Source: Paraescarpia echinospica
Taxonomy: Eukaryota; Annelida; Polychaeta; Sabellida; Siboglinidae
Assembly (NCBI GenBank): GCA_020002185.1
Contig: CM034541.1
Coordinates: forward strand, 49,441,275 to 49,505,274
Direction: 5' to 3'
DNA length: 64,000 nucleotides
Shown: piece after piece, positions 1 to 64,000 of the stretch
How positions within the stretch are numbered: the stretch's first letter is position 1
Layout: every line of letters begins with the position of its first letter
Program-made: the position numbers and the translations under genes
The notes under the pieces: model-generated
The model's input: the letters and a program-made list of their open reading frames with translations, nothing else
What the model was told of the DNA's origin: nothing
The model's database searches: none

Positions 1-703
1 CGCGGAGGCCTTCTTGGAGTTTTGCTGTACGTCATCATAGGAGCCGTTGTATAGCCGATTGTAGGGCCACGACGGTCGACTGGTACGAGAGGTACATTGA
101 TCGAACGCTTTCTTATGCTATGCTAACTTAACTCATGGTACATTTGGTTTCTCATAATCTGTGTCAATGCTGTAGGTTTGTAAGTGACGTTGCTCGTATA
201 CTCTAACTAAATTGTAAGAATTTATTTGCAGGATAATAAGCTACTCGTAAACACAATGAGGCAAACAGTAGTATTTTCTTATTTGATTGTACTGGGTGGA
301 GGACCTCTCGGCACCTGTCCTTCAGTGCGTATAGATTGTGGTCATTCGGCAAGAGATCCCTATTTGTTATTTGTGTTTTTCTGTACAAACGCTGTGCATT
401 ATACTCGAGACCTTATGAACTGGAATACTAATAGGTGTTTACGTGTGACCACCGCCTATTCCCCTTATCGTCGTGCAACCTTAGGAATTACATACATGTA
501 AAATGAATGTGTCGTTGGAGCAGTGCAACAATGTTATACCTGAAAGTAAGTGGTTTTATCCATCAGAATCCTTTAAATTCTGCAGGACTAGAGCATTAAT
601 GTCAACAAGCGACTTACCAAAGAACATATTGTACTGTTGATCATTTGTGCTTTGCCGTGTTTGTTATTGACACTGCCTTGTCTGTGATGCGAGTCAAAAT
701 GTA
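1..703. other. Intergenic; no gene identified
   Basis: No recognisable gene, promoter or repeat was found here. The first 54 bases read openly on the + strand from the window edge to a TAG stop and would encode a short hydrophobic tail (..LLGVLLYVIIGAVV), which could be the end of an exon of an upstream gene. Without the upstream sequence this cannot be confirmed. The remaining short open frames show no similarity that I recognise. Confidence 0.3.
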
Positions 704-705
704 CG

Positions 706-757
<52 letters not shown>

Positions 758-945
758 TACATACTCACCCACACTCACCCACACTCACCCACACTCACCC
801 ACACTCACCCACACTCACCCACACTCACCCACACTCACCCACACTCACCCACACTCACCCACACTCACCCACACTCACACACTCACACACTCACACACTC
901 ACACACTCACACACTCACACACTCATGCACTCACACACTCACAAA
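704..945. repeat. CG/CA microsatellite passing into 10-base and 8-base minisatellites
   Basis: Three arrays follow each other. First comes a (CG)n/(CA)n tract at about 704-752. A decamer ACACTCACCC then repeats about eleven times between 761 and 875, with ten copies in register from 771. Last is an octamer array of the ACACTCAC type to about 945. The 109-residue open frame across it is only the translated repeat. The stepwise change of unit suggests the longer units grew out of the CA tract. Confidence 0.95.
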
Positions 946-1424
946 CATACACAAACATACATACGTATGACTAAATGTTTCTTTCGTATGACGTTCCATG
1001 ACCAATAACATGTCATTTGATATAGTTCCCCGACCGAGGCAGAAGATGACCAATCCCACGCAGCGACCCATGACGGCACCTATCAATAAATGGCTAACGC
1101 AATTCCAGTTACGTATAACTGCGGCGTGTAGAAGAAAAACTCGACTTGAAGGGATTAGAGGAAACCAATAACGTGTCTTATGGAAACACGACACATTGTA
1201 CTGAGTTCGGTCACAGCCGTGGATCTTTTATTTCCAAGAATAAAACCAATGAACACTAAATAAGAATAGTGCAACGCCACAATAATATTGTAAACATGTA
1301 TTGTGCATACACGATACACTCATGTGCGTCATATATACATTCTGCCATGAAATATCGTCAATGCACTATGTTGCCACAATATGCAGACAGTAGCGTTGAG
1401 GTATCTTGTCAGCACTTCATATTG
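946..1424. other. Unannotated intergenic stretch
   Basis: No gene, RNA or repeat recognised. Open frames of 87 and 102 residues overlap this stretch; they show no domain and run into the flanking arrays. Confidence 0.3.
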
Positions 1425-1615
1425 TTATTGGATCCTCTCATCTCACTATGTTGGCATAGGATCTTGTCACCATACCATGTTGTCATGGGATCCAATCAGC
1501 TCACCATGTTGTCATGGGATCCTATCAACAAACCATATTTTCATGTGATCACGTCAGCCCATCATGGAGTTGTGTGATCATGTCAGCACACGACGTTATC
1601 CAGGGATCATGTCGG
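1425..1615. repeat. Minisatellite, about 29-base unit
   Basis: About six degenerate copies of a unit around CATGTTGTCATGGGATC. Units start near 1447, 1476, 1504, 1534, 1562 and 1592, a spacing of 28 to 30 bases. The copies become less alike toward the right, where the array gives way to the next minisatellite. Confidence 0.85.
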
Positions 1616-1639
1616 TCGCCCGCCACGTTAAGTCGACCA

Positions 1640-1930
1640 ATCAGGTTAAATGTAGGCCCTATATGCTCAGTGGGTCATTCTTATTTGGTAGGCCCTATAC
1701 GCTCAAAGAATGAACCAAATTGGATGTACACCCTACATGTTCCGATCAACCAGACAGATTCAGGTCGTACATGCTCGGTGGATCAACCAGACAGAATAAA
1801 TGGTAGGGCTCTAATCCCTACACGCTCATTGGATCGACCACACAGACTATAGGTCATACATGCTCTGTGGATCAACCAGACAGAGTGTAGGCCATACATA
1901 CTCAGTGGATCAACCAAAGTGAGTGCGCAT
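1640..1930. repeat. Minisatellite, about 38-base unit
   Basis: About seven copies of a unit containing TACATGCTCAGTGGATCAAC and CAGACAGA. Landmark positions near 1656, 1693, 1732, 1769, 1820, 1858 and 1896 give spacings of 37 to 39 bases, with one enlarged copy of 51. It directly follows the 29-base array; both share GGATC but are otherwise distinct. The 112-residue open frame over it is repeat translation. Confidence 0.85.
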
Positions 1931-1934
1931 GCTC

Positions 1935-2566
1935 CGTGATTATGACATAAGTGTCAGGTTCACACGGAATCATTATCGCCAAAACATTTAAATAAAGGCG
2001 GCAAGACATGCACAAGTACCCAAGGGGGCGTGCATGCGTGTGTGTACGTAGCAATGCTAATCCAATCTAGTCGTGCTAGATTCAAGTACGCACTTGTACA
2101 CCGGAAGCAAATTTGTGGTGCACCAGCAGAAACAAACGACTGCGGCGCAAAACAAGAACAGCGCACCTTCAGAAACTAACACATCCTTATCTCGTAAGTT
2201 ACGGCCAAATGCATCCCGTGCCTGAAATACTGAGTGTGCGGTTGTGGCGCTCCTGGTAGTTGAGATGGCACAGTCAATGCCAGACATGCATTCAGTGCAC
2301 GGCTACACATTTTGAGACTCCTCAACAACTCGTTTCCGACGACGTTTGTTGGTTGCGTCAGACAGATAAGAACCTTTTGGTGGACGAGGATCTTATTGAT
2401 TTCTGTTGTTTCCGGCTGGTCAAATAGCTTGATTGCTGCTCGACGAATACCGCCAGGTATTATGCTGCACACAGGGAGTTACCGTTTGACGCGGCTATTA
2501 GCGCGTCTTCCGATGACGTCATATTGTCGGCGATTAACCTGCAACTAAAAACGTATGTCATTACCA
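1935..2566. other. Moderately GC-rich stretch without identified gene
   Basis: Higher in GC than the flanks, with overlapping open frames on both strands (for example 98 residues on the minus strand at 2176-2472 and 78 residues on + at 2312-2548). I recognise no domain. Frames overlapping on both strands argue for base composition and not coding, but an unknown exon cannot be excluded. Confidence 0.25.
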
Positions 2567-2680
2567 GTTAAAGGTCCCCTCACTTCGTTTTTATAGTCTT
2601 TTTCGTAATTATTTCGCGGAATATTGAATAGCTTAGTATACATTACAACTAGGTACCTAGTTTACACAAATTTGTAAATG
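2567..2680 (+). repeat. Dispersed repeat, TTAAAGGTCCCC family, copy 1
   Basis: Begins TTAAAGGTCCCCTCACTTCG and continues into an AT-rich body with ATTTCGCGGAA. Copies at 41052-41225 and 43825-44010 open the same way (TTAAAG.TCC..CTCAATTCGATT), with a following TTTTGCGAAAA or TTTCGCGAAAA block. This is the most divergent of the three and could be a chance partial match. Confidence 0.4.
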
Positions 2681-2858
2681 ATGTTTGGCCGGGTAATGTA
2701 AAAAATTCATTCAGCATGAACATTTTAAAATGTCCGGTTCTATGTACTGTAGTAAATGGGTATTCAAATGTTTGCAACTTTATCTAACAATTAAAGTAAG
2801 TTCTTTCGACGATTATAATAAAGCTAGGACCTACGAATTCCGAGTCCAGCCCCGTAAC

Positions 2859-2933
2859 CAGGGGAGGGTTCAGGGGGTTCGTTCGTAAAATCCCCCTTTT
2901 TACGAACCCCCCTTCAAAAACGAACCCCTCCCT
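2859..2933. repeat. GC-rich foldback (hairpin)
   Basis: GGGGGTTCGT (2873-2882) and ACGAACCCCC (2902-2911) are perfect 10-base inverted arms around a 19-base loop. Outside them AGGGGAGGGTTC (about 2860-2871) and GAACCCCTCCCT (2922-2933) nearly pair, extending the foldback to about 75 bases. It could be a small foldback transposon or part of a structured repeat; no target duplication was identified. Confidence 0.6.
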
Positions 2934-2939
2934 CGAACA

Positions 2940-3630
2940 CTCGCCTATACCCTAATCCCCACCTCTGCTGGTACACACTTGACTCTGGTCGGCGCTGTCA
3001 TGCTTCGAGTATCTTCTTCTTGTGCCGTGTCTGTCGCTCCTTTCAAACCACGTCGACCTACTGTCTGTTATTGTTATTCTCTGAAGTCCTCTGTGGTTTT
3101 TCACCTGAATCTGTCCTGATGTTACTAACAGTTCTAACTTTCTCTTTCTCCTTGTATGGCCTATAAATCTACCTTGTTGTGATCTACGTGTTATTGCAGT
3201 GCTTATATGTATATAGGTATATATATCTATATATAAATATATATAAAGACAGGACTATTAATGAGCGAACACATTGTCTACTGATTTAATAAATGCTATC
3301 ATCGTGAATGTTTCATAATAAAATTGGCAAATATCTCAGAAGGACTGGTTTCACTTGGATAACACAAACGGACTCCCCATAAGCCTAATACTCACTTGTC
3401 CATTTGACATCTGGGTTGTTTCCACGGGATCGTATTCCTTTTCAATCTTGTTAGAGTGAAGTCATATAATATTCCGTAGTATTTGTACTGGAGACACTAA
3501 GCACTTGCAATCAACTACCAAAAAGCAACAGGATGCTATTGTATACCGTCAACTTTACGGTAGTTTCAAATATCACCACCTCGATGTTGCAACTGCTTAG
3601 CATTAGATCATTCTGACGCTTACGACGACA
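2940..3630. other. Unannotated intergenic stretch
   Basis: No gene recognised. It holds a short TA-rich tract at about 3207-3245. It also holds a motif (TGGCAAATATCTCAGAA near 3326) that recurs near 57430 with similar flanks, so a degraded dispersed repeat is likely here. Confidence 0.3.
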
Positions 3631-3639
3631 ACAGTGGAC

Positions 3640-4130
3640 AAGCACCAGTGAAACCTTGTCTAATGCAATTACCTACTACCATTAACCTGGTATAAATAAG
3701 ACACGCGTCACTCATCGTACAGATTATTGATAAGATCGCGTTTGCTGATAACATCACCAATAAGATGTGGTGCACATAGTGAACATTGGCCCCATCACAG
3801 AGATGTATAGCACTCCACGTAGATGTCTTGCTTGACGTGTTGTTCCCGATACCGTATCGGAGTCTCTGACAGATAGGACACGAGAGAGTGGTTTTAGCTA
3901 ATGCAAAACCACTCACATCGAGTCTACTTTTGATCCGACGCAACAAAATTGGGTGATCGATTGTGTCAAAAGCAGCACTCAAATCAAACATCACCAACAC
4001 CACTGCTAATCCGGTGTCCACTGCTAATATAATGCCACTTTGAACTTTCAACGACAGTATTTCTATCTCACGGCACCTCTTGAAAGATAATTGCAACACT
4101 GCGTTTCGTCTGTTTTCTTGCAAGTAAGAT
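3640..4130 (-). pseudogene. Decayed non-LTR (LINE) reverse transcriptase fragment
   Basis: On the minus strand the frame gives VLVMFDLSAAFDTIDHPILL, the aspartate-containing reverse transcriptase block of LINEs of the L2/CR1/jockey assemblage (..DLSAAFDTIDH.ILL.RL). Downstream, through frameshifts, come pieces resembling GP.FTMYTT and GDVISKRDLINNLY, the block leading to the YADD site. That site is broken: NNLYDE is followed by a stop. This is a different family from the two CR1 copies that follow, whose equivalent block reads YLDFQKAFDKVPH. It is clearly dead. Confidence 0.75.
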
Positions 4131-4134
4131 GACT

Positions 4135-5200
4135 ACTATTACGCAACCATTCCGTCTATGATAATCTTTGACAAGACTTTGCAAAAATTATCTTAATGGC
4201 TTCGTCCGTTGGATGTAAAAAATACAGAAATTCACACGTGTTACGACGATAACAGTCTAAATATAACACCTATTTTTGCCACAATAATAGTAAACAGTTC
4301 GCAGCGAATGCGGCTCATTTTCTTCGAGTAGTCCCGTACATCAAGAGCGGCTGAGTTCATTAACGTTGCAAATTGGAGTTATACTTTGTCCCAATTGCTG
4401 TCGTAGCTAATGATAGTATGACAAACCTAAACATTTGGATGCGTACGGACACTTGAAGTAGCTTCATTACCTCACGCGCCTAGCATGATTAATTGTGTTT
4501 TGGTTGCGTTAACGGCATGGGAGTGCACATTTCTAAACAAACATCCACCGGAGCCTCGATGGGAGTAATGATGGAGACATGTCGCGGTCGAAGAGGTAAT
4601 TATTGGAGATTGTTCACAGTCGTGAAGGGGTTGTGTTGAACATCGTAAGAAAATTTTTACGTCACGATTTCAAATCAAGCACAACTAGTTCCCTGCAAGC
4701 GGAACTCTTCAGCGCGGGAAGTACGCATGCGCCAATTGCAACAGCAACCTATTGGCCTCTACCTTGTGCGAATCGGGTTTATTTATGTCCAAATTATATA
4801 TGTGACTTGTTTAAATAATATCCGCAGTCGTTTGAATAAACAGAATGCGATGGAGCTAAATTTATTTAAATGGTCAAAATATTGACTGTTGTCGTTGCAT
4901 CTGTTAACTTGCCTATGACAATTTCCAAGCCGACATGTAGCATTTAACCCACTGAATTTGTCGGTGTTGAGACAGTCGACAAGATCAATACAGAAACACT
5001 TGCACTATAGTATGGCGCATTCACGTGAATATTCCACGTTTGAAAATCATTTCAATTGATTCTGGAGATATAAGTTAAATACAATAATTGCTTGTCTGTT
5101 GATTTTGCCAACACTTCAATTAAAACGTTTCACAAACGAAAGAGCAAGTCGTAATTGATGCCAAACATTAGGGATGCATTAAACAATACACCAAACTATT
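4135..5200. other. Unannotated intergenic stretch
   Basis: AT-rich, no recognised gene or repeat. A 71-residue open frame at 4603-4818 has no features that I recognise. Confidence 0.3.
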
Positions 5201-5234
5201 GATTTAACAAGATTTAACAAGATTTAACAAGATT
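5201..5234 (-). repeat. LINE 3' terminal tandem tail
   Basis: Three full copies plus a partial copy of GATTTAACAA as read on + (AATCTTGTTA in element sense) end the CR1 copy. The truncated copy at 27583-27711 ends in two copies of the same unit. This kind of short tandem tail marks the target-primed 3' end of CR1-type LINEs. Confidence 0.9.
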
Positions 5235-5262
5235 GCCATCCAGAGAATTAACTCTAGATGGC
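5235..5262 (-). promoter_or_regulatory. Conserved hairpin at LINE 3' end
   Basis: In element sense, arms GCCATC-T-AGAG and CTCT-G-GATGGC pair over 11 positions (one U-G wobble) around a UUAAUU loop, directly before the tandem tail. The copy at 27661-27688 has GCCACC and GGTGGC instead, a compensatory U-A to C-G change. LINE reverse transcriptases of this group are known to recognise 3' RNA structures, so this is a likely template-recognition element. Confidence 0.75.
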
Positions 5263-5310
5263 AGGTGGACAAGGAAGCCCTTTGGCTTATCGAGAGTCCA
5301 ATCCTTTTAT

Positions 5311-8203
5311 CTACATATATCCAGCCCTTCTGAGGTATGTGTCGATTTTATTTTTAAACATATTCACACTACTAGCACCCACACAATCATCAGATAATCT
5401 GTTCCATTCATTCACAGTCCTTTGTGAAAATGAGAACTTTCTCACGTCTAATCTACACTGCTCCTTTACTAATGTAACTTCATGTCCTCTAGTCTTTCTA
5501 TCTTTCTTAACTGAAAAAAACATATTTCTATCAATATTTTCATAACCATTCAATATTTTAAACACTTCTATCTGATCTCCTCTCAATCTCCTGGTCTCTA
5601 GTGTTGTTAAACCACATTCTTTTAGACGTTTTTCATAACTAAGATCCCTCAGTTTTGGTATCATTTTAGTCGCTCTCCTCTGTACTCTTTCTAGCATATC
5701 TATGTCCTTCTTGCGGTATGGCCTCCACGCTTGTATACAATATTCTAAATGAGGCCTAACTATTGTTTTGTACAGCGGTATTATTAGTTCTTTTTCTTTA
5801 TATGCTATATTTCGCCTAATCAATCCAAGGATTTGATTTCCCTTTGAAGCTGCAATTCCACACTGCTCTGAAACCTTCATGTCAGCACTAATTGTCAGCC
5901 CTAAGTCTTTTCTTTTACAGTAGTACTTAGTACAGTTCCCCCCATTGTATATTCTACATATTCGTTCCCATGTCCTGTGTGAAGGCATTTACATTTCCCA
6001 AAATTGAACAACATTTGCCACTTTTCAGACCATTTGATCAACCTGTCAAGATCATCTTGTAAATGATGTCTATCCCCATCACTTTTAATCCTTCTAAACA
6101 CTTTTGTATCATCTGCAAATTTCAACACCTTGCTAGCTATATCATCGTCCAAATCGTTTATATATATTAAGAATAATATAGGTCCCAGTACTGATCCCTG
6201 TGGAACCCCACTCAAAACTGATTTCCAGTTTGAAGCCTCCCCATCAACAACTACCCGTTGTCTTCTGTCAATCAGCCATTTTTCTATCCAGTTAATTATA
6301 CCATTTCCTATGCCGTGGGCTTTTAGTTTAAGCAGTAATCTCTGATGTGGCACTTTGTCGAAAGCTTTTTGAAAATCTAAGTAGATGATATCTACTGGTG
6401 ATCCATCATCTACCCACTTAGTGATATCTTCCAAGAAACATAACATATTTGTTAAGCATGACCTCGCTTTTAGAAACCCATGTTGAGATGGGTTTATCAA
6501 ATTATGTTTAACAAGAAAATCCACCATGTGATCTTTAATTAGTCTTTCTAATAATTTACAAATCACTGATGTTAAACTCACTGGTCTATAGTTCTCTGAC
6601 TTGTTTCTCAAACCTTTTTTAAATAACGGTATAATGTTTGCTTCTTTCCATTCTAAAGGAACCACTCCCTCTTCTAATGATAAGTTGAAAACTGTTGCAA
6701 GCGGTATGCTAATTTGTTCTACAATTTCCAATAGTTTGGGTGGAATACCATCCACTCCAGGTGATTTATTATCCTTCATAGCCCTAATTTTCTTAGCTAC
6801 CATTTCTGGGGTTACAATTAACTGTCTTAAATAGTCTGATTCTGCCCCCTTGAACTTAGCCTCTGGTGCTGGCAGTGAACTAGTGTCTTCTCTGGTAAAC
6901 ACTGAACTAAAATACTCATTTAGGTCTTCTGCCATTAAGAATCCTTCTGATATTATATTTCCAGCACTATCTTCTAGAGGACCGACCTTACCCTGAACTT
7001 TCTGTTTGCTTCGAACATACGCATACAAACTCTTGCTGTCATGTTTTATATTACAAGCTAATTTATGTTCATATCTTCTCTTTGAATTTCTAATTTCAGC
7101 TGTAGCTTGGTTTAGTGCTTCTTTATAAATGTTGTAGTCTTCGTCATTTCCAGTACGTCTATATGACTTCCACATCATTTGTTTATACTTAATTTTCTAA
7201 TGGCTTCTTTCAATAAGTATTTCTTTCTGGTCCGTTTCCCTTGTTTTTTGAAGGGAACAAATTTATCTACGATGCTCTCTATTTCATTCTTTAAGATATT
7301 CCAGCATTCTGTTGCTGTCTTATTCTTCAGTGTATTATTCCAGTCTATCTTTGCTAAATATTTCCTCATTTCCTTATATCTTCCTTTGTGGAAATTTCTC
7401 CTGAACTGCTTTTTATTATTTCTTTCTGATTTTACTTTGATGGTAAAATGTATCTGGTTGTGATCACTACTTCCCAGAGGCTCACATGATTTAACATTGT
7501 CAACTAATTCATTATGTGAGGACAAAACTAAGTCTAACACATTCTCTCCCCTGGTTGGTTCTAGCACATGTTGAGAAAGGAAACTATCTTGTACTAAAAC
7601 TAAAAACTTGTGGTCCTCACTACCCATACTCTGTAGAGATTTCCATTGTATATGCCCATGGTTAAAATCCCCCATAATAATACAGTCCCGTTTGCTTACT
7701 TCCCTTATAGCGTTTTGTATTTTTTCATTCTCTTCTATACTTATGTTTGGACTTCGATAAACTAACCCAACTGTTAACGTTGAGTTTCCTGTAACTATGT
7801 TACACCAAACAGCTTCTTCGCAATCTGCTTCTCTTTCTAATTTTATTTCATAAGCCTGGATAGATTCTTTAATATATAAAATAACTCCACCTCCCTTTCT
7901 TCCTATTCTATCTTTCCTAAACATTACATATCCTGTCAGTCCCAATTCGGCATCTGATATATCGGTGGTTGCCCATGATTCGGTTATACCTATTATGTGA
8001 GGGTTAATATCTTCTACCATAATGTTTAGTTCATTTCTTTTGTTTACTATACTCCTTGCATTTAAACAAACACATTTATACCCAGCTTCAGAACAGTTTT
8101 CCAGACTGTTCTTTGCTGAATTATTTTTGCTGCCTTTATCTATGCCTCCAGTTTCAGGCTTCTCTGCGAGTCCCCCCTGCGAATTTAGTTTAAATAGATG
8201 CAA
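5311..8203 (-). pseudogene. CR1 LINE ORF2 (endonuclease-reverse transcriptase), two frameshifts
   Basis: The polyprotein nicks target DNA and reverse-transcribes the element RNA. The APE-type endonuclease (about 7175-8203) shows LNARSIVNK, GITESW, VYRSPN, MGDFNHGHIQW and SSDHNQIHF. The reverse transcriptase (about 5901-7178) shows NYRPVSLTSV, QHGFLKARSC, YLDFQKAFD, SGVPQGSVLGP and the catalytic FADD. The C-terminal region (5311-5910) includes LYKTIVRPHLEYCIQAW and ends at a stop at 5311. Comparison with copy 2 places single-base deletions near 7193-7197 (in an A run) and near 5906 (AAAAGAC here, AAAGGAC there). No ATG precedes the endonuclease: the frame is open through ORF1's end at 8203 and starts in the -1 frame relative to ORF1. 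Confidence 0.93.
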
Positions 8204-8817
8204 CCTGTCCCACTGTCAACAGATCGCAGCAGATTCTCTGAGAATACTGCTGCCCCCTTTCCACTTAGATGGAGGCCATCTCTCATGTACATATCTTCTC
8301 TCCCAACAAAGTACCCCCATAAATCTAGGAATCCCACGCCCTCTTCCTCACACATCTGCTCAACTAGTGCGTTGATCGCCATCCTCTTACAGTTTTTGTA
8401 TCTTGCCCCCCTTCCTCTCATTACTGGCAAAATTCCTGAGAGAATAACCTGTTCCACTCTTGTCTTCTTTAGCTTCCTCACTAGATGTCTGTACTTCTGA
8501 ACTATCCCAGGTGTTCCCTCCTTGTCTGCATTGTTTGTCCCAACGTGTACTAGTATAGACCCTCCCTTGCCATGCCCCAATACCTTCTCTACCCTTTCGG
8601 TCACATGCTCTATCCTAGCCCCCGGTAGACATACAACAACGTCCTTCCCCTCGCATATAGTCTTGTCTGTTTTTCTCAGAATTGAATCGCCCATAAACAC
8701 TCTCTCTTTTCTCCTTGCCCCCTCAATCACTGCCTCGGAGTAGCTCCTCCGGTTTGCATATGTCTGGTTGTTGTCGTTTCCTCTTGTCGTCTTCTCTCCT
8801 GTCACATTCTCTTCCAT
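8185..8817 (-). pseudogene. CR1 LINE ORF1, esterase (SGNH hydrolase-like) domain, 5'-truncated
   Basis: 210 residues from the first ATG. The SGNH blocks are all present: block I as FMGDSILRK (nucleophile Ser), block III as VHVGTNNAD, and block V as RDGLHLSGKG (catalytic His). ORF1 proteins of CR1/L2 elements carry such an esterase, thought to act in lipid or RNP handling. The PHD-like finger expected at the N terminus is absent, whereas copy 2 still shows it, so this is a truncated protein although the remaining frame is open. It ends YLN-stop and overlaps ORF2 by 19 bases. Confidence 0.88.
8188..8194 (-). promoter_or_regulatory. Candidate -1 ribosomal frameshift site (UUUAAAC) at ORF1/ORF2 junction
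   Basis: In ORF1 frame the last codons read TAT TTA AAC TAA, so T-TTA-AAC is an in-frame X-XXY-YYZ heptamer immediately before the stop. ORF2 lies in exactly the -1 frame and has no upstream ATG. Copy 2 has T-TTA-AAT-TAG in the same place. UUUAAAC is among the most efficient known slippery sequences. A downstream stem at 5 to 9 bases is not obvious; GCCT..AGGC can pair about 30 bases on. Confidence 0.6.
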
Positions 8818-8870
8818 TCCCTTCTTTCCTGTCGAGGAATATTCCTGTCTTATAATGTCGAGGATCGAGG

Positions 8871-9572
8871 CTATTTTTGGCGGAGATAGATCGTAGAAAT
8901 TGGTGGTGCAGAAAAGTTGAAAACAAGTGGAATTACTTATTCAAAAGTATTATTATTGTATTAATATCATTCATAAAGTAGCAGTAAACATATATTGAGT
9001 ATAAGTTTTGCTTAAAGTTAGTTAGATAAAGTATTTTAGAACACTTTAGTCTAGTGAGTGATAATAGGGTAAGTTAGCCTACGATAAGTTTGTAAACAAG
9101 ATTTAACAAACCTCATTATGTGGTAAATATATAGGTGATAAAGTCGAAAACATAAAACTACTCACATAAGATAATATTTGTATAAAAAAGACATTTTGAT
9201 TAGGTAGCTTTGTTGTTAAAATTAAGCATTTGCGATAACCGGGCGAACTAAGTTTAGTAGCTAGTGTCCCACGTATTCGCTAGGGCGCGATATAACCTAA
9301 ATAAATAAGACAATCTAGCGTAAAGTAATTGACTGTATTTAAATTAGGTCACTACCAGTAACGTTAGTATTTCTGATAGGATAGACAGTCAGCTGTGACT
9401 ATAACCAAAAACTGTAACCGAAATACACAAGGCAATATTACGTAAAGTGCAACATTTGTGCATAGTAAATAGTCTTCTTTTAAAGACTACATAGACAGCA
9501 AATAGTGTAAACACAGTTGACTAAACTATTTTAAATAGCTAATTATATTATTATTATTAAATAAATTCTGGT
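8871..9572 (+). other. AT-rich region between the two LINEs, probable 5' UTR of copy 2
   Basis: No open frame. It precedes the first ATG of copy 2's ORF1 (9573) and follows the 5' break of copy 1. A 5' UTR with internal promoter of several hundred bases would be normal for a CR1 element, but with no second full-length copy here I cannot place its start. Confidence 0.35.
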
Positions 9573-10647
9573 ATGGCGCCTTGCAAGTAGCAAGTCAAGG
9601 CAAAGAGACATTTGGTGTGCGACGACTGCCACAGTTTGGTGTTTTGCCCTATCCGGCTGTGGGAAGTCATGGGCAGAGACCAAGGAAGAGGGATTCACCT
9701 TTCAGTGCGTGGGGTGTTGGAAGGTGGAATGTCAGGAGAAGGGGGTAGCTAGGTTGGTTGATATTGTGAAGGGGTTGGCGATGAGAATCAGCAAGGTGAG
9801 AGAGGAAAGGGAGAGTTGGGAATACTGTAAGACTGAAGGAGCAAAATAGTGGCAAGAAGACCGAGAAAAGGGGTCTGAGAGAAGGGAAGGTGATCGGAGG
9901 GGAAGAAATTGGAGGATCGACGACAGGAAATGTGACTGGCGTGAAGGTGACATGGGAGAAAATGACCGTAGCGAAAAAGGTAGGAGGGAAAAGGGGATGG
10001 GAGAGGAAAAAAGGAAATGCAATGGGAGGAAAGATGACGGAAAGAAAGGAAGTGAGAGTAAATGTGACTGAAGATGCAAACCGGAGAAGGAGTTACTCTG
10101 AGGCAGCGATTGAGTGGGCATTGAGAAAAGAGAGGGTGTTTGTGGACGACTCTATTCTGAGAAAGACAGATAAGACACTAAGCGACGGAGAGGACGTCGT
10201 TGTTTGTTTGCCGGGGGCTAGGATAGAATATGTGACTGAAAGGGTAGAAAAGGTATTGGGGCATGGCAAGGGAGGGTCTATAGTAGTACATGTAGGGACA
10301 AATAATGCTGACGGGGGGGAACAACTGGGATAGTACAGAAGTACAGACAGTTAGTGAGGAAGTTAAAGAAGACAAGGGTTGAACAGATTATTCTCTCAGG
10401 CAGTTTGCCTGTAATGGGAGGAATGGGGCCAACATAATTTATAGAAACTGCATGAGGATGGCGATCAACGCACTAGTTGAGCAGATTTGTAAAGAAAAGG
10501 GGGTGGGGGATTCGTAGATCTACGGGATACTTTGTTGGGAGGGAAGATATGTACATGAGAGATGGCCTCCATCTAAGTGGACAGGGGGCAGCAGTTTTAA
10601 CACTGCAATCTGTTGACAGTGGGACAGGCTGCATCTATTTAAATTAG
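9573..10647 (+). pseudogene. CR1 LINE ORF1 (finger plus esterase), degenerate
   Basis: The ATG at 9573 opens MAPCK, followed by an in-frame TAG. Beyond it RHLVCDDCHSLVF and, in a shifted frame, GFTFQCVGCWKVE supply the Cys/His pairs of the PHD-like finger. The esterase follows at 9890-10620: block III VHVGTNNAD is kept, but block I reads VDDSILRK, where copy 1 has GDS, so the glycine before the nucleophile region is lost. RDGLHLSGQG survives near 10557. The frame closes at TAG 10645-10647 after a TTTAAAT heptamer. Confidence 0.85.
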
Positions 10648-12893
10648 ATTCGCAGGGGGATTCACAGAGAAGCCTGAAACTGGAGGCATAGATAAAGACA
10701 GCATTAATAAATCAGCAAAGAACAGCCTGGAAAACTGTTCTGAATCAGGATATAAATGCGTTTGTTTAAATGCAAAGACCATAGTAAACAAAACAAATGA
10801 ACTAAACATAATGGTAGAAGATATTGACCCTCACATAATAGGTATAACCTAATCATGGGCCACCACTGATATATCAGATGCCGAATTGGGACTAACAGGC
10901 CATGCAATGTCAAGGAAAGATAGAATAGGAAGAAGGGGAGGTAGAGTTATTTTATATGTTATAGAATCTATCCAGGCTTATGAAATAAAATTAGAAAGAG
11001 AAGCAGATTGCGAAGAAGCTGTTTGGTGTAACATAGTTACATGAAACTCAACGTTAACGTTTGGATTAGTTTATCGAAGTCCAAACATAAGTGTAGAATA
11101 GAATGAAAAAGTACAAAACGCTATAAGGGAAGTTAGCAAACGGGACTGTATTATTATGGGAGATTTTAACCATGGTCATATACAATGGAAATCTCTGCTG
11201 AGTACAGGGAGTGAAGACCACAAGTTTTTAGTTTTAGTACAAGACAGTTTCCTTTCTCAACATCACAGAATGAGTTAGTTGACAATGTCAAATTATGTGA
11301 GCCACTGGGAAGTAGTGATCAAAACCAGATACATTTTTCCATCAAAGTAAAATCAGAAAGAAATAATAAAAAGCAGTTCAGGAGACATTTCACAAAGGAA
11401 GATATAAGGAAATGAGGAAATATTTATCAAAGATAGACTGGAACAACACACTAAATAATAAGTCAGCAACAGAATGCTGGAATACCTTAAAGAGTGAAAT
11501 AGAGTGCATCGTCGATAAATGTGTTCCCTTGACAAAACAAGGGGAAGAGTCCAGAAAGTTAATTAAGTACATTAAGTACAAACAAACGATGTGGAAATCA
11601 TATAGACGTAGTGGAAGTGACGAAGACTACAACATTACATTTTATAAAGAAGCACTAAACCAAGCTACAACTGTAATTAGAAATTCGAAGAGAAGCTACG
11701 AACAAAAATTAGCTTGTAAAACAAGACAGCAAGAGTTGTTATGCATTATGTTCGGAGCAAACAGAAAGTTCAGGATAACGTCGGTCTTCTAGAAGATAGT
11801 GCTGGAATATTAGAGGGATTCTTAATGGCAGAAGACCTGAATGAGTATTTTAGTTCAGTGTTTACCAGGGAAGATATTAGTTCACTGCCAGTACCAGAGG
11901 CTACGTTCAAGGGGGCAGAATCAGACTATTTAGGACAGTTAATTGTACCCCCGAAAATGGTAGCTAAGAATATTAGGAAGGATATGATGAAGGATGATAA
12001 ATCACCTGGTGTGGATGGGATTCAGCCCAAATTACTACTGGAAATTGTAGAACAAATTAGCATACCACTTGCAACAGTTTTCAACTTGTCATTAGAATAG
12101 GGGATGGTTTCTTTAGAATGGAAAGAAGCAAACATTATACCATTATTTTAAAAAGGTTCCAGAAACATGTCAGAGAACTACAGACCATTGAGTTTAATGT
12201 CAGTTATTTGCAAATTATTAGAAAGACTAATTAAAGATCACATGGTGGATTTTCTTGTTAAACATAACTTGTTAAACCCATCTTAACATGGGTTTCTAAA
12301 AGCGAGGTCATGCTTAACAAATATGTTATGTTTTTGGAGGATATCACTAAGTGGGTAGACAAGGGATCACCAGTAGATATCATCTACTTAGATTTTCAGA
12401 AAGCTTTCGACAAAGTGCCACATCAAGGAATACTGCTTTAAAAAAGGGCCATGGCATAGGGTTTAATTAACTGGATAGAAAAATGGCTAATTGACAGAAG
12501 ACAACGGGTAGTAGTTGATGGGGAGGATTCAAAATGGAATTCAGTTTTGAGTGGGGTATCACAGGCAACAGTACTGGGACCTATATTATTCTTAATATAT
12601 ATCAACGATTTGGACGATGATATAACAAGCAAGGTGTTGAAATTTGCGGATAATACAACATTGTTTAGAAGGGTTAAACGTGATGAAGATAGACAGGATT
12701 TAAAAGATGATCTTGACAGGTTGATCAAATGGTCTAAAAAAGTGGCAAATGTTGTTAAATTTTGGGAAATGTAAATGCCTCCACACAGGACATAAAAACG
12801 AAGATGTACAATATACATTGGGTGGTTCTGTACTTAAGTACTACTGTAAAAAAAAAGGACTTAGGGTTAACCATTAATGTTGATGTAAAGCTT
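10630..12893 (+). pseudogene. CR1 LINE ORF2, degenerate and lacking the C terminus
   Basis: Endonuclease pieces (MGDFNHGHIQW near 11157) and reverse transcriptase pieces (YLDFQKAFDKVPH near 12386; SGVSQATVLGP near 12549; KFADNTTLF near 12641) can be matched one for one to copy 1 through several frameshifts and stops. The catalytic FADD has become FADN and the PQG block has become SQA, so it is inactive. Its value is as an independent comparison for the junction and for the two deletions in copy 1. Confidence 0.88.
10638..10644 (+). promoter_or_regulatory. Candidate -1 frameshift site (UUUAAAU), copy 2
   Basis: The ORF1 frame reads TAT TTA AAT TAG. The heptamer T-TTA-AAT sits in frame next to the stop, as in copy 1. 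The only change in the heptamer is the synonymous C to T at its last base, which keeps the X-XXY-YYZ form. ORF2 again continues in the -1 frame. This copy is a pseudogene, so the site shows conservation and not present use. Confidence 0.5.
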
Positions 12894-13439
12894 GACCGCA
12901 TTTTGCAACTTTTCATCGAATGCCAACAGCATGTGGGCCACACTTTAACTGAAAGTTTCCAATAGTGGTTCCGTCCAGGGCAGTCAAACATTAATTAATA
13001 ATTTGTCCGAACATTTCAGCAAAACAACATAAAAAACGTTGCACTAAAATGAGACGAGCAGAAAGTTTAAATGTACAGTCAGTTTAACCTACTGGAATCG
13101 TCGTTTTTGTCAACACACATTTATCTTGGTGATACGCTGCATGCTGTAGCGCATCGTGTCAAGCAGTCTTAAGTATTCATCAAACTGAAGTCCGTAGACT
13201 CTGTTGCGCAGTGATTAGTGCCTGTTTACGTGTCCGTCCGGACAACCTCGTATTGACTATAAGTACTTCCTAGCGGAACATCAATTTACATCTATTTATC
13301 CCCACGCCTTCTTCCCAATTGGCGTATCCGTGCGCCTGTTACGTTAGCCTGTGCATACACCCATGCGCTCTCCCCTCGGTTCTATTCAAAACAACCTCCG
13401 ATGTTTGAATACGATTCGCGCAAACATCGCCCGCCTCGG
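12894..13439. other. Sequence between LINE copy 2 and the receptor promoter
   Basis: No gene found. The left part is ordinary AT-rich DNA of unknown origin. From about 13200 CpG dinucleotides become frequent and continue into the putative promoter. Confidence 0.35.
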
Positions 13440-13624
13440 TAACACGCCGGTCCTGCAGCGCCAATCAAATCTGCGTAAAAGCTGGCACATCGCTAACGCT
13501 ACTACCGCCGACGGAAGGTTCCGTTGATTCAGTAGTCTCGACGGCAGCGACGATATTTAAGTCATCCGAAGCGCACGGCTCAGGCAGTGTCCCTCGTACG
13601 GCACACAGATAGCAGCTTCCGAAG
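13440..13624 (+). promoter_or_regulatory. Putative promoter and 5' UTR of the nicotinic receptor gene
   Basis: CpG-rich sequence ends at the ATG of exon 1. A CCAAT box lies at 13461-13465 and a TATA-like TATTTAA at 13554-13560, about 65 bases before the ATG, which leaves room for a short 5' UTR. The spacing of the two boxes (about 90 bases) is plausible for a vertebrate-type promoter, but no transcript evidence is available and an additional upstream non-coding exon is possible. Confidence 0.4.
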
Positions 13625-13697
13625 ATGGCACGCTTGCTCAGCACGATTTCTCTTGGACTTTACCTTGCAATTCTCGTATTTGTGGGCCTCTTCAAAG
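13625..13697 (+). CDS. Nicotinic acetylcholine receptor subunit, exon 1 (signal peptide)
   Basis: The ATG at 13625 has a strong context (A at -3, G at +4). It encodes MARLLSTISLGLYLAILVFV followed by GLFK, a typical cleavable signal peptide for entry to the ER. The exon ends in phase 1 at AAAG|GTGAGT, a consensus donor, and the split glycine codon is completed by exon 2. nAChR genes of the alpha-7 type also end exon 1 in phase 1 on a glycine right after the signal peptide, which is why I join this exon to exon 2 across a 37.4 kb intron. The link rests on phase, composition and strand. An alternative first exon inside the intron cannot be excluded. Confidence 0.82.
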
Positions 13698-16343
13698 GTG
13701 AGTAACAATAATTATAATATACGATCGTATCTGAAGTTGTTCGTTTTGTTGCAGCGTCCTTATTTTACGATTTTGAAATGATGATTTGATTATATTTGTC
13801 AATGATGGAGGTTTGTGCTTGTTTACGTTTTTATTCTTTTGGATATCGTATTATAATTATATCATATTGTCGCAGTTAACTTTGTCCTATGGTTTTACAT
13901 ATGGTGAATTGTGTAATGCTTGTTTTATCTCATCGGCTATATGCATACTTAGCCAACATTGCATTGTGCTCAAATAGTACAACGTTCATCCAGGGTAGCG
14001 TTATCTTACTAGACATTGTCCTGATATGTTACGTGCCTCGTGGTACAATGTTCTCTTACGTGGCATTGTCTTTCGTTGTCGTTATCGTACACTTCTTCTT
14101 TTAGTGCGGTATTACTCATGTGTGTAGGTATGCCGTTATCCAGATGTAGCGTAATATATTGCATTTATGTCCAAACTTCATCCGTATTTCATTATGGAAG
14201 ACCATTAGCGTGGCGTTTAGCCAGATGTTTCCAGCTCAACGAGTCTGTCTGCCTGCTTACGGCGCTACTAAGCTTGTCTTAAGAGAAAACTCTGTACTAT
14301 ATATAGTATTCAAGCTACTGTGTGTTGCATGAAATGAAGATATTTACCAAATTAATGCGTCTACCAACCCTCTTAGTTGTAAGAGAGATATGCATGATTA
14401 ACCAAACACTTAACAATATTCCCTTAATCGTTTGAACAAAGGAACATGTCGTTCATGCTTGGTTTGCTGTTATATAACGTAAAACTCATTCGTTTAATAA
14501 TAACGGTATAAATAATTCAGTTGTCGGGTGTTTGTGAATACAAATAATGAAAAGGCTGGCGGGGATTGCGATGATACAATGAAAACCACATAACAGTAAT
14601 AATAATGACGCTGCGTGCTCTGGAGACGGCGCCGTCGCTGCCTCAAGACTTCGTTGGGTCGGGACGGAACTCATGCTGGGACTACGTGGCGAGCCACGAC
14701 ACCCGGGAGGTTCCACTGCCTTGGGAAGATGGAGGAGGTGATGTTAGTACGTAGAAGAACAAAAGCGTTATGAGTGTGAGGTCAAGTACGCGGAAGAGCG
14801 CAGACATCGTGTGTGAGAGGTGTATAAAACGACATCATCTGGTAACGGAGGGAGCACACTCGGAACACGGTTTTTATGGTGAATGGCACAAGAAGATTTT
14901 CGTAGTAGAGTTGGCGTATAAACATACGTGACTTACGAGTTGTTCAATTAAAGATTTTTCGGGGGAATCGGAGAGGGAGTTTGCGGGGGGCCGAGACTAA
15001 GCATGAACAACAGAATAACCTTGCTGGAGACAAAGAAATAATCCAATAATACATTAGTCTTTATGGTCATTTTATGTGGCAACGGAGAATAAAAAGAAAA
15101 GACGGAAATAGTTAGGCCACATGCATCATAATGCCGACGTTGCCAAGGAGCACTGAAAGTCGCAAGATCGCTGAAGTCGTGAGCAAGAAGTGTTTAAGAT
15201 GATCAGATCGCTGTTCGCGGAATTTCACCGTAACACATACGAGTAACGAAAGCGGGTTACTTCTGTCTTGCGTTTCTGTTAATACGACACCTTGTGTTGA
15301 ATTATGGGAAGACGTGTGTCACAACCAGGTGACGATAGCGATGTTGGCTTCACCGAGTAATGCCACAGACCACCCTATTCAGAACATAGACCGAAACAAC
15401 TGGAATCGCTGTAGCAGGATCATACTATTTATCTGACTTGTACTGTAGAATTGAAATAAAAATATTACGGAGGAGTATATAGTTGTCATATTAAAGGTTT
15501 GGGTTTGTGTTTCACTGTTTTTGGACAAGTATACATATTGTGAAGTTGTTGCACGGACAACAATTTTGCATGATTATTATTTCAATGTTATTATGCACAT
15601 AAGAAGAATATATATTCAGGGGCAGTTTATTTCCAACACCGCACGCTGCTACGGAAACCTACACGAAACATGATGTGATTTATGTGCAGACGCTAAAATA
15701 ACAGGAAATGACAGCGTTGGAGTACATATAATCTCTACCAAATTCAACACTTTGGCAACTAATGCAGCTTGCAGACGTGAAAAACACTTCCGAGTTATAG
15801 TTCGTCGAAATACAGTGTATATCATTCAATGTCGTGTGTAAATATCATAAGTACATTACACTTTTCGATGTGCCAAACATAGCGTCTTTTACGCGTGGTA
15901 AATACGTTACCTCAACTCATTCTAAGTGGACTGTTTTGCTCCGATTTGCAAAGCTAGTTATGAATTTATGTATTGCTGAAATCTCCTGAGATAATGAGAG
16001 TCAAAAGCGTTATTTCATCCAAATTAAAGCTAGCACAGAATGTATACGTGGGACGCGGATATTTCACCCTCGGTACTGATTAGACGATGTAGTTGGGTCT
16101 TATATGAGCAACCTCGGCCTTTTAACGGCTGAGATATGGCTACTTACTGAGAGAGGCCGCAACTACATCCCACAACACGTAACAAAACGAATAACTGCAT
16201 TGTCTCAGTGGTTGCTTTTTAGGCCTGCGATTGACTGAAAGGCGTCTGTTTTTGTTTGCGATATCACAACGCTCACCTCGCCAGCTGGTGGGCGGCCGAG
16301 TCGGCGCATAGGTGTTGATAAAGTCAATAGTCGTAGAAGAATT
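13698..16343. other. Start of intron 1; no further feature recognised
   Basis: Mostly AT-rich intronic sequence. A GC-richer patch at 14600-14800 has an unsupported open frame on the minus strand. No exon, RNA gene or recognised repeat was found. Confidence 0.4.
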
Positions 16344-16500
16344 AATTAGGCCAGACAACATTACAAGTGTACAAGACCATTAGGCCAGACCACGGTACAC
16401 GTGTTCAATAGCATTAGGCCAGACAACACTACATGTGTACAAGAATATATGGCCAAACATCGATAAACGTGTTCGATAACATTAGGCTAGCCACCAATAG
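16344..16500. repeat. Minisatellite, exact 34-base period
   Basis: Units begin ATTAGGCCAGAC (or close variants) at 16345, 16379, 16413, 16447 and 16481, an exact period of 34. Each continues with ACATGTGTACAAGA or CACGTGTTCAATA variants, in an alternating A-B-A-B order. This suggests the array doubled as a 68-base dimer. Confidence 0.85.
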
Positions 16501-18210
16501 CAAACTATGGAATGGCCTCACGCTAGACGGACAAGGACCCGTGTCACTAACATTCTCATGAGCTCATGGGCCTGATTTTGCTATTTAACCTCGACTTCGT
16601 TCCTTTAGAGTAATCCTGTCAGTTGTGTACTGAAAATTGTCAAAATCACGACGCTCTACTGGGACAATTTCGCTGGTGATAGTGTCCACAGGGAGAAGGC
16701 GGGGAAAGGTGAGAAGTGTCCTCGGTTATGCGTTACCAGATTTTTTAATTTCGAAAAATCTTAAATTTAATAACGGATTATGTTTAATGATGGATTGTCC
16801 TTTTGGTTCCGTGGTGTATAAGGAACGTTCAGACCTGAACAATGGATATCCGTCCTAACAAATCACTTGTAGCGAGAATCCTTTGAATATACCACATTCT
16901 ATTAACGTGCTTAAAGTCAATAGGTTCGTGCCAAGTAAAATCAACACTCTAACGACATCCGAGCGATGAAATCATCATTACACACGTCATAAATGTTTAA
17001 CAACGAGATATTTATAGGAAACGGTCGATGCATTTCTGGTAATGGGAATATTGGTAAAAACAGAAGGCTGCTGTACACTGCTCCCACACATTGTTATTGA
17101 TCAGGCGCGGTATCGATAGGCGCACGGACGCAGTTGACGGAATCTTGCGATTTATGAATCTCGTAGAATATCGTTAACGACATGTGACATCTTCAATCAG
17201 GCAAGCAGAAAGAGCTGTTGATACAAAATCCGCTATTGCTCGGAGATGGCAAAAGTCCTCCAATTCAGATGTCTGCTGTGTTGTTTTAGAATAATCTTCT
17301 TCCAATACAGCTAGAGTTTGTGTGTAGCTAAAGTATTGTCGAGCTGAGAAATAATTAAAACTATCTACGACATGCTAGTTAATATTATGTGCAAATGTGT
17401 TATTTGGTATTCAGTAAATCATTATACGTAATATTATTAAATTGGTGTTAACCTATCTGCTCAAAATGCAGCTAAAATACAACAAAAGGGTCGGATTTAT
17501 AATGATACTGTATGTGATAATGCCATTCACTCTGTCCCGATCTAACGACCAAAGTAATAATTATCAAGAAGATATTTACAAAAATACGACCTCTTTTATG
17601 AATTAGACGGCGTATGTTGGGCCTACTTAAACTATTCACAAAGTACACAACTGAATATCAGCGAACGTGATTCGTGATGCGCCCTATCAATTACAGAAGG
17701 GGCATGAAGGTCACACAAGGTTATGGACCAAAGTGAGTGATGACTGTAATACAAAATTCCAAAGCGTCTGACTTCGGAGTAATCGAACACGGCACGATTG
17801 ATTGTAGTCGACGTGACAAATCGCAATTATACTCTTCTATTGCTTATATTCATTAGTAATTTATAGTTACTTTTTATACAGCACTGAGGACGATGTATGT
17901 GGAAATAAGCTTAATTTGAAACGCCGAAGCAAGCAGGCTCCTATATCTTGATGACATCTTGATACATGTGTGATTACTGAACGCTTCGGCAAGCGATGTT
18001 GGTGGATATAAAATAATTGCGGGTTTCGCAAATGGACACATTGGGTAGCGCAAAAGGGAAATGTCCATATAGTAGAGACAGCATCCGGGTTATTCACTGA
18101 AACATGACATTTACGTGTCATTTGTTAGAACGGAAAGGACGAGGAAAGCGAATGACAGCTCGACAGAGACGTGCTGGGTTGAACAGAGTTATTAACACAC
18201 CCGACAAGAA
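16501..18210. other. Intron 1, unannotated
   Basis: No exon, RNA or clear repeat recognised. Short open frames on both strands are not supported by any domain. Confidence 0.35.
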
Positions 18211-18435
18211 CAATGATGACGACGATGATGACAGTGGTGATGATTATGATGATGATTATTATTATTGTCATGATAATGATGATGGTGGTGATGATGATGA
18301 TGATAACGATGACAATGATGATGGTGGTAATGACGACGATGATGCTGATAATGATGACGATGCCGCCGACAACAATGACCCGATGAAGATGTTGATGATA
18401 TTGGTGATGATGACAACGATGATTATGATGACGCC
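18211..18435. repeat. GAT/GAC trinucleotide array
   Basis: About 225 bases of interrupted (GAT)n with GAC variants. It reads as poly-Asp on + and as poly-Ile or poly-His/Ser on the other frames, which explains the three overlapping open frames here. Confidence 0.95.
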
Positions 18436-18721
18436 GATGTAGCGATAATGGTACTATATGAAAAATGAAAAAACGTGTTGGGTGCCAAATCATAGACGAT
18501 TGATGCAGACAGAACAACGGTCGGTACGAGTGAGAGTTAGTCTGCGGTAGTCACTACTAGTGGTCACAGCTGCTCCGGTCGTTGCGCAGTCCTTGGCGGA
18601 GGTGTGACGACGGGGCCAAGTCTGTTAACCTTCCGCTCCGTCCCCGCGCCAAGGCGTCGTGGATCGATACGGGGCATGTTGCCTCCTCGGACGCGTCTAC
18701 GCTGCCTGCGCTGGTGTGATA

Positions 18722-19092
18722 TAGTAAATGGACCACCAGTCGTATATGGACCAGGGGTCCATTTAAAATGCCACGGAAAATGAAGTTTAGAAACGGTTTA
18801 GAAGTGGTTCACTGGTGTGCCTGCTATAACAAACAAAAACCTATGCAAAAATATGTCCAAACCTTACTGGTATAAATCAACAATGTCCATTTCAGTGTCT
18901 TCTTTATGGTTATTAATATTGTTTTGGCAATTTTATGGTACACTTTAGCTTTTCAGAATAATAAATTTTTAAGATCTATACATCAGTAAACCATGTCTAT
19001 GATTTCCAAATCACTCAAACATAAACAGTTTCATTTTAAACAGGGGTCCATGTACGACGCCGTGGTAAATGGACCCATAGGGTAAATAGACC
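18722..19092. mobile_element. Candidate non-autonomous element with inverted ends (about 370 bases)
   Basis: The left end carries ACCACCAGTCGTATATGGACC and then TTTAAAATG (18733-18770). The right end carries its near inverse, CATTTTAAA..GGTCCATGTACGACG (about 19032-19060). Outside these, AGTAAATGGACC on the left and GGTAAATGGACCCAT on the right are related motifs. There is no coding capacity inside. A miniature inverted-repeat transposon is the best reading, but a target-site duplication was not clear. Confidence 0.5.
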
Positions 19093-19907
19093 TACCGCGA
19101 ACGAGGACAGAGTATTATTTGTTTTTTCCACAGGCGACCGTTTTATCGGTGTTTTGTGTTGTACGCAAAATAACGATTTGGATTTTATCACAGTGGCACA
19201 AGCTTTTGCATGTCGTGTCAATATTGTGCTGTAGATTGTCATCAACATGGGTGATATCCCAGTTAATTGTGTCCAGACCAAAAAGATTGTGTCTCTATCA
19301 GCTGAAATACTTCCCTCGGTGACCAACATAACTGTTGCAGTCTTCATATACTTCATGTGTCCATTCCCCTCTTCATAATTGTTTATCCGGCTGCATAAAC
19401 TCTTAGAAAGGATATTTGGTCTCGAAATCACTGGCATTTCATTCGTCTATGCGGAAACCGGAAGTAGTTTGAAAATCTGTTCCAAGATGTCCGTCGGTCA
19501 GTCCACTTCACGTGCGGCCAACGGTTGTATCTACGACGATAGCGTCGTGCAACATTTCTATCACACAACTCTCATTTTCCCTATAGAATTTGTTCCAATG
19601 ACGTGCTCGTGAGATACGATCTGTATCGACGTTATGCTGGCGGCGCTGCGAATATCAATTGCTGTGATCTCTATATAATTTAATTTACGCACGAAAAAAG
19701 ATGAGTAGCGCATTGATATTAAATGCAACCTTTTGTCGTTTTGTGTAGAGTAGCCCCGAGATTACTCCTATGCGTGGGCGCACGTGCATTACAATGTGCA
19801 TGCTTAGAGGATATAAACGCAATTGATCAATGAGGTAATTGGAAGTACAGTGAAGGCAAAGGTAACTTCTCAGATAGTGCGGTATGCAGTCCTTCTGACT
19901 ACTCATT
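19093..19907. other. Intron 1, unannotated
   Basis: Overlapping open frames of 133 (minus), 67 and 77 (plus) residues lie here without any recognisable domain. Nothing is supported as a gene. Confidence 0.3.
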
Positions 19908-20032
19908 GCGTCTTACAGTCACTCCCTGACATACCTTTCAATCGAATACCAACTCGGACACATATATGGTAAGCATTCAGCCACTCTGCAATTTTGCACG
20001 AAACATATTTATACACACATATTCACCACTAT
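19908..20032 (-). repeat. Degenerate tRNA-derived SINE fragment
   Basis: Read on the minus strand it matches the middle and 3' part of the SINE family seen whole at 48236-48566. Shared landmarks on + are ACTCCCTG, CAATCGAATACCA, AAGCATTCAGCCAC, GCACGAA and TTCACCACTAT. It is much more divergent than the other copies. The GT microsatellite begins exactly where the SINE reads ACCACTATGTGTG. Confidence 0.65.
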
Positions 20033-20072
20033 GTGTGTATGTGTGCGTGTGCGTGTGCGTGTGCGTGTGCGT

Positions 20073-20103
<31 letters not shown>

Positions 20104-20121
20104 CGTGCTTGCGTACGTGCA
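20033..20121. repeat. GTGTGC/GT microsatellite
   Basis: (GTGTGC)n passes into (GT)n and then GTGC. It directly abuts the SINE fragment. Open frames on both strands here are repeat translations. Confidence 0.95.
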
Positions 20122-20299
20122 AGGTCTTAACATGCTGGATATATTCACTGATGTGGCATATGTCATTCCGACATAGGAGACAGGAAGTGCTCAAATAGGC
20201 CCTGTGTAAATATTGTTGGAAAGGCAAAACTTGATAGAGTTTATGTGCATAATGTTGATTGTGACGTAAGCAAACAGTGACGTGCTGGTTTCGTCAAAT

Positions 20300-21085
20300 G
20301 TCTGTAGTGGTTCGAACCTTGTTTGTAATATATACAGTAGTTTTCTTACTGCATTCCAACAGTATTTTGCCTGCTGATTTCAAATATGTATGCAGCAATG
20401 CATGAAAACTTGAGCATTTAGTTAACATTTGCATTTTTAAATATGTATTTTAATAAAGTACAAATAACTAAAGCTCCACAACAGAAGGTCATCGCTAGGA
20501 GGTCATCGCTAGGAGGTCATCGGCACAGTCGAAAATACGAAGGGAAAATAGCTTTTTTGGAAACACAGTTGTTTTACCATAGCTGCACACAACTACGAAC
20601 GACAAAATACATTCCCAACGCAGACATATCCGTGCACTTCTGAGAGCACAGAACAAAATAAACTGACATCACTTTAAAAATGAAAAAATACACGCGCTGC
20701 GTGACGCTGAAGACAGGGAGCAGTTATTGGAGTCCGGAGCTCTACAGACATTTTCAGATCGGGATGCTATAGTTAACCGGTCCGAACCTTGTTTTGCAAT
20801 ATATAGTTGTTTTGTTCATGCATTGTAACAGTATGTTACCTTCCTATTCCAAATCCGGCTGCAGCCAAACTCAACGCAGTGAGCATGTTGTAAAAAAGTG
20901 TTTGTGTGCCACTTCTAGATTCTAGGGCACTGTTTACTGCACAAATCGGTTCAGTCCAAAATCCGAAGTGAATATAGCTTTGATGGCAATACAGTTGTTT
21001 CGCCCTAGCTGCATACTACTGCGAGTGACAACATTTATTCAAACAAAATATATCACTTTGTACTTTTGAGAAAACAGAACTAACT
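20300..21085. repeat. Diverged direct duplication, about 320-base units offset by 477
   Basis: 20303-20665 and 20780-21085 share a series of ordered blocks. These are CGAACCTTGTTT.G.AATATA, GCATT..AACAGTAT, AAAATACGAAG/AAAATCCGAAG, ACACAGTTGTTT/ATACAGTTGTTT, TAGCTGCA.AC and GAG..ACAGAAC. The copies are well diverged. The function is unknown; it is either an old tandem duplication or two copies of one dispersed repeat. The first copy also has three nearly perfect AGGTCATCG repeats at about 20486-20522. Confidence 0.6.
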
Positions 21086-22716
21086 TAATATTATTCAAAA
21101 TAACATACCAAATAAAAATCAACAGAAAGCCGACACCCCTCTAAAAAACGACATATCCGAGCGACGCGGATATATTGAACAGGTTTACCTAAATATCGAC
21201 CTCAAGACAACCTTAACTTAATTAAAACAAAACAGTTTAGAACTCATCAACGTCCACACATGACCACATTAAAAGCTTAGCAAAATATGTCAAATGGAAA
21301 AGGGAGAAATTCAAGATAACCTGAGAAACTGTTGCAGAACGCCAGATTCAATACAAGTGACTGCTCCCAGTCTAAGCTGGTTACATTTAATGCACGAGCG
21401 CCCGTGCATCAGTAACTCATAAAACTGATTAAACCAGACACATTATTGTGTTTAAGCTAATCCAGAACTTAATATTATTTTCATATGTGCCATTTGACAT
21501 ATATAACTAACATCATGGCTAATTTCATAAATGTTTATGTTGCTTGACGACTTGTACGTGGCTCGGTGGCAACATGTTCGAAGGGGGCATTTCGTGTTTT
21601 ATTGAAAATTTTTATTATTATATTAAAAAAAATTGCCAAAGTGTATCGTCTGGCTGCCAACAGATTTGGTCTCAGCGCCTAACAATCATTCAGAATCAAT
21701 TAAAACATAAGCTTTATATCAGAAAAGCAAGGTATACATCCGTGACTTCCTGGCTATTATGCATGTTTCTACAATCGTTCCAAGTTACGTAATAATAATA
21801 ATGACAAACTTCTATAGCACCTAAATCCCCAGGAATCTGAGCTCAGAGGCGCAACATACAAGAATCATTGGGCAAAATCATTAACAGGGACAAGTAAGAG
21901 TCGTCATTAAAGCAAGGGACCGCCGAAGGTTAGGGTGGGAATGCAATTTCAAATAAATAAGCCTTTAGTTTTTTACGGAAGGTATTTATAGTTTCGGATG
22001 ATTTTAAAGCTAGTGTTTCGTGAATCTGCGTATCATGAGACACAAACCCGCGATGACGACACAAAACGACACAGTCGAATAAAAAACAGATACGGGAACG
22101 TAACGAATTCTACTGACGAATCTATCGGCTGCAAACGAAATAATGTTAACTCGTCACAGCCGTGGGTATGTTGTACGCGCCTGGACGCGCTGGCATTTGA
22201 GTAATGACACTCGTTCCTTGGTTTAATAACAATCATGGCGCTGCGCCCGGAAGAGGTGCGAGGTTTGTCTAGAGGTGTCCCCCGTGCCCGACCCCGCGAT
22301 GATCCGTCTGCTCCGTTACGCCGAGGCCGGGAGTAACACTGGATCGGATAAAGCAGAGATATTTAGACGAGGACTTTCCACATGCGATGTTTCGTAACGA
22401 TACTATGCTTTCGTTCGACGAAATTCCCGCGAGAAGTTAGTAGAACAGGCCGGGCTCATCAGCAGTTTGTGCCATTGTAGAATACTCAGGGCTGGGGAAT
22501 GGAAAACATACTTCTGAATTGTGTCTTCTTTGGGAAGCTGCCGTGCACAGAACAGTAGGTAAACAAGACCACTGCCTTCATCCAATCGGTGAAAGGCACG
22601 AGGCGTCGGATTGCTTGGTGAAACATGCACAACGCTGGAGCAAGTCTTGCTGACGAGTAACGTCGCACAAATGCCACGGTAGGCAGATTCACGTTGATGT
22701 GGTGAATACAGAAAAC
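21086..22716. other. Intron 1, unannotated
   Basis: No exon recognised. A GC- and CpG-rich patch at 22215-22340 starts ATGGCGCTGCGCCCGGAAGA and stays open for 33 codons, but it has no domain I recognise and no splice context, so I leave it uncalled. Confidence 0.3.
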
Positions 22717-22860
22717 CTTAAGACACAAATATGGAGGTGGCTTGGTCATATCATCAGGATGAGTGACGACAGTCTCGTGCGCCATGTGCTGTTGGCAACA
22801 TCCCCGCAACGCCCGCCGTACGATCCCGGGTCGGTTATGACGGAACTTCGATTATTTGCA
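22717..22860 (+). pseudogene. LINE ORF2 C-terminal remnant
   Basis: The frame gives LKTQIWRWLGHIIRMSDDSL then VRHVLL. This matches the WRWLGH..RM.D..LPR..L stretch at the extreme C terminus of many LINE polyproteins. It lacks a start codon and the expected RGRP motif, so only a dead fragment remains. It belongs to a family different from the CR1 copies. Confidence 0.65.
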
Positions 22861-22924
22861 TAATTGTAAATTACGCAAATAATGGGACACGGTGGACATT
22901 AGCCGAAGCCACGTGTCCACCGTG
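22851..22924. other. Two adjacent palindromic hairpins
   Basis: Hairpin 1 has ATTATTTGCATAATT (22851-22865) opposite AATTACGCAAATAAT (22869-22883), matching at 14 of 15 positions with a 3-base loop. Hairpin 2 has CACGGTGGACA (22888-22898) opposite TGTCCACCGTG (22914-22924), perfect over 11 bases with a 15-base loop. Only four bases separate them. Hairpin 1 contains the POU octamer ATTTGCAT. Confidence 0.85.
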
Positions 22925-23139
22925 ATCCACTGACCCACCAAGCGGACGCCTTCCCAACAACTTGACAGATGACCCGCGTGCTGAGTCCGATTAACGACGG
23001 ACAACTGAAGTATCCGGGCGGGCGGAGATTGAATCAGCGATGACGATTGTCCTTCATACGTCTGTGTTGGCGAGATAACGCGCGAACACGCAACGTGTGC
23101 GTGTCTACAGATCCCGGGACAGTCCGACTCCTCCATTCC

Positions 23140-24135
23140 CCGTCATGTCACCGGGATTTCTTACTGGGAGAACTAACCAGATACGCTTCCAAGAAATATG
23201 ACTTTGATAAACGGCGCGAGTAGCTACGACTTTGTGCGTGATTTGTTTGGGATGGATGGAGGGATCTTGTACGTTATTTGGACGAAGATAATGCGATGCA
23301 GCTGAGACAACGTCTTGAAGAAACTATACCTATATAATGTTAACATATATGACGACGAAATACATTTGATCTCGCCAGTGACAAAAAGCAGTAAAAAGCA
23401 AATCATGATGTAGACGTAATATGAACCGAAAGGGTGTCGTTGCGAATCTTTTGCAGACAAAAAGAGATTAGTTAAATATTGCATTCTTAATCTATAATCT
23501 AAAGACCGACACGTGTAGAATAGTATCGCCTGAAAAGAAAACAATGCCTTTTACTTGTGTGATGTTAATTTAATAATTTTTTTCTTTTTATTTGTCGGTG
23601 TTTAACCGAGTAGATGTGAGCTAATATCGAAATTGACGCGCATTCAATTTGCAAGGGGCACTTTGACATAAGTAATAATTTAAAAATAAAACAAAAATAA
23701 TAGCCCTTCGATCATCTAATGCCATGCACAACTCTCAAGTATCGACGCTAAAACAGTTCGCATATATTTCTTTATCCAATTATTCGCCTCATTTCCTCAC
23801 CAGTGACGTCTAGCGTTACATTAAATTACGCCAGTAATGCAATCACTAATGTGCTAAGAGGTTTTTTTATTCCATAAAAAAGTTCTCTCTGAACACGGCT
23901 AAAGTCTCGTGACAGGTATCACATAAGGTTGCTCTGACCATACGAAATCTCCTCTCCCACCAAATCGTCCCATGTCGTGGTAATTTGTACGTGACAGTAC
24001 ATGACGCAGAGGCCGGTTTCCCAAAGTAGTTGCCGTGCGAACGTGGTTTCCGCAATTGCTAAGTTACGTTTTACGTTGCGAAGACATTGATTTACCCTAA
24101 AAACCACTAAAAACCCTTCACATCTAGGATATTTC
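23140..24135. other. Intron 1, unannotated
   Basis: No exon or repeat recognised; AT-rich from about 23530. Confidence 0.35.
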
Positions 24136-24139
24136 GTAA

Positions 24140-24390
24140 ACATCGTTGCATACCAAGCCGGTGTATGCACAGTTGTTCTATATACAAAGTCGTTGTATAC
24201 AAAGTAATTTTTACCAAATCGTTCTACACCAAGTCGTTGCATACAAAGTCGTTCTATATCAAGTCGAAGTATACCAAGTCTTGTTAAAACACGTCTCTGA
24301 ATACCAAGTGTTTCCTTACCAAGTGTTGTATACCAAGTCGTTCCATAGCCAGTCGTTTCACACCAAGTCTGTCCATACCAAGTCACCCCA
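24140..24390. repeat. Minisatellite, about 15-base unit
   Basis: About seventeen variants of ATACCAAGTCGTTCC/G, with TACAAAGTCGTTGTA forms at the left end. Because the unit is a multiple of three and lacks stops in several frames, it yields open frames of 95 residues on + and 155 on the minus strand. These are artefacts of the repeat. Confidence 0.9.
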
Positions 24391-25814
24391 TTTATTTAAT
24401 GTAAGGCCTACTGAACAGACAAATGTAAAATAGATGGAAGTGGTCAACATGACAATATGACGAGTTGAAAGTGGGCCGAGTTTGCCACATCGAACCAGTT
24501 GGTACGATTTGGCAACAGACGGGATTGGCTAGAAACTGGCTGCGTAACACGTTAAACGCGCGTGTTTTCACGATACGTCATCTTTGTTGCTACAGTCGTA
24601 TGTCACGATGTGATCTGTTATACACATCTACAGGAATCCTCAAGCGAGTGGCGACGTCAGACTAGAAACTAGCGTTTGTTTGATCTTTGATATATCGGCT
24701 GTGTAGTGTTTAGGGCCTCGGCCGGTCGCGCGGGACACGGGGATTCAATAAAGCTGGACGCCGCTAGACGTCTCGGCTATTTTTGAAAGTTCACACGAAA
24801 GAACAATAATATTGCTGCTTAAGGGGAATGAACAGCAATTTCTTTTCTTTACGCAGCTGATTGGAGGTTCCGTATGATTAAAATGCCAAAATGTTCGTTT
24901 TCGTGTCGATCTCAAGTTAACAGTATTAATCTTTATATTATCTTATTCTTTATTTACGTAGTATGATAACCGTCATAAGTTGTATAAAACGAAAATTCGG
25001 TGATATATTAATACATTATTCCGTGAAAAAACGTTATGTTTCACCTTCAGATGTGACGATTTAATGGTCGGTCTTTGAATACACTAAAGCGGTCTCTGTA
25101 TGCGTCGTAATACTAGCATGTTTGTTTGATAGACAAAAGTGTATTTTCGAAAATATTAAGATAATACATTTGTTTGTTTTATTTTACATCGTATAAATAC
25201 CAATGCGTTCAGTGCTGTCATGTGCCGTCTTTCGGTTAACCAATAGAAACTGCCGTAAATTCCCTTTAAACGATGACTAATTTCTTCACAGTAGCATATG
25301 TGAAGAGCAAACCTGCTCTGTCCTCCCACTCGCCCAGTCATCCCCAACATTACCTGCCGACTCCCTGAGTAACTGCCTTCATGCTCTGTGGAAAAAGCCG
25401 ATTTAGGAGGCGTATCTTCGACGTAACATTTGCCACATTGCTTCGGCCAGCATATTGAGCATCGTTAGCTAAGTGCGCTAATGCACCAAGTTATTTCTGC
25501 ACGTACACACCTTAGCCACTGATGCAGCTCCCCTTGGATGTCGTCATATTACAAAGACTAGCAAAAATGTCCGTCACCTAAGGGATGCCTTGGTAGAAAA
25601 CAGTCGTGAAAGTTATATTTACCAAATATTAGAAAACACGGAGCATCGAATTATAAACATAATAATAACGCGCGCGCAAATTCTCTTTGTTTGTTCAAAA
25701 TGACGAAGGTCGGAGAGAATATGAAGTGTAAAATACGTGAGCATAAATACTGAATACTGTACTTCATAAGAACACAGTATTTTTGGCACTTTTTGTTGCT
25801 GGTGTGCTTTACCT
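24391..25814. other. Intron 1, unannotated
   Basis: No exon, RNA gene or clear repeat found. Confidence 0.35.
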
Positions 25815-26155
25815 GTGGTGGAGTGGCTAGAGTATCAGACTATCGACCGAGAGACCTTGGGTTCGAATCATGTGCTGTCGTGTCGAGCCTTTGACAAGTT
25901 CGTTCACGTTCACGTTGCTCCAGTTCACTCAGCTGTATGAATGAGTATCTGGCTATAGACAGTGGTGGATATTTATGTACAAATATTCTTCGCGCATTAA
26001 TTGCAGCATGGCTGAATGCTTCCCATAGAAGTCGATGTGGTTTTCGACTGAACAGGTCTGCCAGGGACTAAAGTGTAAAGGGCCTTGAGCAGTCGTAAGG
26101 ACTGGATATTACGTACCTATTACGAACGTACCTATACTTTACCTAATTAGACTAA
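25815..26155 (+). repeat. tRNA-derived SINE, copy A
   Basis: The tRNA-like head has box A TGGTGGAGTGGCTAG and box B GGGTTCGAATC, spaced as in RNA polymerase III promoters. The family body follows (TGAATGAGTATCTGGC, CTTCGCGCATTAATTGCAGC, TGGCTGAATGCTTCCC, CAGGTCTGCCAGGGA, AAGTGTAAAG, AAGGACTGGAT). The 3' end is TACGAACGTACCTATACTTT. It is full length and has no coding capacity. The LINE partner is unknown: the tail does not resemble the CR1 tail in this window. Confidence 0.88.
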
Positions 26156-27582
26156 TAAAAGAGCTGAGTGCGTCATCTATGCCGCTTCGACATGTTGGTA
26201 AACAGCTCACGTTTAGAACAAGTGCTGATCTTTCACACAGACCATTTATCACTTGGCTGTTGATCCTGAATCTGACAGGCAGCAAGAATCGATGTTGACA
26301 CGGGCGTGACAAAAGGACAATAATTTTGCACTTAAGTCATTATAGCAGAATGAGACAACTAATCAACCCAAATGGTTATTAAAACTGTTTTCGAATAAAT
26401 ACCTTCGTCAATTAGATGGCGTTGTTGACGCTTTGCTATATGACGCAAATGCCTTGCGCTGTGAATACTGGGAACATTCGGTGTGTGAAATGAAATGAAG
26501 ACGGATCACTGTCTCTGGATTCGGGATAAGCTAATAAAATGCTAATGATGTTGAAACGATACACACACTGCAATTTTCTGTTCACCTAAATATGTTTTGA
26601 CAAGGAAATTGCATATTGAAGAATAATAACATTATACTAATGTTCTTGCGGATGTTTAGGAGAGTATGAGTGTGTCAATGACGATAGGATTCCATGCGTT
26701 AATAGACAGAATCGTTTTTTTTCGAACTACATTTGAAGGGGGTTCCCATATATTTAATATCTTGTTAAAATAAAACAAATTGACAACTTTTCCTAGCAAC
26801 GTAATGCAATAATAAATATTGACATGTCCAATTTCCAATTAAATGAAAACGTAACTTTGCGTGAAACATCGATAAATGTTAACAGTGCCACCCAATGAAA
26901 GAAATTAAATGACCCGTCCTCCTAATTGTTATTATATAATTTTTTTCTGAAACTAACAATACGAATATTGTTAACACATTTGGAAACAAATAACCAGTAG
27001 ATTGATACAAACACGTATGTTACTAATATAAGTAATGAAACGTGTAGTCGTATATTATTCGTAAATATTTCTGCTTTTAATAAATCGCACTAGAGGTCCC
27101 CATAACGTACGGATATCAATTAATGCATGCATATAGGCTTATAAATACATTTGCACACAATGGACGACTCACATGTGAAATGTACGATCACAACGAGGCT
27201 AAAAATACAGCATTGCTGGCTGTAACTGTCGTTGGCGTTTACTTTTCTGTGGCGATTACCGTCAAAACACGATCGTCTGCATTTGCAACGGAGCGGGAAA
27301 TAACATGACTGATATTTACGGCTGTCATAAAGGAAGGAATTGTACCATGTCTGAAACGATGTCATAAAACTATCCTACCGTATATTCCACAGCGCCTGAA
27401 AGTATTAGTGCGACACGTTTTGGCAGTAAACGTCAAGCATTTGTGAATTTATTCCAACATCAAAACTGCAGACTGGATGCAACAATTCTTACTACGTTAC
27501 AACTACGTTGATTTTTTAAGCAGTAACGATTACAGCAACAACAATACACAAATATTAGATAGTTAGATATCAACATACAACA
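26156..27582. other. Intron 1, unannotated
   Basis: AT-rich, no exon or recognised repeat. Confidence 0.35.
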
Positions 27583-27711
27583 CACATACCTCAGAAGGGC
27601 AGGATACACATATATAAAAGGGTTGGACTCTCGATAAGCCAAATACTTCCTTGTCCACCTGCCACCTAGAGTTAATTCTCTGGGTGGCAATCTTGTTAAA
27701 TCTTGTTAAAT
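27583..27711 (+). mobile_element. 5'-truncated CR1 LINE 3' end
   Basis: It starts within the last codons of ORF2 (ACACATACCTCAGAAGGGC) and carries the whole 3' UTR, the terminal hairpin and two copies of the 10-base tail. By eye it is about 90% identical to the 3' end of copy 1. Severe 5' truncation is typical of target-primed insertion. Its hairpin differs from copy 1 by one compensatory base-pair change. Confidence 0.92.
27661..27688 (+). promoter_or_regulatory. LINE 3' hairpin, covarying copy
   Basis: Arms GCCACC-T-AGAG and CTCT-G-GGTGGC pair over 11 positions around TTAATT. Relative to the hairpin at 5235-5262 both partners of one pair have changed (T to C, A to G), so pairing is kept. 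Confidence 0.72.
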
Positions 27712-28799
27712 ATGCAACTATGACGTGCAACAAGTGTCGCATTTGGGGCTTTGGTTCATGTCCTTTGGCTTCGGAACAAACAATTATACTATGTTGAATT
27801 GGAATACTGCTCCGACTAAATACCCTAAAATAATTAGAATGGTTCCCTTTTTCATAGAATTTATCAGCACAACTGCATCCAACATGGAATCACGTGATCT
27901 AAGTTATATAACAGCTAGTAGTAACCAATAATAAACTATATATATCAAACTTATATAGTTTACGACCATTCGATAACATGTTGTATAGGCCCGTCTATAC
28001 GTATTGACCTGCAATCTGCGTAGAATGTTCAATTGCACACATTTGCCTAAGCTAATAATACTATTACTAACTAGCGAAAATGCCCGCCTCTGCACGGGAT
28101 AACTTGGTAATTCATACGTGACAGTCACGATAGCAATATTTACCAAATGTGCAATAGTCGTTGTTCAACATTACGAAGGTCGGAGAGAAAGGGAAGTGGA
28201 CGTCCATCATTAAGCTCTAGTCGTGATAGTGTATTACTGTCAAATGATATTCGTATTGCTATGGTATTGGCATGAGGATAGACATAAGTCTATTGTGTTA
28301 AATTACCCCCCCAAAAAAAAACCCGAACATACGAGATTTTCGAACAAAATAATGGGCTTACGTTTCATTAACAGGATCATAGAGCAATCCATGAATGTTT
28401 GGCGCCCGAGGCGCAAGCCGTGTAGGAGGGAATCGTTAAGAGACATACAAACTTAAGCTCGCTCGGTTATAGTTATATATCAACAATTTGGACTCACATA
28501 CCCAGTAGTTTGATCAAGGCGTGTGCATGTTTAATACAAATAATTGTATTACTGTTAATAAAAACTTCAGTAGTCAATACATTGTTAATAGATAATGCAG
28601 CTTAAAAACATACTCAAGTACATATAGATGTGTAAAAAATAATATCTAAAAGTGTATTGAGAATAGATAGCACATAAAGGTGACGTAAAACAGGGTTGGA
28701 CATGTGCAACTTGTGACACCTCTGGGAAACAGAGACAGACGAGGGAATTACACATTGCTATTTTGAACACATGACATCGACTGTAGAGTAGACTTACAG
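27712..28799. other. Intron 1, unannotated
   Basis: No exon or recognised repeat. Short open frames on both strands have no support. Confidence 0.35.
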
Positions 28800-29145
28800 C
28801 TAAACATCAAGGTAACAAAAGTCGAGATCTGGAAGATTTACGAAAATGTCAACTTGGTGATGCAACTATTGACAAATTTGACAGTTTTGTATTCCCTGGT
28901 GCATTCATAGAAAGAGTAGATGGCAGAAACGGGAGGTCAGAAGGCGAACATGAATGGTAAGACTGGTGATGGGCAGCCACACAAAGAAAATGAATGAAAG
29001 ATAGAGGAATCACGCGGGAGACAAAAGACCAAGCAACGCGTAAATTATTATAGTCTATTTACACGATAGTGAAAGCTGGACAATGAAAAGAAAAGACCGA
29101 AAACAGATCGATGCTTTCCAATGATGGTGTTGTCGTGGAATGTGC
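28800..29145 (+). pseudogene. LINE reverse transcriptase thumb/C-terminal remnant
   Basis: FDSFVFPGAFIERVDGR resembles the F.YLG..I..DG block after the catalytic core. Further on SESWTMKRKDRKQIDAFQ, then stop and WCCRGM, matches the Y..ESWT....E..I.AFE.WC.R.M motif of LINE polyproteins. Several stops and frameshifts intervene. It is unrelated in sequence to the CR1 copies. Confidence 0.72.
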
Positions 29146-29349
29146 GATGAACTAACGCTGATATATGTTGAAGTGCTTACAATGGATGCTTGTGAGGCAG
29201 AGGTTGAGTACTGTGAACGTGGGAGCAGAAGCAACAAAGGCTTTAAAAACAATAATGCAACGCACAAATTAAAGAAGAACAATACAAGCCAAGGATGGGC
29301 AGGATCGAAGACGTCAACGACAGTACCAACAAGAAAATTCCAGACGTAA

Positions 29350-30092
29350 TAATTATAATAATGACGAGATATATAATGGATTAGTCTGCTGCGTTGTCTG
29401 GAGGTTCAGACATAGTCGAAAGCGGCATATGATTGAACGATGATGTACAGTTGCAATAGCACGATCATACGTCCAGAGAGACACCCGAAGCAACGAACAT
29501 CCATTTAGGAAGTGTCTTCTAAAACCGAATGCATGCTGCGACTCATTCGATCACCGCGAAACCAATGTTATAATTTCGGACGGATGTCAGAAGGCTTATG
29601 ATTTAAGAGACCGTTGTTGAACACACAATTCTATGGTAATTTTAGACAAAGGCGACTGTGGCTTACAACCTATCTTATCTGTCCAACTCTTATGCGGCTA
29701 TAGCTTGCAATCCACCTAATTTATCATCTACTTGTCTGCTTATAACCCAGTTCGTTACAATTACAAAAACCGGTCATGTGCAATTTATGCTACGAGAACT
29801 ATTTCAACGATGCATAAGGTAAGCAAATCCATATGATATGTGTGCTGTATGATTTTTACGTTATATGTTGATACCAGTGACTGCTAATGGCTATGGCGAA
29901 TAAGCAATATGCGAGGTTGGGCGAATGGTCCGTCCACTTTGGTCTATATACAGAAGAATCAATCACACGCATCGTTAACGCCGATGGCGGTGAGGACTGT
30001 ACCACAGAAACGCAATTGTGTGATTTCAACGACCCGATTTGACGCGATGTAATAACATAGCCTTTAGAGTTACCGATCAGTGTTACCAATCG
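29350..30092. other. Intron 1, unannotated
   Basis: No exon, RNA or repeat recognised. Confidence 0.35.
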
Positions 30093-30094
30093 TT

Positions 30095-30163
<69 letters not shown>

Positions 30164-30191
30164 GTGCGGTGTTTATTGTTTATTTAGTGTG

Positions 30192-30242
<51 letters not shown>

Positions 30243-30402
30243 CTACGTGCCTATGTGTGTCTGCGGTCTGTGTGCATATGACAGGCCTATATGTTCACAC
30301 ATACACACATGCGCATCCTCATGCCCCAACAAACGCATGCACACACACACACACACGTAAGAACACACACATACGTGCACACACACGTGCACACACACAC
30401 GT

Positions 30403-30437
<35 letters not shown>

Positions 30438-30440
30438 CTT
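30093..30440. repeat. Compound GT, GTGC, CA and TA microsatellites
   Basis: (GT)n runs at 30093-30160 and 30187-30205, followed by (GTGC)n to 30245. (CA)n runs at about 30297-30425, then (TA)n to 30440. GT on the left and CA on the right form long complementary arms that could fold back. All open frames here are repeat translations. Confidence 0.95.
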
Positions 30441-31754
30441 ATATATATAATGTTATGCCAGACCAACTCATTGCTCGCTTGGTGGTGATTGCGCTTCATA
30501 ATGAGCAACGAAGAAGACATCGCCCATGTGTAAGTGGGCGTGTGGTGGCTCCTTCTTTGTCCAACGGGTGTGTGCTCAGCATAATCAAGGAGGACTGGTC
30601 AACTCAGTAACCTTTCACGGCTGTCCAGTACGTTTTCTCATCATACTCGCCGCAGGAGCAGATTCAACGTCGACAAAAGCAACTTGGTGCAATGCCAACA
30701 CGGGGACAGTTCATTCTTCATTGGCTAGTGTCAAAAATAACGACTTGAATGTATCATAATTACGCGTATAACAACGGTATGCTGTGTCGCTGTTCGTTAC
30801 CAGAGGTTTCATCAAATAATGAGAGTTTCGTATTGCGATAATCACCAAAGGGATGCTGGATATTGTCCAAAGACGATTACATTTCATTCACTTATTAGTC
30901 AAATAGTTCTACTCTGAAGGATTTCAACGACATTCCATATGATTTCTGCGTCATTTAATGGTCATTATGCATATAGTAAACCACTATGTATCTTTATTAG
31001 CAACATTGAGCAAGTGTCATCTACAGCAAAAACAGATGACAAATGACAAGAAAGCTTTTGGGAGTAGGTCCTAGTGGGATTCCAACTTTTTGTTATCTAT
31101 AGGGTACATATATCGGAAGGCTGTATCAATACTTTAAAATTGCCAAATACTTCTTAAATGGAATTCATTGTCACTGTTGAATTTACCAATTCACAATCAC
31201 TTTACGTTGCGCCTTCTCTGATGCACTGTGGCATATTGGCCAACCTGTCATAAGGTTTTTTCCAGCTCAAACCTCTCCAAAGAATGGAGTTGCAAATGTG
31301 CTAGTCACACCGGAAATGAGATACGCAATGCAGGAAAAGACGCTGGGTAAAAACTCGACGATTGAAGTCAGTAGCCGTAACGTCGCTCAACCTAATGACT
31401 GGTTAAATTGGTAGCAATGCTAACGGATGATTGTGATCTTTTGTGAGGGTTTTTCTAATGATTCGTTGACATAGTTATCTACTGTCAAGGTTTAGTAGCT
31501 GCTGCGATCGTCTATCACGATGATTAGTGTTGTTCGCGGGTTGAATGTGTAAGTTTAATCGTTTTTAACGACCGATTGTGAACAAAAAGGCAAGTGGCTG
31601 TGACTGTGGTAAATGTGTTTCATTGCGACGGGCGTTTTTTTTTAAGTTGAGTGTTTGTAAATGACACCTAACCAATTAATCACAACGTTGCAGCCTTGCG
31701 TGATGCCAACTGCTTGAATTTCTCCAGAAAACAAAGAGAGAGAAAGAGAGTACA
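30441..31754. other. Intron 1, unannotated
   Basis: No exon or clear repeat recognised. Confidence 0.35.
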
Positions 31755-32039
31755 TGTTTGCGGAAACAACTGTGTGAGACGACTTGCAGGAGTGAAGAGA
31801 TTTGACAAGCGATGCGCTTAGGCGCTCAGGGAAGAGATTAGTGTGAAATAGAGTTTCAATTGCCGGTGAGGAGTCATCTAAAGTGGGCTAACCATTTGGA
31901 TCAAATGGACGGAAAACAACTAATGACAAGAGTGGATACTGCTCTCTTAGAGTGCAGACGGAGAAGAGGAAGACAACAACTGAGATGGGAGAACTGTGTG
32001 AAGAAACCTGAAGGGATGGGGGGAGAAAGAGTGAGAAAT

Positions 32040-32045
<6 letters not shown>
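31755..32045 (+). pseudogene. LINE ORF2 C-terminal remnant
   Basis: NNCVRRLAGVKRFDKRC, then ALREEISVK and, after stops, RSHLKWANHLDQMDGKQL and RRRRGRQQLRWENCVKK. This order (RRL.GV.R.D.R...LREE..V, then LKWAGH..RMD, then RRRGRP.LRWEDC) is the C-terminal signature of a LINE family common in animals. At least three stops interrupt it. The coding remnant runs straight into a GA microsatellite. Confidence 0.78.
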
Positions 32046-32085
<40 letters not shown>

Positions 32086-32090
32086 AGAGA

Positions 32091-32127
<37 letters not shown>

Positions 32128-32151
32128 AGGCAGGCAGGCAGGCAGGCCGAT

Positions 32152-32202
<51 letters not shown>

Positions 32203-32230
32203 CCGACAGGCAGGAAGGCAGGCAGGCAGG

Positions 32231-32269
<39 letters not shown>

Positions 32270-32610
32270 GCAGGCAGGCAGGTAGGCAGGCAGGCAGGCA
32301 GGCAGGCAGACATATAGAAAAACAGACAGATATACAGACAGATATACAGAGACAGTCAGATATACAGAGACAGAAGAGATACAGAGAGAGGGAGATAGAG
32401 AGAGGGATGTTAAAAGTGAGGGATGGAGAGAGGGAGAAGTAGAGGATGAAGAGACAGAGTGAGAGGGATGGAGAGAGGGAGAAGTAGAGGATGAAGAGAC
32501 AGAGTGAGAGGGAAGGGAGGAAGGAAGGGTGGGATGGGATGGGAAGGAGAGATACGTATAGAGAGGGAAACACAGGGAGAGAAAGACAGACAGACAGACA
32601 CACAGTCACA
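32040..32610. repeat. GA, CAGG/CAGC and GACA/GA arrays
   Basis: (GA)n at 32040-32090. A long tetranucleotide (GGCA)n follows at 32090-32310, with an internal block of about ten AGCC units at 32231-32269 and a few point variants. GACA and GA-rich imperfect repeats continue to 32610. A roughly 56-base GA-rich segment at 32404-32510 is duplicated in tandem. The long leucine/proline/cysteine-rich minus-strand frames are translations of these repeats. Confidence 0.95.
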
Positions 32611-33671
32611 CAGTCACACAGTCAAGCAGTCGCGCAAACAGACTGACAACCAGAACGACAGAGAGTGAAAGAAAGAAAGAGGGGTGGTGGCGACGAAACG
32701 ACAATGTGGGCTCTTTGACAGAAGTAAGAAAACATAAATTGAGGACACGTATCAAGGGCGGTTTAACCCCGCACGACAGTCGAATTTGATTTTTTAAAAA
32801 CTGTTATAGTATCTATCTTGGGACGTTACGACTTTTTACACGCTTTATATATGCATATTGATGGACAGAATCTTAAACGTGACATATTGATACAAAGACA
32901 AGTCAACCTTCTATTTACACGCAGGTGCCACCTCGTGTCGCTTACAGACATTAGAAGGAAACGATCGCCTTCAGAATCAAATTTATTGAAACTTAGTATC
33001 CAGAACATTGACAGAGGCCACAATTCAGATGGATTCTTGCGCCATAACAAATGTCGCTTCGACGCACGAGGGCAATAAATCGCACTAAAGTAGCTATTCT
33101 ACAAAACAGGTAGATCATTATTATATGAGAGTAACTCGATTTATGCAATAAAACACGACCGGTGTCATGGGAAGGCGGCAAATCAATATCGATCTGTGGT
33201 AACGTGGTGTCAAATGTGTAATCCCCTGGCTTTTTGCATGAACAAGTGTTCTCTTTAATTCATATAACTCACTCTGCAAGAGTTCTCTTTTGCAATACCG
33301 GTGTAACAGCGACGACACTAATTAAATATTATTATAGAAGATATATTTCGTAGAAAATATCGGAATGTCGGTCTAGTTTTGCAACCCGAGTAAAATAGAT
33401 CGAGATTTTTTCAGGGAAAATTGACTTATTTACTTATTCGTACATAGTGAACTCTATGTTTAGGGTATATTCATGCCTAAACTCCGATGATTTAGTTAGC
33501 TGAATATTGAATTTGGATTTAGTTATTCGGTATTCAATTCGATTGGTCTAATAACCAAAATAGTTTTTTGTTCTCGAAAAAAGGCATCGTTACGATCACA
33601 AGGCAACAGCGAGCTAAAATAGACTTTTCTGATAAGTGGCTATCAAAGAAATAGCTCGTCTTGCAATACAC
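32611..33671. other. Intron 1, unannotated
   Basis: No exon or recognised repeat. Overlapping small frames on both strands at 32820-33080 have no support. Confidence 0.35.
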
Positions 33672-33673
33672 TA

Positions 33674-33871
33674 GGGATTACCGGGGTGAGGCGGACATAT
33701 CGGACAAAGTGAACAACGTTATTTTAATATCAGACCACTTGCGCCATGTATCGTGTATGTGATGAAAGCATTGGATCAGAGTGCAAAGAGTTATAAATAA
33801 TAGGTAGGTACTTATGCATATGGGCAATATTAGTTGTTTATTTAGGGTGTCCGCATTGCCCCGGTCTCCCC
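33674..33871. mobile_element. MITE with 24-base inverted ends and TA target duplication
   Basis: 198 bases. The left end GGGATTACCGGGGTGAGGCG.. and the inverse of the right end GGGGAGACCGGGGCAATGCG.. match at 18 of 24 positions. Both ends are flanked by TA (33672-33673 and 33872-33873), the target duplication typical of Tc1/mariner-type elements. The interior is AT-rich without an open frame, so it is non-autonomous. Confidence 0.75.
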
Positions 33872-34224
33872 TATATACACGTCAAATGTGCATCTCATGA
33901 ACGTGCATTACTTATCTATGATGAGGCATCAGACGAGTTTTTGTTATTTTAGGAACATGTCATTTTCGACGAGCCATCAATAAACTAACATCATACAATT
34001 ATCTAGAAAGCGATATTTGATTAGCTTAAAGCGCACTGTAGAATGTAAACGAAATCATTGTTTATCGCGGAAACAGATTGTGTTTTTGTTTAAACAATTA
34101 ATTGATCAATATCAGCTAATTTAGGCAATGTAGATTAAGGTATGCCTTGTTATGTGATCTGGGTAAATAATGATGCAGCAGAATGTTTGCAGATATCGCT
34201 AGTTGAATAAGGACCATAATTTGC

Positions 34225-34515
34225 ATCACACTGTTACGTATATGTATGCTGAACATTTCACGCTGTTATGTATGGTGTACATTTCGTATTGCTCCTTATG
34301 GCGTACATTTTATGTCATTACGCATGTTGTACAATTCACACTGATAACTATGGTGTACGCTTTACCTTGTTGCATACATCAAATCTTTACATATACTGTA
34401 CATTTCACAATGTTACATAAGACATACACTTCTGTATAGAACACAACAGATTATTACGTAAACGTAGAACATATCACATTATTACGTATGATGTATAGTT
34501 CACATTTTTACACAT
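34225..34515. repeat. Degenerate minisatellite, about 30-base unit
   Basis: About nine to ten diverged copies of a unit like TGTTACGTATGGTGTACATT followed by TCACAC. Spacing varies around 30 bases. It is older than the other arrays, judged by divergence. Confidence 0.75.
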
Positions 34516-34971
34516 CACATATATCAACATAGTTACGTTGAAGAATTATGCGCGTAAATACACAATAGAATTAATCTAATGTGTATGTGACTACCAAACC
34601 GTCGTTAACACTACTCATCGTGTGATTTGTGAAGAAAAAAACATAATAAATTACAGACTGTACTTCACAAAACACGGGTATCACTATTGTTATCACACGT
34701 CATCTGATTCCAACAGGCTACTCAACACGATGGGATAATTACAATATCGTTTCCTTTCAAATCACGTTAGTGTAATTATGAACGCATTCCAAGTTTTACA
34801 TAATGTGGCGATATGTTAAAGCCGGTTGCCATAAACAAGGTTTTTGTTTTGACTGTGCAGTGGTCGCTTCATTGAAGGGCACCGAGTTTGCATTACTCAA
34901 CGTCTTAACCGTAATAGCATCCCGTCTCTGGTCCATGAATATCTAAACATCCCTCTGTCTCTACTTTATGC

Positions 34972-35075
34972 ATCATCAGTATCATAGTCATCTTCATCAA
35001 CATCGTCATCATCATCACTACTATTATAGTCATCGCCATCATCATCATCGTCATTAATCATTATCACCACCATTG
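34972..35075. repeat. CAT trinucleotide array
   Basis: Interrupted (CAT)n, about 100 bases. Confidence 0.9.
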
Positions 35076-38000
35076 GTGTCCTCGAATAGCAGTTGTAGTC
35101 CAGCCAAAATCATGATGGTTTCGTATTCTATAGAATTGGATTATTCTCCAGACTAATGTATCGGTTATAAAAGGGCAGGATTTCATGTTTTGATATCCTC
35201 AAATCAGAACAATCGCGTTAGTATTATATTGAAATTGTACCATTCTGATACACTAAATTATACGCTAGATTGTATATTACGTTCTTGATGATGCCGTTCC
35301 CGGTTCACAACTGTTTTCACAAAGTATGTTATCGCCCTTCATGCAGTCATGCCACTGGAGGATAAACCGCATGGCTGCAGAATAGTTGTCATCACACCTG
35401 CAATCTAGAGCGCGTGACCGCAAGGGGTACTACCAAAAATGCCTGTTCGAAGATCGATTCTTTTCGGCTCTACGCAACATATCCGGGGTAAAATTGCGTT
35501 CATTTGCATAGAACTCTCGAAATTCAATTTAAGTAAACAGTGACAAGAACAGCTGTGATTTGGTAAAAGTGAGTTTGATACATCACAGACAAAATACACA
35601 TTCTTTAAATCATTCGGAAGTCCAATCACGGTGCAAATAAATAATGTGTGCTATACATTCCTATGTTTACACTGACATGTTGAACGCAAGCTTCTTCACA
35701 AATTCGTAGTCACTCAAACGCAGTTGTGAAAGCTTGCGAACAGGTCAATTGAAGCACGGCCACCTGCCAGGGTATCGTTTCACTGAGAGCTCATAAAGAA
35801 ATCCATCATCAAGCAAAATCAATTGTTAAATTTAAGGATGTTTTTCAAAATGCAATAACACGCCGCCATATTACTGCTGGGGGGACAATATGTCCGTGAT
35901 ACACCAGCAGTAGTTTTCCGGTGGCGCGTCCTGGCATTGACAGTATTCAACATACACGATCAGTGTTAACGAACAAAATATGGCTTATGAGCGCATACGA
36001 ATGTTAGAGAGACTGAAAAACTAGTTCTGTCTGAACCGCTTCATGACTGGTGATGTACACTGCGGTGTCTTTATGCAGACGTTGGGATACAATCTAAATG
36101 GTGTGAATATGGAGAGGACATGCAAGCAATTTACACCTAGCTTCGTTATGTAGAATGCCGTCTCCCATCGGAGCCTTGCAGACCAGACAATCTGGCAGAG
36201 TTCAACGTGTGTACCAGAACCTGTGTTTTGCTAGGGGCGGGGAAAAGCATAACCACTGCGACACGCACGAAGAAGACAAAGTACGCGGCATTCCCCATTA
36301 GCGGAATTCAGTCCAGCAGAAGCGCCTTCTACTTGCCAACCAGCGCGCTTCACAGACGGGATTTACGGAGCCTAGTAGGGATATTAACGTTCCTCGTCAA
36401 GGTCTAGAAGCGATCGTGGCTGGCATTAGATCGTACCCTAACTGGACGTCGGCGCGATTTACCGGCACTTTCCGTCAACGTTGCCAGTTAGTATCGGCAA
36501 CAGCTTAACAAGCTGACGTCTGGCCTGTCAAAACGACACTAATACCGGCTAACGCAATGGTACTTAACACCAAGTTGGTTCTGAGCGAAGCCGGACCAGA
36601 CGATCGGTCGGTCTCGGGAGAAGGCGTTAACACATATCTTACGGAACGACATTTAGACGAGAATAAAAGGAGAGAGAGCGAGATGAGAAGCGGGCTTAGA
36701 TATAGACAGACTGGCCTCAGCATTGCAATTCTCCTTCTTCTTCTGAATGATGTGGTAGCCCGGACTTCTGTGGGATGTCGGACGGTCGTGATAAATAAGT
36801 CATACGCAGCATGTGTGTCCTCTCCTCTCGTCATCCATTCCAGAATTATGCCGGAAAGAGAAAAATATCCAGACTACAGTGGATATTATACAACGTAACG
36901 TAGAGTATATTCTTGTGTCCAGACGTCCACCAGACGTAGCTATGCGTCTTGAGGTGCAATAGGACTAGACGTTCACAATCGTAGGTCTTAAGTTCATTGT
37001 ATTCCGCAATGTAAATGGGCAAAATGTGATTTATGGGAAATGTAACGAAAACCTCTGCTTCGTTATTGATCAAGCCCAATAAACAACTCCAGTGTGGGTC
37101 ACTCCACCAGGAGTGTGGAAACGACACGTTTTATTCACTTCTTTCTACAACAACTCAGCTACGGCGACTCTACTTCAACCCAGATTCTGCCAGCCAACCT
37201 TGTCGCCGTCCTGCTTGCCAGGAATATCAACTGTTCAACCTCCCAGTCACTGCCACCGCACCTGGCTTATTACATAACACGTTGCACTAGGCTGACGTTT
37301 TGAGGCCGAGTATTGGGCCTACCTTATAACTGATTAAATAAAACCTATTTCGTAACCGAAGCAAGTAAGTAACGTGGCGTACCACCACCGAGCATATTCT
37401 CGTCTCGTTAAGATGCTTAGACAAACAACGAAGATCAATGTTTGGAGAGAAATAGTTTCGAACCATGTTTGTCATGACTGACATAATACTTCTCACCCTT
37501 CAAAAGATCACCCGTTGCATATCACTATATTCCATTGCACGCGTCCGCAACATTCAAAACTACAATGAAACATGTTTGTTTACGTGTAAACCTATCGCTT
37601 TGTCTTTATTACTTCCGATTAAACCACTTCTCTGGTGAACATGTTTATAATTCATAATGTTTATATTTTGGTTTTGATCAAATACTGTCACGCGTATTTC
37701 GCTTTCTAACCAATGTTAAGAACTACATGTTACTCCATCTGGCTATCTCGAAATGTTTTTCGAGCCGTACTGGGGGTAGACGTTACGCCCCCCAAACCGG
37801 GCGTTATGCCCCGAGCTACTCTACAGAGTGAGATGAATTCCGCTGACAAAAAGAATGTGTCATAATAGTTATCAGTGCGATCGTGCTAACAATATCAAAA
37901 GCTTATTCAGTTGTAATATAAAAAACAGCATCAAACGGAAAATCAGCCGTGAGCTTTTGGTGTTCTCCTAGTCTGATTTAACGGTCTACAAAGTCGTTAA

Positions 38001-39591
38001 TTAGTATCACACCTAGACAAAAAATAATATATCACAATAGCGCTGCCGATATTTGTCTACTTTGGTACCTACGCTTGATTGATGGAATATTGATGTTAAG
38101 CGGCAAAACACTGCCGCATCGCATGACACTCGTAGTGTTTTTAAACGCGAGGTTCATTAATCATACGCAAACCACTGAATTGGAAACAATGTGCTCAGGA
38201 AATGCATCGGTATTACGAACAACGTGATTCCGGTGCGTTATACACGCTGGAGTGATTGTGAACGTGTTTTCCTGTGTGAACTACTGATAGTCGTAACCAA
38301 TTCGGACTGGTGAGGTTGTTGTTCATGAAGCAACATTATTACCGGTCGTTAATGTCAACTTAAACATCAGATCATACGTTCAAATTGTCATCGAAATGAC
38401 ATCTATAGTGTAACTAATTGACATGTATTTGTATATTCGCGATTTAAAGAGGATTACGTCTGCGCAACAGCAGTTGTTACGTAAGTCTTGATTGGTTCAC
38501 GACCAAACATCCCTGCTCCGGATGATGCACGCCATATCATTGATTGATATGGAACAAAGTTCAGTTCAATGGCTGACTCCATCGGGGATGTGAAAAGCCA
38601 GTATTTGTGGTTTTGGCGTAGTGTTTCCAAGTCCTCTTTGTGTGTCCACTTTGTGGTATCATCTAGCTGTAATCATCTCTGGCATTTCTTCTTTTGATTC
38701 TTATAGTGAATGTTACCTCGGCAATCTTCTCTGGCGTCCGCTGAACTCGACAATAACACCAACGCATGGTGTTGTATCTATATTATGATCGTAAATATCC
38801 TACCCTCAAAAAGATACCTTTTTTGTTTTTTACGAAGTAGTTGGCGAATTGACTTCAGTATATCACAATATGAATTAATATAGATTAATATTTATAATAT
38901 AACCTGAACATTGGCTATGAAAAGCATCTAACCGAAACAAAACTACGGCATCACACCACGAACCAGTAGAAGACATTATCTGTAGAGCAGACGTCAGTCA
39001 CAGAGCGAATGCAACGAAAGCAATATATCTCAATATAATTACGTACTGCTTTATCGTCCGATTCTACCATTGCACTTCTGTTTGTTAACATGTATCGCCT
39101 CATAGTATAATGGATTTTTCTATTTACTGTTTAGATAAGCATTTCAGTTATTATGTTGGCCATTTCTTGGAACGTTGTTCATGTTTACATGTCATAATTT
39201 TACACGGGCGTTGATGTATCTGTAAGCTTCAGTAATGCAGCACTCGACGTTAGTTTGCCTAGACTGGCATTGCACAGCGGCAACTGTTCAAGCGTGCATA
39301 CTGTGAAACCACGCGAAACACAACCGCACTCCGCAAACAAATTAATGTCTCAATGTGTGTTGAATCATTCGAATATACGCTTCCGACGTCTCCTCCGGTC
39401 ATCGGTGTTAATATGTCTTCCCGTTCGTTGACCGATGTTTGTAGTAAATATGACGTTACTCAGGACTGGAGAGATTTCGGGAACAATTGGCTATTCTGCG
39501 TGAATCGTGCCAACGGAAGTATCCCAGACACAGAATAATTAAACCGAGGTTGTACATTCCTCATTTGTTATAATAATTGTAATGTTATTAA
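35076..39591. other. Intron 1, long unannotated stretch
   Basis: No exon is supported. GC-richer patches at 36200-36900 and 37040-37310 have open frames up to 113 residues on both strands at once (for example + 36557-36898 and minus 36505-36834). None has a domain, conserved spacing or splice context I can identify. A short CCCC-containing palindromic stretch near 37777-37811 (TACGCCCCCCAAACCGGGCG and following) is the only local oddity. Confidence 0.3.
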
Positions 39592-39757
39592 TACAGTCAA
39601 ACCTTTACGCTTTACAGTTACATCGGTACTACAGCCACCTCGTAATTAAGGTCACCCTAGAATAATCCCAATTTTTTTCCATGTACATTAAAGTATAAGA
39701 AATTTGTCCCGCTAATACGGTCACCTTGCTAATCGGGTCAAGGGTGATCTGATTAAT
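39592..39757. mobile_element. pogo/Tigger-like element fragment
   Basis: It begins TA-CAGTCAAACCTTTACG, which resembles the TIR start CAGT.RAACCTC of pogo/Tigger elements including the TA target. The body has GGTCACC and CTAATACGGTCACCTTGCTA motifs that recur in such elements. The opposite inverted end was not found nearby, so this is a truncated, non-coding remnant. Confidence 0.5.
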
Positions 39758-41051
39758 ATGTTGAAGATCTCTCAGCGACATGTTTAAATTGTACGCGAAA
39801 TATTGTTATTCTAAATATGCTCTACTGGCAAAACTGCAGTCGCCGATATGTTAACGGCAAGGTCGATTGGGTGTTCTGCGCGTTCGCGATGTTCCCACTT
39901 TCGGGATAACTGATTCAGCGTAGCTCCTACGAATAATTACCTCCCCTGCTGATTCCGGGTAATTGGTAAATGACCTGACGTAGTCTGAAGATGTTGGAGT
40001 GCGTCGGACGTAAAGACTGACTCAATATTTGTCGGTTCAATACGTGTAGACGTGGCACCAGTGGTCTACCAATCCTAGCAGCCCTGGGTGTCGAATGGTG
40101 ATAGAAAATGACAGTTATTGCCCATGCATAGGCATGAAATAACACGCACCGTCCCACGGGCAAAGCAGGGACAGAACATAATATTGATTTGTCCTAGCGA
40201 CACGCATACATTAGCACTAGATAAAACAGAATATTTTAATTGTAACTCATAAGTAAAATCTTATACCAGTATAAAAGAAATAAACATACATGTGCGGGAC
40301 GGGAGATACACGTTAAGGCTACAGTTGGTAACTGTCGTGAGAATTACCCTGTTCTTGATGTCAACGATTATTTAACTTATATGAACATTTCCAGGTAATA
40401 GTATTGTATCGCTATTAGGTCGTTATTACAATTGATTAGACCTACGCATTGATTAGTTTGTGACCAATGAGGACCAACGTAACAGTTGAGGATTATACCT
40501 CACAGGCTTCGGAACAAGGGAGGGGGCGCGTGAGGGGATGAATTTGTGATTTTTTATTTTAGCACCGCGAAAAATATCCAACAATACCCAAGCCCCCGTC
40601 TTCCGAAGTCATCTCCAACGGCATTCAAGTGGTGGGTGAGACTCATGCACAAATAATGAACGTCACCGCAAAAAAATGTCAACAGCAAACCCCCTCCTGT
40701 CTTCCAAATTCATGTCCGGGACGCAGGCAGCGGAGTGCCGAAGCTCTGGCTCAACCCCTGCAATAGTAATTTCATTCCGATGTCTATGTCCTTACATTGT
40801 TCTTCATACACTGTGCAGTCTGCTTGTGCTAATATGCAAATAATAATACTTGCTCTAACTTGCGAATAGCCACAGCGGCTACATGATTAAGCCGTTTGTT
40901 TTTCATTACAATAAAACAATACGAAAACCGGCAGATTTCTTATTAAATAATGGAGATAATTGAAAGCCGTCGTCGCCACCTTCGATCTGTGGGAGGCAAA
41001 TAGGCCATGCGCGTAGTTATTACTGCCAACAAATCAGCATTTCTCTCCTCA
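39758..41051. other. Intron 1, unannotated
   Basis: No exon recognised. CCCCC-containing, low-similarity repeats of AACC.CCC.CTGTCTTCC.AAGTCAT type occur twice at about 40594 and 40689. Confidence 0.3.
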
Positions 41052-41225
41052 TTAAAGATGCCTCCTCAATTCGATTTTTTGCTCATGTCGTTTCACACTC
41101 ATTTCGCGAAAAATAAAAAATTTTGTTGAATCGACTAGCTCATTTATGAACAGATTTTTATTTAGTTTTAGTTAAATCATTGGACTAACTATTTAATTTC
41201 AGTAACCGGGAAAAGGCAATACACT
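41052..41225 (+). repeat. Dispersed repeat, TTAAAGGTCCCC family, copy 2
   Basis: Opens TTAAAGATGCCTCCTCAATT CGATTT and continues with CATTTCGCGAAAA and TTTTATTTAGTTTTAGTTAAATC. These match in order to TTTTGCGAAAA and GTCTAGTTTTGGTGAAATC in copy 3 at 43825-44010. Identity is moderate. No coding capacity; the type is unknown. Confidence 0.5.
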
Positions 41226-41389
41226 ACTTATTGTAGTCCCATTGATCTATTGCAAATTACCTAATCTAAAGATTATAATGTATTTTTGTATTATGCTTTA
41301 CAAAAGTACTAACACTCGCTTTTTATTAAACCGACTACGCATATTACTAGAGTTCTTCATACTAAATGTCCACAAACGATCTCAAACAA

Positions 41390-41560
41390 GCAACAGCTAA
41401 GGGTAACCAGAAAAAACAATGTAAACGACATACTCGCCAAAAGAAGATGGAGATGAATCGGCCACGTCTTAGGAAAGGAGGATGACCACAATAACAAAGA
41501 TAGCGCTGAGATGGACGCCTGAAGGAAGGGGGAAAAGAAGATTGTTTCAAAAAAAACTGG
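41390..41560 (+). pseudogene. LINE ORF2 C-terminal remnant
   Basis: KRRWR, stop, IGHVLGKEDDHNNK and then in a shifted frame IALRWTPEGRGKRRLFQK. This is the RRWRWIGHVLRK.....ALRWTPEGRRKRGRP signature of a LINE family widespread in aquatic animals. One stop and one frameshift make it dead. It is distinct from the LINE tails at 22717 and 31755, so a third family is represented. Confidence 0.75.
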
Positions 41561-42639
41561 TGCCAGGCTGCAAAATAAGTTCCGACGACGTGGAGTGCCT
41601 AGTTTCTGCCACGTGTGCCAGTAGGCATGAAGCGGAGTACCTAAGTACCCAATGCTACTACCGGGTTTTCATGGTTTTCTGTAAATACTGATGCGGGAGG
41701 GAGAGCCCGCCAAAGGATACCTCTCGTTTCCGAGACTGCTCTCTTCGTTCTCACTGGCCGTCTTTTCAAAGTTGATACTGCAACGGGAGAACACCTATCT
41801 TGGTATAACGCTTTTGCTGGGCAGAAGAATTAACTCTCAACAGAGCGATGGTACAATACACTATCTAGCGTAAGGTGTTTCTGTAGCACCGAAACATACC
41901 GTTTAACAGAAAATTCAAAATACTTAACTCACACAAACATCCCATGTTGGCCTCATTGTTTGCCGCTGTGATTATCAAGTTATGATTATTAACTTGTTTG
42001 GTTTTTGGTTCCGAGAAAAAAACGCTTCTTTTGCTAGTTTTGCGTGATCGTTTTCGAGTTCACACCGACAAAAAGCGGGAGAGGCTGATTTGACAGACGC
42101 CATACAGATAGAAAAAGTGATCAATCGTAACAACTATTACGCCTCAATCGGCCACCGATTTGGTAATTCGTTCATCTATTTCATGCCGGGATTCAACGAT
42201 AAATTGCGTTATCGCTTTTAATATTGTCTGCGGCAAGTGACGCGGTTAACCATGGGCGTGGGCTGTAACCGCCGGCTTATGTCTAAATAATGAATAAAGC
42301 ACCTCTCACGATTTAGCAAGTATTAAACGTAAACATGAAATATCTTCACGTGCATGCGTGAGTAAAACATCGGTTTTAATAACGCTGAAGTCGTCCGATA
42401 ATAAATACGTCGAGCTCGGTAGTAAACTATCAATTATAGCAGCGATTTTGAAAAACAAACGTTGGCCCTATCCATATTTCCAATCAGGAAATTGTGTCAT
42501 TTAGTCCATCTCTCCAGGGTCCACCCAACTGTATTACTGAGAAAGAATATATAGGTATTATGTGTGGAATTGTGCAAAGTGATATTATAACTTGTGTGGA
42601 TCATTTGTAGCGTGGCTGAACATTTCAGTTGGTATTCGT
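41561..42639. other. Intron 1, unannotated
   Basis: No exon or recognised repeat. Confidence 0.35.
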
Positions 42640-42960
42640 AGAGCGCAGTGGAACAGTGAGTAGATAATTGGACTCTCAATCGAGAGAACCCAGGTTCAAA
42701 CCCTGTGCTGCTGTGTCGAACTGTTGGTAAGTTCGTTCACTCTAAGTTGCCTCAGTTCATTCAGCTGTATGAATGAGTTACTGGTTAGGCTATACAGACA
42801 GTGGTTGATATTTGTGTATGAATAGTCTTCGCGCATTAATTGCAGCGTGGCTGAGTGCTTCACGAAGAAGTATATATGGTTTCGACAGGTCTGCCAGGGA
42901 GTAAAATGTAGAGCGTTTTGAACAGTCCTAATGACTGGATACTTATCTTTTTATTTGAGT
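42640..42960 (+). repeat. tRNA-derived SINE, copy B
   Basis: The head includes box B AGGTTCAAACCCTG and a weakened box A near 42648. The body follows with TGTATGAATGAGTTACTGG, TAGTCTTCGCGCATTAATTG, GCGTGGCTGAGTGCTTC and AGGTCTGCCAGGGAGT, and the 3' end is ATGACTGGATACTTATCTTT. Full length, moderately diverged from copy A. Confidence 0.88.
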
Positions 42961-43824
42961 AAACAGGTCAACCGGGCGAAATATACAGCATTTAGAGGTC
43001 TCCCTGACGACACTGACTATTAAATTGCTTAGGCTCCCGTACTACATAATATAATAAATTTGAACTGTAGCCCAATCAAATTTCCTTCGTCTTTGAAATA
43101 TTTAAATTGCGTCCTACGTGTAAGCCTAAACTACACAGGTATATGCATTTCATAAATTCTTTCTTGTGTTTACAATTCCTGTTTTTTTATTAGTTTATTT
43201 TACGAAATTCCGGTTTCCTAGAATTGTAATCATAACCACGTTGGTACTGAGGTATCAGCGATAACCACTACATTTAGAAATCATGTTGACCATTTCTTGT
43301 ACACGGTACGCCTAGGTCAGGAAATCTCTGGCCATGTCCACAGCCCTCCTCCCGGCATCCCTGGTGCCCTTGTGTATTGATCTCCGTCTTCCCGCTGTTC
43401 GTTCCGGGATTAATCGTGACCAGATGGTAGGCAGTATACTGCCGACAAATACTGCCAATAGTATTGCCAACATGTTTTGCTAAACGTTAATAAATGAATA
43501 TCATAATACAAGGACGTGAACATTTAGCATTGTTTCAACCCCAATACGTGGTGTGTATTTGCGACAATTTGTTTTAAAATATGTTTCACTCGCTAGGTGG
43601 CGACTCTGTAGCTATTTTTTTTTTCAGTGATACGTCATGACCTCCCCCACTTTAAGTAATGCTTAGCTTGTTTTGGAACATTGCGAAATTATGCGAACAC
43701 CCTAACATTGACAATATTAATGTCAACATGTTCTGTCTAGTACCAGCAATCACCAATTGGTTCTAGGCCCACTAATCAACAATGTCTCCTGTCTCCTCGC
43801 GTCTTCCTTATTTGCGCCTGTCCT
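42961..43824. other. Intron 1, unannotated
   Basis: No exon found. It contains a perfect 14-base palindrome GGCAGTATACTGCC at about 43431. Confidence 0.35.
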
Positions 43825-44010
43825 TAAAGGTCCCCACTCAATTCGATTGCTTCACGCGTCTCTTGTCAGACTAATTTTGCGAAAATGTGAACCTTTCTAA
43901 TAGACTGGCGCGTCTGTGCAAGTTTCTTGTCTAGTTTTGGTGAAATCTTCAGGTCGGACAAATTGTTACATTATTTTTTATCGGATCCGGTCAAAATTCG
44001 ACTAAAAACC
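43825..44010 (+). repeat. Dispersed repeat, TTAAAGGTCCCC family, copy 3
   Basis: Opens CTTAAAGGTCCCCACTCAAT TCGATT and continues with AATTTTGCGAAAATGTG and CTTGTCTAGTTTTGGTGAAATC. See the matching copy at 41052-41225. Confidence 0.5.
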
Positions 44011-45825
44011 AAAGGTAGCCCGGATATAGCCTCCCATATATTACGACACAAGGTTATTCACACTTTCTCTAGTTACCCGATCAAGCGATTAAAGTAAGTT
44101 ATTTCGATGAATTTAACTCAAGTACTCTATATTTTATTAAAACAATGGATTAAATAAATCAGTTGGTGAACCTTTGTAAGACAACCCGTCGTGTTAAATT
44201 GCACACACCCTCTCCGCTGCAGCTCTTGTTCTACCCCGAGGCATGCCAATCATAAAACCGTCTTCCTCGCTAACTACTATCTTCTCCATCTTCATTAATA
44301 CCTCGTCTTTCCTGTCAATTACTAGAAGGTTAAACCTGCCATAGGCTCAGCGATACGCTACCACTTCCGCGTATATCGTTCTTGTGTTTCTTCATATCTA
44401 TCCTTATCCTGATAATCTCCCCTTTACTCCTCGTACAGCCCGCCTTTCCCTTCTTGCGTCCTTTCCAATGTGCAATACATATTTATTTCAAATAGCACAT
44501 GTTCGATCTGCCCAGGAACATAAACGTCCGATGTGGCGGAGTAGTACAGTTAATTGGAAAACGCCGATGTGGCGACAATGTTGCTTTTACACCCTGACCG
44601 CAACACGAAACGAGGGAAATCATTTCAGGCGCCGACAACTTCGATTTATTTTGCCACGAGTGCCCGCCAATTTTCATCTACCATTTCGTAGGCTCTACAC
44701 GATGGCACGTAAAGAAATTGGTCCGTTGTGATCGCAACGTATATGAACAGAAAATTAAAACTACACCCACGTTTAGTAAAAGAGCATATTAACATCGCCT
44801 GCGTGCGTAATAAGGCTCCTGTAATAAGTTCACACCAAATATGTCACGTAATCCCGCTGGTGATCTTTACATTGAGAATTGGCACGAAATCACGTGACTA
44901 TTCGTCATTGTTATTCTTTCACTTCCATAGAAATAACATATTTCAGTTTGTGACGTCTCACTAATGCATCTGTCCCTTATGGTGGTGCCTATTTGAAAAC
45001 AAATTAGGAAGAAGGAAATTACTCTGTTTGTTATGAAATAAATGTAGACTTTAAAAATGAAGGTCACAAAGGTGTCATTCATGCATCATGTAGCCATTTA
45101 TTATATAGAAAATGTAGGCCTAGATGATTGTTTCAAAGTGAAAGAGAGTAGGGCCTACTTAAAAAAGAAGTCAACGCAGGATTAGCATTCGCGATTAGAT
45201 GATAGGTAGGTTAACAAAATACTAATGAACATTAACAAAATCAAATACGGTTTCCGTCAAATTTTAGTAGTAAATCAAGGTCGAACTATCGCATCAATAT
45301 GTCAGCTCGTTTGCGTCAGATGGTCTATGAACACTGAAGTTGCAATGGTTCGCGAGCAGTGCCATCGGCAATGATATATACTTTCTCCCTATCTGTTCTG
45401 ACGTCAGCATTAGGTCAAAGTCTTCAACCAGGCGACCATTGCTTACGGGACAGGAAACCGCTGACGTACTAAATATTCAGCCGCCCGACTTAATGCATGT
45501 TTTTTCCGTAATCGATTAATCCCCTTTCCAGCCAGCGATGACTATAATTAGATATATCTGTCTAGATACTGAAATACGTTCGTCTTTCTGGCATAATTGG
45601 TGTTGTCAAGAGTGAACACCATAATGATAGCGCACAGGGCCCCTCGCATTAGCATCAATTACCCAGGTCCCGTAATGTGGCGCCACTGTGTCGTTCGTAA
45701 CATAGCTTGGGCAGTCAATGTTCTTCCCACTGTGACGAAGATGATTGACTACCCAGAGTCAGGATAACCAATTAAATTGACTCTCCTTTTAGGTCATCAA
45801 GTAAGAGGACATTTTGCATAAGCAT
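44011..45825. other. Intron 1, unannotated
   Basis: A 115-residue open frame at 44384-44731 (+) has no recognised domain and is opposed by an open frame on the other strand. No exon is supported. Confidence 0.3.
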
Positions 45826-45900
45826 TCATTCATTCATTCATTCATCCATTAATTCAAACACTCATCCATCCATTCAGTCATTCATTCATTCATTCATTCG
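45826..45900. repeat. ATTC tetranucleotide array
   Basis: Interrupted (CATT)n with ATCC variants. Confidence 0.9.
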
Positions 45901-46899
45901 AACATATTGACAGATTGACACTGTACACTTATGATATCGCACTATCTATATTGTATGTGTACAGGTAAATAAACTACAGATTCAATCGCCGAGATGAAGT
46001 GATGTCACGGGTATTTGTGGTCAGACTCTATTCCTTGTTCTCACAGAGCGGGGAGTGGGGAGCGGGGAGCGGGAAAGCGGGAAGGACTATCCGTTCTTTC
46101 GACCAAGGGCTGCTAATTACAGCAGTACTCTTGACAGGTCAACCCATTGACACATGTGTTTGCCAGTTGATGTGGCGCGAGTTTAGAAGATGCATGCAAA
46201 AAACTGGGTTATAAACTAAACCGGCAAATCTTACTGGATTCCTGGGTTCTAAACTCAACTGCTAACTTATGATAGCTATAATATCTGTCTGAGCGACCGA
46301 TGCATATATCAGACCGATATGCGTTCTCATGCGCGAAGCCGCTTCAGTGCTGTCCTTCGGTATTAGGTAAAGCTTTGTTGTACGTTGGTCGTCTTTATGA
46401 CACGTAGCTATTCCACCTGGCGATGTATGTAACACATGTGATCTCCCCAGTGTACTACGTGACAACGTGTAATTCAGCTGACCCAGAATATTGAATACGT
46501 TTTGATGGATAAAGATGTTCACAAATAACGCAACTCCCACGTGTATCCAATACACTGCCTACTGCATTCATGGAGATGTCGTCAGCTGTGCCATTATTTC
46601 ACGTGCAGTAAATGAACGCGTGAGGTGGGCGTAGTAACGTAATGCTAACAAGCTGTTAAAGTAGACGGGAGCAGTTGTTTTTTCTTTAGTAACTGGAGAA
46701 GAAGATATGTTTCGCGGCGATATTGATTTTGGGAACCCGATGTTTTCCGCCTTCGTTGTCAGTGGCAATTTGGAACCACGTAGATACCTGGTCCTGTCGC
46801 GGGGCATTTGTCAACTCATACATTCGTTGGCGTCGTTGGCAGGTCATGCAAAATATAGCGGCGGTCCAGGTAGCATGCTAAATTAGGAAATGCAGGGCC
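45901..46899. other. Intron 1, unannotated
   Basis: Open frames of 97 and 79 residues on the minus strand lack recognisable features. A triple GGGGAGTGGGGAGCGGGGAG repeat lies at about 46050-46072. Confidence 0.35.
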
Positions 46900-47335
<436 letters not shown>

Positions 47336-47379
47336 ACAGACTGGTCAAATGTCAATTACATACTGCCACTGATCTACTG

Positions 47380-47535
47380 TCAATTACACACAACCAAAGT
47401 CACACGCTTAGTTACCCATTATTACCGACACAGTGTCAACGACGCAGTGTCAATGGCATAGTATCAAGTATCAAAGATGCTGTGTCATTGACATCGTTTA
47501 AACGGCATGATGTTAACAACGCAGTGGCAGTGACC
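47380..47535. repeat. Short degenerate tandem motif (CAGTGTCAA)
   Basis: GACACAGTGTCAACGACGCA GTGTCAATGG and related pieces recur about six times at 13-17 base spacing. A weak array bordering the GT tract. Confidence 0.45.
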
Positions 47536-48061
47536 CACTCCCGACAACACTTTGAAACGGCAGCAGTGCTATATAAAACGAAGTGAAAACGTCTCGGATA
47601 TCACGTCCGTTTTGTCTCTCCACATGTGAAGTGTCAGCTTCTTCACTCTCGGTTCGGGTCGTCTTTCGCAGTCTCTGAAATTTGAGCAACACCGTACTTA
47701 TGGTCATTGCCTTCATCGAGCGGAAACCATGAACGCAAGCTGCGGTAGTTAGTTTTTAGTATCCTGATTTATTTGGAGCAACAACAAAACACAGACGTGC
47801 ATATTTCACAATTGCTATCAGTTGTATCGACTTGCGGCATTCCGAAATGTGTTAAAAGTAGGTTATTTCATTGATCTCGACCAATTGAGACGCAATAGTT
47901 AAGATAGTCTTGCGGGAGGCGTGTCGTTTGTGGTCGGTGCTGTTTGCGTACTTCCGGTCTGTAAATCATGCAATTCCTCTTTGTCGTTCATTCTGCTTTC
48001 ACAAGAGCGTACGTACACGAAGCAAACTGTTTTTGGCGTGTCAGTTAAAACGAGCGTAATT
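47536..48061. other. Intron 1, unannotated
   Basis: No exon recognised; 66- to 81-residue frames overlap on opposite strands. Confidence 0.35.
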
Positions 48062-48720
48062 GTGGAGTGTAATGGCCCAGTGACTAGAGAGTGGGACTCA
48101 ATCGAGAGAACCCTGTTTTGAATCGTGTTTCGAACCTTGGGCAAGTTCGTTCACTCTACGTTACTCAAGTTCATATAGCTGTATGAAGGAGTACATAGCT
48201 ACAGACTGTGGTGGATATTCATGTACGAATAGTAAAAAAGATACGTTCTTATACAGCGTAGTATCCAGTCCTCAGGACTGCTCAAGCCCTTTACACTTTA
48301 CTCCCTGGCAGACCTGATCAATCGAACACCATCTCGGCTTCTCTGGGAAGCATCCAGCCACGTTTCAATTACTGCGCGAAGATTATTTGTACACAAATAT
48401 CTACCACTGTCTATGGCCAGGTACTCATTCGTACAGCTGAGTGAACTGGAGCAACGTAGAGTGAACGAATTTGCCCAAGGTTTGACACCGCAATACAGGA
48501 TTCGAACCTGGGATCTGTTGATCGAGAGTCAGAAGCTCTAAACATTGCACCACTGCGCTCCACAAATAGTCTTCGCGCATTGAATGCAGCGTGGCTGAAT
48601 GCTTCCCGGAGAAATCGAGATGGTTTTCGATTGAACAGGTCGGTCAGGGAGTAAAGTGTAACTCATTTTTGAACTGTCCTAAGGACTGGATTCTGCGCTA
48701 TATAAGAATTTACCTTTTTA
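48062..48720 (+). repeat. tRNA-derived SINE, copy C, interrupted by copy D
   Basis: The 5' half is at 48062-48235, with a degenerate box B GTTTTGAATCG, ending GATATTCATGTACGAATAG. The 3' half resumes at about 48567 with ACAAATAGTCTTCGCGCATT and ends TAAGAATTTACCTTTTTACTTT at 48720. Copy D sits between them in opposite orientation. GAATAG/AAATAG on either side may be the remains of a target duplication. Confidence 0.87.
48236..48566 (-). repeat. tRNA-derived SINE, copy D, nested in copy C
   Basis: Full length in minus sense. The head is AGCGCAGTGGTGCAATG with perfect box B GGTTCGAATCC, and the body includes ACGAATGAGTACCTGGCCAT and TGCTTCCCAGAGAAGCCGAG. The 3' end is GTCCTGAGGACTGGATACTA and TAAGAACGTATCTTTT. 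It has the best-preserved promoter boxes of all copies, consistent with being the latest arrival. Confidence 0.9.
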
Positions 48721-48890
48721 CTTTAAGTCTTTGCGCATTGAATGCAGCGTGGCTGAATGCTTCCCGGAGAAATCGAGATGGTCTTCGATTGAACAGGTCG
48801 GTCAGGGAGTAAAATGTAACTCATTTTTGAACTGTCCTAAGGACTGGATTCTGCGCTATATAAGAATTTACCTTTTTACGTTAACTTGTA
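48721..48890 (+). repeat. Tandem duplicate of the SINE 3' half (copy E)
   Basis: Repeats 48568-48720 almost perfectly (GTCTTTGCGCATTGAATGCA to TTTACCTTTTTACGTTA), with only a handful of base differences. The junction falls exactly at the SINE 3' tail, so it is either a local tandem duplication or unequal crossing over between tails. Confidence 0.9.
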
Positions 48891-51106
48891 CAAATAGATA
48901 ATATTTAAATTTAAACGGGCAAAAGCACAGGGTTGACGTCGGTGACTAACATCCTTGTGAAGCAATAAACTGCCTTTGCTCTTGAGCCGCACCGTTTAAT
49001 ATGACCGACAGTAGCAGCTAAGTTGAAACCAGTCTTAAAATGCACAGACCGGATAGGGTATACTGTATTTCGGTATATTATGCGTAAGAATGAATTCTGT
49101 GTATGTTTTATGTAGCAATCACAGAATTCCTCTCTTTTCATGCTTCATACAAACACAATGATAAGTGAAATACGGGTACAATATCAAGAACATTTGATTA
49201 TATATCGAGAAAACGTGTTGTGACCGCGTGAACAGTCATGCCACGCTATATTTTAGATTTAAAATATACACACACGATTACAGAAGCCGTCTACGTATCA
49301 CACAGTACAAGGTGCAAATGTAGATAAAGGAATAGGCCTAAGACTGGCGTTGATTTACAGCCAGGAAACGGGCTGTTAATCCATGCAGTGAATCTGATGG
49401 TGTTTCCCTGTTCGGCTTGGGAAGACGTCCTGTTCACTTAGATTAATTGGCAATGCTGGCGTATACTGCAGACATGGGACAACCGAGTCGAAAGGTGAAT
49501 ACTACCTAAACCACGAGGGACCCATAATAAACCCGACGAAACTAAAACTGCATATTGAGCCTAGTTGCGTCTGCCGGTTTATGATAAGACAGAAACAGCA
49601 TTGTACGCGTTCTCGAATTCCCGCGCGCAATTATTCGCGTATCATGATATACGTTCGTAGCTTTTTTAACATGACTGTTTAATCCCACCGGGTTGTTAAT
49701 AATCGAATCTGCACAATATCCACACGTTTGATCCGACCAGACTGTTGACTTATTAGACTGCCCTGAGAGACGTTTCCTTCGTCAAACGCCGATCTTTTGA
49801 AGAACTACAGTGTGAACGATCACACGACAGTAAAGTGAATTCTATTTGAGACTGGGCGTTAATTGTGCGTCCCCTTCTCGCTAGACTGATTTATAAACGT
49901 GCGCGAAAGCGATCTCTCAGAATTCTAGCTTATCGGGCCAACAACAACAGAAGATAAGCCGTACCACATCGCAGCTACGGCTCTCAATCTCCCAGATTAT
50001 CCACTCCCGAACAAGTGCAATGCATTATCCTTAATTCACTAACACGTTGATGCAGCTTTTGGGACTCAAATGTCAGTTTTGCAGTTTCATTTTCAGATCC
50101 GCCACTATCTACAAATGTATGCTGTTTCTGTTGCACTACTTGTCGGTAGGGCCTATTTTAGATCCCATGTAACACTTTTTTCAAGTATATTACAGCAGTG
50201 CAACTTTAGATATGACTTCATAATAATTGTAGTTTGCTTGCCTCACCCATGAAATAATAAAAATAATATTCCATGAAATGTTAACTAGTTTTCCATTACA
50301 AATAAAATAATTGTTCTGATATAGCAAGATATTACAAACGCGATTAGACTGTTTGGAATTTTAGAAGACATGACTAAATGAATTTTTGACCCACTGGCAC
50401 AAATTACTTCGAGTCACACTTTTTTTCCAAAGAAGTATATTCTCACTATCCACTTGCATAAGCTCGACTTAACATTTTATTTAACTAACATGATATGGAC
50501 AAAGGAAATAAGTAGCACATGACACTGTAAACTGTTGTTAGATAAATACTGAGCTTTATATACTTCATCAATCCAAACAGCCAACAGGTCAAATGTTACG
50601 GTGGCAAATGAGGCGACCACATGTTCAGCTGATGATATAGATCTACCAGTCGCTGTGATTAGTAATCAGTTGGATTGCGCAATAACTCGTAACATCTGGT
50701 TGTAAATAATTACTTGCACGTGTAGCGTGTTTTGCGTGGGCCTACGGTCCACTATTGAGTCTCAAAAGAAGAGCGGGAGTTGTTCTGTTTCCTGTAAAAA
50801 AAAACCTACACAATTAATGTGGGATCATATACCAGTTGCCCTTCCGCCAATTTCCACGAAACTTATAAAAAAAACTAACTAAATCCCCCAAAGGCGAAGG
50901 TTACTTATACATAAATAATTCGATTGATATATGGCCATGGGAAAGAACGCAACATATTTTATAGACTTGCTACAATATAATAAACACCTTCCCAAATGGA
51001 CGTGTCATTGAATTAACGCACGATGCCATGACACATAACACCAATATAAAAAAGTACCATTACATCAGCTAATCCTCAAATTTACACCACCGGATTCTGT
51101 TTGTAG
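48891..51106. other. End of intron 1
   Basis: No repeat or exon recognised before the acceptor TTCTGTTTGTAG of exon 2. Confidence 0.4.
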
Positions 51107-51252
51107 GCACCCGTCAAGGTATGAACGAAAAGCGGCTTCTGTACGACCTGTTTGTGAAACGTCATCACGACAAACTCGAGCGGCCCATTGCTGACGAGTC
51201 GAAGGCACTAACTGTGAAGTTTGGACTGGTTCTGCAGCAAATTATCGACGTG
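51107..51252 (+). CDS. Nicotinic acetylcholine receptor subunit, exon 2
   Basis: 146 bases, acceptor TTTGTAG|GC, donor GTG|GTAATG, entering in phase 1 and leaving in phase 0. It encodes about residues 26-73: GMNEKRLLYDLFVKRHH, LERPIADESKALTVKFGL and VLQQIIDV. This is the N-terminal helix and first beta strands of the extracellular domain. The RLL..LF....Y..LERP and VKFGL.L.QIIDV patterns are diagnostic of nAChR subunits, and 146 bases is the usual length of this exon. It joins exactly to DEKNQ in either version of exon 3. Confidence 0.96.
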
Positions 51253-52856
51253 GTAATGTGTATTTCCGCTCTAAGCCATTGCACCATATATAATTCATTG
51301 CAATACGTGTTTGTGGTGATCTAGGCACCATATTCGCGTGTTGATATGTGCCCAAAAACAGCTGCACACTTACGGGTATGTCAGCATACAGTGTTAGCAC
51401 ATTGTGAGCGGACGTAGACGTCATTATGTAGATATGTGTATTCTAATGTTCTAACGCGTATGTCTGAACGTTGTATTTTACACATGTGGTTATCGTGTAT
51501 ACAGGGAAATGCACGTTTTACACATTTAAACATCATAATGTCAATCGATAATGCGTTAATATATAGTGTCCATATAATATGAGGTACACATCAAGTACAT
51601 ACATGTACAAACATGCGCGCACTTTTACAAATAACGTCCGGGTATGCGTCGTTGTATTAGTATAGGACATACATGCTTACGTGCAAAATATGAGATTGTT
51701 CCGAGGTGGACTGTTTCGGTCAGAGAACATTCTGTCCTTTAGGTTCTAAAATACACAACCATGTATCAAAAGTATGCATCAACTGCACTACTTTATTAAC
51801 ACTGGATGAGACAACGGACAACGCCTGTGTTACGTATTAAATGTATGATTCAGCTCATATTTTATTTCATACAATCCAAGCAAACTTCGATTTAATAGCG
51901 ACCTTTTCTGTTCCGTTATCCGGAATCATCCCCCAAGCAAGGGTGTTGTAATAGTGTGAATAGGAAATTCGCTTAATCGGTTGTACGTCGTCCCAGCTGC
52001 GGGCTTAATTTTGGGAACCGGCCAACTGCAAAGAGCAATTCCAAGAACGTGCGAATAGCGCTTCCTGCCTCCGCAAGAGTTGTCTTTATCTTCTGAATGT
52101 TTTGTGTACAATTTGAACTGTTTTCTGAGCGCAAAAATCAAATTTCTTACTAAACGCAATTTGGCGGACAACGCACATTCAACATATTGTTAGGGTATTT
52201 ACAACTTCAAAGTAATAAAATTGATGAAGAACACACAAGAACGGTCTAAACTATTACACAGATACGCTCAGTCTTAAATTTACGGACGTTAATGTATCTT
52301 GTTTTCTGGTTGGTCCGAAATAAATATAATTGGTTTGGAATGTGGTGCCCCTTTAGTAAATGTTACCGTCATCGCCAGATGTCGCAGATTGTGTAAGTGA
52401 GCTAGTGCTCTGTTTTCTGTATTATATGTTGTAACTGCCACCGTGTTTTAATTATCTAGACAGTAAAGGCTGTTAACCTTCCAGAGGGACCATATTTCTT
52501 TTCCAAAGCAGTCATCGGGGGTGCGATAAACTCAAATAAAAACATAATTACTCTCTCTCTCTCCGCGTCCGTCATTTTCCCGGCATCACCTTTGCACTAC
52601 GATTAATGCTTTCACTTTCGAAAGTACATAATTATCAGCCCGGGATTTGTTTTCAATGACGGTGGTTGGGTATCATTTGTTTGTATTTAGCAGAGTGTTT
52701 GTTAATCCGCCCAATTACCCTTGACATGGTCATTCGAATGGTGCTGACGAAGTTATCTCAAATGCATTAAACGTGGACAATTCATCAAGTTATTTGCTTC
52801 ATTGCGGAAAAAAACATTTAAAATTATTTCCGCAGCTTGATAATTATGTTATATAA
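51253..52856. other. Intron 2, first part
   Basis: Intronic; no further exon or clear repeat, apart from a short CT run at about 52549-52562. Confidence 0.4.
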
Positions 52857-53256
52857 ATATAACTAGTTGAAACATATCGTTGTATTGGCTGTTAGTTTGA
52901 CGTTAACATATCGTTGTATTGGCTGTTAGTTTGACGTTAACATATCGTTGTATTGGCAGTTAGTTTGACGTTAACGGTAAATATAACTAGTTGAAACATA
53001 TCGTTGTATTGGCTGTTAGTTTGACGTTAACGGTAAATATAACTAGTTGAAACATATCGTTGTATTGGCTGTTAGTTTGACGTTAACGGTAAATATAACT
53101 AGTTGAAACATATCGTTGTATTGGCTGTTAGTTTGACGTTAACATATCGTTGTATTGGCTGTTAGTTTGACGTTAACATATCGTTGTATTGGCTGTTAGT
53201 CTGACGTTAACATATCGTTGTATTGGCTGTTAGTTTGACGTTAACGGTAAATATAG
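52857..53256. repeat. Nested minisatellite: 34-base unit and 22-base linker
   Basis: A 34-base unit (AACATATCGTTGTATTGGCT then GTTAGTTTGACGTT) starts at 52871, 52905, 52939, 52995, 53051, 53107, 53141, 53175 and 53209. A 22-base linker (AACGGTAAATATAACTAGTT GA) follows the 3rd, 4th and 5th units, and a partial linker follows the last. The block order is therefore 3-1-1-4. Units are almost identical (two single-base variants), so the expansion is recent. Each junction makes GTTAAC and TGACGTTAAC. Confidence 0.95.
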
Positions 53257-54099
53257 AAAAGACAGTGTTTGTTCAAAATAAAGGAATACTAATAGGGCAT
53301 AGAACGCTATGAATAATTGCATCTTTGTTTCATTTCGTATTGCTACCGATGCTCGCACGAAGGATAAAATACCTACTGTACATGGTGAAAATAGACGTGC
53401 ATGCACTTACAGGACTACTCAAAGAAAAAGATTGTGTTAAATGTCAATGTTACTTCCTATTATTAAACATATATAAATACTTGTTAGTCAATACAATTTT
53501 GTGAAAACATACATATTTTAACTTCCCACGTTTTCAGTGAATACACAGTGTTATATTACGTATAGAAGCATTTGCACATGTTTCGTAGAAAACAAAATGT
53601 CATGTCAAAACGCCGTGCTCTTTGCTCTCCCAGTGCCTGTCGCAGAGGTGTATTCCACGAAACGCCGCCTTGACCGGTTAATTGATCTTCAATCTGTCTG
53701 GCCTTCACTTAGGCTAGATGGCTACTGATAAATCAGATAGGACCTAGACATACCGATTCTTTTTATATCGTAAATTGGCTATGCCACTTTTACCTGGAAA
53801 AAACACAATTTAAATATTCTATGATTGTCTAGACAAGTAAATGGCACGACTGTGGCGCCACCTTGGGGAATTGCACAGTGGTGTACGCGCTTGTGTATGT
53901 TGGAATGTGTATGCGTACAGTGGCGTATCTAGAATTCTCGTGGGGAAAGGGTGCAAACAATATAGACACCAATTAGTTTCTGTGCTAAACATGTAGTGTC
54001 GCAAAAGGCTATAATGGAAATTAAAACAAATTGCCAAATTGGAACGGCCGAATGACCCTTAAGTATGCAACTGTGTGCGTATGTGCGTGTGTATGTATG
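53257..54099. other. Intron 2, unannotated
   Basis: No exon. ACAGTGGCGTATCTAGAATT at about 53920 resembles the CAGTGGCGTAGCTAG motif often seen at ends of animal repeats, but no partner end was found. Confidence 0.35.
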
Positions 54100-55165
54100 T
54101 GCACGTGTGCGTGAATGCGAACGTGTGTTTGAATGAGTGATTGATTAACTGATTGATTGAATACGTGAGTGAGGGCGTGAATGAGGGAGTGGGTGACTGA
54201 GTGAATAAATGATGGAATGAATGATCTCTCGAGCGATTGTGTGGGTGATTGATTGACTAGGTGAGTGAGTGAGAGAGAGTGAGTGAGTGAGTGAATGTGT
54301 TTGAATGGGTGAATGAATGAGTGAGTAAGTGGATGAGTGAATGAGTGAGTGAGTGAGTGAGTGAGTGAGTGAATGAGTGAGTGGGTGAGTGGGTGAGTGA
54401 GTGAGTGAGTGAGTGAAAGAGTGAGTGAGTGAGTGAGTGAGTGAGTGAGTGAGTGAGTGAGTGAGTGAGTGAGTGAGTGAGTGAGTGAGTGAATGATGAG
54501 TGGTTATGAAATAAATAAATAAATAAAAACATCATGATGAGTGGGTGAGTGATGATCATCATGGTGATCGGTGAGTGATAAATGGTGAATCATGATGATG
54601 ATGTGATCAGTCGTGATGAGTGAGTGATGATGATGATCAGTGATGATGATGATGATGATGATGATGATCATGATGATGATGGTGTGAGTGAGTGAGTGGA
54701 GTGAAGTGAGTCATGATGTGATCATGAATGTTCAGCATGTCTGAAGTATATATCATGATGAGTGATGATGAGTGAGTGAATCATGATCGTAATGATTAAT
54801 GAGATAAAATCAGTCTCAGTGAGTATCAGTCATGATGATGATGATCATCATGATGATGATATCAGATGAGTGATCATGAGTGAGGTGATGAGTTCAGTGG
54901 TGATATGGTGATAGATGAGATCATGAATGAATGAGTGATGATATGAGATCAGAGAGTGATCAATCATGATGAGATGAGTGATCATATGATCATCATATTG
55001 AGTGAGTGAGTGAGTGAGTGAGTGAGTGAGTGAGTGAGTGAGTGAGTGAGTGAGTGAGTGAGTGAGTGAGTGAGTGAGTGAGTGAGTGAGTGAGTGAGTG
55101 AGTGAGTGAGTGAGTGAGTGAGTGAGTGAGTGAGTGAGTGAGTGGATGTGTGGATGGGTGGATAA
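54100..55165. repeat. GAGT/GAAT and GATG simple-repeat block next to the alternative exons
   Basis: GTGA/ATGA tetranucleotides at 54130-54520, mixed TGATGA and ATCATGATG repeats at 54530-54995, then a pure (AGTG)n run of about 36 units at 55001-55143. On the transcribed strand every unit of the pure run contains GTGAGT, the 5' splice-site consensus. It ends about 177 bases before exon 3a. Threonine-histidine-serine frames on the minus strand are artefacts. Confidence 0.95.
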
Positions 55166-55320
55166 GTGAATGAATGAGATAAATGGTAATGTAGCTAATT
55201 AGCAACATAAATGCATAATATGTTAGTATTATAAACTAATTATTTCAACATTTGTGTTACTACAAACATGTTTTCATTACCCTGTTTTCAACTAACCTAC
55301 CTCTCGTTTATTTCATCCAG

Positions 55321-55365
55321 GACGAAAAGAACCAAATACTAGCTACAAATATCTGGTTGAATATG
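55321..55365 (+). CDS. Nicotinic acetylcholine receptor subunit, exon 3a (loop D, version a)
   Basis: 45 bases, phase 0 to 0, between TTTCATCCAG and GTAAGT. It encodes residues 74-88, DEKNQILATNIWLNM. The tryptophan (residue 85) is the loop D tryptophan on the complementary face of the agonist site (Trp55 of the alpha-7 numbering). A 45-base exon with exactly this content is conserved in animal nAChR genes. A second version lies 88 bases downstream. Versions a and b differ at three residues, one immediately before the tryptophan. Confidence 0.95.
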
Positions 55366-55453
55366 GTAAGTGAGACGACAATGCTAGTGAACTTCCACTC
55401 TCGTCATGTGCTATCATCTGTTTAACCTTCCTCTTTTCGTTCTTGCCAACAGG

Positions 55454-55498
55454 ACGAAAAGAACCAAATCATAAACACAAATATGTGGCTAAATATGG
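55454..55498 (+). CDS. Nicotinic acetylcholine receptor subunit, exon 3b (loop D, version b)
   Basis: 45 bases, phase 0 to 0, between TTCTTGCCAACAG and GTAAGT. It encodes DEKNQIINTNMWLNM. It matches exon 3a at 37 of 45 bases and 12 of 15 residues; the changes are L to I, A to N and I to M. Upstream polypyrimidine tracts are also alike (AACCTACCTCTCGTTT in a, AACCTTCCTCTTTTCGTT in b), showing a tandem duplication that included the acceptor. Using both exons would keep frame but insert 15 extra residues into the beta-sheet core, so one-or-the-other use is expected. In insects Dalpha6-type genes also have alternative exons at this position (3a/3b, from memory). Confidence 0.92.
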
Positions 55499-56424
55499 TA
55501 AGTTTCGAAATTGGACACATCCGAGGATAACATACGTTGGAAGTTTTCTTAACATCTTGCAAACATATTCACAATTGTGCTCCAGTTGTAGACTAATTTT
55601 AGTTATCCTTCACCAACATATTCAACATTGAATGTACCGAGTTGTGTGCATTTCGTTTTCATACAGCACATAGTTATACTACTGGGCACGTATTTACGAT
55701 TATTTTTACCGATAAAATGATAAACCCAGCTATGTTTTTTCTGTATTTTTCACAGGTAGCCGCAAGACCGTGCTATTCTAAATCAATCTACTCGTGCCAA
55801 TGTATGTTATCCTCCGGTGTTTCTGTTAAACATATTTTATCGATCCCCATGTCACGCCGCATTACATTTGCTGCGTGTCATATGGAAATTACGTTTTTTA
55901 AAGAGACGTGCCCTTTACGATATCTTTTCTGCCTGTAAGGCATATTTTCACCCGGTGTGTGGTCGTTGCATGGTAACCACGTGTTACAAGTCTGCATGAC
56001 GTCATGCACAGAAAACTGGAAGACGACTTTCCTGCAACAGCCTTCTTACTTCTCACTAAATGTTCCCCCATTAATAATTATCCCTGGCAACGCTGTCGTG
56101 ATTGACCTACTAACCTACTTTATATATGTTGTCTCGTTTGTATTTATGTTGTTATCCTATTTATACAATATCCTTGTGTTTATGTTGTTTCACTTAATGA
56201 CTGTTGTGTTACCATCATTTTTAAACGCAAACGAATATAACATGAATGAAAGTATTATATTTACGTTGCACTTTACATTAAGGACAATACGTATTATTTA
56301 TATTTAGCAAACTAACAATATTACACTATCCTTCATAACAACGTTGGTAAAACAACGCCAGTAACGCAATCAAGTGCTGTCCTACCTTTTATCCCACCTC
56401 TTAGGCTACTGACTATTAATTTTA
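55499..56424. other. Intron 3, first part
   Basis: No third version of exon 3 was found. Open frames of 98 and 116 residues at 55642-56307 are AT-rich and have no recognised domain. Confidence 0.4.
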
Positions 56425-56600
56425 GTGATCCACGCACATTGGAAAAACTACCCACCATCATGGATCCGGCAAAGCCATGCACCAGAAAATGCCTCGAGTG
56501 CAGGACACGAAAAGCAAAACGATTGTCTATGGACTGTAATATGCGTAACATGACACAGCCAGCGATACGACGTTCTTCGTTTGTTTCAGTGTGTCTATGG
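56425..56600 (+). pseudogene. piggyBac-like transposase C-terminal remnant
   Basis: The frame gives DPRTLEKLPTIMDPAKPCTR and then KCLECRTRKAKRLSMDCN, followed by PAIRR. This resembles the C-terminal zinc-binding end of piggyBac transposases (KPTRKC.VC...GKR.ET...C..C...LC..PCF..YH). The first Cys pair and one later Cys are present and the last pair is lost, possibly through a frameshift. No transposase core or inverted ends were seen nearby, so this is a tentative call. Confidence 0.45.
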
Positions 56601-58425
56601 TACTTGGATCGTTGTTTCTCAATTGTTTTCACTTGACCAAACACACGTTAACTAAACACGCATCTACATTATACTGGAAACACGGTATATGAAGACTTCC
56701 ACCATGAATCACACGTGCAAGGAAGTAATGCGGTAGAAACACGCTGATCTGGGAATTAAGGACGTCCGTGTTTTCTCAGCTGCAATACACTCCACGGTAC
56801 ACGGCCGGTCAGTTCATTAGATGGTATAAGACACTTGTTTAGACGGCGAGTATATTGCTGATTAGCGTTGACCACAGGCATCGGTTAATTAATTGCCCAT
56901 CTGGTTTGGACTGTGTATTTCTATTTACGCACCGGGTTGTCTTAATCGTGGCTACGGCAGCCCGTTCTATCTTCGTCTAGTATAACTTGCTGTAACTCCT
57001 ACAACCCGCATGCCCGTTGTCTTCCCTTGTAACTCTCTAATGTTGTAAATCCGCTTTCGTGGTGCCTTCGGCGTTTGTGTGTCAGTCACATAAAGCTAAA
57101 TATGTTTTTTAAACAGGACAAGCTACACTCAACTCAAACAGTGCATCATAATATTATGAAACTGAGACTTGTTGTCATGAAAGACATTCAAAGACAGAAA
57201 ACAAGACGGTTTAGAGGAGATATCAAGCATAATTGTTTAGGGTATTGAACGGTTATGCAAACATGAAAAAAAAGTTGTCGGAGGAACGAATACGAAGTAA
57301 CATTCCTGATGGAAAGGTTAGATTAGTTACCAGAACGAATTAGTTTTCAAAGAAAGCAGTAAAGGAACGGAAAACTGTTTACTGGTTGTGGAAATGCTAT
57401 CAATGTGAATATGTTTCAAATGAAAACTGGCAAATATCTCAGAAAGACTGGCTACGTATAGGGGAAACACCGTTAAAATCTCGATTTGTTATTCGCTGCC
57501 AAATCAAATTACATTCTGGCATTTTTGGATAGCTATCTGGGTACTTTTCACCTTCGGTGCTTGGATTTAATGCATTAATTGTTTTCCAAACAGGACCAGC
57601 TATAATCAATTGTCACACATATTACTACACACGGAATATATGTTCACGGCAATGACTTCAAGGTTTGGCCGACACACGCCGTCTAATGAAACGCGGAATG
57701 ACATCGATCCGTGATTGAGTTATGTTGCCTATCACGCAGAGTCCGTGTCAGTAGTTTAGAGTTCATTCAAAAATAACGAAGGACATTTGGGCTGCTAATC
57801 TAGTTGCATCACACGATTTTTTAACGCTCACCAATGTACGTTCACACATGCACGTATACGCATAACGTGCACACGTCTACACGCATTTATGCACGTAAGT
57901 ATAATACCCCGTATATGCAATCACTGAGACAAATGCTCACACGATTTACCGCGATTGTTTCTCTTTTGCGTCTCGCGGCTTCATAACGATGTCAAAATAA
58001 CGTGTTATATCATCCCCCCGTGCGGAGCTAGACTCACTTGTCAACTGGGATTGCTACTTAACCCAGCAATGCGACAATTCGTCTGGACCCGTTGCAGACC
58101 TTCGGAGATTAAAGTCACCAATTACGATACGTTACCGTCGAATTATACATGATGCACAACCAACACGTGTTTGTGTTTTTGCGTGTTCGTCATTCTCCAT
58201 TTAGTTAAGATGAATCAATCCAGGTCTATGTAAAATCTGTAAATATTGATCTGCTTGTGCTAATGTTATACGTAATCGACTGATGAGCCTAATTTTCATA
58301 TTTGTCATCTGGTATTTGAGAGAAGACTCATTGACGAGAATACTTCTTTTGTCGTATTGGTTGTTGACGTTCATTTAAGATAATCGGTTGATTTGTCTAT
58401 AAACAATAACAGAGTCATGATGCAG
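56601..58425. other. Intron 3, unannotated
   Basis: No exon. Two related stretches (about 57105-57150 and 57577-57620, both AAACAGGAC.AGCTA..ATCAA or similar) are diverged direct copies. A TGGCAAATATCTCAGAAAGA motif near 57430 recurs at 3326. Confidence 0.35.
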
Positions 58426-58457
58426 ACACATGCACATACACGCACACACACGCACAC

Positions 58458-58515
<58 letters not shown>

Positions 58516-58640
58516 GCGCGCACGCACCTACAGACACGCACGCTTTCTCTCTCTCACATACAAAAACACATACTCTCACACACATACACACACACGCACG
58601 CACGCACACACACGCACGCACACAAACGTACACACAAACA
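58426..58640. repeat. CA and CG dinucleotide tract upstream of exon 4
   Basis: CA/CGCA repeats lead into (CA)n and then twenty bases of pure (CG)n at 58501-58520, then CA-rich sequence to 58640. About 95 bases alternate purine and pyrimidine without a break. The tract ends some 240 bases before exon 4 on the sense strand. Confidence 0.95.
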
Positions 58641-58877
58641 CAAAACAAACGTAAATATTTCTGCAGATATTTACACTTAAAACGTAATGTGTTACCCTTA
58701 AATTTGCCGGTGTCCAGACAAAAAGGCATGCTAATGCCGTGCTCTCCAAATAGATGTGCGCTCCTTGACATTTGCCTGTCTTTGTATATGTCGTTCTGAT
58801 CATAAATCTCGACAAGCAATGTGTCTTCGTGGTCGATGACCTCTTGATTGACTGTCACGTGACTCGTTTGTTCCCAG

Positions 58878-58987
58878 GAATGGAACAATTACAACTTGGC
58901 CTGGAACAAGTCTGAATATGGCAACATCTCGAGTATACGTGTTCCTCCAAACAAAATCTGGCGGCCGGATATCTTGATGTACAACAG
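58878..58987 (+). CDS. Nicotinic acetylcholine receptor subunit, exon 4 (loop A)
   Basis: 110 bases, acceptor GTTCCCAG|GA, donor ACAG|GTATGT, phase 0 to 2. It encodes residues 89-124 and part of 125: EWNNYNLAWNKSEYGNISS, IRVPPNKIWRPDILMYN. The W.W pattern after loop D and WRPDILMYN (loop A, with the conserved Tyr at residue 123) are typical. Two N-glycosylation sequons are present (N98-K-S and N104-I-S). 110 bases is the standard length for this exon in alpha-7-like genes. It joins in frame to either version of exon 3. Confidence 0.96.
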
Positions 58988-59084
58988 GTATGTGTGGTTA
59001 GCTGCAGCGCATCGTCGACCATTAATGGATGAGTTATATTTCGTATCATTGATATATTATTCACACATATATACAAGCAAGTGC

Positions 59085-59435
59085 ATCCACAGGTATGCAC
59101 ACACATACGTGCGCGCGCAGACACGTACACACATAGGCATACCTGAACACACACGCATACACTCATGAATGAATGCACACGCACGAGTGCACACGCAACC
59201 GGGCGCGCCTGCTCATACACTCACACGCGCGCTCGCCAACACATACACACATATCACAAACACGCAGGCACGCACGCATAAACAGAACAGACACACACAC
59301 ACACACACATACAACAGACACACACAACACGCACACACACACACACTCACACATGCACACATCCATACACACACGCGCGCACGCACACACGTACACACAC
59401 ACAAACACACACACACACACACACACACAAAGCAC
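59085..59435. repeat. CA-rich imperfect microsatellite in intron 4
   Basis: About 350 bases of CA, CACG and CATA repeats, starting some 100 bases after exon 4. Long His-Thr and Cys-Val frames on both strands are artefacts. Confidence 0.93.
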
Positions 59436-60302
59436 CTGTACAATATATAATTATATAACAAAAAATTACTCCGAATGTACGCGATCAATAATGCTCAACC
59501 ACGATATATGCTGCTTGTAAACAGCCACACTCGCGATAATTGTTAAACGATTAGACGACTGCCATCGTTGCGTGTGAATTATCCATTAACGCCGACTTGT
59601 CGTTGAAGTAAATGCATATCTGCTTGACACGATACAGTTGTTTGTCGCCATTATTCCTGTCTTAGTAAGTCCTCATCCTACGTCATAGCTCGATCGATTA
59701 CCGCCACCCATGGGTCGTTCCGGTGTGAAGAGTTTAATCGAAAATCGGTATCTGCAAAGTACACCATTATACTCCGTGGAAAAGCAACACGGTACTTCTT
59801 TGGGGATTATTAACCTGTTTTATTAAGAGGAAACTACCCGAGATGGATATTGCACCAGTGGTCAAACCATCGACGTTGATGACTGCACTGCAGGATGTTG
59901 CATCAAAATGGAAGCCATTGTCATCCTGGCATATGTTCAGCCATTATTCAATATTGATATGTTGACCCATATGTCATATTCGTGGTTGAACTAGCATTTG
60001 TTCTATTGCGAATTGTATTCATGTTATTATGTAGTCTGCTGGCTAGACAGAGCAACGAAGAAAAAAGAACAGGCACAGAGAAGATATAAGACATAAGTCT
60101 GAGGTTTGTTGGGCACTGCTACAGACACAATGCATTTCTGATCATCACATGGCAGCCAGCGCATTGAAAAGCAAGCGATTGGAGATCAGTTTTTTCTGTC
60201 TAAAGGAAAATGCGGGCAAATAGAGTTGCAAGTGGCAATGAAAGATGGAGGCGTCTTGAGACAGATAGTTGGAACCAGCAGAGTACGACCACGAGGGCCA
60301 AT
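59436..60302. other. Intron 4, unannotated
   Basis: No exon or recognised repeat. Confidence 0.4.
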
Positions 60303-60452
60303 ATGAATGAATGCACGAATGAATGAACGAACAAATGAATGAATGGATGATCGAATGAACGAACGAACGAACGAATGAATTAATTAACGAACGAGCGAAC
60401 GAACAATCAAACGAACGAATGAATGAACGAACGAATGAACGAATGAATGACT
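60303..60452. repeat. GAAC/GAAT tetranucleotide array
   Basis: About 150 bases of (GAAT)n and (GAAC)n variants. Confidence 0.93.
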
Positions 60453-61373
60453 TTGCATTACCACAAAGGCTTCCGTGTGTACAATTTGGATGTCGCATCA
60501 TGACTTCAGCAGATATGTGTTTTTTCATGAATTACAGTTTTAAAATGCAAAGTGTCCGTTATCTGCTTACCTGCCCATTCAGCATACTACGTAAACACAA
60601 TCTTTATTCAGGTTACTTTCAACTTAGACAGATAATGGCCAAATTATATATAAAATGTGGTTCAATAAAACACAGTTGAGCAGTCAATACGTTAGAATAG
60701 ATATACAGTGTTTGCTACATAACATGGATGTACGGTAAACGATCGGATTATACACACCTGTAAATGGGACGGTGCAACGGTGGATGCTGTCTTGGCGCAC
60801 CCGTATGGCAAGACTTGAAGTCAACATTACTACACCAGCAGTGCAATATCTGCTGCAATAGACCTATTAGTTCAACTGGTTCTTCAAAACTTCTTGCTGT
60901 GATTATCCGGACAACAGTCGAGTTGCATTTACAACAGCACCAAATCCAGGAGCTACACATGGTTGCCTTTCAAAGCAATGTCGCCTATAAACGTAATCAT
61001 ATCTATGATACATAATTTGCATTATCACAATCATGTATTGCTTCTCAGTGAAATCATTCAACAGGCGTAGTAGCTTGATGAATTGACGTTACGACCGATT
61101 CCAGTTGGATAGTTATAGTGTACTAGGCCCTTTATCGCTGCTGCTAAATAATGAAACAGACGTCGTAGAACAATTATTAATTAACCGTTTGATTGCCCTT
61201 TATTCAATATTTTATTTTAAATTGCACTCTATAACTTGCATAAGTTTAATGGTGATATAACACATGTTAATGTGAAATCGTATTAGTACATACAGGACTC
61301 TTTATGGGAGCTGTGCTTTGTATGTGTGTCAATAAAGCCCTATAGTTCATACAATGCTATTTTATCGTTGCAG
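60453..61373. other. Intron 4, last part
   Basis: No further exon recognised. Open frames at 60419-60679 and 60764-61015 have no supporting domain. The intron ends with acceptor TTATCGTTGCAG. Confidence 0.4.
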
Positions 61374-61466
61374 CGCTGATGAAGATTTTGACAGTACGTT
61401 CCCAACAAACGTGGTGGTGTCATCAAATGGCGACTGCCTGTGGGTTCCACCCGGACTCTTCTTCAG
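61374..61466 (+). CDS. Nicotinic acetylcholine receptor subunit, exon 5 (loop E)
   Basis: 93 bases, acceptor TTGCAG|CG, donor TTCAG|GTGACA, phase 2 to 2. After the split Ser (125) it encodes [17 protein letters not shown] and [13 protein letters not shown] (residues 126-155). The SADE.FD.TF.TNV pattern follows loop A in nAChRs, and GDCLWVPPG is loop E. A cysteine in this loop is common in alpha-7-like subunits. The split last codon (AG|C) is completed by exon 6. Confidence 0.96.
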
Positions 61467-61614
61467 GTGACAAATATAAACGACAACTGTAAATGACATT
61501 CTTCGACTTTTAGCTACCCAATAATATTTGCTACGTGCGAACAGGTTAGCATAGCAGCACTCTACACAGTAGTTTATCTTCCCTCTTTTCTTCGCTTCGT
61601 CCTGCAATCATTCC

Positions 61615-61765
61615 CGCCTACGTTTTCTCACACTCGCTTCTCCCCCTCTCTTTTCTTCTATCTCCCTTTCTCTCCCTCTCTCCCTTTCCACAGTTCTTTG
61701 TCTCGTTCGCTCTCGCTCTCGCCCTCTTCTCTACTCTTCCCTCCCCCCTCTCTTTCTGTCTCTCG
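61615..61765 (+). repeat. Long pyrimidine tract in intron 5
   Basis: About 150 bases almost entirely C and T on the sense strand, including CTCCCTTTCCACAG, which looks like a strong acceptor at about 61693. No open exon with a donor follows it, so I treat it as a repeat or decoy. Confidence 0.8.
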
Positions 61766-61774
61766 TACTTACGT

Positions 61775-61915
61775 GTATGTGTGTGTGCGTGTGTGCATGT
61801 GTGCGTGTGTGCGTGTGTGCGTGTGTGCGTGTGTGCATGTGTGTGCGTGTGTGTCTGTGTCTGTGCGCGCGCGTACGTGCATGTGTGTATGTGTGTTCGC
61901 GCGCGTGCATGCAAT
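61775..61915. repeat. GTGTGC/GT microsatellite in intron 5
   Basis: About 140 bases of (GTGTGC)n, GT and GCGC repeats directly after the pyrimidine tract, about 215 bases before exon 6. Confidence 0.94.
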
Positions 61916-62130
61916 TTAGCTAAGTTTAAAAAACACAAAACATTATTTTCAGAAAAGTATAGTTATGTTGGATTAGATATAAATAAAATAAACAATAACA
62001 AGTCCCTCCATAGGTTTAGTCCTCAGATTTACTCACTTTGCTGAACATTCTTGTCAAATCCTTCAGATAACACACATAATTATAGTTTGCACATTTCTAA
62101 CTAAACGGAATACGTATTACTTAATTTCAG

Positions 62131-62291
62131 CACGTGTAAGATCGATATCACGTGGTTTCCGTTCGACGATCAACATTGTAAGATGAAGTTCGGTTCGTGG
62201 ACGTATGATGGCTCTGCCATCGACCTTCTGTTAAAGATGGAAGGTGGAGACACATCCAACTTCATCGCCAACGGCGAGTGGGACTTGATAG
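62131..62291 (+). CDS. Nicotinic acetylcholine receptor subunit, exon 6 (Cys-loop, loop B)
   Basis: 161 bases, acceptor TAATTTCAG|CA, donor ATAG|GTCAGT, phase 2 to 1. It encodes residues 157-209. [15 protein letters not shown] is the Cys-loop, with exactly 13 residues between Cys158 and Cys172 and the FPFD motif. KFGSWTYDG is loop B, with the principal-face tryptophan (179). NGEWDLI leads toward loop C. The next exon, expected to hold loop C and the vicinal cysteines that define alpha subunits, is beyond the window. The open frame of the whole transcript so far is 628 bases. Confidence 0.97.
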
Positions 62292-64000
62292 GTCAGTTAA
62301 GTATGATGGTGATGTCAATGGTGTTGCTTACGCGTTGCAGTGTATGCCGTGGGATTTAACCACTGGAGACGGTTTCATGAAGCGGCTAAAACGTTCTAAT
62401 AATGTCTACTCGACATGAAGCAGGGCTCTATACTGCTTTCCCCATTGTTACGTAGTATTCTTCGCAGTACGCGCACGTTCGAGTCCAAAGTGTTTCAAAA
62501 GTTAACGCTCGACCTTTGCGACTGCTTCTGCCACAAATGTCGCGTGCGCTGTGCGTGTATGTCGGCCAGTGTCTTCAATTATCGGTTGTTGAAGGAAACC
62601 AAGATGGCGGACAGTGCCTTCATGTAATCGTCAACGCTTCCTATTCATGATATCAGTGCATTAAACGTACGTTCAATCGTAGGTGTATCTAAATAGAGGC
62701 CGACCGCTGTTTTTGTGAACTGTATTTCGGGTGCCAAATGTGACATCAAAATTCCTCCAAATATCTAGACCATTTGTCCACGGCAGAAAGAAAATACTTT
62801 CTGCTGCCTTAAACATATTAGTATGTACACGTTGCATTGGGTACGCTCATTAATTCCGAAACTTACATTACCCACAATTCAACCGAAGCTGTTCCGAGCA
62901 ACAGTGTCGCCACCTGGTGAAAATGATGTCAGCATTGACTGGACAGCACTTCGCCTATCGCAATAGGCGGCTTCGTTGTGTGTCACATAAACTGATTGTA
63001 ATGCGTGTTAAGCGGGCCAAAGAGACATTTATCTCTAGCAAAAACTGCCACAATGTTCGTTCTAAAGCTGTCATAAGAAATCTATTTTTCCACAAATTTG
63101 TTGAAGTGACGCAAACCGCGACATGTTTTTGATAGCCGTCTTTTAAAACTAAGCATTAATAATTGGATTGCTCCCCCGGTGCTGCCGATAACAGTTTATT
63201 GAGCCGTATGCGAGCAATATGACATATCCATCGGCCCCACGAGCACTATAGAACGTTCCCCATTAGACATCAAAGTAGATGTATAAAGTAATAAAAACAT
63301 GTTTAGCTTTAGGCCTATCAATGATGCGGCGAGACTTTGACGCGTACATCAATGATGTTTTATAATTTTCAGTTCGTTCTCATTCATGGTGAACTAGATG
63401 ACCATAGAACCAGCAGAACGTAACAAGCGCACTGCTAGATAATTATGAAACGCTGACACAATGACACATTTTAGAAAGTAGCACATTTTTAATTCCTTAT
63501 ATTCTGTTTCTACAAATACCACCAACATTCAAATATGACGCAGCTTCCGGTAATTCCAAATAAGGAGTTTCTGAAATGAAATACGGCTATATACCAGAAT
63601 TAAATAAAACTACCTTAAATTTTGCCAATCAACATTTCACGAACTAAACAATACAATTCAATGTTCAGTAATCTAATAAACAATATAATGTTGTAAATTA
63701 GTTGTTTCTTTTCTGTGTCCACTTTTTTTATCACGTACCAGCATCAAAATATCTGAAGTCTGGAAATCTTTCCGATTAATCAAACCCTGGAAGGAAAAAT
63801 ATAATAATAATAATCATGATAATCTGTCTCGCACATGATGTTCCACGTTCATTTTGAGTTGAGGGAATTTAATTATGTCTGGTGGCTATGTCGTAACAAT
63901 GAGACACCGCTCGATCTGTTTTGTCAGCAGAGCTTCTATATTTGGACCAATGCCTGTCACGTAATAGAAGGTTAAAAAGCACAAGTCTCAGTTTTAGGCC
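62292..64000. other. Start of intron 6; nothing further recognised
   Basis: AT-rich, no exon with loop C or membrane segments was found before the window ends. 70- and 71-residue open frames at 62415-62627 and 62917-63132 lack receptor motifs and splice context. Confidence 0.5.

Follow-up and report, generated by a model that had tools for sequence, protein, structure and literature searches.

Does a nicotinic receptor gene that carries its loop D exon twice use the two copies in place of one another, and if so, how is the choice made and how old is the arrangement? The question is raised by a locus in the siboglinid annelid Paraescarpia echinospica (assembly GCA_020002185.1, contig CM034541.1), analysed here as a stretch of 64,000 nucleotides that we call the window, with positions counted from its first base. 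Our best explanation, to which we give a probability of about 0.72, is that the loop D exon was duplicated in tandem in an apparent orthologue of alpha7/alpha6, that transcripts mostly carry one copy, and that the choice between copies is set by an RNA hairpin.

A gene that looks like insect alpha6 and vertebrate alpha7

The preliminary description of this DNA placed the two exons in a nicotinic receptor gene and assigned them to loop D, and both assignments are upheld by Pfam domains and by alignment to alpha7. The gene lies on the forward strand and runs from 51107 to about 9.4 kb beyond the end of the window (Table 1). Its internal exons are bounded by AG and GT, and its product matches the ligand-binding domain (LBD; PF02931, 212 bits) and the transmembrane domain (PF02932, 142.1 bits). 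Exon lengths of 45, 110, 87 and 110 bases are, we take it, those of vertebrate alpha7. In the readable part of the region we did not find an exon for loop C and TM1, where the vicinal cysteines of an alpha subunit would lie. When 51000-76000 was searched, stretches of N left out, a single TM2 exon was seen and the next-best stretch had nine residues alike; most insects have exon 8 variants, a point on which the readable part of this gene may differ. Rfam returned no matches within the window at curated thresholds.

Table 1. Exons of the receptor gene and predicted RNA elements around the loop D exons
Feature	Position	Strand	Remarks
Exon 2, 146 bp	51107-51252	+	Terminates in ...KFGLVLQQIIDV, in phase 0, with donor GTAATG; placed by tblastn similarity to alpha7 and AG/GT bounds
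Exon 3a, loop D, 45 bp	55321-55365	+	Encodes DEKNQILATNIWLNM
Intron between 3a and 3b, 87 nt	55366-55452	+	
Exon 3b, loop D, 45 bp	55453-55497	+	Encodes DEKNQIINTNMWLNM
Hairpin arm 1, 3b polypyrimidine tract	55432-55443	+	Prediction
Hairpin arm 2, acceptor AG and first 10 bases of 3b	55451-55462	+	Prediction
Exact repeat of the arm 2 12-mer at the 3a acceptor	55319-55330	+	Possible second, weaker partner of arm 1; prediction
Exon 4, 110 bp	58878-58987	+	
Exon 5, 93 bp	61374-61466	+	
Exon 6, 161 bp, Cys-loop region	62131-62291	+	
TM2 exon, 87 bp	About 6.4 kb beyond window end	+	
TM3 exon, 110 bp	Beyond window end	+	
Last exon, 456 bp	Beyond window end	+	Stop codon at end

Among solved chains, those of alpha7 rank first against either half of the protein (E = 4e-68 for the ligand-binding half and 3e-46 for the other), presumably human. 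Over the LBD, identity is 101/174 aligned residues (58.0%) to the top alpha7 chain and 122/178 (68.5%) to a provisional Drosophila alpha6 sequence; over the transmembrane half it is 96/214 (44.9%) to a provisional chick alpha7 sequence and 123/213 (57.7%) to the provisional alpha6. The M3-M4 loop reads RSSRSLLANVLDLDDDF in the window protein and RSSKSLLANVLDIDDDF in the provisional alpha6. As a partial check of the latter, its span from DVDEKNQ to WTYDGNQ is 342 bp long, and the insect alpha6 amplicon between these motifs is reported as 341 bp (PMC3644170).

Elsewhere in the genome, LBD matches share 29-55% identity with it (of 92 matches, three are the window gene's own exons). Among 38 loci, some of them overlapping and three of them the window gene itself, this gene has the highest identity to alpha7 (59% over 54) and to the provisional Dalpha6 (76% over 55); one paralogue, L032, beats it for alpha7 in bits (82.0 vs 73.9) over a longer piece. 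Because alpha7 ranks first for both halves, the provisional alpha6 is closer still and the paralogues remain within the range given, the window gene appears to be orthologous to both insect alpha6 and vertebrate alpha7. The parallel with insect Dalpha6 that had been drawn earlier is therefore stronger than was claimed, since the likeness appears to extend to the gene as a whole and not just to one exon.

Two intact copies of the loop D exon

Reading the window sequence and splitting it into exons confirmed two tandem 45-base exons of phase 0-0, each with its own AG acceptor and GTAAGT donor, as had been described; the spacing of 88 and the end at 55498 given at that time were each off by one base, the gap being 87 and 3b ending at 55497. 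Alignment likewise bore out the identity of 37/45 bases (8/45 differ) and the three residue changes, at positions 7 (L/I), 8 (A/N) and 11 (I/M); most differences between the two intact copies are silent or conservative. Chance likeness was rejected: the local alignment of 3a with 3b scores 29, and the best of 500 shuffles scores 13.5. Both donors agree with the consensus at 8/9 positions and are, with that of exon 4, the best in the gene, and both polypyrimidine tracts are 82% pyrimidine. A third loop D copy was sought on both strands between exons 2 and 4 and none was found, the best other stretch matching at no more than 5/15 residues.

The Pfam ligand-binding score is almost the same when either copy is used alone (212 bits with 3a, 212.3 with 3b). 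With both copies it is 210.3 bits and the match is broken into two stretches, and with neither it drops to 167.7 bits and the match is broken too.

The intron upstream of 3a also holds a tandem array of 34- and 56-base units matching at 98-99% (52871-53245) and a degenerate GTGA tetranucleotide repeat of about 1 kb (54165-55144), which stops about 180 bases upstream of 3a and could influence splicing or vary between individuals. Elsewhere in the window, open reading frames like those of a non-LTR retroelement occupy 5311-8940 on the minus strand, with reverse transcriptase (PF00078, 5901-7196) and endonuclease (PF14529 and PF03372, 7175-8215) matches, and visual inspection showed a broken copy of similar kind on the plus strand, at roughly 9800-12100.

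The genome contains at least 150 scored LBD matches, counted by exon, compared with 10-29 receptor genes in the ecdysozoans and vertebrates surveyed, and in its many receptor genes it resembles the nicotinic receptor expansions described for lophotrochozoan genomes (both PMC6896357). Clusters of many such matches lie at 75.3-75.8 Mb (C1) and 58.6-59.4 Mb (C2), in the latter often within open frames of about 200 residues. The exact exon-start motif DEKNQ occurs at 16 places genome-wide (a reversed control pattern occurs at 2), and the window pair, which accounts for two of them, is the only close pair. With about 1.5 kb taken on each side, 13 of the 14 other places show a single 45-base AG/GT exon that resembles loop D at 5/15 residues or more, and none shows two; the remaining place, L029, shows zero. 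For copies with other starts, uniqueness of the pair extends to these 1.5-kb flanks of motif places. The variant DERNQ also occurs at 16 places and shows no close same-strand pair among them; five adjoin receptor exons from the list of LBD matches, and most may be chance occurrences, since the reversed control pattern is likewise found 16 times.

A predicted hairpin at the 3b acceptor

In folding predictions, the polypyrimidine tract of 3b pairs with the acceptor AG and the first bases of the exon to form a perfect 12-bp hairpin with a loop of 7 and one G-U pair, enclosing the AG, whose probability of being unpaired is at most 0.02 in the model. We folded 22 acceptors alike (3a, 3b, seven others of the same gene and 13 paralogue exons), and 3b, at -13.7 kcal/mol, has the lowest z of all (-3.44). 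Five of the 22 are more stable in raw energy (-13.9 to -16.4), so the hairpin is notable for its departure from composition and not for its energy. That energy was reached in 5/3000 shuffles of the tract and in 4/3000 shuffles of all 40 intron bases. Pairing of arm 1 with the identical 12-mer at the 3a acceptor is 4.7 kcal/mol less stable than the hairpin. Among 32 synonymous spellings of DEKNQ, six give a stabler hairpin than the actual one, a result that lends no support to the idea that the exon was selected for this pairing.

The hairpin was spotted only after folding. It is one of two on the plus strand with arms of at least five different dinucleotides, a cut chosen after a cut of seven had dropped it; with no complexity filter the plus strand yields 1645 stem rows of at least 12 bp, nearly all of them simple repeats among the matches listed.

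The fold of the whole segment from 3a to 3b, at -40.6, was reached by 0/1000 shuffles, whether whole or segment-wise. It was reached in 4/1000 when the exon codons were shuffled, in 21/1000 when the intron alone was shuffled and the exons kept, and in 10/500 when arm 1 alone was shuffled (mean -34.8). Given that shuffles still reach the full energy, we make no claim for the rest of this fold as a signal and limit ourselves to the hairpin, which is a plausible new control element for 3b in the folding model.

How the choice might be made

Two familiar routes to mutual exclusion were ruled out. Frame shift followed by decay would not operate, since both copies are 45 bases long, in phase 0 and open, and double inclusion (90 bases) and double skipping (0 bases) are both in frame. 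Nor is there a mismatch of U12 and U2 splice sites, as both donors are GTAAGT and both acceptors AG. A third route is known from exons 4a and 4b of OGDH, likewise separated by a short intron, where exclusion depends on a distant branch point within that intron and alpha-tropomyosin is the cited precedent (PMC7969005). The 87-nt intron has one match to the branch-point consensus, TTAAC, with its A at +60. This candidate site has an ordinary spacing of 27 nt to the 3b acceptor, unlike OGDH, and its distance to the 3a donor is about 59 nt, against 25-41 nt from donor to branch point in human OGDH (PMC7969005). With a steric limit of about 50 nt between branch point and donor (PMC7969005), which the candidate narrowly exceeds, sterics alone need not bar the joining of 3a to 3b.

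Alternative use of 3a and 3b is very likely in light of their sequences, and one gene probably gives rise to two versions of the receptor. We infer that most transcripts would carry one copy. Exon 2 would join 3a by default, with the tract and AG of 3b shut in the 12-bp hairpin, and a factor that opened the hairpin would allow exon 2 to join 3b. Joining of 3a to 3b would be disfavoured by the short intron, in which the candidate branch point and the 3a donor are both paired in the folded model. The two products would differ by three residues in one strand of the complementary face and would thereby tune how the receptor assembles or responds to agonist, probably by an indirect route.

Two other accounts of how the copies are used deserve consideration. 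Both exons may often be joined, perhaps at particular stages, in which case loop D would gain an insert of 15 residues and the arrangement would not be strictly either-or. Double inclusion keeps the frame, the two donors are equally good, the Pfam score drops only slightly from that of 3a alone, and in Bombyx alpha6 the joined form is reported to become more common as the larva turns into pupa and adult (PMC1919356, PMC2045683). We nevertheless think frequent joining unlikely: the insert breaks the domain match in two, the intron is short, the 3b acceptor and the 3a donor are shut in the fold model, and 0/30 cDNAs had joined copies in one insect study, even though that study cites a previous cDNA carrying exon 3 in duplicate (PMC1919356). 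It is quite improbable that one copy is a relic seldom spliced. The copy in question would probably be 3b, which strays further than 3a from the loop D sequence of alpha7 and has its acceptor inside the predicted hairpin, yet 3b retains an open frame, a GTAAGT donor, a good tract and a branch-site match, and dN/dS between the copies is about 0.1 (over 15 codons) though their flanks are already unalike. We retain regulated use of one copy at a time as our preferred reading.

Age and origin of the pair

Between 3a and 3b, dN is 0.113 and dS 1.076, as estimated from 15 codons only. Flanking bases agree at 24/87 positions downstream of the exons and 23/87 upstream; in gapped alignment the upstream score was reached by 9/500 shuffles and the downstream score by 100/500, and such upstream likeness might be what two pyrimidine tracts could give. 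With synonymous divergence near 1.1, unalike introns and nonsynonymous divergence near 0.11, the copies seem both old and constrained.

Where the residue is the same and the codon degenerate, 8/10 codons are identical, an outcome whose probability under synonymous saturation is 0.015 if codons are used evenly and rises to 0.08 under moderate bias. All five third positions of the DEKNQ codons agree between 3a and 3b, while among seven genes (the window gene included; those of the C1 cluster, L029 and L030 left out) mean agreement is 2.5/5 and all five agree in 1/21 pairs. This likeness points to a duplication after the split from insects, to conversion or a need at the RNA level, or to luck.

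These measurements bear on where 3b came from. The pair is known from one assembly only, and a haplotype or a duplicated piece could in principle have produced the second copy; we reject such an artefact as exceedingly improbable, since a duplicated piece would be near-identical, introns too, and here 8/45 bases differ and the flanks are unalike on both sides. A more serious alternative, compatible with our preferred reading, is that the pair is homologous to exons 3a and 3b of insect alpha6 and is older than the divergence of this lineage from insects. The same exon of what seems the same gene is involved, the insect duplication has been dated to at least 300 My (PMC1919356), and clusters of alternative myosin exons shared by molluscs, annelids and arthropods have been traced to the ancestral protostome (PMC3912159), so that great age would not be absurd. 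The identical codons are unlikely under saturation, however, unless conversion or RNA-level constraint explains them; Apis is reported to have no second exon 3 (PMC1919356), and 15 residues are too few to resolve a tree. An ancestry shared with the insect pair is possible, although we lean against it. We regard as unlikely the more elaborate proposal that the loop D switch predates the insect split, that arm 1 here can pair with either 12-base acceptor, and that the DEKN codons stay the same in both copies because they double as the regulatory element.

Expected effect on the binding site

The preliminary description held that the pair would give two receptor forms with different complementary faces. 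All three changes do fall there, but the claim is weakened by what stays the same. In the alignment to alpha7, the loop D tryptophan is residue 12 and the glutamine of WLQM in alpha7 corresponds to residue 14; in both copies these residues are Trp and Asn. In work of Shimomura from 2002, a loop D glutamine of alpha7 reportedly affects agonist profiles, and we take that glutamine to be the counterpart of residue 14. With the tryptophan and residue 14 unchanged between the forms, any pharmacological change is probably indirect. From the alternation of residues along a strand, residue 8 (A/N) is expected on the same side as the tryptophan, and residues 7 and 11 opposite. On sequence grounds we expect effects on gating or assembly to be modest and partly indirect.

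Comparison with known systems

The closest parallel is insect alpha6 (Dalpha6, Tcas alpha6 and Bm alpha6), an orthologous-looking gene in which the same in-frame exon is tandemly repeated; the pair here likewise consists of two 45-bp loop D exons of equal phase between exons 2 and 4. In insects these exons behave as alternatives in RT-PCR (PMC1919356, PMC2064938), most species have two versions of exon 3 (PMC1919356), and Bombyx yields forms with both exons (PMC1919356) and with neither (PMC2045683). Skipping of both also occurs in Tuta, where the 45-bp exons lie 899 bp apart (PMC5111602), unlike the short intron here. Insect exon 3 carries loop D, and its functional effect was termed elusive in 2019 (PMC6393475). 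The acceptor hairpin predicted here is not mentioned for insect alpha6 in the published passages dealing with it. Exon 3 variants of insect RDL and GluCl offer a further likeness, since these Cys-loop receptors also have alternative exons in the neighbourhood of loop D (PMC2064938), although they are chloride channels encoded by other genes.

Among the matches listed in a literature search that was thin on subscription papers, we found no loop D exon pair outside insects. In the main text of a survey of lophotrochozoan nicotinic receptors, neither "alternative splic" nor "isoform" nor "loop D" appears (PMC6896357). The same arrangement in a seemingly matching gene of so distant an animal provides an independent test of the age, use and control of the loop D switch, and a common origin of the insect pair and the two exons described here has become a testable question.
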